Of a DNA stretch of 64,000 bases, positions 1 through 64,000 are shown in pieces (positions within the stretch are counted from its first letter, which is position 1; each line of letters begins with the position of its first letter). The DNA is from Haloferula luteola. Its GTDB lineage: Bacteria > Verrucomicrobiota > Verrucomicrobiia > Verrucomicrobiales > Akkermansiaceae. The notes under the pieces were generated by a model. It was given only the letters and a program-made list of their open reading frames with translations, did no database searches and had not been told where the DNA came from. The stretch covers positions 1 through 64,000 of the forward strand of contig NZ_JACHFD010000010.1 in assembly GCF_014201715.1 (NCBI RefSeq), read 5' to 3'. The position numbers and the translations under genes were made by a program.

Positions 1-298
1 GCGTTGCTTTTTGCTGACTTTCAAGGGCGGTAACGCTTTGGGCATGCTTCGCTAAAGCAGATCGTATGCCTGTTAATTCTCTGACGATGCACTAGTGGGA
101 CCATCATCGACTGCTGATCCCGTCAGTTCCTCGGTCACGTGCTTGCCGGCCAAGCTTTCGAAGATGCCTTGATTGCCCCCTACGGCTCTCCGCGCAGTGC
201 GCCGGAGGGCACGCGTCGCCTGTAGGCTCCTTTAAAAACCAAAGAAGGCCTTCACCTAGTCGACCCTCTGAGGTTCAAAAACCGTGGCCTGAAAGCGC
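1..298. other. Left-edge non-coding stretch
   Basis: No convincing open reading frame on either strand. A short imperfect inverted repeat (GGCAT near 42, ATGCC near 67) is visible, but nothing identifies an RNA gene, terminator or mobile element end. It lies downstream of the minus-strand glycosidase, so it may hold that gene's untranslated tail or a decayed gene. Confidence 0.4.
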
Positions 299-2380
299 CT
301 ACCTGCTTCCAGAGCGATTTTGATACGATTCCGGATAGTAGGTTTGGAGGAAATTCCTCACCCGCATCATTCCGACAAAGTAGTCGTGGAAACCGCCATA
401 GAAAAAGAGTGTATCACTCTGGTCATCATACAAATAGGCGGTACCGAAATTGGGGCCCTCATACCAAGTCCCCTCCTTCGAAACGGGCGCGTCGGGAAGT
501 GTGCCCAATCGGAGACGCTTCCAAGGCTCCTTCCCATCATAAATGGCGCTGATGTTGCTCGGCTCTGAGGCACCGGTGTACCCGTCGAAAGTGCAGGCGC
601 AGATCGCCGTGAGAATGTTGCCATCAGGCAAGACAAAGGCGGAGCCCAAGGCGTTGCCTTTTTCCCCCCAGAAATCATCCCGAGGGGGCAGAATCGGCTC
701 CGGGTCAGCCAGAACCCAATCCGTGAGGGTATTGGAGAGAAGGACCACGGTGTGGGGCTTCGGTTCATCTTCCCAGTTTTCGCAGTAGCCAATGAAGCGG
801 TAATTTTTACCCCGAAGACGAATCGGCGCGAGTTCAGGATGACGTGCCGTATCGATGAATTCCTGAATGCGGTTGTTGCCGTGGATATCCCCAAGATCCT
901 TCCCGGTCTCCTCCCACTCAACGAAGCGGCTCGATTCGTCTGACCGCCACCACGGCTGATTAGCACTACCTCCCGTGATCCATACATGCCCATCGCCGAA
1001 GGGATCCCGGAGGACGTTCATATCGCCGGTACACTTGAGCAACTCGTCATGGAGCCGAGTCCAATGGACACCATCGGTGGACGTAGCCGTTCCATGGAAC
1101 GTGTCGTGACCGAATTTCCTCCAAACCATGTAAAAACTCCCATCGGTCCCCTTCCATACCGCTGGATTGCAGACGTCGCTGGCAAGAATGGGCTCCTTCT
1201 TCCACTCCCATTTGAAGTTCCAGTGATCGAGGGTGGGGTCGAATCTTACTTGGCTGAATTTTGCGGGGCCACCTTGACTGATCAGAAATGGACGACGGGC
1301 AGCGGGAAGATCGATGACGGTACGGAAGCTGGTGATGAGTGCTCCCGAGGATTCCCTCAGATACACAATCATGCCGTTCGAGTAGGGCGACCAGTCCATG
1401 CGCACATCATACAGAGTGCCCACCTTAAGCCGCCAATCCTGCTCAGAGGGCTTGCGGGGATGAGAATGGATCAACTTGAGTTCACCCCCCTGAGTCTTTC
1501 GATAAGCTTCGAGTGTATTTTTTTCCGGATTCAGAGTGACGAATACCGCCCTTTCACCGTCTCGAGAAGCAAAGCCGAAACCCGGCCGAGATTTCTCAGA
1601 ATCTGCCATCAACCGGACCGAAAGTGTGGCCTGCGCCAAGGTCCGCCATTCTCCACCCGTATCGGTCTTGTTGATATAAACATCGGGAGTCACTGCAAAG
1701 GCAAGTTCCTCATCGCTGGATACCATGAAGGGAGTTCCTCCAGCCTCCCGAATTTCCATGTGATGGACATTCCAATGTGTGAGACCTGCAGTAAAATCAT
1801 CCCTAAACCCAGTCTCTGGAACACCCCAAGACTGTGTGGCTTGCGGTTCGTCGTCCACTTCATCCAAACGAAGGGACATGTTCGTGGCGCGATTCTCCAA
1901 TACGGTCGATTTGAGAAAGGTGAACTCGCTGAGGTTGACGAGCGCCGACTGGGTGTACCCACGAAAGACCAAGTAAACGTCCCTCACACCGGCCTGGGAG
2001 TTGTCCACATTGACAGCGATGTCATCCCACTTCTGCCAGCCGCCCGTGCTATCGAACTCCGCGACCCCCAGTAGCGGACCGTCGACCTGATCCAGCCTGA
2101 CCTCGATTTTCCCTTCGCGGACCGACGCAAAACGCGCCTTGAACGCAGCCACCCCGCTATCAAAATCGAAATCCTCATAGACGACCCACTCGCCATTGTG
2201 AACCGAGGCGAGATTCTCCCCGCCTTCGACGCAAGCTTCGGTGCGGATGTCTCCCGATTTCTCATCGTAGGCCGTCGCGCGGATCGGACTCAGAGGATTA
2301 TTGGCTGCCATCAGAGAAAGGCCGGTCCCCCAATAAATGGCAAGAAGAGACCATCTCGTGGTTTTTCTCCACCACGGCAT
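299..2380 (-). CDS. Secreted CBM6 plus five-bladed-propeller glycoside hydrolase-like protein
   Basis: About 693 residues. An N-terminal signal peptide (basic MPWWRK, then a hydrophobic run ending near SLMAA) supports the start at 2380; in-frame upstream starts at 2437 (ATG) and 2443 (TTG) would add a non-signal-like extension. Next comes a domain resembling carbohydrate-binding module 6 (motif NGEWVVYEDFDF), then a concanavalin-like central region, then a C-terminal half with the look of GH43/GH32/GH117 beta-propellers (SDVCNPAVWKGTDGSFYMVW, FVLPDGNILTAI). The expected role is extracellular binding and cleavage of a polysaccharide; the substrate cannot be read from the sequence. It is the last gene of a minus-strand block of exported proteins. 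The family assignment is by motif and fold impression; the catalytic acid and base were not mapped. Confidence 0.75.
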   Translation of the reverse strand: MPWWRKTTRWSLLAIYWGTGLSLMAANNPLSPIRATAYDEKSGDIRTEACVEGGENLASVHNGEWVVYEDFDFDSGVAAFKARFASVREGKIEVRLDQVDGPLLGVAEFDSTGGWQKWDDIAVNVDNSQAGVRDVYLVFRGYTQSALVNLSEFTFLKSTVLENRATNMSLRLDEVDDEPQATQSWGVPETGFRDDFTAGLTHWNVHHMEIREAGGTPFMVSSDEELAFAVTPDVYINKTDTGGEWRTLAQATLSVRLMADSEKSRPGFGFASRDGERAVFVTLNPEKNTLEAYRKTQGGELKLIHSHPRKPSEQDWRLKVGTLYDVRMDWSPYSNGMIVYLRESSGALITSFRTVIDLPAARRPFLISQGGPAKFSQVRFDPTLDHWNFKWEWKKEPILASDVCNPAVWKGTDGSFYMVWRKFGHDTFHGTATSTDGVHWTRLHDELLKCTGDMNVLRDPFGDGHVWITGGSANQPWWRSDESSRFVEWEETGKDLGDIHGNNRIQEFIDTARHPELAPIRLRGKNYRFIGYCENWEDEPKPHTVVLLSNTLTDWVLADPEPILPPRDDFWGEKGNALGSAFVLPDGNILTAICACTFDGYTGASEPSNISAIYDGKEPWKRLRLGTLPDAPVSKEGTWYEGPNFGTAYLYDDQSDTLFFYGGFHDYFVGMMRVRNFLQTYYPESYQNRSGSR

Positions 2381-2609
2381 GGCGGATGAGAATTTCAATG
2401 CTGCGCTCGGTGATCCAAAATGTTGTCGACTGCCCATAACCAATTTCGACCATCTTCTGGCCGACGCTACCCTATGGCTTGAGAGCGAAAATTCTTAGCA
2501 TCCAGCCGCCGTTTTTCGACATCTGCCAATGGGCTGGCTCGGACCGTGCCCCCCCACAGGCCTCATAACGAGAAAAGCCCCCATCCCCCTCTATTCAAGG
2601 AGCCGCGCG

Positions 2610-4970
2610 TCAAGTGGCGACAGCACCCAGATGTCTTGCCACGGAAACAAGCCAACGCGAAAGGACTCGGCCTTCATCAGCCATCCTTTCGCCGGGTACT
2701 CCTGAATCAAACGCCACTCGGCTCAACTGCAGGTTCGGTGAGATTTCCCCGAAATGAAGCAATGCCGCCCTTTCGCGGGCAAGCGCCTCTTCGAGATCCA
2801 GCTGGGGTAACCACTGCCACTGATTTGGCAGATGTTTTCGATCCCTCAATATTTCCACACCCTCTCGGTCCATCATGATGAGATGATAACCCTGACTCCT
2901 AGGAAGTCGATAGAGCCAAGCGGCGGGCATGATGTGAACGCGATCTTCAGGAAGATCGGGAACACAATCATCAGGCCGGGAGACATCGTGCTCCAGGAGT
3001 CGTCCTGCAAGTCCTTCAGATAACCTTTCCAACTGCCAAGCAACCCATCGCGGATCCACCCCACTGGGGACGATCACTCCATAGACCCGTCCTGCATCCA
3101 CTTGGACCGTTGGAAGTGATCTGCCTTGATGGCGCTCAACCGCGGACGGACCTTTCGAATCCAGCCGCGCCTGCGCCATCTCAACCACTCGCTCCTGTTG
3201 CTCCCGAGCACGGTCTCTTGCTGCTTGATAGGAACTTTCGATCTCAGCAAGGGACTCCGCATCGACTCCCATTCTGAGCCCAAGACTTCGGAGTTGACCC
3301 CAAATTCGACGACGATCCGGCTGGAGGCGAACGGCGTCCCACCATGCCTTCCATGCTTCGTTCAACATCCCCAATTGCAGGAATGCCATGCCACGAATTT
3401 CATGGGCTTCAGCTTGGGTGGAATCCATCAACAATGCCTGGTAAGAAGCCGTGCACGCTTCAAGCAGCTCGCCTCTTCCCAAAAGGCAGCGAGCCTGCAA
3501 AATCCATAAATCGGGCCTCTCGGGTGAAGTCTTGATCAACTCTCCCAAAAGGGATTCTGCCTGATCCCAGATTCGAAGATGAACCAGCACTCGGGCATAG
3601 AAAACTCCAAGCTGAAGCTCTGAAGGCGTTTGCTCCGGAACCTTCTCAAGAATTTGGTGAGCGAGGAGGAGATTGCCGGTAGCCGCCTCCAGTCCCGCAC
3701 GTATGAGAGAAGAACGGAGATCGTCCGGACCGGAGACCAACTGCAGGTCTTTGGCATTTTCGAGCGCACTTCGGTAATCTCCTGCGAAATATTGGGCCTC
3801 GATGAGTTGCACGAGCCCATCGACGGCATCGGGTCGCCATGCCAGAACTCTTTCAAAGTACGGGATGGCACGTTCCCACTCGCGTTGCCGCGCCAGGGTC
3901 AGCCCTGCAAGGCGAACCCTTTCAACCCACCACCGAGCAACCGGAAGAGCGCATTCAGATAGGTGAATTCCTTCAGGGAGCTCCGCCCCAAACAAGGCCC
4001 GCTCCCGTTGCAATGCCACAGGTTCAGCGCCATGCCGCTTCAACAAATGGTCCGCAAGCTGAGTCAAGGCGAGTGCGCCTTCCCAAACGCAACCATCCGC
4101 ATCATCCCCGGCCGAAAGCAGAATGCCCGGGACATCCGTGAACCCACCTGGGTCGGGATCGGGCAAGCCCACCAACCACATCAAATCACCGTCCCCCATC
4201 TGCTGACTCAGGCTCGTAACCATGGCCCCAACGAGAGCCCAGCCGGCTTCCACCAGAGATTCCAACGAAGGCGGCGCCCGCCTCAAAACCAAACGCTTGA
4301 ACTCCAGCGGTAGGGAAACGACCCAGCTGGAAACCTCGCTACCGCTCTCTTGAGGGCCTTCAAGAAAGGCCGCGTGTTGGGAAACACACCGACTCACAAC
4401 ACCCGCCACCTGCGCCAGCAAGGGATCTCGGGACTGATCAACTTCTTGCCATCTTGGCACAAAGGCCGCGAGTTCATCCACACGCAGCTCCGCTGATTTC
4501 ATCCAGCACTCCGCGACTTGGGGATACTCTCGAGCAGGCACCACCAAACGGGAGCGAGACTCGGGCTCCAAAGGGATTCGATCATTTCCAAATTCTCGAT
4601 CAATCGCGGCACCGTGAATCAAGTGGGCGCCCACCACCGACGGCCACCCCACAGACCAGGTCCTCACGCCTGCCTGATCCAATCGCTCCCAAAATGCCGG
4701 AGCCTGACGGTCCTGGGCAACGATCGAGCGCAGGCATACGCCATCCACCGTCGGAATCTGAGTGCTCAACACCCCATGCTGGTCCGGAGAAACTCCGGTC
4801 ATCAGGGTGGCCAGATTTCCCCAACGGGAAGGACAGGAAACTCCGGAAACGCGGTGGACTCGTGGGGAAGGAGCGCAACTCCCCACTCCTTTGAGCCACT
4901 CCTTTGCCATGGCGCATTCCTCAGCACCGGCACCCAATCCCTCAACGACAATCAGGAGCGATCTCTTCAT
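2610..4970 (-). CDS. Phosphodiesterase-like N-terminus fused to TPR repeats
   Basis: 786 residues. Residues 1-330 look like the type I phosphodiesterase/nucleotide pyrophosphatase branch of the alkaline phosphatase superfamily (TLMTGVSPDQHGV at about 55-67). Residues about 345-560 form several tetratricopeptide-like helical pairs (REWERAIPYFERVLAWRPDA; LNEAWKAWWDAVRLQPD). The last 180 residues are unrecognised. Key metal ligands look altered: the usual Asp after the first strand is Glu10 (VVEGLG), and no SDHG-type motif is seen near SAGDDADG, so it may be a scaffold rather than an enzyme. No signal peptide is visible. The ATG overlaps the TGA of the upstream acetyltransferase gene (ATGA), which implies translational coupling. 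Confidence 0.7.
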   Translation of the reverse strand: MKRSLLIVVEGLGAGAEECAMAKEWLKGVGSCAPSPRVHRVSGVSCPSRWGNLATLMTGVSPDQHGVLSTQIPTVDGVCLRSIVAQDRQAPAFWERLDQAGVRTWSVGWPSVVGAHLIHGAAIDREFGNDRIPLEPESRSRLVVPAREYPQVAECWMKSAELRVDELAAFVPRWQEVDQSRDPLLAQVAGVVSRCVSQHAAFLEGPQESGSEVSSWVVSLPLEFKRLVLRRAPPSLESLVEAGWALVGAMVTSLSQQMGDGDLMWLVGLPDPDPGGFTDVPGILLSAGDDADGCVWEGALALTQLADHLLKRHGAEPVALQRERALFGAELPEGIHLSECALPVARWWVERVRLAGLTLARQREWERAIPYFERVLAWRPDAVDGLVQLIEAQYFAGDYRSALENAKDLQLVSGPDDLRSSLIRAGLEAATGNLLLAHQILEKVPEQTPSELQLGVFYARVLVHLRIWDQAESLLGELIKTSPERPDLWILQARCLLGRGELLEACTASYQALLMDSTQAEAHEIRGMAFLQLGMLNEAWKAWWDAVRLQPDRRRIWGQLRSLGLRMGVDAESLAEIESSYQAARDRAREQQERVVEMAQARLDSKGPSAVERHQGRSLPTVQVDAGRVYGVIVPSGVDPRWVAWQLERLSEGLAGRLLEHDVSRPDDCVPDLPEDRVHIMPAAWLYRLPRSQGYHLIMMDREGVEILRDRKHLPNQWQWLPQLDLEEALARERAALLHFGEISPNLQLSRVAFDSGVPGERMADEGRVLSRWLVSVARHLGAVAT

Positions 4971-5869
4971 GACGTCGAAATCGCCGAATATCCCAACCCG
5001 GGCATCATCATTCGCACTTGGACATCTCTCTCCACCCCACCAAATCGAAGACAGATGGATCGACTCCCCGGATGAGCCGCGGGATCGCCCCTGAACTCAA
5101 TCCATTGACAGTCGGGATCTTCTGCCAACTTCCTCTTCACGCACTCCGCCAATAAAAGGGTGCAGATTCCGGTGGACCGCCATTTTGGAGACACATGCAA
5201 CACAGCACCTTCAAAGGCCCGACGGTCCATCAACAGCGCAAATCCCACCACTTCCCCCGCTACCATCGCCACCACAGATGTCCGCATTGAAAGAGCTCCA
5301 GTTTGAGCAAGATAGTCGAGTTCGTGTCGAGATATCAGTCGCTCGCGAAGACAAATCTGACGCAACTCAATCCAGTTCTCCTCATCCCAACTCCCCAGCT
5401 CCAGGCCACGAGAGATCAGCCGTCTCCTCACTTTCTCCTCCGCCGAACTCAACCTCGCGTGACCCGACGCCGTGATCGGAATGCGATAAGATCGCAACGA
5501 TTGGACCGCCTGAAAACCCCTCTCTATCAGGACCTTCCGCTCGGGGTCATCCACATTCAACCACCGACCCCAATAACGGTCCTCCTCAGACCTCAGCTCG
5601 ATGGCATCCAGCAAAGCTTCACGAACCGCGCCAATCACTCCAACTTGAGGGTTCACTGCGATCCCCAAAGTCGGAACCCCCGACCAATGCTTGCACCACG
5701 AACAACCCAACAGGATTTCCCGCTGACCGGCCACCGCGATGGCTAGGGATTCCGATTCCGCCACCCAAGCCGGCAACCCAGGCCATGTGACGAGCCGAAG
5801 AGTGAGGCGATCCGCCGGAGTCGCCTCCTTGATCACAATCTCAGCCGTCGCTCGGAGCCCTTCACTCAT
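4967..5869 (-). CDS. GNAT-family N-acetyltransferase
   Basis: 300 residues with a C-terminal GNAT fold: the core beta strands VVAMVAGEVVGFALLMD, then a strand and acetyl-CoA loop region (LHVSPKWRSTGICTLLLAE). The N-terminal half may be a second, degenerate GNAT-like domain (LGIAVNPQVGVIGAVREALL resembles another motif A). The acceptor substrate is unknown. It is the first gene of a two-gene unit: its stop overlaps the start of the phosphodiesterase/TPR gene by 4 bases. This suggests the two act together, perhaps modifying a surface or intracellular small molecule; that is inference. Confidence 0.75.
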   Translation of the reverse strand: MSEGLRATAEIVIKEATPADRLTLRLVTWPGLPAWVAESESLAIAVAGQREILLGCSWCKHWSGVPTLGIAVNPQVGVIGAVREALLDAIELRSEEDRYWGRWLNVDDPERKVLIERGFQAVQSLRSYRIPITASGHARLSSAEEKVRRRLISRGLELGSWDEENWIELRQICLRERLISRHELDYLAQTGALSMRTSVVAMVAGEVVGFALLMDRRAFEGAVLHVSPKWRSTGICTLLLAECVKRKLAEDPDCQWIEFRGDPAAHPGSRSICLRFGGVERDVQVRMMMPGLGYSAISTS

Positions 5870-5895
5870 CCACTGGGTTCGTCACCGCAACGAAA

Positions 5896-6525
5896 TCAAG
5901 CAATCACCCGACGGCGACGCCGCAAGGCCGCCACCCCTCCGAGCAAGCCCGTCAAAACCGGCACTGAGGGCTCCGGAACCGCTCCCGCGACGATGGGAGT
6001 GTTCGCCACCGTCTCAAATGCCGCATCATGCACCGTCACCGTGTCGCCGTCGTCCGTATAACTGAAACGAACCCATCCCAACTGACCAGCAGGGGTACTA
6101 ACCCCCACGTACTGATCCGATTCACTCCCGAAAAACTCCAAAAGCTCCATCTCGTTTGCCGCCACGAATCCCGCCTGAACGGTATCTCCTGCGCTCAGGA
6201 TCGTTTGGGTCTGCTGGTAGCCAAACGCCTCACGCCCGCCGGGGATCGTTTTATCAAATCCAGATTCTTGGTAGTCGTCCGACGAGTAGAAACCCAACCC
6301 ATTGGTCTCCGTCTGATCATAGCTGATCTGGGATCCATCGAAATGAAACACGGCCCCAACCGAGCCCGATTCCTGAATCAAGGGATCCGAGTCTTGGAAG
6401 GTCAGCTCAAAACTCTGATAGACCACCGCTCCATGAGAGGCCGCGGTTCCTAGGACAGCCACCGTAGAAGCAGCTTCCACAAGACGACTGGACGGCATTC
6501 TGCCGGAATTGGATTTTTTCTTCAT
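5896..6525 (-). CDS. PEP-CTERM exported protein (paralog 1)
   Basis: 209 residues. An N-terminal export signal (MKKKSNSGRMPSSRLVEAAS then a hydrophobic stretch to SHGA), a beta-rich body, and a C-terminal sorting tail with PEP motif (AVPEPSVPV), a hydrophobic helix and an Arg cluster (LRRRRR). Such tails are recognised and processed by an exosortase in the inner membrane; no exosortase gene is in this window. The body is clearly related to the protein at 9120-9755 (shared GA(V/I)VYQSFE, LGW(V/I)RFSYT, TVT(V/L)HDAAF). The function of the mature protein is unknown, probably a surface or matrix protein. Confidence 0.85.
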   Translation of the reverse strand: MKKKSNSGRMPSSRLVEAASTVAVLGTAASHGAVVYQSFELTFQDSDPLIQESGSVGAVFHFDGSQISYDQTETNGLGFYSSDDYQESGFDKTIPGGREAFGYQQTQTILSAGDTVQAGFVAANEMELLEFFGSESDQYVGVSTPAGQLGWVRFSYTDDGDTVTVHDAAFETVANTPIVAGAVPEPSVPVLTGLLGGVAALRRRRRVIA

Positions 6526-6586
6526 ATCTCTGAATGGTTCTTAATGAGTCACTAGCAAACGCCCATTTTAATGGGAACCTGAATCT

Positions 6587-9019
6587 CTATTCGACCTCTT
6601 CCACTCGCAGGAAGAGCCGATCGCTCACCCCTATCCCGACCTCCACCGTGCTCACCGCACCTGTGGCCGTGAAGGGCTCTCCCGCTGGGATCCACTCCTG
6701 CAGATCCAACGATTCCATCACCTGATAGCGGACGCCCTCAACCGTCGAAACCACCAAGGTAGCAAGAGGAGGAACTGCTCCAAGATCGAAAGTTTGCCCA
6801 AGAATCGCCAACTCCGACGACGGAGTCGATTCCGATGGAGTCAATACCCAATTGACCACGTCGTGATAGGCAACGATATGCCGGGTCTTCGCCGAGAATC
6901 CGACAAATCCCCTTCCCTGCTCGTCGACGGCACCTGCCGCCGTCAAATCGATGGGCAACCGGTCTGCCACCAACACCTCGTCGACGTAAATGCTCAGAGC
7001 ACCGGGTTCATAGAGAATCCGCATCCGATAGGGGTCATCGGTCGGCTGCGTCACCAAGTAGATTCCCTTGTATCCCTTGGCCAAGTTCAAACCGTCGCGA
7101 TCAAGATTGTAGATGGCCACCTGAGTGGAGCCGACGAAGACCTCCAAATTGGCTTGGGTTTCCCCGTCCACGTCATCGTAGGAATCGAGGACAATCGAAA
7201 CCGATTTATCAGGGAAAAGAAGCCCCAGACTTGGCGCGGCGACGAACTTCTCATCCTGGTTTTGGATCGTAAATGCCAGACCATCTGCACCATTGACGTA
7301 AACTGGGAAGGCCAGTTGGGCATCAAAGATCGTCTCGAATCCGTTGGCTAGAGGCACTTTGGACATCGACCAGGCCGAGCCCGTCTGATTCGTCACCAAA
7401 CCTGTGAGCCGCAACCGCATGGCATCAGGAGATTGCTGGAAGACACCGAAGTCATTGAGGATCTGACCAGCACCCACCAAGCTCATCTCACTTGACTCCG
7501 CAAAATCCGGATAATCGATCACACCCGATGGATGAAATACCTCAACTTCAAGTTCCGCGGTGCCCACGACTCCCGTCGGTCCCGTCGCGGTAAGTTGGTA
7601 GGAAGTCGTCTCAAGCGGAGAAACCTGAATGCTCCCTGCTGATTCCGCCAACTCTCCCACCGAAGACATCGAGATCCTTGTCGCGCCGATCGTGGAGTAC
7701 GAAATCCACAGTGACTCTCCTTCCACGATAAACGGCGTGAGGGTCTCAAGCACCACCACCGGACGAGATTCCACTCCCGCAACCGGAATTTCTCCGATCG
7801 GCACCGATCGGGAGGTCGTCACAGGAAAATCCATCTCGGCGGCATTCTCAATCAAGGTCCAGACCTCTCCATCGACACTCCCTTCGAGGGCCCACCGAAC
7901 CGGATCGCGGCCCGTGTAGTCGTTGGCCGTCGAGAAGTCGTATCCGTCGAAAGTCTTGATGGCTCCGAAATCAAAAATCACGGGTGATTGATTCGCTGAA
8001 TACCATTTTGTGGTCTCGTCATCATCCACCAAGGAAGCCGCGCCTTCATCATCATTATCGGGATTCGACCCACCCGGATTGGTCGCGGACTCCACCATGA
8101 CCTTGAGACCTTCGCTCAAAAACTGAAATTCTGAGAGTTGAACTATACTCCCGCCATCGCGAACCTGGATCGGAACAAAGCGAACGTATCGATACGATTG
8201 AGGAGTGCGCGCCGAAGTGCGAACTTGAAAGCTCGCTTGCGTGCTGACGCCACCTGAAATCGCAGTCAAAGTATAAGTCGTGATGCGGTTGTCAGGAGGG
8301 TGCACCACTGGAATATCCGATTCAGGATCAAGAAATTCAATGGGAGGCGAACCCGCATCATCCGTCAATGTCACCTCTTGGGCAAAAAGCACCTCATAAT
8401 AGAGCTCCAATGACGTTCCGTTCTCAAAGAACGGCGGTTGCAGCAGGTCAAACAGTTCGAAGACCGCCACAACCGGAGTCACCTCTTCCGGCAATTCAAA
8501 ATCACTTTCCGAGGCGGCGACCTTCCGAGAGGTCGTCACCGGATAGTCCAACACGGCATGCAATGGAACCCAATCCAAGCCATCTTCACTCCCTTCCAGA
8601 GTCCATGAAATGGGATCTCGAGATGTGAAGTCGTTTCCTGTGATATAGTTGTAGTGATCAATCGCCGTCGGACTGCCGAAATTGAAAATCAGACCTGCCG
8701 CGCTAAAAGTCCGATTGAGCCATTTGGTGTCGACGCTTCCATCGAAGGCCTTTTCCGGACCTTCGTTGTCGGGAGTCGAGCCTCCTTCATCGGTTACGGT
8801 AGCCCCCGTAACCAACACTCCATCGTGGTAAAACTGAAACTCCGATAGCTGGACCTCCGCCGTGCTGGAGCGCAGTTTCATCGGCTTGAAACGATAATAC
8901 TGATACTCCACGGTGATCGCAGACACTGCGGAAGAGAACAACCCCAAGAACAACAAGCCGGCGATCGAAACGATCCGACATCTTGTCCACAACTTCATCG
9001 CTTGAAAGAAACCATTCAT
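6587..9019 (-). CDS. Secreted protein with two discoidin-like domains and a lectin-like domain
   Basis: About 810 residues. A signal peptide (KLWTRCRIVSIAGLLFLGLF...SAVSA) is followed by two repeats that resemble F5/8 type C/discoidin domains; each has QLSEFQF near its start and DPxxWxLEGSxDG near its end, and the repeats end in PVTTSR. Residues about 515-755 look like an L-type (legume) lectin domain (DGLAFTIQNQ; ALSIYVDEVLV). The C-terminus has no PEP-CTERM tail. The expected role is carbohydrate binding outside the cell or adhesion. It sits between two paralogous PEP-CTERM genes. The start is uncertain: ATG at 9019 is used, while GTG at 9049 and ATG at 8998 are in frame. Confidence 0.75.
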   Translation of the reverse strand: MNGFFQAMKLWTRCRIVSIAGLLFLGLFSSAVSAITVEYQYYRFKPMKLRSSTAEVQLSEFQFYHDGVLVTGATVTDEGGSTPDNEGPEKAFDGSVDTKWLNRTFSAAGLIFNFGSPTAIDHYNYITGNDFTSRDPISWTLEGSEDGLDWVPLHAVLDYPVTTSRKVAASESDFELPEEVTPVVAVFELFDLLQPPFFENGTSLELYYEVLFAQEVTLTDDAGSPPIEFLDPESDIPVVHPPDNRITTYTLTAISGGVSTQASFQVRTSARTPQSYRYVRFVPIQVRDGGSIVQLSEFQFLSEGLKVMVESATNPGGSNPDNDDEGAASLVDDDETTKWYSANQSPVIFDFGAIKTFDGYDFSTANDYTGRDPVRWALEGSVDGEVWTLIENAAEMDFPVTTSRSVPIGEIPVAGVESRPVVVLETLTPFIVEGESLWISYSTIGATRISMSSVGELAESAGSIQVSPLETTSYQLTATGPTGVVGTAELEVEVFHPSGVIDYPDFAESSEMSLVGAGQILNDFGVFQQSPDAMRLRLTGLVTNQTGSAWSMSKVPLANGFETIFDAQLAFPVYVNGADGLAFTIQNQDEKFVAAPSLGLLFPDKSVSIVLDSYDDVDGETQANLEVFVGSTQVAIYNLDRDGLNLAKGYKGIYLVTQPTDDPYRMRILYEPGALSIYVDEVLVADRLPIDLTAAGAVDEQGRGFVGFSAKTRHIVAYHDVVNWVLTPSESTPSSELAILGQTFDLGAVPPLATLVVSTVEGVRYQVMESLDLQEWIPAGEPFTATGAVSTVEVGIGVSDRLFLRVEEVE

Positions 9020-9119
9020 GATATTTTCGCCGATCTTCTCGGCGACCACGCGTTACCTAAAATCATCGAAAGCGCTGCCAATCTTCGCCGACAGGCTCCA
9101 CACCACAAAATCCGATGGA

Positions 9120-9755
9120 TCAGCCCATCTGCCTACGACGTCGCAGAGCTGAAAGCCCCCCGGCCAAGCCCAGCAGTGTGGCAGCAGCCGGTTCAGGGAC
9201 GCTCATGATCGTCTGAGCTCCAGCAACTCCGGTCTCACCCGCCAAAATCGGAACCATCGCTTCCTCCTGAAACGCGGCGTCATGGAGGGTCACTGTCTTC
9301 CCGGATTCCGTATAGCTGAAACGGATCCATCCATATTGATCACTCGGAGTGGAAACTCCTAAGTAAACATCGGACGCAGATCCTTCAGGAAAGTCCATGA
9401 TGGTCTCTGTCTGCGTGAAAGCGAAACCGATTTCCTCGCCAAATGTCAGCAACTCGGCGCTCTGAACGTAACCAGAGGAAGCTTCAAGATACGCCGCCAT
9501 GGGATCCTTGCTCGCGCTCAACTGCTCAATCGCACCGATCGACGCGGCTCCTCCAGAACTGCTTTGACCTAAAGCAATCGTCGTTCCATTGAAGGTGATC
9601 GCTGCGAAAGATGAGCTGGTATTCGACGCGTTTGTGTCCGGATCGCTAAGTGTCTTTTCGAACGATTGATAGACGATCGCTCCGCTCGATACTCCGCTTG
9701 CAGTACTTGCCGCCAATCCGACATGCCAGATTTTGGTCTTCCAGGCCGGAATCAT
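9120..9755 (-). CDS. PEP-CTERM exported protein (paralog 2)
   Basis: 211 residues with an N-terminal signal region, a beta-rich body and a C-terminal PEP-CTERM tail (SVPEPAAATLLGLAGG followed by LRRRRQ). It is a paralog of the protein at 5896-6525, as shown by GAIVYQSFE, YLGVSTPSDQYGWIRFSYT and TVTLHDAAF. Both would be exported and anchored through an exosortase encoded elsewhere. The function is unknown. It is the first gene of the minus-strand exoprotein block, and an A+T-rich intergenic region lies upstream. Confidence 0.85.
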   Translation of the reverse strand: MIPAWKTKIWHVGLAASTASGVSSGAIVYQSFEKTLSDPDTNASNTSSSFAAITFNGTTIALGQSSSGGAASIGAIEQLSASKDPMAAYLEASSGYVQSAELLTFGEEIGFAFTQTETIMDFPEGSASDVYLGVSTPSDQYGWIRFSYTESGKTVTLHDAAFQEEAMVPILAGETGVAGAQTIMSVPEPAAATLLGLAGGLSALRRRRQMG

Positions 9756-10339
9756 GAAAAGGATAGAGTCATGGGTTATGGGAAGGACTTGGGTCTCCTT
9801 CGAGGCTTAGTCAGCACGATCCGTGTCAAACAAGTTTCAAAGTAAACCCTCAAATCCAAATCAGATTAGTAAGGTTAATCGGGATTAGGAACGTTTCTTT
9901 GATTCGCCCTCATTCTCTCTAAAAAACTCACCATACACAGCTTATACCCACTCCGAATCTTCCACGGAAACCTCCATTCCGGGGCACCCAAAGAGTCGCA
10001 AATCCGGAATTCTGCGGAATTTTTCCCATCGTGGATGCCCTCTCTGTCAGATCTTCCATGGAAAGTGGATCCACCTCCACCTCGGGATCAATGGACCACT
10101 CCCGTTCGAGTCGTTTTGCGATCTCGACCCAAATATAAAACAAAGAATCGTTTCCCGGTAACGGTTTCCACGAAATATACCTGTTAGACACATCATTCAT
10201 TCCGGATTTTTCTCGATTGGCGGCACGGGAATCGCTTCAAATCCATTTTTCGGCTATCTCCCATTTGCGGTGAGACCACCACCACCCCAGTCCCATGGAC
10301 GCCGAGTTTTCTAGACGATTTGTCTCTCTACCATTGCTC
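9756..10339. other. A+T-rich intergenic region
   Basis: 584 bases between the PEP-CTERM gene (minus) and the TlpA-like gene (plus). It should contain divergent promoters. The most A+T-rich part is about 9810-9910. Apart from the doubtful small frame at 9928-10200, I see no gene or strong hairpin. Confidence 0.4.
9928..10200 (-). CDS. Possible small hypothetical protein
   Basis: A 90-residue frame (MNDVSNRYISWKPLPG...) lies alone in a 580-base A+T-rich intergenic region. It has no recognisable domain, signal or membrane segment and no clear ribosome-binding site, and its codons are more A+T-rich than those of its neighbours. It may be a recent acquisition, a decayed gene, or chance. Confidence 0.25.
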   Translation of the reverse strand: MNDVSNRYISWKPLPGNDSLFYIWVEIAKRLEREWSIDPEVEVDPLSMEDLTERASTMGKIPQNSGFATLWVPRNGGFRGRFGVGISCVW

Positions 10340-11371
10340 ATGACCCGACCACTATCCCTCGCTCTTCCGCTCTTGATGGCGGGAGCACTCCTGACCTCCT
10401 TCGAATCGGCCGCCGACGCCCCAACGGCGGCCGAGGACCGTTGGAAAGGAGTCATGGAGACCTTCGCACACCACGGCCCGCTTCAAACATCCGATCAGAA
10501 GCTCTCCTACTATCAGGCGCTGATTGGGAAGCTTTCCGGCTACCTCAAAGATTTCCCTGAGAGCTCCCAAGCCGATACCGCACGCAGCATTCACGCCCAA
10601 CTCGTGATTGATGCCTATCTATTGGGAGACACCCATCAGGATCTTGCCAAGGCCCAAAACGATCTCGTGGCTCTAACGCAAAAATCAGATGTCGCCGAAG
10701 GGCCGATGCGCATCTTTCGACTCTATCTCCTCAAAGCGGCTTACGCGACAGGCAGTGACGTTGAATTGGTCCAGCGTCTCGACGATTTTGAAGCGGTCGG
10801 CGAGTGGTCGGAACAACCCATCGATTTTCGAATCAAGCTTGGCAAAAAGCTCTCTTCGATCCTGCCCGAACGGGGTTCCAAGCTCGTCGCAGAAGCTGAG
10901 AAGCAAGAAGCAGACAAGCTCGCTGCCATCGCAAAGGATAAGGCAGAAAAAGAGGCACTTCTCCAACAACCGATGAGCCTTCATTTCACGGCCATCGACG
11001 GTCGTGAAATCGATCTCCAGAGCCTTCGAGGCAAAGTGGTGCTCATCGATTTTTGGGCGACATGGTGCGGACCTTGCATGAAGGAGGTTCCCCACATCGT
11101 CGAAGCCTATCGGAAATATCATGACCAGGGCTTCGAAGTTGTGGGGATTTCATTTGATCAGTCGAAGGATGACGTGCTTCGCGTCACCAAGCGCGAGAAC
11201 ATGACATGGCCTCAGTACTTTGACGGAAAGGGTTGGGAGAACGAGCTTGGAAAGCGCTTCAAGATTCGCGCCATTCCGCAAATGTGGCTGATTGATAAAA
11301 CGGGCGGACTGGCCGACCTCAATGGCCGAGAGGATCTTGAGAGCAAGATTCAGAAATTGTTGGCCCAGTAA
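10340..11371 (+). CDS. TlpA-like periplasmic thioredoxin-fold protein
   Basis: 343 residues from the ATG at 10340, chosen because it opens directly onto a signal peptide (MTRPLSLALPLLMAGALL...). Residues about 30-205 are a helical region ending in a charged, Lys/Glu/Ala-rich segment. Residues 212-343 are a TlpA/AhpC-type thioredoxin domain with active site WATWCGPC (Cys243, Cys246) and a cis-Pro loop (IRAIPQMWLID). The family reduces periplasmic disulfides, for instance during cytochrome c maturation; the partner is unknown here. The cysteine synthase gene begins 19 bases after its stop, so the two are probably cotranscribed. Confidence 0.88.
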   Translation: MTRPLSLALPLLMAGALLTSFESAADAPTAAEDRWKGVMETFAHHGPLQTSDQKLSYYQALIGKLSGYLKDFPESSQADTARSIHAQLVIDAYLLGDTHQDLAKAQNDLVALTQKSDVAEGPMRIFRLYLLKAAYATGSDVELVQRLDDFEAVGEWSEQPIDFRIKLGKKLSSILPERGSKLVAEAEKQEADKLAAIAKDKAEKEALLQQPMSLHFTAIDGREIDLQSLRGKVVLIDFWATWCGPCMKEVPHIVEAYRKYHDQGFEVVGISFDQSKDDVLRVTKRENMTWPQYFDGKGWENELGKRFKIRAIPQMWLIDKTGGLADLNGREDLESKIQKLLAQ

Positions 11372-11390
11372 TCCTCTCCTATTTCAGCCG

Positions 11391-12404
11391 ATGCCTTCGT
11401 TCTCGACGCGTCCTCCGGTATTGGACCTGATTGGCCAAACGCCCTTGCTGGAACTTCCTTTTCGAAAAGAGCGTTTAAGGATCTTCGCCAAAGCCGAGTT
11501 CCTCAATCCCTCGGGATCCATCAAGGACCGGCTCGCTCGTCATATCATCGAGCATGCCGAGGAAAATGGGATGCTACAGAGGGATTCCATCATCCTTGAG
11601 TGCACCTCGGGGAACACCGGCATCTCCCTATCTTTGGTGGGAGCCGCGAAAGGTTATCGGGTGAAGATTTTGATGAGCCGGACCGCAAGCATCGAGAGAA
11701 GAAACCTGATCCGCCATTTGGGAGGAGAAATCGAACTCTTCGAGCCCACCCAAGGGTACGCAACGGGCATCCACCTGGCCCAGCAGATGGCGGAGAATGA
11801 CTCCCGTTATTTCCTGCCCCGACAATTCGAGAATCCTCTGAATGCAGAGGACCATGAAAGAGGCACCGCGCTTGAAATTCTTCGTCAAGTCCCTGGCCAG
11901 CGGGTCGACGCGTTCGTCTCTGGCTACGGTACCGGAGGCACCCTCACTGGCTGCGGGCGAGCGATCAAACGGGCGCATCCATCCGCTTGCGTCGTCGCTA
12001 TGGAACCCGCAGAGTCTGCGATGCTCTCCGGCGAGATGCCGTGCTGTCATGGAATTGAAGGCATTGCCGGCGGCTTTGTACCTCCTCTGGTTCTATCCGC
12101 TCCAATCGATCAGCGAATCAAAGTGTCCAGCGAGGAAGCGCTGACCATGACGCAGCGCCTGGCCGCGGAGTACGGACTTCTCGTCGGGACGTCTTCCGGC
12201 GCCAACGTCTGTGCCGCCTTGCAAATGGCAAGAATGCTGGGGCCCGATGCCCAAGTCGTGACGATTCTTTGCGATCGTGCAGAGCGCTATTACTCGACTC
12301 GTCTTTTCGAGGCATCTCGGCACGTCGATGCATTCGAAAGCTCTTCGCCAGTCGCATCGAACTCCGTGGGGATGCCGACAGAGTCCGTTCTTTGCCGGTC
12401 TTGA
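11391..12404 (+). CDS. cysK: Cysteine synthase / PLP-dependent beta-replacing enzyme
   Basis: 337 residues; ATG at 11391. The family makes L-cysteine from O-acetylserine and sulfide. Visible are the PLP lysine in NPSGSIKDR (Lys45), the substrate loop TSGNTG, the phosphate-binding glycine loop GTGGTLTG, and the C-terminal GTSSGAN. The length is close to the usual 310-325 with a short tail. CysK, CysM and cystathionine beta-synthase-like proteins share these motifs, so the exact substrate is not certain. It follows a TlpA-like thioredoxin gene; both concern sulfur chemistry, but a functional link is inference. Confidence 0.85.
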   Translation: MPSFSTRPPVLDLIGQTPLLELPFRKERLRIFAKAEFLNPSGSIKDRLARHIIEHAEENGMLQRDSIILECTSGNTGISLSLVGAAKGYRVKILMSRTASIERRNLIRHLGGEIELFEPTQGYATGIHLAQQMAENDSRYFLPRQFENPLNAEDHERGTALEILRQVPGQRVDAFVSGYGTGGTLTGCGRAIKRAHPSACVVAMEPAESAMLSGEMPCCHGIEGIAGGFVPPLVLSAPIDQRIKVSSEEALTMTQRLAAEYGLLVGTSSGANVCAALQMARMLGPDAQVVTILCDRAERYYSTRLFEASRHVDAFESSSPVASNSVGMPTESVLCRS

Positions 12405-12434
12405 GCGGTTGAGATTCCAATCCCTACTCGAACT

Positions 12435-12461
12435 CCGCTGGCTTGAAGTTGGAGCCAGCGG
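12435..12461 (+). terminator. Hairpin after the cysteine synthase gene
   Basis: A perfect 9-bp stem (CCGCTGGCT at 12435-12443, AGCCAGCGG at 12453-12461) with a 9-base loop lies 30 bases past the stop. No T-tract follows, so it may be a weak terminator or an RNA-stabilising stem rather than a full intrinsic terminator. Confidence 0.45.
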
Positions 12462-12547
12462 GAATCCGCCGTGCTCCTCAGTCATTCCCTCTTGCCGGAA
12501 GGTCCTGGGATTTTGATCCTGTGGGCCGCCGCCCAAGAGAACCCTCC

Positions 12548-13402
12548 ATGCCGACTTCGCCACCCAGCACCCAGCACCTTGCGACCCTGATTCGACTCCT
12601 CGACGACGACACCCCAATGGTGCGCACTTCCGTGGTTCGCGAGCTCGAAGTCTATGAGGGCGACGTGAGCGATTGGGTCGATACGCTTCCCCATTCTCTC
12701 ACCACAGAAGAGTCCACCATGCTGGGGCGGCTACTGCGACCCGCTCGGCGGAGACGATTGGAAATGGAGTGGGTGGTGCCGACGCGCGGCCTCCAGGCAC
12801 TTTCCGAAGATTGGGAGCGCGCAGAGTCTTTGCTGCGACTCATTTCGGACTTTCTCCACGATGGAGTGAGCGTGCGACAACCTCTGGGAGACGCACTGGA
12901 TTTCCTCGCTGAGGAAGCCGAGCCTGCGTTCTCCAAGGGCGGAGAGGGAGGAATGTGCGCCTATCTGCTCTCCCGGCACCTGCAAGCGGACCGTCAAAGC
13001 AGCCTCCTCCCCGAGCAATATGACCTCGCTGCTCTCGCCGAGGGTCGAAAGGGCAACTCTCTGGGACTGGGTGCGGTTCTCCTCTTGGTTGCCCATCGTT
13101 TGGGTGCGCAGATGCGGGGTGTCGACTTCCCCGGAGCCTTTTATTTGGTGATTCCTGAATCCAGCCAAGGGCACCTTACTTTTGACCCCGCAGTGGGCCT
13201 TCGCGGAATCGACCCGCAGGTGCTCACTCAGAGAATCATGAAAGCGTCCCCAGCGGTACGCGAGCATCTCCGAGCACCTTTTACCCCTGGGGACTTGCTT
13301 TTGCGCATCATCGAAGACGTGGAAGCCGCCTTTGCGGTCCACGATCAGGATGAGGAATCACATCTTTTCGCGCGCATGGCAGAAAGCCTCCAAGCTTCCT
13401 GA
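12548..13402 (+). CDS. SirB1/transglutaminase-like family protein
   Basis: 284 residues; ATG at 12548 precedes the conserved N-terminus (TLIRLLDDDTPMVRTSVVREL). The C-terminal half matches the transglutaminase-like SirB1 family: GNSLGLGAVLLLVAHRLG followed by RGVDFPGAFYLVI, and DPAVGLRGID. The role of the family is poorly known; related proteins occur next to TPR domains or release factor genes. The family's catalytic Cys is not evident, so enzymatic activity is doubtful. The stop codon forms part of a long hairpin. Confidence 0.72.
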   Translation: MPTSPPSTQHLATLIRLLDDDTPMVRTSVVRELEVYEGDVSDWVDTLPHSLTTEESTMLGRLLRPARRRRLEMEWVVPTRGLQALSEDWERAESLLRLISDFLHDGVSVRQPLGDALDFLAEEAEPAFSKGGEGGMCAYLLSRHLQADRQSSLLPEQYDLAALAEGRKGNSLGLGAVLLLVAHRLGAQMRGVDFPGAFYLVIPESSQGHLTFDPAVGLRGIDPQVLTQRIMKASPAVREHLRAPFTPGDLLLRIIEDVEAAFAVHDQDEESHLFARMAESLQAS

Positions 13403-13416
13403 TCTCAGGAAGCTTG
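13391..13416. terminator. Hairpin between convergent genes
   Basis: A perfect 12-bp inverted repeat (left arm 13391-13402, right arm 13405-13416; 2-base centre) that includes the TGA stop of the SirB1-like gene. It lies between two convergent genes and could end transcription from both sides, although no long T-tract flanks it. Confidence 0.5.
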
Positions 13417-13438
13417 TCCGGATGTTCGGTCGCAAGCG

Positions 13439-14512
13439 TCAGACTTCCCCGTCGGGATAGAGCTGGTGATACTTGATCGCTTCCACCGCAACGGCTGCAG
13501 CGGTTCCGTAAAGACTCTCTTCAGAGACTGTCCTCGGGACTTGAGCCACTGGCCGGGCCAAACCCATCACCAAGGGACCGAAATTCACGGCCCCCGCACA
13601 GTGTTGGAGCAGCTTCAACGAAATGTGGGCGGCATCAAGGTTGGGAAACACCAACACATCTGCCGAACTGCGGTCGACGGGATTCGGCAGTTTCCACTCC
13701 GCTGCAGCGGGGTCCATGGCCACGTCGGCCTGAACTTCGCCTTCGATCCAGAAATCCAACCCCTCCTCAGAAACCCGGTCGCGAGCGATCGCGGCAGCGG
13801 CGGCCACTTTACGCGCCGGGGCGGTTCCTGCTGATCCCTTGGTCGAGTGGCTCAACAGAGCAATTCGTGGTTTTCGGCCCAACATGTGGCGGGCGAGCTT
13901 GCCGGTCTCGATCGCAATGGCAGCAAGATCATCCGTACTCGGCTCGGGAATCATCCCCGTGTCGGCGAGGAAAACCAATCCGTCCTCGCCAAAATGAGCA
14001 AGATGGGGCGCCGAAAGCACCGTCACGCCGAAGAATTTCGGCACTTCCGGAAGCGGTTTGATGCTCTGGATCAAGGCCCGGAACAAAGCCGTTGGCATCG
14101 AGTTGTTGCCGCCAACCATCGCGTCCGCTTGGCCATATTGGATCATCAAGGCCCCAAAGACATGTGGACGGGAAACGACCTGTTCGATGCTGTCGGTGAC
14201 CGCTCCCCGGTAGCGAAGGATCTTTTCGTAACGCTGGCAAAACAGCGGAAAGTCAGCTGCTTGAGCAGGATTCAGCACTTTGACGAACTTCAAGCTGACA
14301 CCATGCTCTGCCGCCAAGGCGCGAATCGCCTCGATATTCCCGAGCAGAATCGGAACGATCGCTTGCTCTTCGACGAGCCGCGCTGCGACATGCAGCACGC
14401 GTAAGTCCTCCCCATCCGTGAAAACCACCCGTTTCGGATGTCGTTTCAACTGCGCGATCAAGGGGTCGGTAAATCGCGCGACAGCTTGGACTTGGCTTGT
14501 TTCGAGGTTCAT
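13439..14512 (-). CDS. pta: Phosphate acetyltransferase (PTA/PTB family)
   Basis: 357 residues from the ATG at 14512 (MNLETSQVQAVARFTDPL). The single PTA/PTB domain contains KRVVFTDGEDLRVLHVA, the central FFGVTVLSAP and the C-terminal NFGPLVMGLARPVAQVPR. The enzyme interconverts acetyl-CoA and acetyl phosphate in acetate metabolism. It has the short bacterial form without the N-terminal DRTGG/AAA regulatory part. A phosphate butyryltransferase cannot be fully excluded. No acetate kinase gene is nearby. It is divergent from the PHP gene, with 68 bases between their starts. Confidence 0.85.
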   Translation of the reverse strand: MNLETSQVQAVARFTDPLIAQLKRHPKRVVFTDGEDLRVLHVAARLVEEQAIVPILLGNIEAIRALAAEHGVSLKFVKVLNPAQAADFPLFCQRYEKILRYRGAVTDSIEQVVSRPHVFGALMIQYGQADAMVGGNNSMPTALFRALIQSIKPLPEVPKFFGVTVLSAPHLAHFGEDGLVFLADTGMIPEPSTDDLAAIAIETGKLARHMLGRKPRIALLSHSTKGSAGTAPARKVAAAAAIARDRVSEEGLDFWIEGEVQADVAMDPAAAEWKLPNPVDRSSADVLVFPNLDAAHISLKLLQHCAGAVNFGPLVMGLARPVAQVPRTVSEESLYGTAAAVAVEAIKYHQLYPDGEV

Positions 14513-14580
14513 CAAAAATCGTGGGCGCTCCCCAGCGAAGATAGAGCCCGTTAGGAAACCGCCGCAACCCATAATCGCCC

Positions 14581-15405
14581 ATGCCTGCAGACTACCACAC
14601 GCACACGCCACTTTGCCGCCACGCCGAAGGGGAGCCGGAAGCCTACGTGGACGCGGCCATCTCCTCAGGGATCAGTGCCTTCGGCATGTCCGACCATGCA
14701 CCAGCTCTCCCCGAACCCTTCGACGACTGGAGGATGGAGGAAAAAGAACTCCCCGAGTATTTTCGGCTCATCGAGCGGGCCCGCAGCCATGCTGCGGACC
14801 GAATTCCCGTCCGCGCGGGGTTGGAATGCGACTGGCTACCGGGATGCGAGGGGTGGATCGAGGACCTCGCCGGACGCTATTCCTGGGACTACTTGATCGG
14901 ATCCGTCCATTACCTTGACGACTGGGATTTCGACAATCCCAAGTGGCTCGGTCGCTGGGCGGAGACGGACGTCGATGCGGTCTGGCACCACTATTGGAAA
15001 ACCTACGCTCGCATGGCCCAAAGCGGGCTTTTCGACATTTTGGGCCACCCCGACCTCATCAAGAAATTCTCTTTTCGTCCCGCCGGGGACCTCCGCAGGT
15101 TTTACGAGCCGGCCATCGAAGCCATCGCCCATTCCGGCAAAGCGATCGAACTCAATACCGCGGGTTGGCACAAACCTTGTGCCGAGGCGTATCCCAGCGA
15201 GAGCTTCCTTTCACTGGCCCACCAAGCCGGAATCCCTCTGGTCATTTCCTCCGATGCCCATGCCCCCACCGAGGTGGCGCGGGACTTCGAAAGAGCCATC
15301 ACCCTCGCCCATGCGTGCGGTTATCGAGAAACAGCTCTTTTCGAGGACCGCCGACGCAGCTTCGAGCCTCTTAGTCCCCTCACTCCCCTTCAACCGTACG
15401 AATGA
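14581..15405 (+). CDS. PHP-domain phosphatase, histidinol-phosphatase-like
   Basis: 274 residues. The PHP metal-binding motifs are all visible: DYHTHTPLCRHAEG at the N-terminus, GLECDWLPG, GSVHYLD, DILGHPDLIKKF and SSDAHAP. Length and order fit the HisJ/HisK-type histidinol-phosphate phosphatase that performs the penultimate step of histidine synthesis. No other his gene is present, so another phosphoester substrate is possible. Its last 26 bases overlap the end of the convergent phosphodiesterase gene. Confidence 0.82.
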   Translation: MPADYHTHTPLCRHAEGEPEAYVDAAISSGISAFGMSDHAPALPEPFDDWRMEEKELPEYFRLIERARSHAADRIPVRAGLECDWLPGCEGWIEDLAGRYSWDYLIGSVHYLDDWDFDNPKWLGRWAETDVDAVWHHYWKTYARMAQSGLFDILGHPDLIKKFSFRPAGDLRRFYEPAIEAIAHSGKAIELNTAGWHKPCAEAYPSESFLSLAHQAGIPLVISSDAHAPTEVARDFERAITLAHACGYRETALFEDRRRSFEPLSPLTPLQPYE

Positions 15406-16717
15406 TCTCATCGAATACGGCCTCTGCCGACGAGACCGTGCTCTTGGCGCCGAGAATCACGGGCTGAAAACCCTCGGCCACTTGGTCGCGCCCGTGAGAG
15501 CCCTTCACCAGACTGGCATCCAGAGGAATCACTTCAAGCAAACCTCGTAAGCCCAACTTCTTCTTCAAGAGGAACCTGGCAATTTTCCACTTCGGAAATG
15601 CCAGCGCGGGATCCAAAAACAACTCGGCCGGATCATACCCTGGCTTGCGGTGAATATCGATGGTTCGCGCAAAGTCCGGTGCCTTCGCGTCGTCCTCCCA
15701 GAAATAATAGCTGAACCAAGCTCCCGGTTCCGCCACCACCACGAAATCCCCACTGCGGTCCCCGTCGATCGAGTCCCGCACTTCGGCCACCCCATCGAGA
15801 CTCTGCAAGAAGCTCCTCAACTCCGAAGTCGGACCGTGAACCGAGTAGACATGGGCCACTTGGTGGTCGGCCACAGCCATCACTTCAGAGCCGAAAACAT
15901 CCAAAGTTTCTCGACCCAGTTCGTCTTTGACCTGGAGCCAGCCTTGCTTGCGAAGTTCGCGATTGATCGCAATTGGCCGGTCGACCGCCTCAATGCCGTA
16001 TTCCGATACCACCCGGACCGCAATGCCACGCTCCTCATAGAAAGTGATCAGTTCCCCGGCAACCCGGTCAATGGACTCCAATTCTGCAACCATTTCAGGC
16101 GCTTCTGGCCCCCACTTTTGCAGACCGTAGTCCAGATGGGGCAGGTAGACGAGGGATAGGGTCGGCTGTGCCTTTTCTTCGGTCCAGCGAGCTGCCTGAG
16201 CAATCCATTCCGAGGCGGCAATTCCAGCAGCAGGCCCCCAAAAGGCAGGAAAAGGAAAGTCCCCCAAGTCCCCTTTTACTTCCTCTCGCCACTCCAAGGG
16301 TTGAGTGTGAATATCGAAAACCTTGCGACCATCTGCCGGATACAAAGGCCGGGGAGTCATCGCGAAATCTGCGGCAGTGGCCATGTTGTACCACCAGAAT
16401 AAATTCGCACAGGTGAAGGATGGATACCTAGCTCTCAGAACCTCCCAGATTTTGGGCGACCTCACCAAGCGATTGCTCTGTTTCCAAAATCGCACTTCTG
16501 CGGACTCGCGATCATACCAGCCATTCGCCACAATCCCATGATCCGATGGTGGCTGGCCCGTCAGCATTGAGGACTGAGCAGTGCAGGTGACAGCGGGAAA
16601 AGCCGGAGCAAACGATTGAGTCCCCCGCTCTTCCGCAAATGCCGTAAGACGCGGCATTCTCTCACCCAGCAAGGATCGAGAAAGCCCGACGACATTGATC
16701 ACTGCCGTTCTCTGCAT
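15380..16717 (-). CDS. Alkaline phosphatase-superfamily nucleotide pyrophosphatase/phosphodiesterase
   Basis: 445 residues. The N-terminal core contains NVVGLSRSLLGERMPRL and the likely nucleophile region FPAVTCTAQSSMLTG, then PPSDHGIVANGWY and RFWKQSNRLV. LPHLDYGLQKWGP and VVSEYGIEAV occupy the places of later metal-binding motifs. The subfamily resembles phosphodiesterases found in ebo-type metabolite clusters, but no other ebo gene is here. The substrate is unknown. No signal peptide is evident. It is divergent from glmM, and the intervening 162 bases hold two inverted repeats. Its end overlaps the PHP gene. Confidence 0.8.
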   Translation of the reverse strand: MQRTAVINVVGLSRSLLGERMPRLTAFAEERGTQSFAPAFPAVTCTAQSSMLTGQPPSDHGIVANGWYDRESAEVRFWKQSNRLVRSPKIWEVLRARYPSFTCANLFWWYNMATAADFAMTPRPLYPADGRKVFDIHTQPLEWREEVKGDLGDFPFPAFWGPAAGIAASEWIAQAARWTEEKAQPTLSLVYLPHLDYGLQKWGPEAPEMVAELESIDRVAGELITFYEERGIAVRVVSEYGIEAVDRPIAINRELRKQGWLQVKDELGRETLDVFGSEVMAVADHQVAHVYSVHGPTSELRSFLQSLDGVAEVRDSIDGDRSGDFVVVAEPGAWFSYYFWEDDAKAPDFARTIDIHRKPGYDPAELFLDPALAFPKWKIARFLLKKKLGLRGLLEVIPLDASLVKGSHGRDQVAEGFQPVILGAKSTVSSAEAVFDEIIRTVEGE

Positions 16718-16774
16718 GGCCCCACCCTTCCGCCAGCCTGCTCACGATGCCAGATCAAATCCTCGCCTGATGAA

Positions 16775-16796
16775 ATGTTCAGTTTTTTGTGAACAT
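16775..16796. promoter_or_regulatory. Inverted repeat, glm upstream site 1
   Basis: A 22-base dyad ATGTTCA-N8-TGAACAT with perfect 7-bp half-sites. It lies in the divergent intergenic region, 58 bases before the phosphodiesterase start and 84 before glmM. The same motif recurs 74 bases downstream, which supports a protein-binding operator over a chance hairpin. Confidence 0.6.
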
Positions 16797-16848
16797 CACT
16801 CTTATCCCTCTCTTGCCGACCCCCACTTTTCGTGCATTTCCGAATTGC

Positions 16849-16870
16849 ATGTTCAGGATTTTTTGAACTA
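16849..16870. promoter_or_regulatory. Inverted repeat, glm upstream site 2
   Basis: A second copy, ATGTTCA-N8-TGAAC(ta), with the same 8-base spacer, ending 9 bases before the glmM ATG. Centre-to-centre distance from site 1 is 74 bases, about seven helical turns, so both would lie on the same DNA face. A bound repressor here would block glmM transcription or translation initiation. Confidence 0.6.
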
Positions 16871-16879
16871 AAAATCCCC

Positions 16880-18232
16880 ATGAAGCTTTTCGGGACTGAT
16901 GGCATTCGAGGTCGGGCAAATGAATTTCCGATCACTCCGGAAGTCGCTCTCCGTGTGGGTCAAGCGGTCGCCCAGGTGCTCAAATCGAAGGGTCAGCGAG
17001 GCCATCGGGTGGTGGTTGGAAAAGACACCCGGATATCAGGCTACATGCTAGAGACCGCTTTGACGGCTGGCCTGGTGTCGTCGGGCATGGATGTTTACCT
17101 ACCGGGCCCCCTCCCCACCCCCGCGATTGCCCACCTTACCAAATCGATGGGTTGCGCAGCTGGCATCATGCTCACCGCCTCGCACAATCCTTTCGAAGAC
17201 AATGGCCTGAAGATTTTCGGACCCGATGGATTCAAACTCAACGACGAGCTTGAAGGATGGATCGAGCGCCACATTCTCGGAGAGGAAGGCGATGCCCCTG
17301 CAGTACCACCGGCTCAAATTGGCAAAGCACACCGCATCGACGATGCTCGGGGCCGCTATATCGAGTATGCCAAGCACACGGCCGACAACATCCCACTGCA
17401 TGGCCTCAAAATTGTCGTCGATTGCGGCCATGGAGCCGCCTGGTTCATCGCGCCCCTGATTTTTCGGGAACTCGGTGCAGAAGTGATCAAGACGGGCTGC
17501 ACCCCAGACGGCATCAACATAAATGACGGCTGCGGAGCTCTGCATCCGGAACATGCCGGACAACTTGTGCGCGCCCACGGAGCGGATCTCGGGATTTCCT
17601 TTGATGGGGATGCCGACCGGGTGATTTTCACCGACGCCACCGGGACCCCGGTTTCCGGCGATCGCATTCTCGCCCTCAGCGCATTGGCATTGAAGGAACA
17701 AGGGAAGCTGAAAGGCGACACCATTGCGGTGACCGTGATGAGCAATCTCGGCCTCCATGAAGCCATGACAAAGAACGGCATCAGGGTGCTGACCACCGCA
17801 GTGGGCGACCGCCACGTCATTGAAGCCTTGCGAGAGAACCACAGCTCCTTTGGCGGAGAAAACTCCGGACACTTGATTTTCGCCGACCACGCCACCACGG
17901 GCGACGGCATCCTCTCCGCACTCCAAGTGCTGGGAATGATGAAGCGCCGGCAGGCGTCTCTGGCAGAATTGGCGAACTGCATGACGGAGTTTCCCCAGAA
18001 ACTCATCAATCTTCCCGTGGCCTCCAAACCACCTATCTCCACCCTCCCCTTGCTGAATCAGGCCATGGCGGAGGCAGAAGCGGCTTTCGGGAACGAAGGC
18101 CGCCAATTGATCCGCTATTCCGGCACCGAGAACAAAATCCGCATTCTTGTGGAACACCGAGACGCCGCCACCGTGGAGGAATGGACGGGCCGATTCATCC
18201 GCGTGGTCCAGCAAGAACTCGGAGCCGCCTAA
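16880..18232 (+). CDS. glmM: Phosphoglucosamine mutase
   Basis: 450 residues, the usual GlmM length; ATG at 16880 opens on the diagnostic MKLFGTDGIRGRAN. It converts glucosamine-6-phosphate to glucosamine-1-phosphate for UDP-GlcNAc and hence peptidoglycan and LPS. The phosphoserine loop TASHNP (Ser101), metal loop FDGDADR, sugar loop GGENSGH and phosphate-binding RYSGTENK are present. It is the first gene of glmM - acetyltransferase - glmS; the next gene starts 10 bases later. Two matching inverted repeats upstream suggest repressor control. Confidence 0.96.
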   Translation: MKLFGTDGIRGRANEFPITPEVALRVGQAVAQVLKSKGQRGHRVVVGKDTRISGYMLETALTAGLVSSGMDVYLPGPLPTPAIAHLTKSMGCAAGIMLTASHNPFEDNGLKIFGPDGFKLNDELEGWIERHILGEEGDAPAVPPAQIGKAHRIDDARGRYIEYAKHTADNIPLHGLKIVVDCGHGAAWFIAPLIFRELGAEVIKTGCTPDGININDGCGALHPEHAGQLVRAHGADLGISFDGDADRVIFTDATGTPVSGDRILALSALALKEQGKLKGDTIAVTVMSNLGLHEAMTKNGIRVLTTAVGDRHVIEALRENHSSFGGENSGHLIFADHATTGDGILSALQVLGMMKRRQASLAELANCMTEFPQKLINLPVASKPPISTLPLLNQAMAEAEAAFGNEGRQLIRYSGTENKIRILVEHRDAATVEEWTGRFIRVVQQELGAA

Positions 18233-18241
18233 CTCGCCACC

Positions 18242-19081
18242 ATGCCTGTCCTCGACCACCGCAGCATCCCCGATTTCCCGATTGGAAATCGTCCCCTTCG
18301 AGACCACCACCGAGCCTGGGGTTCCCGCTGGAGCTTTCATCCTCACGCCTGGATCTCTCCAAACGACCTCGCAGAGCTCAAGACAAGCGGCGCCCATTCT
18401 TTGATGGACGCCTCGGGTACCCGCCTCGCTTGGCTGGAAACATCCTCCGCTTCTGACGACTCCAAGCTTCCCGCGCAGGAGTCTTTCCTCATCGTCCACT
18501 CTTGGGACCTGCTACGGGCTCAAGAACTCTACGTTGGTGCGATGGAGGCCGACCTCGAGACCATGGCCACCCTTCGCTCGACTGGTCAAATTCACCCTCT
18601 CGCCGTCATCGATGGAGCGGTGGTGATCGGTCCTGGAACGCGCATCCTTCCTGGAGTCGTCATCGAGGGCAATGTGGTCATCGGCTCCGATTGCAAAATT
18701 GGCCCCAACTGCTACCTGCGGGGGAGCACTTCGATTGGCGACCGCTGCCACGTCGGAAATGCTGTTGAAATCAAGAATTCCATCCTGCTCTCCGGCACCA
18801 ACGTCGGACACCTGTCCTACGTCGGCGACTCGATTCTCGGCGAAAAAGTCAATTTGGGTGCCGGCACGGTGACCTCCAATCTGCGCCACGATGGCAAAAA
18901 CCATCGGACCCTGATCGACGGCTCTCTCGTTGATACCGGTCGCCGGAAATTCGGCACGATCATCGGCGATGGCGTCCACACCGGCATTCACACATCCATT
19001 TATCCCGGCCGAAAATTGGGCACGGGCACCTCGACTCTCCCGGGACAAATCGTCAAAACTGACCTCCCCAGCTCACTCTAA
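18242..19081 (+). CDS. Stand-alone GlmU-type acetyltransferase (archaeal-like left-handed beta helix)
   Basis: 279 residues. Residues about 115-270 form a left-handed beta-helix of hexapeptide repeats (VVIGPGTRILPG, VVIGSDCKIGPNCYLR). The segment GHLSYVGDS holds a His (190) at the place of the GlmU catalytic His, and VNLGAGTVTSNLRHDGKN plus DTGRRKFGTIIGDG match the archaeal sugar-1-phosphate nucleotidylyltransferase/acetyltransferase style better than the E. coli GlmU NYDG form. The N-terminal 110 residues are far too short for the uridylyltransferase domain; SWDLLRAQ looks like its last remnant. Lying between glmM and glmS, it should acetylate glucosamine-1-phosphate; a separate uridylyltransferase must be encoded elsewhere. 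Confidence 0.82.
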   Translation: MPVLDHRSIPDFPIGNRPLRDHHRAWGSRWSFHPHAWISPNDLAELKTSGAHSLMDASGTRLAWLETSSASDDSKLPAQESFLIVHSWDLLRAQELYVGAMEADLETMATLRSTGQIHPLAVIDGAVVIGPGTRILPGVVIEGNVVIGSDCKIGPNCYLRGSTSIGDRCHVGNAVEIKNSILLSGTNVGHLSYVGDSILGEKVNLGAGTVTSNLRHDGKNHRTLIDGSLVDTGRRKFGTIIGDGVHTGIHTSIYPGRKLGTGTSTLPGQIVKTDLPSSL

Positions 19082-19096
19082 TTTCTTTCTCACATC

Positions 19097-20938
19097 ATGT
19101 GCGGCATCGTCGGATACATCGGTAAAGCCTCCGCCCCCTCCATTCTCATCAACGGCCTTCGCCGCCTCGAATATCGCGGCTACGATTCTGCAGGTCTTGC
19201 CGTGCTGGAGGATGGCCGGGTGATTGTCAGCAAAGCCCCGGGGAAAGTTGCCTCCCTTCACGAAAAGGCCCGACACGATTGGCCCGCGGAACGATTTGCC
19301 CGCTGCAATACCGGCATCGCCCACACCCGCTGGGCCACTCACGGCCCGCCAACTGAAATCAACGCTCACCCGCACCTTGATGAAAGCGGCGACATCGCGC
19401 TCGTGCACAATGGCATCATTGAGAATTATCGATCTCTGCGAACCCGCCTCGAATCGAAAGGGCATCACTTCTACTCCGAGACGGACACTGAAGTCCTCTC
19501 CCATCTGATTGGCGACAACGATAAGGGCGATTTGTTCCAAGCCGTTTGCGATGCCCTCCATCAAGTGGAAGGCACCTTCGGCATCGCCGTGGTCTCCGCA
19601 CGCGAACCCGATCGCATCATCACCGCACGCCGCGGCAGCCCGATTGTGATCGGAGTCGGCGACGGTGAAACTATCATCGCATCCGACGCCTCCGCGATCA
19701 TCTCCCACACCCGGCAGGTGATCTATCTGGAGGACAATGACATCGCCATCGTCACGGCCGATCATGTCGAAATTCGCGATCTTGATCAGGTTCCGGTGAC
19801 CCGCGAGGTGGCGGAACTCGGCTTCGATGCCGAAGCGGCGGAAAAAGGAGGCTTTGAGCATTTCATGCTCAAGGAGATCCATGAGCAGCCCGATGCCCTG
19901 CGCAACGCCATTCGTGGCCGACTCGACTTCAACCTCGGCTCGTCGGTGCTCTCGGGCATGGGATCGTCTGCTCGCGACCTCGCGGAAATTCAGCGGGTGG
20001 TCATGGTCGGCTGTGGAACCTCCCTTCACGCAGGGCTCGTCGGTGAGTACGCCTTTGAAGACCTCGCCGATGTCCACGCGGAGGTTCAACAAGCCGCTGA
20101 ATTCCGATACCGCAACCCCCTCATCACTCGTAGCGATCTCGTCGTTGCCATTTCACAGTCTGGAGAAACGGCCGACACCTTGGCTGCCGTCCGTGAGGCC
20201 AATCAGAAAGGCGCCTTTGTGATGGGACTGTGTAACGTCGTCGGTTCCACCATTTCCCGGGAAACGGGACGCGGCGTGTATTTGCACGCAGGGCCTGAAA
20301 TCTCCGTGGCATCGACCAAGGCCTTCACCTGCCAGGTGGCGGTGCTCCTCATGATGGCTCTCAAACTCGGTCGAGGTCGACGCTTCTCCCGCGAAGAAGG
20401 AACGCGCCTCGCCCGGGAAATCGAGAGACTCCCCGAACTGGTCGAGAAGGTCGTGACCCAAAGTGCCCGTATCGCAGATATCGCCAAGCGATACGCAGAC
20501 CACGAACACACCTTCTTCATTGGGCGGGGATATCTCTACCCGGTGGCCCTGGAGGGAGCCCTCAAACTCAAAGAGATCTCGTACATTCACGCCGAAGGCT
20601 ACCACGCCGCCGAGCTCAAGCATGGCCCGATTGCCTTGCTGGTCGAAGGCACCCCTGTCATCGCACTCGCCAACGATATCCCAGGCAAAGACAAGACCCT
20701 AGGGAATGTTGAAGAGTGCCGGGCACGTGGCGCTCGCATCCTCGGCGTCATCACAGAAGGAGACCACGAAGCCGCGGAATTCATGGACGACGTCATTGAG
20801 ATCCCCGCCTGCCATCCTCTGGTCTCCACCATTCCGACCGCCGTCGCCCTGCAGCTCCTCTCCTACCACATTGCCCGCCACCGCGGCTGCGAAATCGACC
20901 AACCCCGGAACCTCGCGAAGTCCGTCACCGTCGAATAG
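19097..20938 (+). CDS. glmS: Glutamine-fructose-6-phosphate aminotransferase (isomerizing)
   Basis: 613 residues, typical GlmS size. It makes glucosamine-6-phosphate from fructose-6-phosphate and glutamine. The N-terminal glutaminase nucleophile is Cys2 (MCGIVGYIGKA), with RRLEYRGYDSAG, HTRWATHG and HNGIIENY; two SIS sugar-isomerase domains follow (GCGTSLHAG, SQSGETADT, STKAFTCQV), and the C-terminus ends LAKSVTVE. It is the last gene of the glm cluster, 15 bases after the acetyltransferase. The short gap leaves no room for a glmS ribozyme. A strong hairpin follows. Confidence 0.97.
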   Translation: MCGIVGYIGKASAPSILINGLRRLEYRGYDSAGLAVLEDGRVIVSKAPGKVASLHEKARHDWPAERFARCNTGIAHTRWATHGPPTEINAHPHLDESGDIALVHNGIIENYRSLRTRLESKGHHFYSETDTEVLSHLIGDNDKGDLFQAVCDALHQVEGTFGIAVVSAREPDRIITARRGSPIVIGVGDGETIIASDASAIISHTRQVIYLEDNDIAIVTADHVEIRDLDQVPVTREVAELGFDAEAAEKGGFEHFMLKEIHEQPDALRNAIRGRLDFNLGSSVLSGMGSSARDLAEIQRVVMVGCGTSLHAGLVGEYAFEDLADVHAEVQQAAEFRYRNPLITRSDLVVAISQSGETADTLAAVREANQKGAFVMGLCNVVGSTISRETGRGVYLHAGPEISVASTKAFTCQVAVLLMMALKLGRGRRFSREEGTRLAREIERLPELVEKVVTQSARIADIAKRYADHEHTFFIGRGYLYPVALEGALKLKEISYIHAEGYHAAELKHGPIALLVEGTPVIALANDIPGKDKTLGNVEECRARGARILGVITEGDHEAAEFMDDVIEIPACHPLVSTIPTAVALQLLSYHIARHRGCEIDQPRNLAKSVTVE

Positions 20939-20996
20939 TCACCGACTGAGATCCGATCGGAAAGGACTCCCTCTCTACCCCCTCCTGAAAAATCAA

Positions 20997-21042
20997 TCCC
21001 CGGACGTCGGTGGGGGTCACCAGCGTCCGGGGACTTTCATTT
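20997..21042 (+). terminator. Long hairpin terminator after glmS
   Basis: A perfect 10-bp outer stem (TCCCCGGACG at 20997, CGTCCGGGGA ending 21033) with an inner GGTG/CACC stem, followed by CTTTCATTT. It lies 58 bases past the glmS stop. The T-tract is imperfect, but the stem is very stable; intrinsic termination of the glm operon is the simplest reading. Confidence 0.65.
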
Positions 21043-21244
21043 CGGGGGAATTGTCTTTCCGCAAGCCATTGGGGGATCGCTTGTCGTGAAAGGTGCATCC
21101 ACGATTTCCGCAGGGCGGTTCCGTGTGAAGACGTCGGGAGCATGAACGCATTTCTTCGCTCTCCTATCACGCGATCACGGATCACCAATTCCTGCATCAA
21201 TGAGGCCTTGCCGGTTTTCGTCAGCGTCCCCAGCATGCCTCCCG

Positions 21245-22054
21245 ATGCAAGGCTACCTGGATCTCCTCCGCGATGTTCTCGAGAACGGGGAGCACCGCGC
21301 CGACCGGACCGGCACGGGAACGTGGGCGGTTTTCGGGCGCCAGGTCCGCTTCGATCTGCGCCAAGGATTCCCCTGCCTCACCACCAAGAAGCTCCACCTC
21401 CGGTCCATCATTCATGAACTCCTATGGTTCCTGAAAGGCGACACCAACATTGCCTACCTCAAAGAACATGGCGTCCGCATTTGGGACGAGTGGGCAGATG
21501 AGAAGGGCGACCTAGGACCGGTGTACGGAAGACAATGGAGATCTTTCCCACGCCCCAACGGTGGCCAAGTCGATCAAATCGCCGAGCTAGTCCGCGACCT
21601 CAAAGAGAAACCCCATTCTCGCCGACATCTCGTGGTCGCCTGGAACCCGGGTGAAATTGAATCCATGGCACTGCCTCCCTGCCATTGCCTTTTCCAGTTC
21701 TTCGTCCATGAGCCCGATTCCGCACAACCCGGACTCTCCTGCCAACTTTACCAGCGCTCGGCCGATCTCTTTCTCGGAGTCCCCTTCAACATCGCTTCCT
21801 ACGCATTGTTGACGCAAATGCTGGCTCAGGTTTGCGGCTATCAAGCCCGCGAATTCATTCACACCTTCGGCGATCTCCATCTCTACCAGAACCACCTCGA
21901 CCAAGCCCGCCTCCAACTGACTCGGGATCCCCGGCCTCTGCCATCCATGCAGATCAATCCTACGGTCACCCGGCTCGAAGACTTTTCTTTCGAGGATTTC
22001 ACTCTCACCGACTACGATCCTCACCCGCACATCAAGGCTGAGGTGTCCGTCTGA
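21245..22054 (+). CDS. thyA: Thymidylate synthase
   Basis: 269 residues; ATG at 21245 gives the conserved N-terminus [16 protein letters not shown]. It methylates dUMP to dTMP using methylene-tetrahydrofolate. The catalytic Cys146 lies in [11 protein letters not shown], with the phosphate-binding [19 protein letters not shown] and the C-terminal folate region ending IKAEVSV. It is followed after 2 bases by folA, which recycles the dihydrofolate this reaction makes. The 200 bases between the glm hairpin and this start hold no other gene that I can see. Confidence 0.97.
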
Positions 22055-22056
22055 TC

Positions 22057-22533
22057 ATGAAACTGACCGCCATTGTGGCCATGACCGCGGACCGTGTGAT
22101 CGGCCTGCAAGGCACTCTGCCTTGGCACCTTCCCGAGGACCTCGCGTTCTTCAAACGCACCACATCGGGTCATCCCATCGTCATGGGACGAACGACCTAC
22201 GAATCCATCGGCCGCCCGCTCCCGAAGCGCCGCAACCTGGTCTTGAGCCGGGATCCTTTGTGGAGCGCGCCTGGAATCGAAATTCTCCCGACTCTTAGTG
22301 CACTCGATGACCTCGATCTGGAGGAAGAAGTCTTCATCATCGGAGGTGCACAGGTCTATCGAGCTTTCCTTCCCCGGCTGGACGAGTTGCTCGTCTCGCA
22401 TGTTTTCCACGATTATCCCGGAGACACCCGTTTCCCGGAATTCGAGAATCATTTTTTGGCCCCCGAGGTTCTTGAAACCCACGATACCTTCGAAGTCCTT
22501 CGCTATCGGCGAAAGCCTCCGCTTGAAACTTGA
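22057..22533 (+). CDS. folA: Dihydrofolate reductase
   Basis: 158 residues, nearly the same length as the E. coli enzyme. It reduces dihydrofolate with NADPH. Visible are AIVAMTADRVIGLQGTLPWH, PEDLAFFKRTT, PIVMGRTTYESIGRPLP and the cofactor strand EVFIIGGAQVYRAF. It sits 2 bases after thyA, the usual functional pairing, and 24 bases before a DUF3127 gene that is probably cotranscribed. Confidence 0.96.
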   Translation: MKLTAIVAMTADRVIGLQGTLPWHLPEDLAFFKRTTSGHPIVMGRTTYESIGRPLPKRRNLVLSRDPLWSAPGIEILPTLSALDDLDLEEEVFIIGGAQVYRAFLPRLDELLVSHVFHDYPGDTRFPEFENHFLAPEVLETHDTFEVLRYRRKPPLET

Positions 22534-22557
22534 AATCCGATTCCTGAAACTCCTCCC

Positions 22558-22938
22558 ATGTCTCAGTCCTACGAGCTCACCGGCACCCTCAAAAAGCTTT
22601 TCGATACCCAAACGTTTGCCAGCGGTTTCACCAAACGGGAATTCGTCGTCGAAGTCCCCGATGGCAACTACCCGCAGATGATCAAGTTCGAGAGCGTGAA
22701 AGACAAGATCGCCCAGCTCGACAGCCTTTCCATCGGAGATGAAGTCAAAGTCCAGTTCGACATCCGCGGCAACGAGTACAAGGAGCGCTTTTACGTGAAC
22801 CTGAACGCTTGGCGCATCGAACGGGCGAGTGGTGAAACATCGGCAGCACCTGCACCTTCCGGCGGCCAAAAGGTCAACAGTTCCATGGACGCCGCTTTCG
22901 ACAACGAACCCGACGAGTCCGACGACATTCCTTTTTAA
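22558..22938 (+). CDS. DUF3127-family protein with SSB-like acidic tail
   Basis: 126 residues. Residues 1-95 match the DUF3127 style (YELTGTLKKLFDTQTFASGF, TKREFVVEV, KVQFDIRGNEYKERFYVNLNAWRIE), predicted as an OB-like small beta barrel. The rest is a flexible Ala/Ser/Gly linker ending in acidic DESDDIPF, nearly the same as the C-terminal tip of bacterial SSB, which recruits DNA repair and replication partners. The biochemical role of the family is not established to my knowledge. Position after thyA-folA fits a DNA-linked job. Confidence 0.75.
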   Translation: MSQSYELTGTLKKLFDTQTFASGFTKREFVVEVPDGNYPQMIKFESVKDKIAQLDSLSIGDEVKVQFDIRGNEYKERFYVNLNAWRIERASGETSAAPAPSGGQKVNSSMDAAFDNEPDESDDIPF

Positions 22939-22959
22939 GGCCCCTTAGGCCGGATCCCC

Positions 22960-23946
22960 TCAGGCCTCCTTCAGCCATTGCGAAGCGCGCTTGGCATAGT
23001 AGGTCATGATCATGTCTGCTCCCGCCCGCTTGATTCCCGTCAGGGACTCAAGCGCAGCAGCACGGCCGTCGATCCACCCGGCGGCGGCCGAGCTCTCAAT
23101 CATCAAATATTCGCCACTCACCTGATACGCGGCCACCGGTAAGGTGGTGCTCTCGCGCACTCGGGCAATGATATCCAAATAGGGACCCGCCGGCTTCACC
23201 AAAACCATGTCCGCACCCTCCGCCTCGTCAAGAGCCACCTCACGGATCGCTTCACGGGCATTTCCTGGATCCATTTGGTAAGTCTTCTTGTCCCCTGCCT
23301 TTGGTGCAGAATCGAGTGCTCCCCGGAAGGGGCCGTAGTAAGCAGAGGCATATTTGGCTGCGTAGCTCAGAATCGAAACCTGCTCGAACGCCTCTTGATC
23401 GAGGGCAAATCGAATCGCCGCCACCCGTCCATCCATCATGTCGCTAGGCGAGACAATGTCGGCTCCGGCATCCGCGTGACACAAAGCCTGCAGACAAAGC
23501 GCCTCGACCGTTTCATCATTCAGGATGTGCAATCCTCCCTGCTCGTCTTTCTCCACCAAACCGTCATGACCATCCGAATTGTAAGGATCCAAGGCCACAT
23601 CCGTGATCACGCACAGATCGGGTAAGGCTTCTTTCAATGCCTGGATGGCACGAGGAACCAAGCCATCTGGATTCCATGCCTCCTCGGCTCCCGGAGTCTT
23701 CAACGACTCCGCAATGGCAGGAAACAACACCACCGCAGGAACACCTGCGGCAAAAACTTCATGAGCCTCCTTCACCAGCCCGCTCAATGACCAGCGGGTG
23801 CACCCTGGCATCGACGCGATCGCAATATCCTCCGTACCATCATGCACGAACAGGGGCTGAATGAAATCCGACGGGCTAAGAGTCGTTTCCCGCACCAGGG
23901 CGCGGATGGCAGACGTGCGGCGGTTGCGGCGAGGACGTAGGTGCAT
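22960..23946 (-). CDS. hemB: Porphobilinogen synthase (5-aminolevulinate dehydratase)
   Basis: 328 residues. It joins two 5-aminolevulinates to porphobilinogen in heme synthesis. The Schiff-base lysines are Lys198 (SYAAKYASAYYGPFRGA) and Lys251 (MVLVKPAGPYLDI); PSDMMDGR is present. The region YNSDGHDGL has Asp where zinc-type enzymes have Cys, so it is likely a magnesium/potassium-type enzyme. It starts 3 bases downstream of the cysS stop and probably shares its transcript. Confidence 0.96.
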   Translation of the reverse strand: MHLRPRRNRRTSAIRALVRETTLSPSDFIQPLFVHDGTEDIAIASMPGCTRWSLSGLVKEAHEVFAAGVPAVVLFPAIAESLKTPGAEEAWNPDGLVPRAIQALKEALPDLCVITDVALDPYNSDGHDGLVEKDEQGGLHILNDETVEALCLQALCHADAGADIVSPSDMMDGRVAAIRFALDQEAFEQVSILSYAAKYASAYYGPFRGALDSAPKAGDKKTYQMDPGNAREAIREVALDEAEGADMVLVKPAGPYLDIIARVRESTTLPVAAYQVSGEYLMIESSAAAGWIDGRAAALESLTGIKRAGADMIMTYYAKRASQWLKEA

Positions 23947-23949
23947 CGA

Positions 23950-25335
23950 TCAGGCTGGTTGGATTTCGTATCCGTCGCGACCATCCTTCACCACCCACCC
24001 CTGAGCCGCAAGGGCATCCCGGAGAGCATCCGATTTGGCCCAGTCTTTTGCTTGTCGGGCCTCCCAGCGCTCCTCGGCCAGGACTCGAATCGCCTCAGGA
24101 ATCTCCGCAACTTCCTCCTTGGGCAGCTGCAACCCCAAGGCCCGCAGTACCCGATTGAATCCCGCGAGCGCCGCAGCCGCATCCGCCCCTTCCAGCTGGG
24201 CGGACTCTTTCAATCCAGTGAATAGCCCCCCGAGTGCGGCCGGAGTGTTCAGGTCGTCCATCAGTCCCTCCCAAGCCGATTGAAATGGACCGAATCCGGC
24301 GTCCGTCAGAACATGCCCCTCCCCTGCTTTTGAAGCCAGATTCCGCGCTCCTTTTGAGAGTTTCGACAAGGCTTCGCGTGCTCCTTGCAACGATTCCAGA
24401 GTGAAATTGAGAGGCTTCCGATAATGTGCACCAATCAACACGTAGCGCACCTCCATGGGGGTGTGCCCTCGCTCCGCCAAATCTTTCAAGGTATACAGAT
24501 TCCCCAAGGATTTCGACATTTTTCCTCCGTCGACCAACAGGTGAGTCGTGTGAAACCAATGCGATGCGAAATGCCCTCCGCAGGCACAACGACTTTGTGC
24601 GATCTCATTTTCATGGTGGGGAAACACCAAATCCACTCCTCCGGAATGCAGATCGAAGGATTCACCCAAGTATTCGCGAATCATCGCCGAGCACTCCAAA
24701 TGCCATCCCGGCCGACCCTCTCCCCACGGCGAGGACCAATAGTTTTCTCCATCCTCCGGCCGGCGCGCCTTCCACAGAACAAAATCTGCCACGCTGTCCT
24801 TCTCATACTCATCGGCATTCGCCCGCTGCTCCTGGGTCTTACCCAACACCAGTTCACGAGTGTCCAGATGGCTCAGGCGGCCATATTCTGGATAGGAGGC
24901 GATCCTAAAATAAACTGAACCATCCGCGGCAGCATAAGCATGTCCCTTCTCCACCAGAGCCTCAATCATCGCGATCTGCTGGGGGATGTGTTCCACCGCA
25001 CCGGGCTCAATGTGAGGAGGAAGACAGTTCAGGTCTTTGCAGTCGGCGTGGAACTTATCCTTCCATTGATCCGTGAAAGCCTTCAGCGGCATCCCCGCCG
25101 CTTGAGAATCGCGAATCGTTTTGTCGTCGACATCGGTGATGTTACGGACGTGCAACGTGCGGGTCCCGCCCGTTTCCAGCACCCGCCGAAATACGTCCTG
25201 CAAAACAAAGGTGCGGAAATTCCCAATGTGCGCCGGCCCATAAACCGTCGGTCCGCAGCAGTAGAAGCGAAACGTCGAACCATCCAATGGGCGGAGTTCC
25301 CGCGTCTCGCGGGATAGGGTGTCGAACAGGCGCAT
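23950..25335 (-). CDS. cysS: Cysteinyl-tRNA synthetase
   Basis: 461 residues, class I synthetase of usual length. The HIGH-like motif is HIGN (36-39) in CGPTVYGPAHIGN; KMSKS is at 272-276. Zinc-site residues include Cys26/27, Cys215 (HLECSAM) and His240/241 (FPHHENEIAQS). It charges tRNA-Cys. It is followed by hemB at 3 bases and preceded by a small possible lipoprotein gene. Confidence 0.97.
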   Translation of the reverse strand: MRLFDTLSRETRELRPLDGSTFRFYCCGPTVYGPAHIGNFRTFVLQDVFRRVLETGGTRTLHVRNITDVDDKTIRDSQAAGMPLKAFTDQWKDKFHADCKDLNCLPPHIEPGAVEHIPQQIAMIEALVEKGHAYAAADGSVYFRIASYPEYGRLSHLDTRELVLGKTQEQRANADEYEKDSVADFVLWKARRPEDGENYWSSPWGEGRPGWHLECSAMIREYLGESFDLHSGGVDLVFPHHENEIAQSRCACGGHFASHWFHTTHLLVDGGKMSKSLGNLYTLKDLAERGHTPMEVRYVLIGAHYRKPLNFTLESLQGAREALSKLSKGARNLASKAGEGHVLTDAGFGPFQSAWEGLMDDLNTPAALGGLFTGLKESAQLEGADAAAALAGFNRVLRALGLQLPKEEVAEIPEAIRVLAEERWEARQAKDWAKSDALRDALAAQGWVVKDGRDGYEIQPA

Positions 25336-25360
25336 GACGCCTGTTAGCGGCAGGCCGGGA

Positions 25361-25594
25361 TCATTTCAACCGCCTCTCCATGGAAAATCCACCCGTCGCA
25401 TCAATCGGAATGCGCTTCACCACCGGATCCCCGCCCACCTCGATCACCTCCACTGGAATGGAAAGCGAAACGGCAGAGGGTGCCGACACGCCAGTATGCA
25501 CCGCATTCTTTGAAAAAAATCGACTCGCACAGGCAGCACCCCCGGCTAAGACGGCCATCCCAGTGAGAAATCGGAGCAAAAACACGCCCCTCAA
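25361..25594 (-). CDS. Small putative exported protein
   Basis: 77 residues from a TTG start at 25594. The N-terminus is a signal-like hydrophobic run (FLLRFLTGMAVLAGGAAC) with a possible lipid-attached Cys. The remaining 55 residues (VEVIEVGGDPVVKRIPIDATGGF) have no family I recognise. It lies 25 bases before cysS and may be cotranscribed. It could be a real small envelope protein; the start codon and reality are moderately uncertain. Confidence 0.45.
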   Translation of the reverse strand: MRGVFLLRFLTGMAVLAGGAACASRFFSKNAVHTGVSAPSAVSLSIPVEVIEVGGDPVVKRIPIDATGGFSMERRLK

Positions 25595-25605
25595 AGAATC
25601 TCTTT

Positions 25606-25633
25606 TTGGAAAATAATCAATTCTTTTTAAATA
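25606..25633 (+). promoter_or_regulatory. Possible promoter before the two-TM protein
   Basis: In the A+T-rich divergent spacer: TTGGAA (25606-25611), 16 bases, TAAATA (25628-25633), ending 58 bases before the ATG at 25692. The match to sigma-70 elements is only fair. Confidence 0.3.
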
Positions 25634-25691
25634 TCAGTCTTTCTCCTGGGAGTTGCGAAATCTTCCAAGCCCCCCCATTCTACCTCCATCC

Positions 25692-26264
25692 ATGGCACGC
25701 CCCAACTCCACTGACGAACCCAGTCGCCGAAAACAAATCCTGGTCGGAGCCGGAGTTATTGGTTCCGTTGGCTTGGTCCTGGTGATCGCATCCCTGGGTC
25801 GATTTCTTCCCGGCGCAGTGGGCGAAGCATTCGGACTCTTATCAGGGATCGTCAGCACGCCCTTCCTGATGGAGATTTCGCTCGCAGGTCTCGGCCTCCT
25901 TGCCGTTCTCATCTTCAATCATTTCCGCCAGGTGCGTGAAGGCGATGACTACGTCTATCTGGAAGAAGTGACCGGCCCTGAAGCGGACAAACTCCCCGAA
26001 CAGGCCCGCTGGGCGACCTACTCCGAAGCCCCCCTTGAGAGCGCCTCCCTCACCCTTCGGGACGAACTGGAAGGGTGCCTAGCCATCGACGATTGGAATC
26101 GCGCATCGGAACTCCTTGCGGACATGAATCCCCAGGATCTCCACCATCCAGACATTCTTGAACTGCGTCTGCAACTCGCCGAAGCTACGCAAAAAAGCGA
26201 GCAGGTCGCGAAGATTCGCGCTCTGCTCGCCTCAACAAAAGATCTTGGGAAAGAACCTCAGTGA
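25692..26264 (+). CDS. Hypothetical membrane protein
   Basis: 190 residues from ATG 25692. Two hydrophobic helices are evident (ILVGAGVIGSVGLVLVIASLG, and MEISLAGLGLLAVLIF), followed by a cytoplasmic helical part of about 110 residues rich in Glu and Leu that could be a short TPR-like region (ELEGCLAIDDWNRASELLADMNPQ). I do not recognise the family. Its last bases overlap the convergent gene at 26258 by 7 bases. Confidence 0.65.
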   Translation: MARPNSTDEPSRRKQILVGAGVIGSVGLVLVIASLGRFLPGAVGEAFGLLSGIVSTPFLMEISLAGLGLLAVLIFNHFRQVREGDDYVYLEEVTGPEADKLPEQARWATYSEAPLESASLTLRDELEGCLAIDDWNRASELLADMNPQDLHHPDILELRLQLAEATQKSEQVAKIRALLASTKDLGKEPQ

Positions 26265-26836
26265 TGCTTTGAAGCCTCTTCGAGGAAGAGTTCGGCTAAC
26301 CGAAAACTGCGGCGGCTCAGCTCTCGAGCATCGTTGTCATTGATCAGAGCCAATCCCTCTTCGCTGACTTCAGCCAAGAAGATCTTCCACGCCTTTTTGG
26401 CAACTTGCTCAGGATCCAAAGTCGGACGCTGAGGAGGATGGGTCCGTTCCTCTCCTCGCTCCTCCCCGCCTGAACCACCTCTCCGCCGGCGGCGACGACG
26501 ACGCTTTCCGGAACCATGCTCATCCGAGCCCCCTGCTGGCTCCTCCATCACCGGAATCCGATCCCCCCGATCATCGGAATCGGAGAAGTTCTCCGCCGAT
26601 TCCGAAGAGGGTTCCCGTCTGACTTCAGAAAATTCCGGCTTGGGCGAAGCCGCCGGAGTTTCTGCTCTTTCTACCGGAACCGCCTCAGCTGCCGGAGCGG
26701 ATCCTTCCGCTTCCTCAATTTTTTTAGGCGCCTTCTTCGCCGCACGTTTGCGGGAGGATTTGCGAACGGCTTTCTTCGCCGCCTTGGGCGCGTCGCCCAC
26801 TTCAGGAGTCGGCATTTCGGAGGAATCTTCAGTCAT
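26258..26836 (-). CDS. Hypothetical charged, disordered protein downstream of the pilus operon
   Basis: 192 residues. The first 140 are low-complexity and charged: a Lys/Ala/Arg segment (KKAVRKSSRKRAAKKAPKK), an acidic Ser/Glu part, then a run of eight arginines followed by GGSGGEERGEER. The last 45 residues (KKAWKIFLAEVSEEGLALI...ELFLEEASKHH) look like a folded helical domain. Composition suggests nucleic-acid binding, as in RNase E/G tails or histone-like proteins, but there is no specific family. It follows gspG on the same strand after a large hairpin. Confidence 0.6.
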   Translation of the reverse strand: MTEDSSEMPTPEVGDAPKAAKKAVRKSSRKRAAKKAPKKIEEAEGSAPAAEAVPVERAETPAASPKPEFSEVRREPSSESAENFSDSDDRGDRIPVMEEPAGGSDEHGSGKRRRRRRRRGGSGGEERGEERTHPPQRPTLDPEQVAKKAWKIFLAEVSEEGLALINDNDARELSRRSFRLAELFLEEASKHH

Positions 26837-26871
26837 CGGCGCAAAGCAAGAGGTCTGCAGCTTACAAGGTC

Positions 26872-26905
26872 GAGAGGAATCCCTGGCGTCCAGAGGATTC
26901 CTCTC
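26872..26905 (-). terminator. Long hairpin downstream of gspG
   Basis: A perfect 11-bp stem (GAGAGGAATCC 26872-26882, GGATTCCTCTC 26895-26905) with an inner CTGG/CCAG stem, one bulged base and a 3-base loop. It lies 22 bases past the gspG stop. In the minus direction only a weak T-rich stretch follows (GACCTTGT), so it may act as partial terminator or mRNA 3' protector. Confidence 0.55.
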
Positions 26906-26927
26906 ACCGAGAGCGGCTTGTCAGGAA

Positions 26928-27488
26928 TCAATCCCAACCGCGAATATCATCCTGGTTGTCAGGAGACTGAGAGTCGTAGCTCCCAGCGGCACCTGCATCG
27001 GTCTTGCCATCGGGACCCGCTGACCAGAGATCGAAGTCAGGATTCGCGGCAATCACTTGATCCGGATTTTCGGGATCATTCGTCCGGTAGAAGAACTCGG
27101 TTCCCCAGGGATCGTAGATCGTCAGGTTCTGAGTGCCGTTTTGCCCCTGCAGCCAGTCTTGAGTGTCATTCTCCGGATCGAGTTCGGCCAAATAGATGTT
27201 GGTACCCTCCTGGAGAGGATCGCCAAACAGCGCGTTGAAAATCTCATCCGTGCCATTTTTGGCGTTCTGTTCTGGATTCGGCGGATACTCGCCATGATCC
27301 GTCGCGTAACTTTCGAGCGACATTTGGATCAGATTGACCTGAACGCGTGCCTGCTCGCGGCGTTGCTTCTCTTTCACCACTTTGAAGCCTCCTGCCGTCA
27401 GAGCAGCGAGGGCGACCACAATGGCCATCACCACCAGCAACTCCATCAAGGTGAAGCCGCGGGATCGAAGTCGAAGATTCGATTTCAT
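26928..27488 (-). CDS. gspG: Type II secretion/type IV pilus major pseudopilin
   Basis: 186 residues from ATG 27488; an ATG at 27515 is in frame but lies inside a hairpin. The prepilin peptidase site is RG-FTLME with Glu16 at +5, then a hydrophobic helix (LLVVMAIVVALAALTAGGF). GspG hallmarks follow: EKQRREQARVQVNLIQMSLESYATDHGEYPP and, near the C-terminus, DPWGTEFFYR and DFDLWSAGPDGK with acidic residues suited to calcium binding. It is built into the pseudopilus after cleavage by a peptidase encoded elsewhere. It is the last core gene of the operon. Confidence 0.9.
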   Translation of the reverse strand: MKSNLRLRSRGFTLMELLVVMAIVVALAALTAGGFKVVKEKQRREQARVQVNLIQMSLESYATDHGEYPPNPEQNAKNGTDEIFNALFGDPLQEGTNIYLAELDPENDTQDWLQGQNGTQNLTIYDPWGTEFFYRTNDPENPDQVIAANPDFDLWSAGPDGKTDAGAAGSYDSQSPDNQDDIRGWD

Positions 27489-27511
27489 GGAAGTTTGATT
27501 GAGTTTTTGAC

Positions 27512-27524
27512 GCATCGTCGATGC
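27512..27524 (-). other. Small intercistronic hairpin before gspG
   Basis: GCATC-gtc-GATGC directly abuts the gspF stop codon (27525-27527) and lies 24 bases upstream of the gspG start. It is short, but it is one of three stems found between genes of this operon. Confidence 0.35.
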
Positions 27525-28829
27525 TTACTGACCAACTTCCTGAATCACCTTAATCAGCGGCAGGAAGAGCGCAAACACCACCGAGCCCACGACAAGAGCG
27601 AGGATAACGATCATGATGGGCTCAAGAATGGAGGTAAGAGCGCCCACTGCGTTGTCAACTTCATCGTCGTAAACGTCGGCCACCTTCAGGAGCATTTCTG
27701 GCAACTGACCGGTTTCTTCACCGACGTCCACCATCGAGATCACCATCCCCGGAAACACGCCCGAAGCTTGGAGAGGAGTCACGATCGATTCCCCTTCCTT
27801 GACCGCCGAGTGCACCTTGTCGATGGCACCGGAGATCACCACGTTCCCTGCGGTGTCGCGGGTGATGTTCAGAGCCTGAAGAATCGGCACACCCGAGGTC
27901 ACCAGAGTTCCCAAGGTCCGGGAGAAACGGGCGACAGCGCTCTTGCGCTGAATGTCACCAATGATCGGTGCCTTGAGCTTCATGGTATCGATCGTCTTGC
28001 GGCCACCCTTGGTTTTGCCCCAGGAATTGAATCCGACGACGATCAGGGCGATCACGAGGAAGAACCAAACCACGTTCGGGATCGGCCCGACGCTCGCACT
28101 GAGGAAGAAGCGGGAAGTTCCGAACACCACTTGGGAAATCAGTGGCAGCGTCGCGTTCTCCATTTCAGCGAACATCGACTCGAACTTCGGCACGATCACC
28201 AACATGAGGAAGATCAAGATGGCCACGGCGATGAACATGACGATCACCGGATAGACCATAGCGGAGACGATCTTGTTCTTCAGCTTCTGAGCCTTTTCTT
28301 GGTACTCAGCGAGACGGACCAGCACGACTTCAAGCACACCGCCCAGCTCACCGGCCTTGACCATGTTGACGTAGAGCTTGTTGAAAATCTTGGGGTGCTG
28401 GGAAAGCGCCTCCGAGAAGGTCGAGCCCGATTGCACGGCATCGGCCAGAGACTCCAAGGTGGCCTTCAACACCGGGTTCGGCTCCTGCTTGCCGAGCACG
28501 GTCAGACCACGCAACAGCGGCAAACCCGAGTCGATCAGGGTCGCCAACTGACGGGTGAAGATCATCAGTGCCTTGGGCTTGATGCGTCCGCCAGTCTTGG
28601 CCTTCGCAGCTTTGCCCTTCTTGCCTTTGACCGCCTTGGTCTTCTTGCCTTTTGCGCCAGCTTTCTTCTTGGCGGCGGCCAGCTGTCCTTTGCCCGCTTC
28701 CACGACTTGAAGCGGATAGTAGCCTTGGGAGCGAAGCTGATTGATGGCCTCGGCCTCCGACGTCGCGTCGACGGTCCCCGAAAGCTGCTCGCCTTTGGAA
28801 TCGGCGGCGGTGAATTGATACTGCGGCAT
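27525..28829 (-). CDS. gspF: Type II secretion/type IV pilus inner-membrane platform protein
   Basis: 434 residues from ATG 28829 (MPQYQFTAADSKG). It has two GspF/PilC domains (IFTRQLATLIDSGLPLLRGL near 90; VARFSRTLGTLVTSGVPILQAL in the second half) and three main transmembrane helices (MVYPVIVMFIAVAILIFLMLV; VVWFFLVIALIVVGF; the C-terminal VILALVVGSVVFALFLPL). The family couples the cytoplasmic ATPase to pilin movement. Odd feature: residues 51-80 are a Lys/Ala/Gly insert with 13 lysines in 25 residues between the N-terminal domain and the first GspF domain. Confidence 0.92.
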   Translation of the reverse strand: MPQYQFTAADSKGEQLSGTVDATSEAEAINQLRSQGYYPLQVVEAGKGQLAAAKKKAGAKGKKTKAVKGKKGKAAKAKTGGRIKPKALMIFTRQLATLIDSGLPLLRGLTVLGKQEPNPVLKATLESLADAVQSGSTFSEALSQHPKIFNKLYVNMVKAGELGGVLEVVLVRLAEYQEKAQKLKNKIVSAMVYPVIVMFIAVAILIFLMLVIVPKFESMFAEMENATLPLISQVVFGTSRFFLSASVGPIPNVVWFFLVIALIVVGFNSWGKTKGGRKTIDTMKLKAPIIGDIQRKSAVARFSRTLGTLVTSGVPILQALNITRDTAGNVVISGAIDKVHSAVKEGESIVTPLQASGVFPGMVISMVDVGEETGQLPEMLLKVADVYDDEVDNAVGALTSILEPIMIVILALVVGSVVFALFLPLIKVIQEVGQ

Positions 28830-28864
28830 GGTCGTTTTTTTTGGGAGTCGGTGATGGGATTTTT

Positions 28865-28903
28865 GACGCATTTTCCCGCCTGCTGGCGAATCGAAAATGC
28901 GTC
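28865..28903 (-). other. Long intercistronic hairpin before gspF
   Basis: A perfect 11-bp stem (GACGCATTTTC 28865-28875, GAAAATGCGTC 28893-28903) enclosing an inner CGCC-tgct-GGCG stem. It fills the gap between the second ATPase gene (ends 28914) and gspF (starts 28829). In the minus direction it is followed by AAAAATCCC, not T's, so it is not a terminator; an mRNA processing or stability element is likely. Confidence 0.5.
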
Positions 28904-28913
28904 GGGGTAGGAA

Positions 28914-30590
28914 TCAGGTGTACTTGAGAACCTCTTCGATGGTGGTCTTGCCAAGGTAGATGTTCCGCAGACCGTCTTCGCGAAGCGTGGTCATGCCGTG
29001 TTCCATGGCTTTCTGCTTGATGACCACCGTCGGAGCTCGGTCGGTGATCAACTCGCGGACGGGCTCATTGATGTCGAGCAGTTCGTAGAGACCCGCCCGG
29101 CCCTTGTAACCGGTCTGGCCACAGACATCGCATCCCTTTCCTGTATAGAAATCCTTGTCCCCCAATTCATGGGGAGACACTCCAAGCTGGGTAAGAATGG
29201 CTTCGCTCGGCTCATAGGTGGCCTTGCAGCCCGCGCAGATGGTCCGGACCAAGCGCTGGGCCAGCACCCCTTCCAGGGAGGCAGCGACCAGGAAAGGCTC
29301 CACGCCCATGTCGATCAATCGAGTCACCGCACCCGGGGCATCATTGGTGTGCAGAGTGGAGAGCACCAAGTGACCCGTCAATGAGGCCTGAATGGCGATC
29401 TGAGCCGTCTCCATGTCCCGCATCTCCCCCACCATGATTCGGTCAGGGTCCTGACGCAGGAAGGCGCGAAGCACCCGCGGGAAGGTCAATCCAATGCCTT
29501 CATTGCAGGGAATCTGCACGATGCCATCGATGTCGTATTCGACCGGATCCTCCGCCGTCAGCAGCTTGTGGTCGATCGTGTTGATGCGACGCAATGCGGC
29601 ATAGAGGGTGGTGGTCTTGCCCGCACCGGTGGGACCGGTGACGATGAAAATGCCGTTCGGCTTTTCGATCGTTTCCGTGATGTATTCGTAGATGTGGCCA
29701 GGGAGGCCCAAGTTCTCCAGCGAGAGGTTCACCGAGGAACGGTCGAGCACCCGAAGCACCACGGACTCACCGTGCTGAGTCGGCAGCGAGGAAACCCGCA
29801 TGTCGACCTGACGTTCGCCAACCTGCTTCACGATCCGACCGTCTTGAGGAACGCGGCGCTCGGCGATGTTCATGTTCGCCATGACCTTCACCCGGGAAAT
29901 GATCGGCAGCGCCAAGTGAATCGGTGGCGGAGCCATTTCATACAGGGTGCCATCGACCCGGTAACGAATCTTGAAGTCAGTCTCAAAGGGCTCGAAGTGA
30001 ATGTCCGAAGCTTTCTCTTTGATGGCCTGATAGAGCACCAAATCCACGTAACGGATGATGGGAGCGGAATTGGCCTCATTCTCCAACTCGGCCGCGCTCA
30101 TCTCGCCATCGGGGCCACCAAATTCCAGCTGATCGAGGATCGACTCCATTGCCGATCCGTCATTGCCGTAGACCTCGTTGAGTTTCTCCTCGACCAAGTA
30201 ATCGGGCGCCACAGCGAGCACCAATTCCCGATCCAGCGAGAAGCGGAGGTCTTCCAGCGTTTGCGGATTCATCGGATCGACCAGCACAACGTGCAGGCCT
30301 TCCTCATCGAAATTGATCGGCAATGCGCCATGCAATCGAGCTGTCGCTGCAGGAATCAAACCGGCCAGGTGCTCGGGAGGCGTCCATCCCTTCAATTCAA
30401 CCAGAGGAGCTCCAAGCTCCGAGGCCACAACAGGCCACACATCCTCCCGGTGCTGAATCACCTGGAAGTCCGCAAGCACTTCAGCGGCGTCCTTGCCACT
30501 GTTGTTCGACTCGTTGAGGACCTCTTGAGCCAGCGAGCGGTCAATCAGCCCGCGGCTGACGAAGAGTTCTACCAATTGGTTATTGTCCAT
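28914..30590 (-). CDS. PilB/GspE-type secretion ATPase (second copy)
   Basis: 558 residues. N-terminal GspE-N domains (res. 1-150), then the ATPase: Walker A GPTGAGKT (319-326), Asp box TAEDPVEYDIDG, Walker B IMVGEMRD, His box LVLSTLHTNDAPGAVTRLIDMG, and the tetracysteine zinc knuckle CAGC plus CDVC. It powers pilus or pseudopilus assembly at the inner membrane face. It starts 25 bases after its paralog; both look intact. It precedes gspF, the usual partner order. Confidence 0.93.
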   Translation of the reverse strand: MDNNQLVELFVSRGLIDRSLAQEVLNESNNSGKDAAEVLADFQVIQHREDVWPVVASELGAPLVELKGWTPPEHLAGLIPAATARLHGALPINFDEEGLHVVLVDPMNPQTLEDLRFSLDRELVLAVAPDYLVEEKLNEVYGNDGSAMESILDQLEFGGPDGEMSAAELENEANSAPIIRYVDLVLYQAIKEKASDIHFEPFETDFKIRYRVDGTLYEMAPPPIHLALPIISRVKVMANMNIAERRVPQDGRIVKQVGERQVDMRVSSLPTQHGESVVLRVLDRSSVNLSLENLGLPGHIYEYITETIEKPNGIFIVTGPTGAGKTTTLYAALRRINTIDHKLLTAEDPVEYDIDGIVQIPCNEGIGLTFPRVLRAFLRQDPDRIMVGEMRDMETAQIAIQASLTGHLVLSTLHTNDAPGAVTRLIDMGVEPFLVAASLEGVLAQRLVRTICAGCKATYEPSEAILTQLGVSPHELGDKDFYTGKGCDVCGQTGYKGRAGLYELLDINEPVRELITDRAPTVVIKQKAMEHGMTTLREDGLRNIYLGKTTIEEVLKYT

Positions 30591-30615
30591 GGAAAAGGGT
30601 TTTTGAGATTCAGGA

Positions 30616-32268
30616 TCAATCGGCGTCCGACATGGTCACGTGCAACACTTCTTCGGCCGAGGTGAGGCCAGCCAGCACCTTGCGGATGCCGTCCTCACGC
30701 ATCGTGCGCATGCCCAACTCGCGGGCTCGTTTGCGAAGCTGGGCCGAGGCCATGTTCTCGTTCACGAGGTGACGCACTTCATCGTCGATCTTGAACAGCT
30801 CGAAGATCCCCATCCGGCCCTTGTAACCACCACCGCGGCACTTCTCGCAGCCGACAGGGCCCATGATGGTCGCATCGCCCAGGCGTGAGGAATCAAGATT
30901 CAAGGAACGCATCTGTTTCTCGGTCAACTCGGCCGGAGCCTTGCAGGCCGGGCAGAGCTTCCGGGTGAGGCGCTGGGCCAGCACGGCGCGCACCGCGGAT
31001 GCGATCAGGAATCGCTTGATGCCGATGTCAGCAAGACGTGCCACAGCGGAAGGCGCGTCATTGGTGTGCAGGGTGGAAAGCACCAAGTGGCCCGTAAGGG
31101 CCGCATTGATGGCGATGTTGGCGGTTTCTTTGTCCCGAATCTCACCAATCATGATGATGTTCGGAGCTTGCCGCAGCATCGCACGCAGAGCGGCGGCGAA
31201 GGTCATGCCCACATCCGCCTTCACCATCACCTGGTTGATCCCGGGAAGCTCATATTCGACCGGGTCTTCCACGGTGATGATCTTACGGTCGGGTCGGTTG
31301 ATGACATTGAGACAGGTGTAAAGCGTCGTGGTCTTTCCCGAACCCGTCGGACCGGTGACCAGGATGATCCCGTCCGGAAGACCGATCAGTTCCTCGAAGG
31401 TCGCTTGGTCATCCGAGAAGAAACCCAGCTCAGGCATCCCGAGAACCAGGGCAGACTTATCGAGAATCCGCATGACGATCGATTCCCCGTGGTTCGAAGG
31501 CACGGAGGAAACCCGCAAATCGACTTCCTTACCGCCAACTCGAAGTTGGATCCGGCCGTCCTGAGGAAGACGTTTTTCCGCGATCGACATCGTGCCGCTC
31601 ATCACCTTGAGACGCGCAATGATCGCTGGAAGAAGCTTTTTCGGGTGATTGTCGACCTCCATCAATCGACCATCCACCCGGTAACGCACTCGTACGGAAG
31701 TCTCCAAAGGCTCGATGTGAATGTCCGAACAGCGCATCCGCATGCCTTCGGAAAGCAAATTCTGCACGAGCTTGATGATCGGAGCATCGCTATCCTCCCC
31801 TTCGGCTCCCGGGGATCCGGCGACATCCAGCATGTCGTGCTGGTCGCGAGCACCATAGAATTGCTTCAGGAACGCGGCGACCTGACTGTGATTGGCCACG
31901 ACGAAGAACACCTCCCGCCCCAAAACCTGCGGCAAGCTATCCATCGTCTCGAAGTCGAAAGGATCCGCCACGGCCACCGTCAGGTAGACACCATCGTCAG
32001 CGACCGGCACCGCGCGATAGCGGCAGGCAATCTCGTCAGGAATGGCACTATTGACGTCGGGGCCGACGGTGACCTCATCCAAATTGATCGTCTCAAGCCC
32101 GGCATTTTGCGCAAGCACGAGAGAAATGGTCGACTCAGTGAGTTCAGTGTCAGCGATCAGGTTGGAAACGGCAGAACCACCCTTGGCACGGGCATGGTCC
32201 ACCTGTTCCTGAGTCACAGCGCCCGATTCGACGAGCAGATCGGCTAGATAGTCTTCGTTGGAGAACAC
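30616..32268 (-). CDS. PilB/GspE-type secretion ATPase (first copy)
   Basis: 550 residues with the same domain plan as the gene after it: N-terminal GspE-N/MshEN-like part, ATPase with Walker A GPTGSGKT (306-313), VEDPVEYELPGINQ, Walker B IIMIGEIRDKET, LVLSTLHTNDAPSAVARLADIG and zinc knuckle CPAC plus CEKC. All catalytic motifs are intact. It is the first gene of the minus-strand operon with its own leader of 175 bases, in which an upstream terminator separates it from the K+ channel gene. PilB/GspE or MshE-like identity cannot be separated by eye. Confidence 0.93.
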   Translation of the reverse strand: MFSNEDYLADLLVESGAVTQEQVDHARAKGGSAVSNLIADTELTESTISLVLAQNAGLETINLDEVTVGPDVNSAIPDEIACRYRAVPVADDGVYLTVAVADPFDFETMDSLPQVLGREVFFVVANHSQVAAFLKQFYGARDQHDMLDVAGSPGAEGEDSDAPIIKLVQNLLSEGMRMRCSDIHIEPLETSVRVRYRVDGRLMEVDNHPKKLLPAIIARLKVMSGTMSIAEKRLPQDGRIQLRVGGKEVDLRVSSVPSNHGESIVMRILDKSALVLGMPELGFFSDDQATFEELIGLPDGIILVTGPTGSGKTTTLYTCLNVINRPDRKIITVEDPVEYELPGINQVMVKADVGMTFAAALRAMLRQAPNIIMIGEIRDKETANIAINAALTGHLVLSTLHTNDAPSAVARLADIGIKRFLIASAVRAVLAQRLTRKLCPACKAPAELTEKQMRSLNLDSSRLGDATIMGPVGCEKCRGGGYKGRMGIFELFKIDDEVRHLVNENMASAQLRKRARELGMRTMREDGIRKVLAGLTSAEEVLHVTMSDAD

Positions 32269-32299
32269 GGGTGGGTTTTGGAAAGGTCTTTCTAAGCTG

Positions 32300-32330
32300 A
32301 AAAACGGGTGGAAATCCTCGGTTTTCCACC
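32300..32330 (-). terminator. Intrinsic terminator after the K+ channel gene
   Basis: On the minus strand: stem GGTGGAAA / TTTCCACC (32323-32330 and 32307-32314 on the plus strand), 8-base loop, then CGTTTTTC. It lies between the channel gene (ends 32445) and the secretion ATPase start (32268), so it should insulate the pilus operon. Confidence 0.6.
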
Positions 32331-32444
32331 ATCAGCGGTGCCGGACATTGGGCAAGCCGCTCCCCATTTGTCAACCTACGGGGGCGGGCTTTCGTGAATA
32401 GTCGGAAGGCTGGTAGGAACACGGTATGGACGATGCCCCTCCTT

Positions 32445-33245
32445 TCACTCCATGGGGGCACCGCAACGCCGACAGAATCGCGCATCCGGCAGGTGCCCGT
32501 GGACCCCGCAGGAAGGACACGCGTCGGTACTTTCGTCTCCATCCAACTTACTGATCTCAGCCGAAACAATGCCCGTCGGAACCGCTATGATCGCATATCC
32601 TGTCAATGCCAGGAAGGCCGTCAGCATCTGCCCGAACCCTGTGGAGGGAGAAATATCGCCGTAACCCAGGGTGGTGATCGTCACAATGGCCCAATACACG
32701 CCGACCGGAATGCTGGTGAAGCCCCCTTCCTCCCCTTCGACGAGGTAAAGCAGCGTCCCAAAGATCAGCGCGATGGTCGCCAAGGCAGTAAAAAAGACGG
32801 TGATCTTGGCCCGGCTCGCATACAACGCCCGCATCAAAAGTTCCGCTCCGTTGATGTGGCGGACCATTTTAAGGACCCTGAAAATCCGCAAAACCCGCAA
32901 AATCCTCACAATCATCAGAGCGTGCCCCCCCGGCAACAACAGCCCGATGAAACTCGGCAAAATCGAGAGCAGATCCACCACCCCATAGAAAGACCGCGCA
33001 TAGGCCCAAGGGCGACGCGAAGCCCACAGCCGGGCAACATATTCGAAGGTGAAAATTCCGGTAAAGATCCACTCAAGGATCCAAAGAGGATACCCGATCG
33101 CCTGCCGCACCTCCTTGATGCTTTCCACCATCACCGCTGCCACACTGACCAAGATCAGCCCTAACAGAATCACATCAAAGGCCTTCCCTGCCGGGGTTTC
33201 CGCCTCAAAAATGATTTCCCGCCATTTTTCCCGCCTCGGGCTCAT
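32445..33245 (-). CDS. Voltage-gated-type K+ channel with C-terminal zinc ribbon
   Basis: 266 residues. Six hydrophobic segments in Kv order; S4 carries regularly spaced arginines (VRILRVLRIFRVLKMVR, 113-129); the selectivity filter is TTLGYGD (191-197). It should conduct K+ through the inner membrane. After S6 comes an unusual tail with two CxxC pairs (Cys243/246, Cys258/261), a zinc-ribbon-like knuckle ending CGAPME. No RCK or cyclic-nucleotide domain is present. It is divergent from tamB, with 96 bases between starts. Confidence 0.9.
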   Translation of the reverse strand: MSPRREKWREIIFEAETPAGKAFDVILLGLILVSVAAVMVESIKEVRQAIGYPLWILEWIFTGIFTFEYVARLWASRRPWAYARSFYGVVDLLSILPSFIGLLLPGGHALMIVRILRVLRIFRVLKMVRHINGAELLMRALYASRAKITVFFTALATIALIFGTLLYLVEGEEGGFTSIPVGVYWAIVTITTLGYGDISPSTGFGQMLTAFLALTGYAIIAVPTGIVSAEISKLDGDESTDACPSCGVHGHLPDARFCRRCGAPME

Positions 33246-33341
33246 GGCAGCAGACTGACAACGAGCCGATTTGCGATCAAGCCTCCCGAAAGACGGATCC
33301 CGGAGTTGCGAATTGAGCGAGGCGAGTCATCGTAATCCGCG

Positions 33342-36300
33342 ATGGCTGAGTCACCTCGCGAAGCTCCCCCTAAAAAACTCCGCCGACCTGTCTGGAAAAA
33401 AAAGCGGCTCTGGATGCTGTTTGCGCTCCTTGGCGGCCTCCTCTGGTTCAATGGCCCCGGCTGGCGCTGGATCGCCCAACGAGCCTCCAGCCACTACCTT
33501 CCAGCCCTGGGCCTAACCGGATCGTTGGAATTCGACGGTCGACTGAGCTCCGGTCAGATTGGCGTCCGGAAAGTTTCTTTAGAAGGCGATGCTCTCGTTC
33601 AGGTGGCTGGACTCGACCAAGTGGAGCTGCGCTACCGATGGCCCGCCGTGATTCAGGGGAAAGTCGACGGCATCATGGTTGAGGGTCTGCATGTCGAGGT
33701 CGATCTCGACAAAGCCCCTCCTCAGGATGAGTCCGACGACTCCCCGCCAGCGGATCCGGCCGAGCTGCTCCGATCTCTCCACGAAAGGCTGGCCCCCATG
33801 AACCTCCAACTCGCCCAGCTGAGCGTGGAGATCCGTCGCGGCTCCGAAACCCTCTTCTCGCTCGCCCCCTCTTCCTTGCAGCACGATCCCGGCAGCTCCG
33901 ATTTCCGCCTCGGCCTCGGAGAAATGAAGATCACTGACCGTGCCACGGTCCCCGCCCAGACCACCGAACTCACCTGGGAAAGCGATCGCCTCACCCTCGA
34001 TCAACTCGAATTGCTTCGCGACGTCCGCATCCGCGATCTTGCCGCCCGCTTCCAACTCGATCAGCCACCCGTTTTTTCCACCGGTATCGAGATCGACCAA
34101 AGCCGTCTTGATCTTGAGACCGATCTCAAAACGGCCACCGCCCACTTGTCCGATCGCGCTCCTCTCTCGCTTTCTGAGACGCTGAAGAAAGCCGACCTCA
34201 CCCTTCCCCTAGCGGGCGAAGTGACCACCTTCGATCTCACCATCGGCGGTCTCGAGCATGGATGGTCCGATCCCTCCATTCAAATCACCCTCGGAACGCA
34301 AGGAGTGAGCTACGATGACTGGTCGACCCGCGATCTCCTCCTCACCGGCGATCTTTCCCAACATCATCTCGAGGCCAAGTTGAACGGAACGGTTCTCGAT
34401 TCTTCCGCCCGCCTCGCGCTCACCGCGGAGCTTGATCCCGATCAAAGCTGGACTCCTCTTTCTGCCCTAGTCGATCTACGAATCGACCAGCTAAACGCCC
34501 CACTTGAGGTGGTTCGCCAACGATTTGAACTCGGCAGCGAGGATCGTCCGCCTCCACCCGATGCCGAACTGACCGCCAAAGGCGCGTTGCGCTTTGAGGA
34601 AGGTCAAATCGGCCAAAGCTCGTTGGTCTTGGATGTGACCCCGCGCTCAGCTGCCCCTCCCCTTCATTTGGAAGGCACCTGGGCTCCCGAAGCGCCCCTG
34701 GGGTTTCTGCTCCGGATACCTTCCGTGGAAGCCAAGGGGACTTGGGATTTCGAGACCACCCAATATCAGGCGCAGCTCACCACAAATGCGTGGAGCCCGG
34801 CGAGCTTGGCCCCATGGTGCGAACCCTTTGGGATTCCGATTCCGGAAGGTTTCGAAAACTCCCTTTCTTGGCAAGGCACTGGCGATCTCAAAGAATCCCA
34901 ACATCAGGGGAATCTCACACTGTCGGCACTCTCCGTGACGTGGTCCCCGGAAAACGATCCGCTGCACATCACGGCAAACGCAACCTATGACTGGCCGCAG
35001 GCGGTCGAGGTTTCCAACCTTTCCGCCACGACGGGATCGCAGCGCATCCATACCGCCGCCAACTTTTCCCACCACCGCCTGGCACTGACCGAGCTCCAGT
35101 GGCACGACGGAGAGGACCTTCTGGTCAATGGCAAGGCCAGCCTCCCGGTCCCCGGCGACCCCTCCGATTGGAAGGCCATCCTTCGCTCCGAGGAAGAGGC
35201 CGAAATCGACCTCACCACCACCGAGCTCCGCTTGGCACGCCTTCATCCTTTTCTCCCGGAGACTGTGCGCTTCACCGATGCCAGCCGCGGGAAAGTGGCG
35301 ATCCAACTCACCGGCACCCCGGCAGAGCCCATCCTCGATGCCACGCTGTGGGCGGCGGACATGCAGCTGGATTCGGTCCATCAAGCCCCCCCTGTCAGCG
35401 CCGATCTCCACGCGGTGGGCCGCGAGACGACTCTGAAACTCGAAGGGCAAATCACCACCCCTCAGTATCCGCCCGCCATCATCGACGCCTTTACCCGTTG
35501 GGAGCCCGAACTTTGGGCCAACGATCCGGAGACCGTCCGCAACGCCCCCTTAGAAGCCACCGTTCGGCTGGATAACTTGAAGCTCGACCTGTTCTCCGAC
35601 TTCGTCCCGCAGGCACGCCGATTGGCCGGAACCGTGAATCTCGACGCTGAAGTCACCGGCACGGTTGGAGAACCGAAACCGACCGCGGAGCTTCACCTCG
35701 AAGGGGGAACATTCGAAACGGCCGATCCGTCCGTTCCTCGAGTCTCCAATGGCACCATGGAGCTCACCGCCACTCCGGAAAAAGTCACACTCGAAACGCT
35801 ATCCGCCACCGTTTCGGGAGGCTCTCTCAACGCCCGAGGAACTCTCGACTTGGTCGACGCAAAGCCAGGCCCACTCGATGTCACGCTACAGGCCAAATCC
35901 CTGCCCGCCATCCGTGATGACTCGATGATCGTCCGCCTCAATGCAGACCTTGCCCTCCGAGGCCCGTGGGAGTCCGCCACCCTTTCTGGCTCTCTTGGCG
36001 TCGTCGATAGCCTATTCCACCGCGACGTCGAAATCCTGCCACTCGGCGGCCCGGTCCGTTCCGTGGCTGAACCTGAATTACCCTCAGTCGATACGGGAAA
36101 ACCTGAGGACCTCACCGCGTCCATTCCCGCGCCGTTTCGCGATTGGAAACTCGATTTGCGCGCTGGCACCACCAACCCCTTCCTCGTTCGAGGCAATATC
36201 GCTGGAGGAGAAGCTTACCTCGCCGCCAAAATCACGGGAACGGTGGGTGCCCCCCGGCCAGATGGCAAAATCACTCTCCGCGAAGTCTCTGCCAAGCTGC

Positions 36301-36794
36301 CCTTCAGTACCCTTAACATCGATAAGGGTTTCGTGGTTCTGCGGCCCGATCATCCCTTTGATCCCATCCTTGATATCAAAGGTCACTCTTCGGTGCGCCC
36401 CTATGAAATCGACCTCTATGTCTATGGCCCGGTTTCCGATCCTCAAATTCAACCGACTTCCAACCCGCCCTTACCAGAGAGCGAAGTTTACACCCTCCTC
36501 GCATCCGGGACCACCACCAGCGGCATCGAAGACACCAACGCTGCCACCGCTCGGGCCGCCCAGCTGGTGATCGAAGAGTTCCGTCGAGGACGCCTCGGGC
36601 ACGTTCCCGGACTCGGCCCGCTTTTCAAAGTCCTCGATCGGGTCGATTTCCAGGTCGGAGAGCAAGATCCCTACACCAGCCGCAAGTACAATTCCGTGGC
36701 CTTCAAATTGGACAACCACTGGCTGCTCACCGCCGGCATCAGCGAACAAGGCAATACCCGATCCAAAATCACTTATCTTATCCGTTTCCGTTGA
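33342..36794 (+). CDS. tamB: TamB-like envelope translocation/lipid transport protein
   Basis: 1150 residues. A cytoplasmic basic N-terminus, one membrane anchor (LWMLFALLGGLLWF), then a very long repetitive beta-rich body typical of AsmA/TamB bridges, ending in the DUF490 region (TVGAPRPDGKITLREVS, YEIDLYVYGPVSDPQIQPTSNPPLPESEVYTLLASG, KYNSVAFKLDNHWLL). TamB-type proteins span the periplasm and act with a BamA-family barrel in outer-membrane protein insertion or phospholipid transport. The stop overlaps the TTG start of the barrel gene (TTGA), so the two are coupled. Gene order is B then A, the reverse of proteobacterial tamAB. Confidence 0.88.
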   Translation: MAESPREAPPKKLRRPVWKKKRLWMLFALLGGLLWFNGPGWRWIAQRASSHYLPALGLTGSLEFDGRLSSGQIGVRKVSLEGDALVQVAGLDQVELRYRWPAVIQGKVDGIMVEGLHVEVDLDKAPPQDESDDSPPADPAELLRSLHERLAPMNLQLAQLSVEIRRGSETLFSLAPSSLQHDPGSSDFRLGLGEMKITDRATVPAQTTELTWESDRLTLDQLELLRDVRIRDLAARFQLDQPPVFSTGIEIDQSRLDLETDLKTATAHLSDRAPLSLSETLKKADLTLPLAGEVTTFDLTIGGLEHGWSDPSIQITLGTQGVSYDDWSTRDLLLTGDLSQHHLEAKLNGTVLDSSARLALTAELDPDQSWTPLSALVDLRIDQLNAPLEVVRQRFELGSEDRPPPPDAELTAKGALRFEEGQIGQSSLVLDVTPRSAAPPLHLEGTWAPEAPLGFLLRIPSVEAKGTWDFETTQYQAQLTTNAWSPASLAPWCEPFGIPIPEGFENSLSWQGTGDLKESQHQGNLTLSALSVTWSPENDPLHITANATYDWPQAVEVSNLSATTGSQRIHTAANFSHHRLALTELQWHDGEDLLVNGKASLPVPGDPSDWKAILRSEEEAEIDLTTTELRLARLHPFLPETVRFTDASRGKVAIQLTGTPAEPILDATLWAADMQLDSVHQAPPVSADLHAVGRETTLKLEGQITTPQYPPAIIDAFTRWEPELWANDPETVRNAPLEATVRLDNLKLDLFSDFVPQARRLAGTVNLDAEVTGTVGEPKPTAELHLEGGTFETADPSVPRVSNGTMELTATPEKVTLETLSATVSGGSLNARGTLDLVDAKPGPLDVTLQAKSLPAIRDDSMIVRLNADLALRGPWESATLSGSLGVVDSLFHRDVEILPLGGPVRSVAEPELPSVDTGKPEDLTASIPAPFRDWKLDLRAGTTNPFLVRGNIAGGEAYLAAKITGTVGAPRPDGKITLREVSAKLPFSTLNIDKGFVVLRPDHPFDPILDIKGHSSVRPYEIDLYVYGPVSDPQIQPTSNPPLPESEVYTLLASGTTTSGIEDTNAATARAAQLVIEEFRRGRLGHVPGLGPLFKVLDRVDFQVGEQDPYTSRKYNSVAFKLDNHWLLTAGISEQGNTRSKITYLIRFR

Positions 36795-38779
36795 AGCCCT
36801 CTCTCCCCATCACCGCTGCCCTCCTCCTTCCCCTTTGCGCCATCGCGAAGGACACGGAAATTCGGGTCATCGGCGCCAAGAGCATTTCTGAAGGCGAACT
36901 GCTCAGCGCCCTCGCCGGTCGCCTCGACCACATTCGAAACAACCCGGCCACGCCTCCAAGAGCTGCCGACGCTGCCTTCCTGATCGAGCAGACGCTTCAC
37001 AACGCCGGCTTCAATCAGGCGACCCTCTACTGGAAGATCCTCAGCCCAGAGCTCATTCAAATCCGAATCGAAGAAGGTCCACGCGATCTGCTCGGGTCGA
37101 TCGAAGTCCTCGGCATCCCGAACAAGCACCTCTACGAAACCCTCGTCGATCTCTTCAAGCTCAGGCCCAGCCAACGCGCCACCGGCTTTTCCGACATCCC
37201 ACTTGAAGAAGGAGATGATGAAGAGGGCATGGCCCTGATGCAGCGCCAGATGCAAAGTCTCGGATTCTATCATTCGAAGATCTCCGTCGCCTCCCGCACC
37301 AACAATCCGGATACCGGAAAAGTCGACTTTGTCATCAAAATCGACTCCGGCCCCATGGCGGTCATCGCCCCTCCCCAACTGGAGGGTCAGATGGCCCCTG
37401 GAACGCGCGAAGCACTCACCAGCGTCACCGGTCAACCCGCCTCCACGGCCAATCTCAATTTGCTCCGTTCCAAGGTCGAACAAACCTATCAGAACGAAGG
37501 CTTCCTCCGCGCCGAAGTCCGCATGCGCCTCGATGCCTGGGACAATCAGGTTCGCCCCCAATTCACCGTCACGGAAGGCGAGCAGCTGATTCTCCACGAC
37601 ATCCGCATCGCGGGCACCGAGAAAACCAATCCCGAGCGCATCACCATTCGCCTCCAGGATCTCAAAGGGGTGCCCATCGACGGGAACCTCGCCCGCGATC
37701 GCATCAGCGACCTCGTTTCCACCGGAGCCTTCTCTTCCGTTCGCACCGATTTGGAAAATGTGGCCCCCGGACAGGTCGACGCCCTCATCACCATTGCCGA
37801 AGCCGACGCCCGCGGCATTTCGACCCATGTCGGCTTCGATTCCTACGAAGGAGCATTGGTCGGAGCGGGCTACTACGATCGCAACCTCTGGGGCCGAATC
37901 CTCAATCTCAGCTCTGGTTTCGAAGCTTCCCAACGATCGCTACTTGGCGAAGTCTCGATCTCCGATCCTTGGATTCGTGGCAGCGACCTCAGTGGCAAAG
38001 TTCGACTCTTCGCCAACACCCGGGACAACGAAGGATACGATGTGCTCCGCATGGGCCTCGAAGGGGGCGTGGTGTGGCCCATCACCGAGGCCTACGACCT
38101 CGAAGCCTCCATCGGTTGGAGCTACAACCACCTCACGGAGGACGGATTGTTCCCATCAGAACTCGGGGAAACCAGCTATCAGAATCCATTCATCCGCCTC
38201 AGCCAGAAACTCGACCACCGTGACAATCCCGTTCTTCCCACCAAAGGTTGGCACATCGAAACCCCTCTGGAACTCGGTGCCGCCATTGGCAACGAGAGTT
38301 CCTCCTACGCCAAGCTGGGAGTCGAGTCCTCCTACCACCACCCCATTGGCTCCGGGGGCCAGCTGTCGCTCGGATTTCGCAACCATCTGCTGATCCCTCT
38401 TTCCGGCGCCGATCGCCTCCCCATCGACCTTCGCCTCTTCAACGGTGGCGCGCGCAGCGTCCGCTCGTTTCGGGAACGTGAACTCGGTCCTTGGTCCTAC
38501 ACCGGCTATCCCGTCGGCGGTCAGGCATCATGGGTCGCCAACGTCGAATACAGCCAACTCATCGCAGGTCCCATGCGGGCCGTGGCCTTCGTCGATGCCG
38601 GTGGATTGACCCGAAAATGGGAAGACTTCGGCTTCGACGACCCAAAGATTGCCATCGGCCTCGGATTGAGGCTTGATCTTCCCATCGGTCCGGTGCGGTT
38701 TGAATACGGCCACAATCTAACACGCGACGGCCACGATCCATCTGGCACCTTCCACTTCGCGATCGGCACCGCATTCTGA
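36791..38779 (+). CDS. tamA: TamA/BamA-family outer-membrane barrel with POTRA domains
   Basis: 662 residues from a TTG start. A signal peptide (KPSLPITAALLLPLCAIA) precedes POTRA-like repeats to about residue 330 (RVIGAKSISEGELLSAL; LRAEVRMRLDAWDNQVRPQFTV...EGEQL; ADARGISTHVGFDSYE marks the transition), then a 16-strand-type Omp85 barrel with GARSVRSFRERELGP (the conserved L6-loop RGF/Y region in modified form) and GPVRFEYGHNL; it ends in Phe, as BAM substrates do. It is coupled to tamB by a 4-base overlap. It is probably the outer-membrane half of a Tam-like complex. Confidence 0.88.
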   Translation: MKPSLPITAALLLPLCAIAKDTEIRVIGAKSISEGELLSALAGRLDHIRNNPATPPRAADAAFLIEQTLHNAGFNQATLYWKILSPELIQIRIEEGPRDLLGSIEVLGIPNKHLYETLVDLFKLRPSQRATGFSDIPLEEGDDEEGMALMQRQMQSLGFYHSKISVASRTNNPDTGKVDFVIKIDSGPMAVIAPPQLEGQMAPGTREALTSVTGQPASTANLNLLRSKVEQTYQNEGFLRAEVRMRLDAWDNQVRPQFTVTEGEQLILHDIRIAGTEKTNPERITIRLQDLKGVPIDGNLARDRISDLVSTGAFSSVRTDLENVAPGQVDALITIAEADARGISTHVGFDSYEGALVGAGYYDRNLWGRILNLSSGFEASQRSLLGEVSISDPWIRGSDLSGKVRLFANTRDNEGYDVLRMGLEGGVVWPITEAYDLEASIGWSYNHLTEDGLFPSELGETSYQNPFIRLSQKLDHRDNPVLPTKGWHIETPLELGAAIGNESSSYAKLGVESSYHHPIGSGGQLSLGFRNHLLIPLSGADRLPIDLRLFNGGARSVRSFRERELGPWSYTGYPVGGQASWVANVEYSQLIAGPMRAVAFVDAGGLTRKWEDFGFDDPKIAIGLGLRLDLPIGPVRFEYGHNLTRDGHDPSGTFHFAIGTAF

Positions 38780-38790
38780 GCCCCTCTCCC

Positions 38791-39447
38791 ATGAGCTCGA
38801 TCATCCCCTCCTGCGAATCGGCAGTCTCCACCATTCCTGAATGGCACAAAGCTTCCGTTAGAGGCCATGAAGAATTCATCGCCTCCCACGGCTGGTCTCC
38901 AGGAGCTCTCAATCTTGCTCAGGGAATCGCCTCTCAGGTCCACTCACCTCTCGTCCATGCCGATGTCAGTCGGTTGCTCATTGACCTTTCCCGGCACCCC
39001 GACAGCGAGGATCGATGGAGCGAGGTCAGTCGGCAGCTCACCGAGGATCAACGGCGCAAACTCGACGAACGCCAAAAGTCCACCTATCTGGAAACACTTC
39101 ACTCGCGGATTCGCATCCCCATGATGCGCCGAGAAACCACCATCCACCTCGCCATCGATACGGCTCCACTGGCCGAGGCTGCCGTGGAATTATCCTGCGA
39201 CGGCCGGCGAACCGATGAACTCGCCTGGCTCGATCGCTGGGCAGCCGGATTACGAAATCTCCTTCCCGAAGGCACCGTGCGCACCGGGACAACCGGTTCC
39301 CACGACCTCCAGAGCTTCCTCCGTGATCGTCATCCAGGGCTTCTTTCCATCCGGGTCACCGCTGCGGTGGGATCATTCCTCGAGGGCCGCCCCGTCAAAT
39401 GGACAGACCTCCGCAAGGCCATCCTTTCGTCGCTCCCGCGGGACTGA
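38791..39447 (+). CDS. N-formylglutamate amidohydrolase-like protein
   Basis: 218 residues, similar to the short predicted N-formylglutamate amidohydrolase family: VHADVSRLLIDLSRHPD near residues 56-72 is the family's signature, followed by helical TYLETLHSRIR and HLAIDT. The family hydrolyses N-formyl amino acids, for example in histidine degradation; no hut gene is near, so the substrate is unknown. It begins 11 bases after tamA and may be cotranscribed by chance of location. Confidence 0.7.
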   Translation: MSSIIPSCESAVSTIPEWHKASVRGHEEFIASHGWSPGALNLAQGIASQVHSPLVHADVSRLLIDLSRHPDSEDRWSEVSRQLTEDQRRKLDERQKSTYLETLHSRIRIPMMRRETTIHLAIDTAPLAEAAVELSCDGRRTDELAWLDRWAAGLRNLLPEGTVRTGTTGSHDLQSFLRDRHPGLLSIRVTAAVGSFLEGRPVKWTDLRKAILSSLPRD

Positions 39448-39460
39448 AAAAGTCACGCCC

Positions 39461-40045
39461 TCAACGCCCCATCATCCCGCGAGTGTCCTCCACCGAATAG
39501 CCGCGGACCTCGGGTTGCTTCCACACTTCCCGCCGCACATCCGTCTCCGCGTCGGAAGTTCTCGAAATCTCCGACCGGCCCGATTCGCGGGCGTCACCCG
39601 TCCGATAGGTTCCGGTATTGTAAGCTTGGCCATCGGCACCCGACACCATGGCACCTTCGCGCGCGCCCTGGCTGCCTTCTCTGGCCGCTGTGAGGAAACG
39701 ACTTCCGTCCGTATCTCCTCCGTAAACCTTCTTCGCGTATTCCTTGGTCCCCCAAAAGGACTTCTTGGAATAATCCTTCGCCGAAATCTCCTTCTTGCTC
39801 AACTCATTATTGAACATCGAGTTGGTTTGAAAACCCTCACTGGCTTCCTTCCTCTGCCCACTGGAAGAGTACATCGGGTTCGAGGCCAAAAACTTGTCGA
39901 ATCCCTTCTTTGTGGGTGCCGCCGCGGCCGCCGATTCCGCCGCTCCGCCACTGGCAGAAGCTCCGCTATTTGAGGGATCACCCGCACATGAAGCCAGCCA
40001 CCCCACGAGGGAAACCATCAACACACCGCGGATGCACTTCGTCAT
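39461..40045 (-). CDS. Putative lipoprotein, disordered
   Basis: 194 residues from the ATG giving MTKCIRGVLMVSLVGWLASC; the lipobox LASC places the lipidated Cys at residue 20. An Ala/Ser/Gly linker is followed by a polar, Gly/Ser/Lys/Glu-rich region with no family I know (KKGFDKFLASNPMYSSSGQR, SKKSFWGTKEYAKKVYGG). It is convergent with the amidohydrolase-like gene and divergent from tyrS. It is likely an outer- or inner-membrane-anchored protein of unknown role. Confidence 0.7.
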   Translation of the reverse strand: MTKCIRGVLMVSLVGWLASCAGDPSNSGASASGGAAESAAAAAPTKKGFDKFLASNPMYSSSGQRKEASEGFQTNSMFNNELSKKEISAKDYSKKSFWGTKEYAKKVYGGDTDGSRFLTAAREGSQGAREGAMVSGADGQAYNTGTYRTGDARESGRSEISRTSDAETDVRREVWKQPEVRGYSVEDTRGMMGR

Positions 40046-40169
40046 GGACGCGGAAGCTGGCAAATCTGCGCGGCTTCCGCAACCCGTGATTTGCCCACCC
40101 CAGGAGCCCCCTTCGCGACTCGTGACCTCGCCGCTTGTCATGTCAGCCCGGCTAACCTAGACCCAGCCC

Positions 40170-41354
40170 GTGACCCCTGAAGATCAACTCGCTCTCCTCA
40201 CCGCTGGCACCGCCAAGGTCCTCTCGGAAAAGGAACTGCTCGAAAAGCTCCGCCTGGGCAGACCGCTTCGCATCAAGCTGGGCGTCGATCCCACGGCTCC
40301 TGACATTCACTTCGGTCACACCGTCGCGCTCGAAAAACTCCGCCAATTCCAAAAACTCGGTCACCAAGCCGTCCTCCTCATTGGGGATTTTACCGCGACC
40401 ATTGGCGACCCCTCCGGTCGCTCCGCCACGCGCCCACCTTTGACCCGTGATGAGGTCCTTGAGAACGCCAAAACTTACACCGAGCAGGCGTTCAAGATCC
40501 TCGACCGAGATCAAACCGAAATCGTTTTCAACGGTGACTGGTTCCGCAAAATGACCTATGAGGATGTTTTGCGTCTCAATAGCCGGGTCACCCTCAGCCA
40601 GATGTTGCAGCGTGAGGATTTCCGCAATCGTCTCGACAACGCTCAGGAGGTTCGACTTCACGAAATCCAGTATCCCGTCATGCAAGGCTGGGACTCTGTC
40701 GAGATCCGTTCGGACGTCGAAATCGGCGGCACGGACCAGCTCTTCAACATCCTGGTTGGCCGCGACCTCCAAAAAGAAGAAGGCCAGCCCCAACAAGTCG
40801 TCATGCTGGTTCCTCTTCTCGAGGGCCTCGATGGCGTCAAAAAAATGTCGAAGTCCTACGGCAACTACATCGGTGTCAACGACGAGCCACAGGAGATGTT
40901 CGGCAAGCTCATGAGCGTCTCCGACGAGCTCATGGCCCGCTACTACTTGTTGCTGCTCGGGGAGTCGCTTGACCCATCGCTGCACCCCATGGATGCCAAG
41001 AAGAGCCTCGCGGAAAAGCTCACCTCCCGCTACCATGGCGACGAGGCGGGCCAAGCCGCGCGATCCGATTGGGAGACCCGCTTCTCGAAAAAAGATCTCG
41101 CTGCTTCCGAGCTTCCGGAACTGCCCCACCCGGGTGAAACGACGGTACTGGCTCTCGCTGCCCTCGCCTTCCAATCGGCTTTCGGCATCAGCAAATCCAA
41201 TGGTGAGCTGAAAAAGCAATTCATCACCACCGGTTCGATTCAACTCAACGGCGAAAAACTCACGGACCCCAATGCCTCGGTCACGCCGGCTGCGGGCGAT
41301 GTGCTGAAACTCTCCAAAAAACACGCCGTCCGCATCCTCGGCCCCGACGCCTAA
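40170..41354 (+). CDS. tyrS: Tyrosyl-tRNA synthetase
   Basis: 394 residues from a GTG start. A class I synthetase: HIGH-like HFGH at 47-50, IGDFTATIGDPSGR, KMSKS at 225-229 and a C-terminal S4 RNA-binding domain (SNGELKKQFITTGSIQLNGEKL). The length and the GDFTATIGDP signature fit the second bacterial TyrRS subtype. A glutaredoxin gene follows 15 bases later. Confidence 0.96.
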   Translation: MTPEDQLALLTAGTAKVLSEKELLEKLRLGRPLRIKLGVDPTAPDIHFGHTVALEKLRQFQKLGHQAVLLIGDFTATIGDPSGRSATRPPLTRDEVLENAKTYTEQAFKILDRDQTEIVFNGDWFRKMTYEDVLRLNSRVTLSQMLQREDFRNRLDNAQEVRLHEIQYPVMQGWDSVEIRSDVEIGGTDQLFNILVGRDLQKEEGQPQQVVMLVPLLEGLDGVKKMSKSYGNYIGVNDEPQEMFGKLMSVSDELMARYYLLLLGESLDPSLHPMDAKKSLAEKLTSRYHGDEAGQAARSDWETRFSKKDLAASELPELPHPGETTVLALAALAFQSAFGISKSNGELKKQFITTGSIQLNGEKLTDPNASVTPAAGDVLKLSKKHAVRILGPDA

Positions 41355-41369
41355 ATTCCGCTCACTCCT

Positions 41370-41615
41370 ATGCGCCCGCTTCTCTACATCAAGTCCGGTT
41401 GCCCTTGGTGCATCGACGCCGAAGCCTACCTGCGCCGCGAAGGAATCGAATACGATGTGGTCGATGTCCTTCGTGACCGGGAAGCCATGGCGGCCATGAA
41501 AGAAATCTCCGGACAAACCAAAGCCCCCACCCTCGACTGGGACGGCGAGGTGCTGGCCGATTTCGGGGTCGATGAACTGATTCCCTTTCTTGAGAAGATA
41601 CGTCGGGCCTCGTAG
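41370..41615 (+). CDS. Glutaredoxin
   Basis: 81 residues, a complete small glutaredoxin. The active site CPWC (Cys11, Cys14) lies in YIKSGCPWCIDAEAYL; KAPTLDWDG is the cis-Pro segment and ADFGVDEL the glutathione-contact part. It would reduce disulfides or mixed glutathione disulfides in the cytoplasm. It lies 15 bases after tyrS and is probably cotranscribed. Confidence 0.9.
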   Translation: MRPLLYIKSGCPWCIDAEAYLRREGIEYDVVDVLRDREAMAAMKEISGQTKAPTLDWDGEVLADFGVDELIPFLEKIRRAS

Positions 41616-41669
41616 TCGCCCTCGATTTCACTCGACTGCTACGAATGGCCCTTCAAAAATCGAACGCGA

Positions 41670-42089
41670 TCAGTCTTTTGCATCCTCCGCAGCGCCCTCA
41701 AGTTTTTCGCCCATTCGCTGTAGGAATTGTCCCGTCTTCTCCGCCGCCGTGCGCACCCCTTGCCCGGTCTTCTCGATCGCGGTGTTCACGCCCTCCTCAG
41801 TCTTTTCGCCCGCGGTTTGGAGCCCTTGACCCGTCGCCTCAATCGCCCGGTCGAGCCGATCGCCAGGCGTAGGGCGACTTTCAACCGTTTCCTCGAGTTC
41901 CTCCCCCGTTTCCTCCACCACCTCTGGAGTCTCGACCACCATCTCCCCATCCGTGTCGGACACTTCCACCATCATGGACGCCTCCCCGACATCTTCTTCG
42001 ACCACGACAGTGGCTTTAGGAACCTCGTGCTTCTCACAGGAGGCCACCATCCAACCAAGGACCAACGGAGCAAAAAGGATCGTTTTCAT
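41670..42089 (-). CDS. Lipoprotein with amphipathic helical repeats
   Basis: 139 residues from ATG 42089. The signal MKTILFAPLVLGWMVASC has lipobox VASC (Cys18). A very acidic Val/Glu segment follows, then 60 residues of near-regular helical repeats (TGQGLQTAGEKTEEGVNTAI, EKTGQGVRTAAEKTGQFLQR), like apolipoprotein or LEA proteins. The role is unknown; it may bind membranes or stabilise the envelope. The right-edge gene at 63643 has a similar plan. Confidence 0.72.
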   Translation of the reverse strand: MKTILFAPLVLGWMVASCEKHEVPKATVVVEEDVGEASMMVEVSDTDGEMVVETPEVVEETGEELEETVESRPTPGDRLDRAIEATGQGLQTAGEKTEEGVNTAIEKTGQGVRTAAEKTGQFLQRMGEKLEGAAEDAKD

Positions 42090-42137
42090 GCTTCTGAAAA
42101 ATGACTCCACTTCGGCTGCTGCGCCACGCAAAAGCGA

Positions 42138-42587
42138 TCAATTCGCACTTTCCTCGGGAGGCCCGTAGAACTGCAGCAACACCTCGGCCCATCGATCCAA
42201 ATTCTGGCGATTCGCCGTTTCGAGAAAATCGCGCATCTGCTCGGCAAATTCCTCATTTTCGAACTCCGCCTCCCATGTGATCTCCGTTCCCCCCGGCACT
42301 GATTCCAACGAAAGCGTCAGCTCAAAAATCGGCAATACCGTGTGCCGGAGTCGCACGCGGGAAGGCTCTTCGATCTCCAAAAACTTCGATTCGTTGGGAT
42401 AGTCCCGCCCATCTGGACCGTGCATCGTGAAGACCCACAACCCTCCCGGTCGAAATTCAAAAACATCGAAGGTATTGGTAAAACCCTCCGGTCCCCACCA
42501 GGCAGCAAGGAGTTCCGGTCGGCGAATCGACTCAAATACCTCTTCGGGTGGATACGGAAACGTCCGGGATTGATTGAATAGTGACAT
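42138..42587 (-). CDS. SRPBCC/AHSA1-domain protein
   Basis: 149 residues covering one Bet v1-like domain: FPYPPEEVFESIRRPELLAAWWGPEGFTNTF at the start is the AHSA1 signature, then FRPGGLWVFTMHGPDGRDY and the long C-terminal helix. Members bind hydrophobic ligands or act as Hsp90 co-chaperone-like proteins; the ligand is unknown. It lies 48 bases upstream of the lipoprotein gene and could share its transcript. Confidence 0.85.
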   Translation of the reverse strand: MSLFNQSRTFPYPPEEVFESIRRPELLAAWWGPEGFTNTFDVFEFRPGGLWVFTMHGPDGRDYPNESKFLEIEEPSRVRLRHTVLPIFELTLSLESVPGGTEITWEAEFENEEFAEQMRDFLETANRQNLDRWAEVLLQFYGPPEESAN

Positions 42588-42775
42588 CTCGGTGAAAGAA
42601 AACGGCGAGGCTCGTTCGACCGACCTTGGTTCCAGAAACTCACGGTTGACCGATCTCTAGAGGATCCCGGTTGCCACGGCAAGATCCCCAAGTTCCCAGC
42701 TGTGCGCGCGATTCAGTTATTCACACTTACCCTCATTGACCGGCCGGACTCTTCCATCGCAATCTCGGCACCCCG

Positions 42776-44203
42776 ATGGCCACCGACACCAGCGCACCCG
42801 CCCTTCAGAAAGCTCCCCGGTCCGAATCTCATGACGACGCTTCGCGGTCCCTCCCGCACGCCTTGGGGCCGGAAAAGAGCATTCTTTCCTCCATGCTCAA
42901 GGACCCCGAGCAGTGGATCGGCCGCGCCAAGGAAGAAGGCCTCACGCGGAGCCACTTTTACCTTCCGGGACACGGCCTGCTCTACGAAATCCTCAGTGAG
43001 CTCAACGACAAAGGCACCGAGGTGGAACTCGTGTCCCTTTTCCAACTCCTGCACGACCGGGGCATTCTCGACCACGTGGGCGGGGCACAAGCCATCACGG
43101 ACATCTACACCTATGCTCCGAACGCCGCTCACTTCATGACCCACCTGACGATCGTGAAGGACAAATATGTCCTTCGTTCGATCATCAGCACCTGCACCGA
43201 ATCGATCTCCGAAGCCTACGACAATCCCGAAGACACCAACCAACTGTTGGATCGAGTCGAACAAGAGGTGCTCGCCATTCGACAGGGCCGTGAATCGACT
43301 CGCGGCTTCTCCATCAAGGAGTCAGTTCTCGAAGTCTTCACCAAGTTTCAGGAGATCCTCGCAGGTGAAATGGAGGTCCAAGGCGTCGCCACTGGCTACA
43401 GCGACCTCGATCGCATGACCAAGGGCCTGAAACCGGGGGAAATGTTCGTCGTCGCGGCCCGACCTTCAATGGGTAAGACCTCGTTGATGATGAACATCGT
43501 CGAGCATATCTGCGTCGATCAGAGCGTGCCCACGATGGTGTTCTCTTGCGAAATGACCGCCTTCCAGATCGTACAACGTCTGGTTTTTTCCCGCGCCCGG
43601 CTGTCCATGAGCAAACTCGGCAAAGGCTTCAAGCCCACCAAGGATCAAATCGGAAAGCTCAAGCGTGCCATCAAGGAAATCGGTGAATCCAAGCTTTGGG
43701 TGGATGACACGGCCGGCATTCCAATTGATACCCTACGAGCCAAGGCTCGTCGCAGAAAGCGGGAGGACGGCGTGGGCCTCATCGCGATCGACTACCTTCA
43801 GCTTCTGAAATCCAATAGCCGCCAGGCCGCCAACTCCCGTGAACGGGAAATCGGTGAAATCTCTGCGGGGATCAAAGCCCTCGCCAAAGAACTCGAAGTG
43901 CCCATTGTCGTTCTCGCTCAGCTGAACCGGGGCCCGGAAGGCCGAACCGGTTCGTCCCTCGGTGTTCCACGGATGTCCGACCTTCGAGAGTCCGGGACGA
44001 TCGAACAAGACGCCGACATGATCGGACTTCTTTATCGGACCGCCTATTACGCTGAAACCGAAGAAGACAAGGAAGCCGAAGCTGGCAAAGCCGAATTGGT
44101 GCTCGCCAAAAACCGGAACGGTGAAACCGGTCACGTGCCTCTCACCTTCATGGCAGAGTGGATGCGGTTCGAGACCCGAGCCCGCGATGAGGAACCCCAA
44201 TAA
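42776..44203 (+). CDS. dnaB: Replicative DNA helicase
   Basis: 475 residues. An N-terminal DnaB domain (PHALGPEKSILSSMLKDPEQW, res. 27-130) precedes the RecA-like C-terminal helicase: Walker A ARPSMGKTS (228-236), FSCEMT, Walker B LIAIDYLQLLK, LAQLNRGPE and LRESGTIEQDADMI. It unwinds DNA at the replication fork as a hexamer. No intein is seen. The gene is monocistronic and convergent with the SDR gene. Confidence 0.97.
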   Translation: MATDTSAPALQKAPRSESHDDASRSLPHALGPEKSILSSMLKDPEQWIGRAKEEGLTRSHFYLPGHGLLYEILSELNDKGTEVELVSLFQLLHDRGILDHVGGAQAITDIYTYAPNAAHFMTHLTIVKDKYVLRSIISTCTESISEAYDNPEDTNQLLDRVEQEVLAIRQGRESTRGFSIKESVLEVFTKFQEILAGEMEVQGVATGYSDLDRMTKGLKPGEMFVVAARPSMGKTSLMMNIVEHICVDQSVPTMVFSCEMTAFQIVQRLVFSRARLSMSKLGKGFKPTKDQIGKLKRAIKEIGESKLWVDDTAGIPIDTLRAKARRRKREDGVGLIAIDYLQLLKSNSRQAANSREREIGEISAGIKALAKELEVPIVVLAQLNRGPEGRTGSSLGVPRMSDLRESGTIEQDADMIGLLYRTAYYAETEEDKEAEAGKAELVLAKNRNGETGHVPLTFMAEWMRFETRARDEEPQ

Positions 44204-44242
44204 GAAGCTCCCGCTTGATCGCCAGCTGACCTCGTCCGTGGA

Positions 44243-45046
44243 TCAACGCCGCGGACGAGTCGACATCGCCAGCCGAACCAGCGCCAACGGCAATGCACCG
44301 AGAATCACCGCCGCTGCAGCGATTTTCCATCCGGGAAAGACCTTCGGCCGATTGATTTCAACGCCCGCCAAGGCCTCTGAGACTACCTGCCGGGCCTCCA
44401 CGTACGACCACTCTCGTAGTGGGTGTTCTTTTCCTGCCGCACCTCGACGGGCCACGTGACCAAACTCGGTGTGAACCGGCCCTGGGCAGACCGCCGTCAC
44501 GTGCACGCCGTGCTCTTGCAGTTCGATCCGCAAGGCCTCTGAAAAGCTGGAGACGTAAGCCTTGGTCGCGGCGTAAACCGCGAAGTCAGGGATCGGCAAC
44601 ACGCTCGCCAGCGAGCTGACTTGGAGAATGTGGCCACCTCCCCTTTCGATCATCAAGGGTGCCAGTGCGTGAGCCATCGCCGTCAGAGCCTCGACATTGA
44701 CGCGGATCATCGCTTCCAGCTTGTCCCAACTCGCCGAGGCAAACTCCCCGTAGTCTCCCATGCCGGCGTTGTTGACCAACAGGTCGGGTACAGCGCCCGT
44801 TTGCAGACAAGCTTCCAAAATGCGCTGCCGATCGACGGCCTCGGCCACATCGGCGGCTACCGTGACCACTTTCACATGAGGATGGTCGGCTTCCAACTCG
44901 GCGGCGAGGACCTCCAATCGATCAGCTCGACGAGCCGTCAGCACCAAAAAATGGCATCGCCCGGCGAGTTGCCGGGCGAATTCGGCACCGAGACCGGAAG
45001 AAGCTCCGGTCACCAGCGCACATGCGTAGAAGGACGTCGGAGGCAT
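44243..45046 (-). CDS. Short-chain dehydrogenase/reductase
   Basis: 267 residues. A classical SDR: the cofactor loop TGASSGLG near residue 14, ADVA, NNAG, catalytic Ser (QVSSLASVL) and YAATK, then CPGPVHTEF. The favoured substrate is unknown. The C-terminus adds a hydrophobic stretch (KIAAAAVILGALPLALVRLA) that may anchor it to a membrane, as in some lipid-modifying SDRs. Its ATG overlaps the stop of the upstream DUF6941-like gene by one base (TGATG). Confidence 0.88.
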   Translation of the reverse strand: MPPTSFYACALVTGASSGLGAEFARQLAGRCHFLVLTARRADRLEVLAAELEADHPHVKVVTVAADVAEAVDRQRILEACLQTGAVPDLLVNNAGMGDYGEFASASWDKLEAMIRVNVEALTAMAHALAPLMIERGGGHILQVSSLASVLPIPDFAVYAATKAYVSSFSEALRIELQEHGVHVTAVCPGPVHTEFGHVARRGAAGKEHPLREWSYVEARQVVSEALAGVEINRPKVFPGWKIAAAAVILGALPLALVRLAMSTRPRR

Positions 45047-45471
45047 CAGCCTTGCGGAGTGCCGGCCGGTTGCTCGACATGCACGATGCGCAGCGGCAGA
45101 CGCATCATCAACTCCTCATCGCAGCTGATGTCTACCGAGTAGATCCCTGCTGCCGGGAATCGCAAACCCTGCAAGTTCATGATCAAGTTCCGGGTCAGGA
45201 AAGGAACATTGGGAGGAAGTTGCACCTCGAACTCCGGCTCGATCGGCATGTTCTGCGGATCAAGTGACTCCCCATCTTCGTTGATGATGTTGATCGAAAG
45301 CTTGTGACGTCCGGTGTCTTCCTGAGTGAAGCAAAAGCGGAGGGCGAGCGCGCACATCGGGTGGGCCACCGGCAGACCGCGGGCGGCGAGCGTGTCAAAA
45401 GTGCCGCTCACGACGAGCTTGCCATTGTAGTCGGCGGCGAAGTCACAAAGGGACGCGATTTGGATATCCAT
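45046..45471 (-). CDS. DUF6941-like protein
   Basis: 141 residues; beta-rich with no signal peptide (MDIQIASLCDFAADYNGKLVVSGTFDTL... to ... IYSVDISCDEELMMRLPLRIVHVEQP). The N-terminus and the RFCFTQEDTGRHKLSI segment resemble DUF6941 family proteins, which have no known function. It is coupled to the SDR gene by a one-base overlap. The family call is from memory. Confidence 0.6.
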   Translation of the reverse strand: MDIQIASLCDFAADYNGKLVVSGTFDTLAARGLPVAHPMCALALRFCFTQEDTGRHKLSINIINEDGESLDPQNMPIEPEFEVQLPPNVPFLTRNLIMNLQGLRFPAAGIYSVDISCDEELMMRLPLRIVHVEQPAGTPQG

Positions 45472-45607
45472 GAGATCTCGGTTTGAACTGAGGGTTTGGA
45501 GCCGACCGATCCGGCCGCTCGGCGGCCAACTTCAACCTTTCGGACCGACCCGTCCAGCGTGGAACCGACGAAATTTTGTCACCTCCCCGCCAGACACGCC
45601 ATGATTC

Positions 45608-47665
45608 TCAATCTCCCAACTCCCCTTCATCCACGGGAAGAGCCTGAGGGACCGCCTCTTCCATGGCGGAAGGATCCATCGGCAGATCACCTTCATCCAC
45701 CGGGATCGCCGAGGGGATCTCTTCGACAGCGCCTTCTCCATCCGCCTCCAATTGCTGCTCGTCCAATGGACTCACCGGCAAAGCTCGCAGAATCCCCTCG
45801 TTCTTCTCCTGCTCAGCGACTTCATCCACCACCAAGACCGCTTTCGGTGCCGGAGCACACATCTCCTCAATCTCTTCACGAAACGCGTCGAAAAAGGCGG
45901 GAACCATGGGCCCGGCATTGCGTCCTCCACCCACCGTTTCGCCGGGACGCCCTTCATAGAGGCACGCAAAGGCCAATCGCGGTTCCTCTGCCGGGAGAAA
46001 CCCAGCAAACCAAGCCACCCGTTGATGCTTGCTATCCAACCCCCACTGTCCGGTTCCCGTTTTCCCGCACACCTCGATCCAATCCAGCGAAGCTCGTGAT
46101 CCCGTTCCGCCATCGACCACTTCACGCATGCCTTCCTTGACGGTAGCCACCGCTTCAGGGTCGAGACTCAACCAATTGCGTCGCTCGGCCTGGGCGGATT
46201 CGATCACTCTCCCGTAGCTGTCTTGGATCTGCATCACCAAATGCAGCTTGGGCAAAACGCCTCCATTGGCGATTCCGGCCATGGCCTGAGCCACCTGCAA
46301 GGGGGTCGCTAGCACCGCTCCCTGGCCAATCGACCAGTTCGCCACGTCACCTTCCGTGATCCGCCGTTTGGCCGTCTTCTGCACCCATTCCGGCGTCGGC
46401 AAGAACCCAGCCGACTCCCCAATCAATGGCAGTCCTGACTCTTTCCCATATCCAAGACGCCGGGCCATCGCAAAAAGACTGGATGAACCCACCCGATTGC
46501 CAACCTGAGCAAACCACGGATTGTTCGACCACTTCAAGGCACTCACCACGGTCAAGTCGCCTGCCGCCTTCTTTGACCAGTTCCACAGCTTGTGATTTCC
46601 AAATTCCAAATAGGCAGGGCAGTAAACCGTCGTTTCGGGCCGAATCGCCTTTTCGTTCAATGCCGCCAGCGCCACCACCGATTTGAACGAAGAAGCCGGA
46701 GGATAGTTGCCTTGGAATGCCCGCGCAAAAAGCGGCGTGCTCGCGCTGTTCTTCAGCTCGTCGTAATCTTCGTGGCTGATTCCCGGGATCCACTTGTTCA
46801 GGTCATAGCTGGGGTTGGACGCCATCACGAGAACTTCACCCGTGACCACGTCGATCACCACCATGGCTCCTCGCCGCGCGTGGTCATCCAACACCTCTTC
46901 GGCCTGCCGCTGCCACCGAAGATTGAGAGTCGAAACCAAGGCTCCACCCGTCCGCGGACGCCCTTTTTGCTCCCGAAGAAGCATCTCTCCCTTCTCATTG
47001 AAAACCATCCGCAGGGTCGCCGAGCTTCCCCTTAGCTCCTTGTCGAAAAGCTTCTCAAATCCGGCCCGCCCTTCCGACCTCTCCCACAATGGCTCATTGA
47101 GATTGATCGGCCCTGTCGGCAACTTTCCCTCAAGCCCAGTGTAACCAATCACATGCGCCGCGAGTTCCTTCTCGGGATAGTATCGCTCGTAAATCGCCTG
47201 CAGTTCGATGCCGCGCGGGAGCTTTTTCTGAATCGCTTCCGCTTCTTCCGGAGTCAACGTACTCGAAATGGGCAAGGGCAACCATCTCCGATGACGGTAG
47301 TGCTGATAAAGTTCCTCATCTGACGGCTCCGCCACCTCCGCAAGCAGCACCTTCGCCGCGGCCACTCGCTGACGCCCCCAAGCGACGATCGCATCCCGAT
47401 CCTCATTCGAAAATTGCTCATACTGAACCGCCAATCGATAAACCACCCGGTTCTGAGCCAACGGGAACCCCTCACGGTCCAAAATCGGCCCCCTTGGAGC
47501 TGGAATCTCCAATTGAATCGTCCGTGCGTCCTTGCGGCTGAAAATGGAAGCATCGTCGGCCGACATCGCCCCCACATCCACTGCCTCCGTATTTTGCGCC
47601 CAAGCCGGAATTCCGGTGATGAGGCCCAAGGCCGCCACCCGCGCGATTTTAAGGGGAGTCCACAT
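45608..47665 (-). CDS. mrdA: Penicillin-binding protein 2-type transpeptidase
   Basis: 685 residues. A class B PBP: a dimerisation region (PRGPILDREGFPLAQNR), then the transpeptidase with SxxK (Ser325, ASSFK328), SxN (Ser380-N-Asn382) and KTG (535-537, CGKTGTGQ). Presence of PGISHEDYDEL and the IGQG...TPLQ signature favours the elongation-type PBP2 (MrdA) over FtsI. The N-terminus ALGLITGIPAWAQ looks like a cleavable signal instead of the usual retained anchor, and an acidic tail of about 70 residues follows the catalytic domain. No rodA or mreBCD is adjacent. Confidence 0.88.
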   Translation of the reverse strand: MWTPLKIARVAALGLITGIPAWAQNTEAVDVGAMSADDASIFSRKDARTIQLEIPAPRGPILDREGFPLAQNRVVYRLAVQYEQFSNEDRDAIVAWGRQRVAAAKVLLAEVAEPSDEELYQHYRHRRWLPLPISSTLTPEEAEAIQKKLPRGIELQAIYERYYPEKELAAHVIGYTGLEGKLPTGPINLNEPLWERSEGRAGFEKLFDKELRGSSATLRMVFNEKGEMLLREQKGRPRTGGALVSTLNLRWQRQAEEVLDDHARRGAMVVIDVVTGEVLVMASNPSYDLNKWIPGISHEDYDELKNSASTPLFARAFQGNYPPASSFKSVVALAALNEKAIRPETTVYCPAYLEFGNHKLWNWSKKAAGDLTVVSALKWSNNPWFAQVGNRVGSSSLFAMARRLGYGKESGLPLIGESAGFLPTPEWVQKTAKRRITEGDVANWSIGQGAVLATPLQVAQAMAGIANGGVLPKLHLVMQIQDSYGRVIESAQAERRNWLSLDPEAVATVKEGMREVVDGGTGSRASLDWIEVCGKTGTGQWGLDSKHQRVAWFAGFLPAEEPRLAFACLYEGRPGETVGGGRNAGPMVPAFFDAFREEIEEMCAPAPKAVLVVDEVAEQEKNEGILRALPVSPLDEQQLEADGEGAVEEIPSAIPVDEGDLPMDPSAMEEAVPQALPVDEGELGD

Positions 47666-47749
47666 CCGGCCGCCAAACTAGAGTCGCTCGGCACAGAGGG
47701 CAACGCCCAAAGATTCCGACCCTTCCCGGACATCCATGCTGGCTATGTC

Positions 47750-47761
47750 CACGATAACGTG
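47750..47761. promoter_or_regulatory. Short inverted repeat before the LuxR-type regulator
   Basis: CACG-ATAA-CGTG lies 31 bases upstream of the GTG start of the regulator gene and 85 bases upstream of the divergent PBP2 gene. It is a possible autoregulatory site, but 4-bp arms are common by chance. Confidence 0.25.
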
Positions 47762-47792
47762 TAGTTTTTCGAAAGATCACCCGTAAAAATAC

Positions 47793-48869
47793 GTGTTCGG
47801 AGACTCCATCTTTACCCTGCTGACCCACCTGAAGTCCGCCACCACCTTTGAGGAATTGTGCGACCTCTTGGTGGCCGGCTTACCACCGATCACCGGAGGA
47901 TGCTGTGGATCGGTCTATCAACTCTTCGACCATAGCCGCGTTGAAATGATTCGTGGCGCTCATTTTCCTGAAGAGGACTCGGCCGAGATGTTGCTCTCTC
48001 TGAACGCGATGCTGCCCCAGCATCCTCTCGGCCACAAAATCCTCACTCCGTTGGGCGATCACCCGGGTTTCGCCGTCTCCTCCTTCATGCCTTCAGAGGT
48101 GTATCGCCAATCCGATCTCCTCAAACGTCTCTCCCCCGAATGCGCTATCTCTGACACCTTGGTGGGAGAGCTCTTCACCTGGTGTCGGCGCAGTGCTTTG
48201 CTGCTGATCCACCGTCAGGATGGGGAATTCCAAGCTGAAGAGCTGGAGCGCTTCCGACTGGTCGTGTTCACCGCCAACACCATCTGCGAGCGGATTGCGG
48301 GACGGAACGTCGAGCGGGAAGTCCACCACTTCTTCATGAACCAGAGCGAATCCGGTCCGGTCACGGCCTTCATGATGAAAAAGGACGGTGGTGTGATGCC
48401 GGTCAACCATGAGGCCCTGCGCTTCGTCGAAGCGCATTGGCCCGCCGACGAGGCCTTCCGACAACTCGATGACAACGAGCTCAAGCGCGTGATGTCCCGC
48501 GTCGAAAGCTCCTGGCAGGATCCGCTTCGCGCCCGCTTCCAAGCCGTCGATCTCGACCTCGGAGCGGGCGTCGCCTCCTTCTACGTTCTTCCCAACGCTC
48601 TGCGCCAATTCTACCTTTTCACCATCGGCGCCAGCCACGTGGAGCCCGTTCCCCAGGATCGATCACGATCGGTGCTCACCGGACGACAGTGCGAAATCAT
48701 GGACTGGATCGCCGAAGGCAAAACCAGTTGGGAGGTCGCCACCATTCTCGGCATCAGCCCGCGCACGGTGGAAAAACACATGGAGGCCATCTTTCAACGT
48801 CTCAACGTTGAGAATCGCGTAGCCGCCGCTCGCCGCTATCTCGACCTTAAAGCCGGCAAGCCTCTCTAG
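47793..48869 (+). CDS. LuxR-family transcriptional regulator
   Basis: 358 residues from a GTG start. The C-terminal 60 residues are a LuxR/GerE HTH (LTGRQCEIMDWIAEGKTSWEVATILGISPRTVEKHM, quoted in parts: LTGRQCEIMDWI; ILGISPRTVEKH; LNVENRVAAARR). The N-terminal 280 residues may be a GAF-like sensing domain (ATTFEELCDLL...GCCGSVYQLF), but no ligand motif is clear, and there is no phosphoacceptor receiver domain. The target genes are unknown. It is divergent from the PBP2 gene. Confidence 0.85.
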   Translation: MFGDSIFTLLTHLKSATTFEELCDLLVAGLPPITGGCCGSVYQLFDHSRVEMIRGAHFPEEDSAEMLLSLNAMLPQHPLGHKILTPLGDHPGFAVSSFMPSEVYRQSDLLKRLSPECAISDTLVGELFTWCRRSALLLIHRQDGEFQAEELERFRLVVFTANTICERIAGRNVEREVHHFFMNQSESGPVTAFMMKKDGGVMPVNHEALRFVEAHWPADEAFRQLDDNELKRVMSRVESSWQDPLRARFQAVDLDLGAGVASFYVLPNALRQFYLFTIGASHVEPVPQDRSRSVLTGRQCEIMDWIAEGKTSWEVATILGISPRTVEKHMEAIFQRLNVENRVAAARRYLDLKAGKPL

Positions 48870-48881
48870 GCCCGCCCCCAT

Positions 48882-49286
48882 TCACTCCTTGACCCAACCC
48901 CGTGCCCGCGCCTCGGACATCGGGATCGGCTTGGCCTCACACAGCTCCTGCCACCCGGCGAAATTCCACTTGTTGGGGAAGCCCGCGCATTGCTCCGGTT
49001 TCACCGCGTGGATTCGGCATCCTCCGTCTTCGAGCATGATGCACTCGTGGTTGGGCTTCTCAATGAGAGACAACCCATTTCGATGGGCTCGCAAACGGGT
49101 ATACTGGTCAAGAAACTCCTCCTCAGACAGCTTCAGATAGTTCGCGATCCTGGGGATCTCTTCTTCCTCCAACCGTACGTCCCCAGGCCACCGACAACAC
49201 GCGGTGCACCTTTGGCAAACATAGTAGACATCGGGATCCAACCAAACATCGGCATTCCCCGGACTGCCGAACGATCCACCGCTCAT
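48882..49286 (-). CDS. YkgJ-type Cys-cluster (zinc/iron-chelating) protein
   Basis: 134 residues from ATG 49286. The Cys-rich core (CQRCTACCRWPG) and the later ECIMLEDGGCRIHAVKPEQCAGFP match the YkgJ/CxxCxxCC family, thought to bind zinc or an iron-sulfur cluster. The function is unknown. The ATG overlaps the stop of the amidase gene (ATGA), so the two are likely translated together. Confidence 0.82.
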   Translation of the reverse strand: MSGGSFGSPGNADVWLDPDVYYVCQRCTACCRWPGDVRLEEEEIPRIANYLKLSEEEFLDQYTRLRAHRNGLSLIEKPNHECIMLEDGGCRIHAVKPEQCAGFPNKWNFAGWQELCEAKPIPMSEARARGWVKE

Positions 49287-50035
49287 GCCGGAGTTTTCGC
49301 CGCGTTGTAGTACTTCATCACCAGGCTTTGGAAATTGCTCCATTTCCGTCCTGGCCGACCATGATCGAGGAGGAAGTGTGGACAATTCTTATGCGGCTGG
49401 CTAACTCCATGTCGCGGCCAATGGTAGTGCGGAACCACATGGCTGATGGGAATCTGATGCCGATGCATCAAATAGGCCGTCAGCCGCGCGGTTCGATCGA
49501 TCGTCGACTGCAGGTTGCTCCCCCGCTGCTCACACATTTCGATCCCGATCGAATAGTTGTTTCCCGGACCATCAAAATCAGCGTGTTCGCCCTGCTCATT
49601 CGTGGGCATGTGCTGAATGGCCAGACGGTCATCGACCGTGAAATGCCAGATCAAATAGCCGATCCGATTCCCGCCCTTGCGCTTCGGAGCGCGCAGGGCA
49701 CCTCGCTTCAAGGCCAGGGAGTGACGCTCGGCATCGGCGCTGAAATTCTGAGTCGAATGGATGGTGATGTACCGTGGATTCATCGGGCGAATCACCTTTC
49801 GGCCATGGGTCCCCTTGGGCACCAAATCGACCTTCAAATGGATTGATTTCCGCAATCCTTCCACACCTCCACTTTGCACCTGAGCCACACTCGCCGCATT
49901 CGTCCGACTCCCAAACACCGGCACGCTGACATCGCTGAATCCGGGTGGAGGTGCCACCTGTGAACACTGGGATAATCCCAGCACCACCCACGGCAGGAAG
50001 AACAATGACCAACGCATACGGCACCGAAATACCAT
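49283..50035 (-). CDS. N-acetylmuramoyl-L-alanine amidase
   Basis: 250 residues. The start is set by a strong AGGAGG just upstream of ATG 50035 (the spacing is short); a TTG at 50053 is in frame. A signal peptide (LFFLPWVVLGLSQCSQ) leads to the periplasm or a lipid anchor. The Amidase_2 domain has the zinc residues ITIHSTQN, then WHFTVDDR, and C-terminal HYHWPR...CPHFLLD. It cleaves the lactyl-L-alanine bond of peptidoglycan, a wall-turnover function. The YkgJ-type gene is coupled downstream; mfd is divergent. Confidence 0.9.
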   Translation of the reverse strand: MVFRCRMRWSLFFLPWVVLGLSQCSQVAPPPGFSDVSVPVFGSRTNAASVAQVQSGGVEGLRKSIHLKVDLVPKGTHGRKVIRPMNPRYITIHSTQNFSADAERHSLALKRGALRAPKRKGGNRIGYLIWHFTVDDRLAIQHMPTNEQGEHADFDGPGNNYSIGIEMCEQRGSNLQSTIDRTARLTAYLMHRHQIPISHVVPHYHWPRHGVSQPHKNCPHFLLDHGRPGRKWSNFQSLVMKYYNAAKTPA

Positions 50036-50127
50036 GCTCCTCCTGCGAGTCAAAGCCGGGAAATCCTGGGGGCTAAGCCCTTTTCCGCCTTCTTGCCAAA
50101 GCCTTCCATGTCCGCCATCGTCCGCCC

Positions 50128-53100
50128 GTGCCTGCTCCGGCGCCTGACCGCTGGCTTCGCCCCGCTGCGGACCAATCTGATTTCGCCCAGCGCCTGGCCA
50201 CCGTGGCCTCAGGCGGCGGCACCACTGTGTTCGATCATGTCGATCCCGCAGCCCGCGCCTGGATCCTCGCCCTCATCCTCTCTCACCCCGCGCCTCGGCC
50301 GCGCGCTTGGATTCTCGATCCCTCGCCGAAAAACCGGGAACGCCTCGCCGCCGAACTTCGCCTTTGGGGAGTTCGCGCGCGCCTCCTCCCCGACCCCGTC
50401 ACCGGCATTCAGGGAGACGAAGCCCCCGACCCCGAAGCCGCCGCGGAAAGAGTCGATGCGCTCGATCAACTTCGCCGGGCTCAGCGCTGTGTCATCCTCG
50501 CCGGACCCGATTGTTTCGACCATCCCGCTCCCGCCCCTGAACGCCTCTCCTCATCCCGCATTGTCCTCAAGCGTGGCGCCTCTCTCGATCCTTCGGGGCT
50601 GATCGATCAACTCTCAGCCGAAGGCTTCGAACGCGCCCCACTCGTTCAAGGCCGTGGGCAATTTGCCGTCCGCGGCGGCATCCTCGACGTCTTTCCTTGG
50701 CATGTCCCCCTCCCTCTCCGGATCGAATTCTTCGATACAGAGATCGAGTCGATCCGCGAATTCGACCTCGATTCGCAAACTTCTGCTCGCAAGGTCGATC
50801 ACGCTGAATTTGCCCTCGCAGAGCCTGATCTGGATGGCCGTGTCGCCGATTACCTCCGCCCGGACGATCTCGTCATCGAATTGACTGACGATCCTTCGAC
50901 CAGCGACGCGTCCGTCATCATCACCTCCCAGCCGGCCACTTCCGACCGCGAGGAAGATTTTTCCACCGCCTGCCACGCGGAGCCCTTTGGTCGCTTTGAA
51001 GCAGGCGATTTCGTGCTCGAAGAAATCCGTCGCGACGCCTTCATCCAGCAACTCGCCCGCTGGCACCGCGATGCTTGGACAACCGCCGTGGTCTTCGCCA
51101 ACCAGGGGGAAGCCACCCGATTTCTCGAACTTCTCCCTGACGGCTCCGAGAGCTACTTCCAGCCCCTCATGGGTGAATTGATGGAATCCTTCACGGTTCC
51201 CTCCGCCCGGTTGGCCATTCTTTCCTCCGCAGAAATTTTTGGGCGCTACCGAACCTCCGCGACAACGTCTTCCCGCTCGAGCCGCCGGGCAGCTGAGGCC
51301 AAAGCATCACTCGAGGAAATCAACGATGGAGATCTGGTGGTTCATTCCGAGTACGGGATCGGCCGTTTTTCCGGAATCCGGCGTGGCGAGGACCATGAGG
51401 AGTTGCTCATCGAATACCGCGATGGAGCCTCCCTTGCCGTACCCATCGACCAAGCCCACCTCGTCGGTCGCTACGTTGGGCTCGGAGGAAAAGACCCAGA
51501 GCTTTCCAAACTGGGTGGCACCGCGTGGAAAAAAGTTCGCAAGCAAGCCGAGGATGCCATCCTCGACTACGCTGCCCGGCTCCTCCGAATCCAGGCCGAG
51601 CGCCAAACCGACCAGGGATTCGCCCATCCTCCTGACTCCCGCTGGATGTGGGAATTCGAGCAATCATTCCACTACACCGAGACTCCGGACCAACTGCGGG
51701 CAATCCGCGAGTCCAAAGCCGATATGGAGTCCGCCAAACCCATGGACCGGCTGGTGTGCGGCGATGTCGGCTTTGGCAAAACCGAAGTGGCCATTCGCGC
51801 TGCCTTCAAAGGGGTCACCGGTGGCAAACAAGTCGCCATCCTCTGCCCGACCACCGTCCTCGCCGAACAGCACTGGCGGACCTTCCGAGAACGGATGAGC
51901 GACTATCCCGTGCGCATCGATCTGCTCAATCGCTTCCGCACCGCTTCCGAGGCCCGGGCCACCGTCAAAGGCCTGGCCGATGGCTCCGTCGACATCGTGA
52001 TCGGCACCCATCGGCTGCTCTCCACCGACATTGCCTTCAAAGACCTCGGGCTCGCCGTCATCGATGAAGAACAACGCTTTGGCGTGAAGCACAAAGAACG
52101 CTTCAAAGAACTATTCCGTCAGATCGACGTCCTCACCCTCTCTGCGACCCCCATCCCCCGGACACTCTACATGGCCCTAATGGGTGCCCGGGACATGTCC
52201 ACCATCGACACCCCACCCCCCAATCGCGTTCCTGTCCACACCACCGTCACCCCCTACGATGAGCGCGTGATCCGCGAAGCGATTCGTCGGGAACTCGCCC
52301 GCGGTGGTCAGGTGTTCTTCCTTCACAATCGGGTCAAATCAATCGAATTCGTGCGCGATCGCCTCGCCGAGTTGGTGCCCGAAGCCCGCATCCTCGTCGG
52401 CCATGGCCAAATGGAAAAAGACGAGCTTGAGCTCGTCATGCGAGGTTTCGTCAATGGCGAGGCGGATATTCTCCTCGCGACCACCATCATCGAAACCGGC
52501 ATCGACATTCCCAATGCGAACACGATCCTCATTGATCGCGCGGACCGTTTCGGACTGGCCGATCTCTACCAACTCCGCGGGCGTGTGGGCCGCGCAGGAG
52601 AAAAAGCCTACGCCATCCTTCTCCTCCCGAGGGAAATGCTCACCACGGGAGATGCCCGCAAACGGATCCACGCCATCAAGCAATACACCGCCCTCGGCTC
52701 CGGATTCCGCATTGCCATGCGCGACCTTGAAATCCGTGGTGCCGGCAACCTTCTCGGCACCAAACAATCCGGACAAATCGCCGCCATCGGATTCGATCTC
52801 TACTGCCGGCTGCTTCGCCAATCCGTCGACCGTCTCCGCGGAAAACAGGCGATTCATCGCCACGAATGCTCTTTCAAAGCCGACTTCCTCATGGTGCGCG
52901 AGGCCGCCCACCTCAAAGATCCGAGGAAAGGGTTGCCCGCCTACCTACCAGGTTCCTGGCTCGAGGATACCCAGCTCCGTGTTTCCGCCTTCCGCGAACT
53001 GGCGGAGGCCGCCGACGAGCGTGAACTCGATGCCCTCATTCGACGCTGGACGGATCGATTCGGTCGCTTGCCTGATCCTGTTCGCCACCTTCTCGACGTC

Positions 53101-53283
53101 ACTCGGCTTCGCCTCCTCGCCGCCCACGTCGGCATCGCCTCCGTGGAAATTCAGGGCCAAAGACTCATGATTCACCGCAACGGCGACTACCTTTTCCTAG
53201 AAGGAAAACGATTCCCTCGACTCGCCGCCACGCACCCCAAGGAGATGCTGGAGGAGGCCATCCGGATGATTCGCTCGATCTGA
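50128..53283 (+). CDS. mfd: Transcription-repair coupling factor
   Basis: 1051 residues from a GTG start, about 100 shorter than E. coli Mfd. N-terminal UvrB-like region (FAVRGGILDVFP, residues about 180), RNA polymerase-interacting domain (LVVHSEYGIGRFSG), then the superfamily 2 translocase: CGDVGFGKTEVA, VIDEEQRFGVKHKE, SATPIPRTLYMAL, VGHGQM, and the TRCF C-terminal domain. It displaces stalled RNA polymerase and recruits UvrA. The start is not fully certain, because an ATG at 50108 is out of frame. Confidence 0.95.
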   Translation: MPAPAPDRWLRPAADQSDFAQRLATVASGGGTTVFDHVDPAARAWILALILSHPAPRPRAWILDPSPKNRERLAAELRLWGVRARLLPDPVTGIQGDEAPDPEAAAERVDALDQLRRAQRCVILAGPDCFDHPAPAPERLSSSRIVLKRGASLDPSGLIDQLSAEGFERAPLVQGRGQFAVRGGILDVFPWHVPLPLRIEFFDTEIESIREFDLDSQTSARKVDHAEFALAEPDLDGRVADYLRPDDLVIELTDDPSTSDASVIITSQPATSDREEDFSTACHAEPFGRFEAGDFVLEEIRRDAFIQQLARWHRDAWTTAVVFANQGEATRFLELLPDGSESYFQPLMGELMESFTVPSARLAILSSAEIFGRYRTSATTSSRSSRRAAEAKASLEEINDGDLVVHSEYGIGRFSGIRRGEDHEELLIEYRDGASLAVPIDQAHLVGRYVGLGGKDPELSKLGGTAWKKVRKQAEDAILDYAARLLRIQAERQTDQGFAHPPDSRWMWEFEQSFHYTETPDQLRAIRESKADMESAKPMDRLVCGDVGFGKTEVAIRAAFKGVTGGKQVAILCPTTVLAEQHWRTFRERMSDYPVRIDLLNRFRTASEARATVKGLADGSVDIVIGTHRLLSTDIAFKDLGLAVIDEEQRFGVKHKERFKELFRQIDVLTLSATPIPRTLYMALMGARDMSTIDTPPPNRVPVHTTVTPYDERVIREAIRRELARGGQVFFLHNRVKSIEFVRDRLAELVPEARILVGHGQMEKDELELVMRGFVNGEADILLATTIIETGIDIPNANTILIDRADRFGLADLYQLRGRVGRAGEKAYAILLLPREMLTTGDARKRIHAIKQYTALGSGFRIAMRDLEIRGAGNLLGTKQSGQIAAIGFDLYCRLLRQSVDRLRGKQAIHRHECSFKADFLMVREAAHLKDPRKGLPAYLPGSWLEDTQLRVSAFRELAEAADERELDALIRRWTDRFGRLPDPVRHLLDVTRLRLLAAHVGIASVEIQGQRLMIHRNGDYLFLEGKRFPRLAATHPKEMLEEAIRMIRSI

Positions 53284-53295
53284 CTCGCGCCCACG

Positions 53296-54036
53296 TCAGC
53301 GGCTCTCCAGCCACTCCTTCAGAACTCGAATCATGCGCTCGGCTGCTGATTTACCGGTCGCCATCACATCGCTATGATCCAGGGTCGCACTCGGCATCCC
53401 GGCAGCATAATTGGTGAGACAGGAAAGCCCCACGACGCGCAGACCCAAGCGCTTCGCTTCAAGGGCCTCAAGCACCGTACTCATGCCCACCGCATCCGCA
53501 CCCAGCGTGCGGAGCATCCGAATCTCCGCAGGCGTTTCATACTGCGGTCCCCGCAACCCGGCATACACGCCCGAGCCCATGTGCCACCCATGACCCGCCG
53601 CGATGGCCCGCAGTTTCTCGCTAATCTCAAGGTCATACACCGCGCTCATATCGACGAAATTCGGCCCACCCTCCAATGGTGAGGTCCCCGTCAAATTCAG
53701 GTGATCCGAAAGCGCCATCCAGCTTCCCGGAGGTTGATCTTCCCGCAAGCTCCCGGCCGCGTTGGTCAACACGACCGTTCCGACCCCCCGCTCCGCCATC
53801 CATCGGATACCAGCAGTGACCGTTTTGGCATCGTGCCCTTCATACAAGTGCACCCGCCCTGACATCGCCACCAGGGGTGCTCCGTCCAATCGGCCCAAAA
53901 CCATCTTCCCCTGATGACCCGCGACGCCTGAAACCGGCAACCCAATGTCCCCGAAGTCCAGAGTTTCTCCCCATTCCATCCGGTCAAGCATCGAGCCCAA
54001 CCCCGATCCCAGTACCAACCCCACGCATCCTTTCAT
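53296..54036 (-). CDS. Purine nucleoside phosphorylase
   Basis: 246 residues, slightly shorter than the usual 270. It is a trimeric-type PNP: VLGSGLGSMLDR, SGVAGHQGKMVLGRL, RVHLYEGHD, LTNAAGSL, LRGPQYETPAEIRML and AVGMSTVLEALEAKRLG are all present. It splits inosine or guanosine with phosphate for purine salvage. It stands alone, convergent with mfd and 86 bases after the pyrB end. Confidence 0.93.
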   Translation of the reverse strand: MKGCVGLVLGSGLGSMLDRMEWGETLDFGDIGLPVSGVAGHQGKMVLGRLDGAPLVAMSGRVHLYEGHDAKTVTAGIRWMAERGVGTVVLTNAAGSLREDQPPGSWMALSDHLNLTGTSPLEGGPNFVDMSAVYDLEISEKLRAIAAGHGWHMGSGVYAGLRGPQYETPAEIRMLRTLGADAVGMSTVLEALEAKRLGLRVVGLSCLTNYAAGMPSATLDHSDVMATGKSAAERMIRVLKEWLESR

Positions 54037-54122
54037 ACCGTCACGCTAGCTCGATCTGCGCCCGATGAAAAAGCGAAACCCATGTCTTCCTGCGACCTCT
54101 CCCGTCGCCCCCCGCCCACACC

Positions 54123-55046
54123 CTATTCCTCGCCACCAGGCTTCAGCGAGTACAGCACAGACATCCGCACTGCGATTCCGTTCTCCACCTGCCGGTTGAT
54201 CAAACTCCGATGGTAATCCATCGCTTCATCGCACAGCTCCACCCCCCGATTCACCGGGCCGGGATGCATCAGCCAAATCCCCTTGTCGTCCAACTCCCTC
54301 AATCGCTGCGTGGTAACCCCGTAGACTCGATGATACTCGCGCAAACTTGGGAAAAACTGCACATCCTGACGCTCCATCTGCACCCTCAAAAGGTACACCA
54401 CATCCGGCCCCCAAGCCATGGCCGTAGCGTAGTCCGTGAATCGCTTCACCTGCTCGGCCCCATGCTTCGGCAACAACGATCCAGGCCCCAAAAAGGCCAC
54501 CTCGACCCCCAGACGCAGAAAAATGTTGGTCGTCGATCGGGCGACCCGGCTGTGCAGCACATCGCCCACGATCAGAACCTTCTTCCGCTCCGGCTCAGGA
54601 AACACTTCCTTGAGCGTGAACGCATCGAGCAATCCCTGCGTCGGATGCGCATGGGCGCCATCCCCCGCATTGATCACGCTGGCTTTTGTTTGGCGGGCAA
54701 TCATCTCCGGCAAACCGCTGCGTCCGTGACGCACCACGATGTAGTCGGTGCGCATGGCCTGCAAGGTCTCCACCGTTTCCCTCACCGACTCACCCTTCAC
54801 CACCGAAGAGTGCGGCACATCGAAATTCGTCACGTCAGCCGACAATCGTTTGGCTGCCACTTCAAACGAGGAGTGGGTTCGGGTCGACGGCTCATAAAAC
54901 AACATCAACACCGATTTCCCCTTCAAGGCCGGAACTTTCTTCACCGATCGGGTGAACAGCTCCTTGAATGGCACCGCCTGATCGAGGATGCGGTCGATTT
55001 CCCCGCGATCGAGGCGGGCCAATTCTAGCAAATCTTTACGAGCCAT
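54123..55046 (-). CDS. pyrB: Aspartate carbamoyltransferase catalytic chain
   Basis: 307 residues, standard length. It condenses carbamoyl phosphate and aspartate, the first committed step of pyrimidine synthesis. Carbamoyl-phosphate loop STRT (54-57), HPTQGLLDAFT, HVxR-like DVVYLLRVQMERQ and PGPVNRGVE are visible. The start overlaps the end of the membrane-protein gene by 11 bases. It is the last gene of the purD-pyrR cluster; no pyrI subunit or pyrC is adjacent. Confidence 0.95.
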   Translation of the reverse strand: MARKDLLELARLDRGEIDRILDQAVPFKELFTRSVKKVPALKGKSVLMLFYEPSTRTHSSFEVAAKRLSADVTNFDVPHSSVVKGESVRETVETLQAMRTDYIVVRHGRSGLPEMIARQTKASVINAGDGAHAHPTQGLLDAFTLKEVFPEPERKKVLIVGDVLHSRVARSTTNIFLRLGVEVAFLGPGSLLPKHGAEQVKRFTDYATAMAWGPDVVYLLRVQMERQDVQFFPSLREYHRVYGVTTQRLRELDDKGIWLMHPGPVNRGVELCDEAMDYHRSLINRQVENGIAVRMSVLYSLKPGGEE

Positions 55047-55845
55047 GCAGTTCAGGGAAAAAATGGAGAATGCCGAACGTGACAAAGAGGATCGCGAGGA
55101 TCGTCATGAATCCCGCGTGGTGAGCGGAACGCGTCCGCTTCCATGCGATCCATCCCGCACCCAAAAGCATGATTCCCGAGCCAACCGCCAAGGGACTGAA
55201 AAACCATTGCGGCGCATTCGGCCGAAGAGCCAGACGAGCGAGGGTTCCGGTCATCTGAGTTTTCGCCTGCTGCTCCATCGAAAACGACAGAATCAATCCC
55301 ACCACTCCCACAGCATAGAGGGGAGCGATCACCCACCACGCTGCCGTCAACTTTGCCAATTGCGCGGCGGGAAGATCCGCTGGATTGCTCTCGCCAAGGC
55401 GAAACCGGCGCAGTTCCTCCTCCGTATGCCGCCGGGCCGGCAGAGCCCCTTCCCCATTTGCGACAGGGACTTTGGCTTGGCGGATCGGGCCTTGCTCAGA
55501 TTTTTTTAGCGATCGAACGACCTTCGGCGTCTGCGCCGCAGAACGGCCTTCTTCCGCCTCCAGGACTGCCGATGCCGAGGGGGCCGAGGGACCACGGGCC
55601 GCCTTCGACGCCGGCTCACCCGCTTTCGCTGCCTTCTTGGCGGCGGTCTTCTTCACCCCCGCTTTCTTGCTCGCTGCCGGAGCCGATGGGGATTCTTTCT
55701 TCCCATCCGGCTTGCGGGCCAGTGGCGGAGGAGGCGCCTGGTGTTTCAAATCAGGCGGAGGCGGAGCGTCACCATCAATGCCGAGAGAAGCGCGGAGTTT
55801 CGCCAACTCCTCGGCGGATTTGCGACGTTCCGGCAGAGCACTCAT
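55036..55845 (-). CDS. Hypothetical membrane protein between pyrR and pyrB
   Basis: 269 residues. The N-terminal 150 are disordered, rich in Pro, Ala, Lys and Ser (APPPPLARKPDGKK, KKAGVKKTAAKKAAKAG), followed by three hydrophobic segments (WVIAPLYAVGVVGLILSF, FFSPLAVGSGIMLLGAGWIAW, FMTILAILFVTFGILHFF). No known family. The ATG overlaps the pyrR stop (ATGA) and its end overlaps pyrB by 11 bases, so it is an integral member of the operon. Confidence 0.7.
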   Translation of the reverse strand: MSALPERRKSAEELAKLRASLGIDGDAPPPPDLKHQAPPPPLARKPDGKKESPSAPAASKKAGVKKTAAKKAAKAGEPASKAARGPSAPSASAVLEAEEGRSAAQTPKVVRSLKKSEQGPIRQAKVPVANGEGALPARRHTEEELRRFRLGESNPADLPAAQLAKLTAAWWVIAPLYAVGVVGLILSFSMEQQAKTQMTGTLARLALRPNAPQWFFSPLAVGSGIMLLGAGWIAWKRTRSAHHAGFMTILAILFVTFGILHFFPELHGS

Positions 55846-56363
55846 GCAGGGCGAACTTCCACTTTATCTTCCCCATCCGTGCCCTCGAGCAAGACGTAAA
55901 CGTGATCCCGTCGCTCGGTCTCCAAATGAATCCCGACGTAATCTGGTTGAATCGGCATTTCCCGGTGCCCGCGGTCAATCAAGACAGCCAATTCAATGCG
56001 TGCTGGTCGACCGTAGTCGCACAAAGCATCGAGCGCCGCACGCGTGGTGCGCCCCGTGAAAAGCACATCGTCCACGAGAATAATGTGCGCCCCTTCGATC
56101 TCAAAATCGATCTCACTCCCCTGCAGTTGAGGGTTTTCATGAAGATGCTCGTAGTCGTCGCGATACAGAGAAATATCGAGAGTCCCATAGAGCAGATCCG
56201 CATCCTCTTCGGCAAGCACTCGGCACACCCGTTCAGCGACTTCATCGCCGCGACTGCGGATTCCGACAAGTGCGACAGGGGCTTCCCCTACCCGCTCTCG
56301 AATGGCTCGCGCCAAAGCCTGAACTCCAGCCTCAATCGCTTCAGCGTCTAAAAATCGACTCAT
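55842..56363 (-). CDS. pyrR: PyrR regulator/uracil phosphoribosyltransferase
   Basis: 173 residues, the family's size. The PRPP-binding loop is ILVDDVLFTGRTTRAALDAL, and the C-terminal part shows AVLIDRGHREMPIQPDYVG. In other bacteria PyrR binds UMP and pyr mRNA to cause attenuation and has some UPRTase activity. The first ATG overlaps the purD stop (ATGA). I saw no attenuation loop upstream of it, so an mRNA role is untested here. Confidence 0.93.
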   Translation of the reverse strand: MSRFLDAEAIEAGVQALARAIRERVGEAPVALVGIRSRGDEVAERVCRVLAEEDADLLYGTLDISLYRDDYEHLHENPQLQGSEIDFEIEGAHIILVDDVLFTGRTTRAALDALCDYGRPARIELAVLIDRGHREMPIQPDYVGIHLETERRDHVYVLLEGTDGEDKVEVRPA

Positions 56364-57613
56364 GCCTCTTCAAAATGAAGGATTCCGATATCACGACGGC
56401 GCTGTGCACCCTCGAAAGTAATCTTGTCCGCTTCCGCATGCGCTGCGGCAACCGCACTGGCTCGGTCTTGCCCCCCGGCCACCGCCGCAAGCACTCGACC
56501 CCCGTTGGTTTCCCAGACTCCCTCCGCGTTCAACCGAGTTCCGGCATGATCCACTCGCGAGACCTGATCCAACCCCTCAATCCGATCCCCTGAACGCGAG
56601 CTTTCCGGGTAACCCGCCGATGCCAGGACCACACAAACACTCCAGCCTTCATCGAAGCGAAGCAGCTCGGGAGCGAACTCACCCTTGGCACCCGCGAGGC
56701 AGAACGAGGCCAGATCCCCCCCCACCAGCGGCATCACCGCCTGGCATTCCGGATCCCCGAACCGGCAATTGTACTCGATGACCTTCGGTCCATCCGGCGT
56801 CAGCATCAGACCAAAATAAAGAAACCCCCGATATGGCAGGCCATCTTTCTTCAAGCCCGCCACGGTTGGAGCCACAATCGTTGCTTCGATCTGCTCAAGC
56901 ACCTCAGAAGACACCAATTTCCGCGAAGCCACGGCTCCCATCCCCCCGGTATTCGGTCCAAGATCCCCCTCCCCCAACCGCTTGTAGTCCCGCGCTGGAG
57001 TAAAGATCACGTAACGATCATCAATCACCGCGGCGAACACCGAAACTTCCGGACCTGTCAGGCATTCTTCGACCAGCAGGTCCCCCGCGCCAAAGCGACG
57101 CTGCACCATCACCTCCTCCAAGAACTCCTCCGCCATCCCCTCATCCGTGCACACCGCCACCCCTTTGCCCGCCGCAAGTCCGTCAAACTTCAGCACCACC
57201 GGGTAGTTCCCTGCGATCGCAGCCCGGGCCTCGTCGACCGTGGTGACGGTGCTTGCCTTCCCGGTTGGAATGCCGTGGCGCTCAAGAAATGCCTTGGCGA
57301 AAGCTTTGGAAGCCTCCAGTTGGGCCGACTCCTTGGGCGGCCCCCAGCAAGGAATTCCCGCTTCTTCGCACAGATTCGCGAGACCTTCCCCGGTCACCAA
57401 ATAGCTTTCCTCCCCCGCCACACAGAGATCCACAGACGCCTGCTTCATCCACTCGATCAGTGACTCCAAACCATCGGCTTCCACCGGCTTGGCCATGCGC
57501 AAAATCGCATCACTGCCCGGAAAACAGAACACCTCCGGGGCGACCGGGCTTTCCCCGAGCGCTCTCACCAACGCGTGTTCGCGTCCTCCCTTCCCAACCA
57601 CGAGAATCTTCAT
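56360..57613 (-). CDS. purD: Phosphoribosylamine-glycine ligase (GARS)
   Basis: 417 residues from ATG 57613 (MKILVVGKGGREHALVRAL). It adds glycine to phosphoribosylamine, the second step of purine synthesis. The ATP-grasp core contains PVVLKFDGLAAGKGVAV, LGPNTGGMGAV and EYNCRFGDPECQA, complete. It begins the minus-strand purD-pyrR-membrane protein-pyrB unit, joining a purine gene with pyrimidine genes. It is divergent from nuoD. Confidence 0.96.
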   Translation of the reverse strand: MKILVVGKGGREHALVRALGESPVAPEVFCFPGSDAILRMAKPVEADGLESLIEWMKQASVDLCVAGEESYLVTGEGLANLCEEAGIPCWGPPKESAQLEASKAFAKAFLERHGIPTGKASTVTTVDEARAAIAGNYPVVLKFDGLAAGKGVAVCTDEGMAEEFLEEVMVQRRFGAGDLLVEECLTGPEVSVFAAVIDDRYVIFTPARDYKRLGEGDLGPNTGGMGAVASRKLVSSEVLEQIEATIVAPTVAGLKKDGLPYRGFLYFGLMLTPDGPKVIEYNCRFGDPECQAVMPLVGGDLASFCLAGAKGEFAPELLRFDEGWSVCVVLASAGYPESSRSGDRIEGLDQVSRVDHAGTRLNAEGVWETNGGRVLAAVAGGQDRASAVAAAHAEADKITFEGAQRRRDIGILHFEEA

Positions 57614-57747
57614 TGCCGGCCCCTTTTCGGGCATCCCTCGGACTCCATCAACTCCGAAAAGGCTTCGACCCCGACCCACCCCGACAACTCCGCCCCCTCA
57701 ACCCCCACCGACCCGCGAAAACCCTACGGCCATCGCTGCCCCGCACC

Positions 57748-57765
57748 TTGTGAAAATTTTCACAA
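57748..57765. promoter_or_regulatory. Perfect CRP-type palindrome upstream of nuoD
   Basis: An 18-base perfect palindrome TTGTGAAAATTTTCACAA containing TGTGA-N6-TCACA, the consensus core of CRP-family sites. It lies 54 bases before the nuoD ATG and 134 bases from the purD start. It has no following T-tract, so it is not a terminator. Confidence 0.6.
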
Positions 57766-57819
57766 ACCCCTTGCCCGCGACACGGACTTACCTCCTTATT
57801 CCTCCCGCCGCGCGTTTTC

Positions 57820-59070
57820 ATGAGCAGTCCGACCTCCACTGAATACCAAGCTCCCGACATCGTCTCCAAGGCTTCCGATTACCATTCGGAAACGGAGGAC
57901 CTGATGGGCGAGAAGATGGTTCTCAATATGGGACCATCCCACCCCGCCACTCACGGAGTGCTTCGGCTCGTGCTCGAGCTCGACGGAGAAGTGATCACCA
58001 AAGCCGATCCCGATATCGGCTTCCTTCACCGGGGCGATGAAAAAATCGCCGAGAACATGCACTACAACCAGTTCGTGCCCTACACGGACCGGCTCGATTA
58101 CCTCGCCCCTCTCGCCAACAACGTCGCTTACGCCACCGCCGTCGAGAAGCTGATGGGCTGGGAACTGCCTCCGCGCGGTCAGGCTCTCCGGGTTCTTTGC
58201 TGCGAACTTGCGCGGATTTCCTCCCACATGCTTGGGGTCGGAGTCTGTGCCATGGACGTCGGCGCCATGACCGTTTTCCTCTACACCTTCACCGAGCGGG
58301 AAAAGGTCTACAACATGTGCGAGCAGCTCACGGGAGCTCGTTTCACCACCTCCTACACCCGTGTCGGCGGCCAATTGCGCGACATGCCCCCTGGCTTCGA
58401 AGCCACCGTGCGGCGGTTCCTGGATGAGTGCTCGGTGACCATCGACGAAGTCGGCAAGCTCCTCGACAACAACAAGATCTTCCGCGACCGGATGTGCGAC
58501 ATCGGCGTGATCTCCGCCGCCAGCGCCATCTCCTACGGCATCACCGGACCCAACCTGCGCGGCTCTGGCGTCGTCCGTGACCTGCGCAAAGACAACCCCT
58601 ACCTCGGCTACGAACAATATGAGTTCGACGTGCCCATCGCCGACGAGGGCGATTGCTATGCGCGATACGCCGTCCGTATGGAGGAAATGCGCCAGTCGAT
58701 CCGCATCATCAAGCAGGTCCTGGACACCATGCCGGAGGGCCCCGTGAACCTGGCCCACGAAAAGAGCATGCTGCCGCAGAAAGAGCGCGTGCTGATGTCC
58801 ATGGAAGAGCTCATTCACCACTTCATCGTCGCCACTCAGGGCATTGATGCCCCATCGGGCGAAGTCTACTTCGGCGCTGAAAACCCGAAGGGTGAACTCG
58901 GATTCTACATCCACTCAACCGGCGGCGGAGTGCCCAACCGGCTGAAAATCCGCAGCCCCTCCTTCTGCAACCTTTCGATCTGCTCGAAATTGCTGCCGGG
59001 CCACATGGTCTCGGACATCCCTGCCATCCTCGGCTCGCTCGACTTCGTGATGGGCGAGTGCGACCGCTGA
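57820..59070 (+). CDS. nuoD: NADH-quinone oxidoreductase subunit D
   Basis: 416 residues. The 49-kDa subunit of complex I, lining the quinone pocket: MVLNMGPSHPATHGVLRL, ADPDIGFLHRGDEKIAE, YTDRLDYLAP and the C-terminal GHMVSDIPAILGSLDFVMGECDR are conserved. The first 30 residues are a variable extension. No nuoA, B or C lies upstream, so the operon starts abruptly at D, next to a perfect CRP-type palindrome. A thioredoxin-fold gene follows 17 bases later. Confidence 0.96.
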   Translation: MSSPTSTEYQAPDIVSKASDYHSETEDLMGEKMVLNMGPSHPATHGVLRLVLELDGEVITKADPDIGFLHRGDEKIAENMHYNQFVPYTDRLDYLAPLANNVAYATAVEKLMGWELPPRGQALRVLCCELARISSHMLGVGVCAMDVGAMTVFLYTFTEREKVYNMCEQLTGARFTTSYTRVGGQLRDMPPGFEATVRRFLDECSVTIDEVGKLLDNNKIFRDRMCDIGVISAASAISYGITGPNLRGSGVVRDLRKDNPYLGYEQYEFDVPIADEGDCYARYAVRMEEMRQSIRIIKQVLDTMPEGPVNLAHEKSMLPQKERVLMSMEELIHHFIVATQGIDAPSGEVYFGAENPKGELGFYIHSTGGGVPNRLKIRSPSFCNLSICSKLLPGHMVSDIPAILGSLDFVMGECDR

Positions 59071-59087
59071 TGCTACGGGTTTCCCCG

Positions 59088-59807
59088 ATGAAAACCATTC
59101 TCCTCCTCCTCGCCACCATCGGCTCTGGCCTCGCGACGGCCGGCTTCGAGTCGTGGACCAATAGCGAGGGCAAATCCGTCGAGCTCGAACTCATTTCGAA
59201 AGTCGAAAAGGACGGCGACACCGTTGGCACCTTCCGCATGCGGAATGGAAAAACCGTGGAAGTTGCAGCCACTCAGCTTTCCGACGATTCCGCCGCCAAA
59301 CTGAAAAAATGGTCAGCCGAAGCAGCTGATTTCGCCACCGCGACCCCGGAGCTGACCGCCAGCGTGTTCGATGACGTCCTCGATGGCAATTTGATCAAGC
59401 TCGACGGCAAACACCTCAAGCGCTGCAAGGACTTCGTCCAGCCCACGAAGTACTACCTGTTCTACTACACGGCTTCCTGGTGCGGCCCGTGCCACAAATT
59501 CACCCCATCGTTGGTCGAATTCTACAACGAGCACAAGAACGCCGAGTTTGAGGTCGTCCTGATCACCTCCGACAGCAACGAGGATGACATGGAAGAATAC
59601 GCCGAGGAAATGGCAATGCCCTGGCCCCAGCTAAAACTCTCCAAGGCTTCCAAATTCAAAAAGGAGTTCCGCCACCCCGGCACCGGCATCCCAAATCTGG
59701 TGCTCACCGACCTCCAGGGCAAACTTCTCAAAACCAGTTACGAGGGAGAGAATTATGTCGGCCCCACCGTCGTCATGAACCATCTGGCTGGCCTGCTCAA
59801 AGACTGA
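59088..59807 (+). CDS. Exported SHD1-like/thioredoxin-fold protein within the nuo operon
   Basis: 239 residues from ATG 59088. A signal peptide (MKTILLLLATIGSGLATAG) leads into an SHD1-like beta segment (FESWTNSEGKSVELELI, MRNGKTVEVAATQLSDD), which occurs in proteins of planctomycete/verrucomicrobial type, then a nucleoredoxin-like domain with WCGPC (Cys132, Cys135), VVLITSDSNEDDM and GTGIPNLVLTD. It would be a periplasmic dithiol oxidoreductase. Its place between nuoD and nuoE is unusual, and the substrate is unknown. Confidence 0.82.
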   Translation: MKTILLLLATIGSGLATAGFESWTNSEGKSVELELISKVEKDGDTVGTFRMRNGKTVEVAATQLSDDSAAKLKKWSAEAADFATATPELTASVFDDVLDGNLIKLDGKHLKRCKDFVQPTKYYLFYYTASWCGPCHKFTPSLVEFYNEHKNAEFEVVLITSDSNEDDMEEYAEEMAMPWPQLKLSKASKFKKEFRHPGTGIPNLVLTDLQGKLLKTSYEGENYVGPTVVMNHLAGLLKD

Positions 59808-59828
59808 CCCTTCCCTGACCTTCTGCTC

Positions 59829-60410
59829 ATGTCCGATAGCTCCCTTGAGTCCTTGATCGCCTCCCCGGAAACTCCGGGCACGAAGCATTTCCCGCCATTT
59901 GCCGCCGACGAGGCGTTGGAGGCGGAAGCCGTGAAGCGCCTCGCCCAGTTCCCCGAGGACCGCAAGCGCTCGGCCGTGCTGCCGATCCTTCACCATATCC
60001 AGCACCACCACGGTTTCCTCTCTGCCGCCGCGATCGAATGGACCGCCCAGCGCGTGGGAATCGAACCGATCAAGGTTCTCGAGGTCGTCACTTTCTACCC
60101 TGGTTTCCGTCAATCTGCTCCTGGCAAATTCCACATCCGGGTTTGCCGCACTCTCTCGTGCGCCATGGGCGGATCCTACGAGTTGATGGATCAACTCTGC
60201 GAGCTGACCGGTATCGACCGCGCCTCCCTCGACCCCCATCATCATCCCATTGCCGTCTCTCCTTGCGGCACTTGGTCGGTCGAATTCGCCGAATGCCTCG
60301 CATCCTGCGGAACCGCTCCGGTGTGCTTGGTAAACGACGATTTCCACGAAGCCATCGCCCCCGAAAAGGCGCAGGCCCTGCTCGACCAGTATTCTTCGAA
60401 CGACCACTGA
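59829..60410 (+). CDS. nuoE: NADH-quinone oxidoreductase subunit E
   Basis: 193 residues. The 24-kDa 2Fe-2S subunit: ligands in CRTLSC (C-x4-C) and CLASC (C-x3-C, in FAECLASCGTAPV), plus LPILHHIQHHHGFLS and KVLEVVTFYPGF. It passes electrons near the NADH site in the peripheral arm with NuoF. It starts 21 bases after the thioredoxin gene; nuoF follows in 10 bases. Confidence 0.96.
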   Translation: MSDSSLESLIASPETPGTKHFPPFAADEALEAEAVKRLAQFPEDRKRSAVLPILHHIQHHHGFLSAAAIEWTAQRVGIEPIKVLEVVTFYPGFRQSAPGKFHIRVCRTLSCAMGGSYELMDQLCELTGIDRASLDPHHHPIAVSPCGTWSVEFAECLASCGTAPVCLVNDDFHEAIAPEKAQALLDQYSSNDH

Positions 60411-60420
60411 ATTCCCCGGC

Positions 60421-61833
60421 ATGTCCAACATCACCTACAAGCCCGGCAAGGAACCCGATCCGCGCGAATACCGCCTGATCTTCAAGAATGTGGACCGCGA
60501 AGGCTGGGACACTTCGATCGAGACCTATCTCAACGACGGCGGCTACGAAGACCTCAAGAAGGCCATGGCCATGGAGCCCAAGGCCATCACCGAAGAGGTC
60601 AAGAAATCCGGTTTGCGTGGCCGTGGCGGCGCCGGCTTCCCCACCGGGATCAAGTGGACTTTCATCCCGCCCAACAACACCAAACCGGTCTACCTCATCT
60701 GCAATTGCGACGAATCGGAACCCGGAACTTTCAAGGACCGCTACATCGTCCACCAAGACCCTCATCAGCTCGTCGAGGGCATCGTGATCTCCTGCTTCGC
60801 CGTGGGCGCCCATGTCGCCTACATCTACATCCGTGAGGAATTCCCCGAAGCAGCACAAATCCTCGAAAAGGCCATCGCGGAAGCACGCGAAAGGAACTTC
60901 GTCGGTGCCAATGTGCTAGGATCCGGATTCGACGTCGAAATCTATGTCCACCGTGGGGCCGCAGCCTACATTTGCGGTGAAGAAACCGGCCTGATCGAAT
61001 CGCTCGAAGGCAAGCGCGCCTATCCACGGATCAAGCCCCCCTATTTCCCAGCGGCGTTGGGTCTCTACATGTGCCCCACCATCGTGAACAACGTGGAATC
61101 CCTTTGCCACGTAAAACACATCATCCGCATGGGCGGCGACGAATACGCCAAGCTCGGCGTTCCTCGCAACAATGGCACCCGGATCCTCTGCGTTTCTGGA
61201 GACGTCAAGAAGCCTGGGTACTTTGAAGTGCAGGTGGGCAAGATCACCATGCGCGAGCTTCTCTACGACATGTGTGGAGGGCCCAAAGATGGCCGGGAGT
61301 TCAAAGCCGTCATCCCCGGTGGCTCGTCTTCCAAAATTCTCCGCTGCGACGAATCGTTCACCCTGCGAGGCCAAGGCCCGGAAGGCAGCGACAAATCCAT
61401 CACCTTCTGGGATATCCCCATGGATTTTGACTCCTTGGCCGCCTGCGGCTCCATGGCGGGATCGGGAGGAGTCATCGTCCTCGACGACTCCCGGAAAATG
61501 TCCTGGGTCCTCAACAACCTGAACCAATTCTACGCCCACGAATCCTGCGGCCAGTGCACCCCCTGCCGCGAAGGCTCGACCTGGATGCGCAAAATCTCCG
61601 ACCGCATCGTCGCGGGCGAAGCCACTCCCGCCGACATCGAGCTTCTGGAAAGCGTCGCTTACCAGATTGACGGCAAGACCATTTGCGCCTTCGGCGAAGC
61701 CTCGTCCTGGCCTGTCGAAGCCATCATCGGCAAATTCCGCGAGGAGCTTTTGGCCGAAACCAGCGACAGCAATGAAACGGTCCGCATGAGTCCGGAGGGC
61801 GAAGCCCAACGCCGCTACTTGCAAAAGGCTTAA
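60421..61833 (+). CDS. nuoF: NADH-quinone oxidoreductase subunit F
   Basis: 470 residues. The 51-kDa NADH- and FMN-binding subunit: GRGGAGFPTG (67-76), the FMN region NCDESEPGTFKDR, YICGEETGLIESLEG, and the 4Fe-4S ligands ESCGQCTPCREG plus a later TICAFGEA Cys. It oxidises NADH. It is the last gene of this nuo piece: an intrinsic terminator follows and no nuoG/H/I is present. Confidence 0.97.
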   Translation: MSNITYKPGKEPDPREYRLIFKNVDREGWDTSIETYLNDGGYEDLKKAMAMEPKAITEEVKKSGLRGRGGAGFPTGIKWTFIPPNNTKPVYLICNCDESEPGTFKDRYIVHQDPHQLVEGIVISCFAVGAHVAYIYIREEFPEAAQILEKAIAEARERNFVGANVLGSGFDVEIYVHRGAAAYICGEETGLIESLEGKRAYPRIKPPYFPAALGLYMCPTIVNNVESLCHVKHIIRMGGDEYAKLGVPRNNGTRILCVSGDVKKPGYFEVQVGKITMRELLYDMCGGPKDGREFKAVIPGGSSSKILRCDESFTLRGQGPEGSDKSITFWDIPMDFDSLAACGSMAGSGGVIVLDDSRKMSWVLNNLNQFYAHESCGQCTPCREGSTWMRKISDRIVAGEATPADIELLESVAYQIDGKTICAFGEASSWPVEAIIGKFREELLAETSDSNETVRMSPEGEAQRRYLQKA

Positions 61834-61863
61834 TCTGCTTTTTCCGCCAGCTCATTCCCATCC

Positions 61864-61900
61864 CGGACCGGATTTCTCAGGAATCCGGTCCGTTGTTTTT
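61864..61900 (+). terminator. Intrinsic terminator after nuoF
   Basis: A perfect 11-bp stem (CGGACCGGATT 61864-61874, AATCCGGTCCG 61882-61892) with a 7-base loop, followed by TTGTTTTT. It lies 30 bases past the nuoF stop; it is the best terminator in the window. Confidence 0.9.
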
Positions 61901-61947
61901 CAAGGCTCCGACGATTCCAACTTGCTCTCATAGGGGGATTCACGCAA

Positions 61948-62409
61948 TTGTTAGACGAAATGGAAAGCTCATCCAATCCCTACCAAGCCCCCAGCAACGG
62001 ACCTTCTCCAAGCGGATCACCCACCCCTCTCAGCACCAAACAAGTCCTCTTCGGCTTCACCGGACGCATCTCACGTCGCACTTTCTGGACGGGATCGTTG
62101 GCCATCGGGCTCGGTTTCATCGTCTTCGCCGGGATTTTGTCGGCCGCTACTGGCGGCAGCATCGATCCAGAAACAGGCAACCCCACGGGAATGAGCTCCG
62201 TGGCCGCTCTCATCATCGGCCTTCTCTACATCCCGATGACCTGGATCTCGTTGGCTCTTCAAATCAAGCGCTGGCATGATCGCGGCAAGCCGGGTTGGTG
62301 GTGCCTGATCAACTTCATCCCGATCATTGGCGGACTTTGGTCATTCATTGAGGTCGGCTGCCTCCGCGGCACAGTCGGACCCAACGAATACGGAGAAGAC
62401 CCAATCTGA
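61948..62409 (+). CDS. DUF805-family membrane protein
   Basis: 153 residues from a TTG start with GGGGG 10 bases upstream; ATG at 61960 is an in-frame alternative. A Pro/Ser-rich N-terminus precedes a DUF805 domain: FGFTGRISRRTFW, a first hydrophobic segment, IYIPMTWISLALQIKRWHDRGKPGWWCLI in part, and NEYGEDPI at the end. About three to four membrane helices. The function of the family is unknown. It is convergent with engB, 9 bases apart. Confidence 0.85.
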   Translation: MLDEMESSSNPYQAPSNGPSPSGSPTPLSTKQVLFGFTGRISRRTFWTGSLAIGLGFIVFAGILSAATGGSIDPETGNPTGMSSVAALIIGLLYIPMTWISLALQIKRWHDRGKPGWWCLINFIPIIGGLWSFIEVGCLRGTVGPNEYGEDPI

Positions 62410-62418
62410 GCGCGACCA

Positions 62419-63009
62419 TCACCGCAGGGCGAGGTCGATGAATTCCAGGATTTCACCCCGCCCTGCCTGAGTCTTCGTAGAACTCAAGAAGGTACGAGGT
62501 TCACCGTCGCAAACTTCACGCAACTCGGAGACAAAAGCGGCCATATTCTCCTTCACCTTCCCCGCTTTCGATTTGTCCGTCTTGGTGAAAACCAGCACAA
62601 ACGGAATCCCATTTTCTGCGAGCCAACCACAGAAATTCAGGTCGATCTTCTGCGGGCTGTGCCGGGAATCGATCAACACAAAGACGCAGCGCAACTGCTC
62701 GCGTCCCGCCAGGTAACCCGAAACGGCTTCACGAAAGCCCTCACGCAATGCCTGAGGAGTCTTCGAATACCCATACCCCGGCATGTCCACCAATGCCCAC
62801 TTCCTGTTGATTCTAAAAAAGTTGACCAATTGAGTGGCCCCTGGCCGCGCGGAAACTCGAGCCAGGTCTTTTTTCATCACCAACAAATTCAAGAGCGAGG
62901 ACTTGCCCACATTCGAACGCCCGATGAAGGCGAATTCCGGCAGGTTCCAGGCAGGCGAATCTTCGATCCCTGCGGCACTTGTTTCGAACTCGGCGGAAAT
63001 GATCTTCAT
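62419..63009 (-). CDS. engB: Ribosome biogenesis GTP-binding protein
   Basis: 196 residues from ATG 63009 (an ATG at 63021 is in frame). An EngB/YihA/YsxC GTPase: Walker A/G1 GRSNVGKSS (30-38), G3 DMPGYGYS, G4 TKTDK, and the ARPGATQLVNFF switch region. It helps assemble the large ribosomal subunit. All G motifs are intact and the length is usual. Confidence 0.96.
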   Translation of the reverse strand: MKIISAEFETSAAGIEDSPAWNLPEFAFIGRSNVGKSSLLNLLVMKKDLARVSARPGATQLVNFFRINRKWALVDMPGYGYSKTPQALREGFREAVSGYLAGREQLRCVFVLIDSRHSPQKIDLNFCGWLAENGIPFVLVFTKTDKSKAGKVKENMAAFVSELREVCDGEPRTFLSSTKTQAGRGEILEFIDLALR

Positions 63010-63335
63010 GGTCGGACGCAAAGCGTGGCAGGCGACGCCAACCGGGTCCAGCGCAAGAGAAATCCGATCGTCTTCTCGGAAAAATCACGCAGTTCATTCG
63101 ATGACGAAACCTTTTGCCAAGCGGGCCGGTCGCGGTATTCTCCGCCCGACTGCTGTGTTCGTCCGCTTACGGCAACGTGCCCGGACCGACTCGAATCAAT
63201 ACGGGGCATTTCATTGGATCCGCCACAAAGACACGCCTTGTTAGGAAGTCTGCGAATGGACCAATCGCCCCACCTACGGAGACACTGGAACGTGGCTCAC
63301 AATGCCGGGGACGGCACAGCGGTCTTTTTTCCCTT
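63010..63335. other. Intergenic region without a supported gene
   Basis: 326 bases between engB and the CPXCG gene, both minus strand. A basic 47-residue frame from ATG 63101 on the plus strand (MTKPFAKRAGRGILRPTAVF...) has no recognisable domain. No tRNA or strong terminator is seen. Confidence 0.35.
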
Positions 63336-63509
63336 TCACGAGTCGCCCAACGACTTCGCCCAGGCCTCGCCATCGTGGACCACGATCACCATGGGCCGAC
63401 AGCACACCTCGCAGTCGTAGTCCATCTCCACGGCACCACCTCCCGCTTCCGGGAGAGCGATCTCGAACCACTCAAAACAGGTGGGGCATTGAACTGAAAC
63501 GAGTTCCAT
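63336..63509 (-). CDS. CPXCG-motif cysteine-rich protein
   Basis: 57 residues: ATG at 63509, TGA at 63336-63338. It reads MELVSVQCPTCFEWFEI, continues with ALPEAGGGAVEMDYDCEV and ends CCRPMVIVVHDGEAWA plus a short tail. The paired Cys motifs (QCPTC, DCEVC) form a zinc-ribbon-like fold; the small family is widespread and of unknown function. The clear motif order makes it a real gene despite its size. Confidence 0.85.
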   Translation of the reverse strand: MELVSVQCPTCFEWFEIALPEAGGGAVEMDYDCEVCCRPMVIVVHDGEAWAKSLGDS

Positions 63510-63552
63510 GATCAAAAAACTGGAATTTTGGGATTCTCCGGGGCGTGATGAT

Positions 63553-63580
63553 TTGACCCCGGGCCGAAATCCATGTTAGA
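63553..63580 (+). promoter_or_regulatory. Weak promoter-like element
   Basis: TTGACC at 63553-63558 with TTAGAT or TAGATG about 17-18 bases later, 60-70 bases before the lipoprotein ATG at 63643. The -35 match is good; the -10 match is poor. Confidence 0.25.
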
Positions 63581-63642
63581 TGGAATCAGCGAAAAGGGAA
63601 GACGCGCTTTCCCCGCCTCACATCGACCCCACCCCATTCAAG

Positions 63643-64000
63643 ATGAAACTCACTCAAGCTCTCATCATGGCCAGCCTGCCATGGATCTTCGCCGCTTGCT
63701 CAGAATCCGACCAAGCTGAAATGAAGGAAAAGATGTCTGGCGCCGCCGACTCCGTGAAGGAGGCCGCCGAAACGGTCGGCGAGCAAGTCAAGGACGGCAC
63801 GGAGGCCGCCATGGAGAAACTGGAAGAAGCCGCGGATGAGGCCAAATCCGCTGGAGACGAGGCGATCGAGAGAGCTCAGGACGCTGCCGCCCAGGTCAAA
63901 GACCTCACGGAAAATGCCGGAGACCGCGCCAGCGAAATGGCATCGGAAGCCGCCGATGCGGCCGCCCAAGCCGCCTCCGAGGCCAAAGAAGCCACCACGG
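63643..64000 (+). CDS. Lipoprotein with long amphipathic helix, cut by the window edge
   Basis: At least 119 residues with no stop before 64000. The signal MKLTQALIMASLPWIFAAC has lipobox FAAC (Cys19). The rest is almost all Ala, Glu, Asp, Lys and Met in heptad/undecad-like order (AADSVKEAAETVGEQVKDG; DEAIERAQDAAAQVKD; ASEAADAAAQAASEAKEA), predicting one long helix or coiled coil like LEA or apolipoprotein proteins. Similar in plan to the lipoprotein at 41670. The role is unknown. Confidence 0.82.
   Translation, partial: MKLTQALIMASLPWIFAACSESDQAEMKEKMSGAADSVKEAAETVGEQVKDGTEAAMEKLEEAADEAKSAGDEAIERAQDAAAQVKDLTENAGDRASEMASEAADAAAQAASEAKEATT

What the first reader, a model, noticed from the sequence alone, without database searches (positions are those of the whole stretch)
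18242..19081. Archaeal-type stand-alone GlmU acetyltransferase between glmM and glmS
The gene encodes only the left-handed beta-helix half. It has GHLSYVGDS and NLRHDGKN/DTGRRKFG, features I know from archaeal bifunctional sugar-1-phosphate enzymes rather than bacterial GlmU. SWDLL near residue 90 looks like the last trace of a deleted nucleotidylyltransferase domain. This implies a split acetyl/uridylyl pathway, perhaps acquired by transfer.
Basis: partly seen in the sequence, partly recalled or inferred. Interest (0 to 1): 0.55.

Follow-up and report, generated by a model that had tools for sequence, protein, structure and literature searches.

The report
Stand-alone archaeal-type GlmU acetyltransferase with relic domain
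A bacterium related to Luteolibacter appears to make a key cell-wall building block with an archaeal-style enzyme that has lost half of its usual double function and kept only a shrunken remnant of the lost half, so the missing step must be done by another, still unproven, enzyme.

Summary
Its beta-helix is archaeal-type: best model Arch_glmU (228 bits; bacterial GlmU 102), best solved structure ST0452. Six residues aligned with E. coli GlmU R333, K351, H363, Y366, N377, N386 (acetyl-transfer roles recalled) are invariant in 48 of 48 rows. The first ~100 residues look like a shrunken nucleotidylyltransferase (NTase) relic without GxGTR loop, lysine or metal aspartate; the whole model superposes on ST0452 (Z 26.9, 261 residues). 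No GlmU was found in the genome, and 0 of 194 sampled genomes of the phylum pass the bacterial GlmU cut-off. So UDP-GlcNAc synthesis is probably split: this protein acetylates GlcN-1-P, a separate uridylyltransferase finishes. The partner is unproven; the best candidate is a 316-aa MurU/GMPP-like enzyme (L041), in 30 of 194 genomes, 28 without the presumed UAP-type enzyme that 131 of the other 164 have. Recent transfer from archaea is not supported: strong relatives occur in 51 of 194 genomes (15 family handles). The tree leaves the origin open, and the operon is kept only among nearer relatives.

The parts
18242..19081 (+). X: stand-alone archaeal-type GlcN-1-P acetyltransferase (GlmU C-half type), 279 aa
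18242..18499 (+). N-terminal relic of a nucleotidylyltransferase domain (aa 1-86): GxGTR loop, PK lysine and core missing
18500..18514 (+). SWDLL linker (aa 87-91), equal to PWELL(EANE) at the end of the archaeal NTase domain
18584..19039 (+). left-handed beta-helix acetyltransferase domain (about aa 115-266)
18806..18832 (+). GHLSYVGDS (aa 189-197) with H190 and Y193, aligned with E. coli H363 and Y366
18878..18901 (+). NLRHDGKN (aa 213-220) with N213, aligned with E. coli N386; archaeal-type signature (the six bacterial GlmUs have NYDG)
18932..18955 (+). DTGRRKFG (aa 231-238), similar to S/D-T-G-R-R-K-F/L/Y-G of archaeal GlmU
16832..18232 (+). glmM, phosphoglucosamine mutase (would supply GlcN-1-P)
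   Evidence: TIGR01455, 564.5 bits
19097..20938 (+). glmS, glutamine-fructose-6-phosphate transaminase
   Evidence: TIGR01135, 798 bits

Best explanation
X is the glucosamine-1-phosphate N-acetyltransferase of a split UDP-GlcNAc pathway. GlmS makes GlcN-6-P, GlmM turns it into GlcN-1-P, and X, probably as a trimer of beta-helices with acetyl-CoA, makes GlcNAc-1-P. X descends from a two-domain archaeal-type GlmU whose uridylyltransferase domain was cut down to a ~100-residue inactive relic. A separate uridylyltransferase elsewhere in the genome makes UDP-GlcNAc. Shown here by sequence and model: gene order, predicted fold, conserved residues, loss of the NTase active-site motifs, no GlmU found in the genome. 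Inferred: enzyme activity, trimer, substrate, descent, identity of the partner.
For: glmM-X-glmS with 9 and 15 nt gaps, same order in 62 of the 80 nearest named loci. Arch_glmU 228.4 bits over aa 86-271, matched by 48 of 48 rows. ST0452 E 1e-36 with a gapless 170-residue match. R160, K178, H190, Y193, N204, N213 invariant in 48 of 48 and aligned with E. coli R333, K351, H363, Y366, N377, N386 (roles recalled). NTase residues lost in the window protein: the G14, G16, R18 and D105 columns are gaps and K25 is I9. Own genome: nothing over the GlmU cut-off, X being the best TIGR01173 match; one X copy. 0 of 194 genomes over the GlmU cut-off, against 9 of 14 controls. The model superposes on ST0452 over residues 1-270, Z 26.9.
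Against: No activity was measured. ST0452-type proteins also act on GalN-1-P (recalled), so the substrate could differ. Two lysines recalled as important in ST0452 (K337, K340) fall on K219 and R222, which vary (K in 29 of 48, R in 42 of 48), and E. coli S405, A423 and R440 are not kept. The operon is not phylum-wide: of 51 genomes with a strong match, 8 have glmS within 5 kb, 32 have it elsewhere and 11 show none. A profile match occurs in 25 genomes where glmS was not found, and 41 genomes with glmS have no match. The genome is 95.5% complete, so an unseen GlmU cannot be fully excluded. Full-length archaeal-type (TIGR03992) and alt_bact (TIGR03991) enzymes were not sought across the phylum. 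The partner is not identified.
Confidence: 0.82

Rival explanations
1. Partner question, reading A: the 316-aa MurU/GMPP-like NTase (L041, G000:C2:237212-238159 minus) is the GlcNAc-1-P uridylyltransferase that completes the pathway.
For: GxGTR...PKP motif and NGD present by reading. Present in 30 of 194 genomes, 28 of which lack UAP-type UDPGP, while UAP-type is in 131 of the other 164 (Fisher p 1e-14). One UAP-type example matches UDP-GlcNAc pyrophosphorylase structures at E 2.9e-81.
Against: 19 of the 30 genomes are one family, so the counts are not independent. 'UAP-type' for 133 genomes is assigned by E-value of the UDPGP match; four proteins were read by eye and one of them compared with PDB. 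33 genomes have neither. Closest models are mannose-1-P guanylyltransferase and MurU, all below cut-off. Not near glmM/glmS.
Confidence: 0.4
2. Partner question, reading B: the only UDPGP-family protein found (L039, 467 aa) makes both UDP-Glc and UDP-GlcNAc.
For: A single strong UDPGP match in each of the 19 sampled genomes of the window's family; none of the three PF00483 hits of the genome reaches a GalU cut-off, so L039 is likely needed for UDP-Glc and might be broad.
Against: It is of the Leishmania UDP-glucose pyrophosphorylase type (2oef, E 5e-122); UDP-GlcNAc pyrophosphorylases match only at 1.5e-4.
Confidence: 0.2
3. X acetylates another amino-sugar 1-phosphate (for example GalN-1-P) and UDP-GlcNAc is made another way.
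For: Archaeal relatives are named only 'sugar-1-phosphate' enzymes; ST0452 is reported as dual (recalled). In 32 of 40 genomes with both a strong match and glmS the two are not close.
Against: Same order with glmM and glmS in 62 of the 80 nearest loci and no GlmU found in the genome.
Confidence: 0.1
4. X was recently acquired from archaea by horizontal transfer.
For: Arch_glmU is the best model; 38-51% identity to archaeal enzymes in the archaeal rows listed.
Against: Strong matches (E below 1e-80) in 51 of 194 genomes over 15 family handles, which points to an old presence in the phylum; the AU tests leave the origin open.
Confidence: 0.1

Closest known systems
Archaeal bifunctional sugar-1-phosphate NTase/acetyltransferase (TIGR03992; ST0452, PDB 2ggo/5z09)
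   Same: Beta-helix domain, HLSYVGDS, NLR-D and RRK motifs, WDLL/ANE linker, six aligned acetyl-transfer residues; predicted fold over residues 1-270
   Different: NTase domain reduced from about 220 to about 100 residues; no GxGTR, PK lysine or metal Asp; score below the family cut-off (228 against 292)
Bacterial GlmU (TIGR01173; E. coli)
   Same: Same reaction expected of the C-terminal half; R, K, H, Y, N, N residues align; glm gene context
   Different: 102 bits against cut-off 367; NLRHD instead of NYDG; no NTase; not inside the bacterial group of the tree
alt_bact_glmU (TIGR03991) with NTP_transf_4 (PF13562)
   Same: The N-terminal relic gives weak PF13562 matches in 11 of 46 members, best E 0.0041
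   Different: The window protein itself has no PF13562 match; 105 bits against cut-off 225
Short stand-alone helix proteins of other Verrucomicrobiota families (about 226-246 aa; L151, L152, L155)
   Same: L151 and L155 also match Arch_glmU best, from position 215-218 on; L152 comes from G109, which also has a GlmU-NTase match, as does G206
   Different: Different N-terminus; separate group with a Persicobacter protein (100/100); H at the N204 column

Membership tests
TIGR03992 archaeal-type bifunctional GlmU | score over the curated cut-off (292.1 bits) | tested here: not met
   228.4 bits, profile 216-393 only
TIGR03992 archaeal-type bifunctional GlmU | NTase domain with GxGTR and PK motifs | tested here: not met
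   columns are gaps or changed
TIGR03992 archaeal-type bifunctional GlmU | archaeal-type beta-helix acetyltransferase domain | tested here: met
   profile-profile E 1.8e-68 to five archaeal GlmUs over 188 columns
TIGR01173 bacterial GlmU | score over cut-off (366.85 bits) | tested here: not met
   101.6 bits
TIGR01173 bacterial GlmU | phylogenetic place inside bacterial GlmU | tested here: not met
   six bacterial GlmUs form one group without X, 100/100; a small sample, and X next to that group is not rejected (p-AU 0.36)
GlcN-1-P acetyltransferase (function) | acetyl-transfer residues R, K, H, Y, N, N | tested here: met
   48 of 48; residue roles recalled; E. coli S405, A423, R440 not kept
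GlcN-1-P acetyltransferase (function) | enzyme activity | not testable with these tools
   no bench work
alt_bact_glmU TIGR03991 / PF13562 | PF13562 N-terminal domain | tested here: inconclusive
   11 of 46 members weakly, best 0.0041; none for the window protein
alt_bact_glmU TIGR03991 / PF13562 | score over cut-off (225.3 bits) | tested here: not met
   104.7 bits
NTase fold (relic) | N-terminal domain has the NTase fold | tested here: met
   whole model Z 26.9 to ST0452 from residue 1; domain alone Z 3.8-6.7, 23 of 26 rows NTase-type by title, among Foldseek's 227 top candidates. Foldseek alone not significant (best E 2.2)

The most novel reading that the evidence does not exclude
The dead NTase relic is kept for a purpose: a pseudoenzyme domain that docks the separate uridylyltransferase or senses UDP-GlcNAc, so that the phylum took GlmU apart and re-joined its two steps as a complex whose second enzyme was swapped between lineages (UAP type, MurU/GMPP-like type, archaeal NTase half).
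Probability: 0.15. Interest if true: 0.65.

Novelty: new variant of a known kind. Interest (0 to 1): 0.47.

Why it matters
GlmU is usually treated as a standard bacterial enzyme and a drug target (recalled). Here a sample of one phylum shows none over the bacterial GlmU cut-off (0 of 194), the acetyl step is probably done by an archaeal-type protein with a shrunken dead NTase domain, and the uridylyl step may be done by different enzymes in different lineages. That makes the missing UDP-GlcNAc pyrophosphorylase of these bacteria directly testable with a few named genes.

Tried and rejected
Full GlmU elsewhere in the genome: not found. UAP-type partner in the genome: not found; the single UDPGP protein is of UDP-glucose type. 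L042 as partner: unlikely as a lineage-specific replacement because it occurs in 181 of 194 genomes, including many with UAP-type matches; a general role is not excluded. Recent archaeal transfer: not supported. Operon kept phylum-wide: checked and rejected, 8 of 40. N-terminal domain as a new fold: rejected. Foldseek alone with the N-terminal model gave nothing significant (best E 2.2; ST0452 at rank 20, E 5.7). Profile of the N-terminal domain against PDB sequences: best hit 4y7t, 'Nucleotidyl transferase' (MurU, recalled), at E 0.047, not significant alone but at the homologous place 12-59; next hits were nicastrin at 0.7. hhalign to five archaeal GlmUs: 38 columns, probability 64%, pairwise E 6.6e-5. 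Promoter and terminator scans were at chance level; all four terminator-like sites were on the minus strand. Literature: ten searches; no listed title or abstract start treats a split GlmU in Verrucomicrobia, but one search found 118 papers and listed 12, one search found none, and only open-licence papers are held, so absence from print is not shown. Papers: PMC5902328, PMC5814848, PMC4803751 and PMC11046441 seen as passages; the rest as search listings only.

Akkermansia test: the 17 sampled genomes of genus handle g3 (probably Akkermansia, by family, size and lack of glmS; not named by a tool) have glmS in 0 of 17, in line with PMC5902328, yet a divergent X in 12 of 17. This speaks against a strict tie of X to GlmS.

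Full report
What is there. It sits between glmM and glmS on the same strand, 9 and 15 nt apart, and the simple scan shows no plus-strand terminator-like site in 16600-21200. The window is contig C10 of a 4.9 Mb genome, 95.5% complete. Contigs of genomes of the same genus handle have the lengths of records named Luteolibacter marinus, Haloferula rosea and Haloferula sp. BvORR071, so it is a Verrucomicrobiota member near those genera; this is an inference.

Beta-helix half. NCBIfam gives Arch_glmU 228.4 bits (aa 86-271), alt_bact_glmU 104.7 and bacterial GlmU 101.6; in the 48-row alignment A2 every row matches Arch_glmU, best E 3.5e-73 against 1.6e-31 for GlmU. The best PDB sequence matches are ST0452 entries at 1e-36, with the best bacterial GlmU at 2.9e-20. 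In plasmid records, 102 records match and the 30 listed are all archaeal, 38-50% identical. R160, K178, H190, Y193, N204 and N213 are invariant in 48 of 48 and align with E. coli R333, K351, H363, Y366, N377 and N386; that those residues act in acetyl transfer is recalled. E. coli S405, A423 and R440 are not kept in X; S405 and A423 differ in the archaeal rows too.

N-terminal domain. In the alignment with five archaeal GlmUs it equals the PWELLEANE end of the NTase domain, and the N-terminus (PLTxTR...FPIGN.PL..H in relatives) lies on RPLTxxRPKPMLPVAGRPLVEH. The domain is conserved less than the helix: median identity to the window protein is 35.9% for aa 1-80 against 72.5% for aa 115-275, and two of 48 rows (L118, L122) have lost most of its middle. 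AlphaFold2 gives pLDDT 89 for the whole and 91 for the domain alone. The whole model superposes on ST0452 with Z 26.9, rmsd 3.1, 261 residues, model 1-270 on chain 15-401. The domain alone aligns at Z 4.9 to ST0452 15-225 with 96 residues. Of the 26 rows with Z 3.8 or more, 23 are NTase-type by title (IspD, CobY, MobA, GMPP, glucose-1-phosphate cytidylyltransferase, ST0452, Rv0371c, Rv2983) and three, among them the top two, are CDP-alcohol phosphotransferase entries. Z values under 8 are weak alone, only Foldseek's 227 top candidates were aligned, and Foldseek itself found nothing significant; the case rests on the joint evidence. So about 115-125 residues of the NTase core seem lost, including GxGTR and the metal aspartate; the lysine column is I9, and the N227 column, N in 12 of the 16 X rows of that alignment, is Q94 in the window protein. 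An active NTase is very unlikely.

Genome and phylum. Own genome: seven PF12804, three PF00483 and one PF01704 hits. By model or by reading these are a MocA-like enzyme, MobA, IspD, KdsB, a mannose-1-P guanylyltransferase, L041, L042 and a Leishmania-type UDP-glucose pyrophosphorylase. In one sample of 194 genomes of the phylum: bacterial GlmU over cut-off 0, against 9 of 14 controls; profile A1 match 113, of which 51 below E 1e-80, in 15 family handles; UDPGP 165; glmS 129; L042 181; L041 30. Full-length archaeal-type or alt_bact GlmU was not sought across the sample. Of 57 relatives searched with the protein itself, by my count 36 have an X-type match (E 1e-58 or better), 15 a weaker match at 1e-26 to 1e-33, and 6 neither.

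Gene order. glmM-X-glmS holds in 62 of the 80 nearest named loci. It does not hold phylum-wide: of the 51 genomes with a strong match, 8 have glmS within 5 kb on the same strand, 32 have glmS elsewhere (contig breaks included), 11 show none. In all, 88 of 113 genomes with a profile match have glmS, 25 do not, and 41 with glmS have no match.

Partner. UDPGP hits fall into two kinds: strong UGP type (E 1e-112 to 1e-135) and weak ones (1e-42 or worse). One weak one (L143) is a UAP/AGX relative (E 2.9e-81) and three more show the same GGQG-RLG motif. Counting the weak ones as UAP type, 28 of 30 genomes with L041 lack it and 131 of 164 without L041 have it; 33 have neither. The typing of the rest is by E-value only, and 19 of the 30 are one family. 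In family f8 a separate 235-aa NTase (L153, genome G206) matches the NTase half of Arch_glmU (180 bits, positions 1-218), and the same genome has a stand-alone helix match, so there an archaeal-type GlmU seems to exist as two genes. I rank L041 as the likeliest partner here (0.4), L039 next.

Origin. A tree of 35 helix domains (16 X, of them 2 from genus handle g3; 8 archaeal; 6 bacterial GlmU; 4 short stand-alone; 1 Enterobacter plasmid acetyltransferase with a long branch) groups the bacterial GlmUs (100/100), the archaeal (97/98) and the short proteins (100/100); X rows sit unresolved between them, and the two g3 rows fall next to the short proteins (88/92). X as one clade (p 0.30), X+archaea (p 0.19) and X+bacterial GlmU (p 0.36) are all not rejected. 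Branches are short to archaea (0.49) and long to bacterial GlmU (2.22), but archaeal sampling is only haloarchaea and Methanohalobium. Wide spread in the phylum argues against a recent transfer; an ancient one stays open.

Known context. PMC5902328 (passages) reports that Akkermansia muciniphila lacks GlmS and needs GlcNAc or GalNAc; PMC5814848 (passages) says GlmM and GlmS are absent there. PMC11046441 (passages) describes the Sulfolobus tokodaii enzyme as a trimer through the helix like GlmU, the basis for expecting a trimer of X. No listed paper treats a split GlmU in this phylum (searches and their limits are named under Tried and rejected).

Verdict. The transfer idea is not supported. 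It is a new variant of a known kind, of moderate interest.

Noticed in passing
L167:1156-4107 (-) and L168:1332-4436 (-), unnamed Verrucomicrobiota genomes G199 and G164: Proteins of 983 and 1034 aa with a GlmU-like NTase at the N-terminus and what looks like a GHMP-kinase part (GGFSSSSA motif, read by eye; no domain scan run); open frames of about 870-1060 aa with such matches occur in several family handles. Perhaps a kinase plus uridylyltransferase salvage enzyme.
   Followed up: partly
17 genomes of genus handle g3 (probably Akkermansia) in the phylum sample; loci L148, L149: Divergent X in 12 of 17 genomes although glmS is found in 0 of 17; the two proteins fetched are 338 and 321 aa with a longer, different N-terminus.
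   Followed up: partly
genomes G025, G028, G029, G030: A second, more divergent X-like copy (46-53% identity to the window protein) in each.
   Followed up: no
window 18554-18574 (about aa 105-111): The window protein has a short insertion (about 7 aa) after the linker that the other 47 rows of alignment A2 lack; low model confidence there (66-79).
   Followed up: no
L153:722-1429 (-), genome G206, family handle f8: Stand-alone archaeal-type NTase half (180 bits to Arch_glmU positions 1-218) in a genome that also has a stand-alone helix match.
   Followed up: partly
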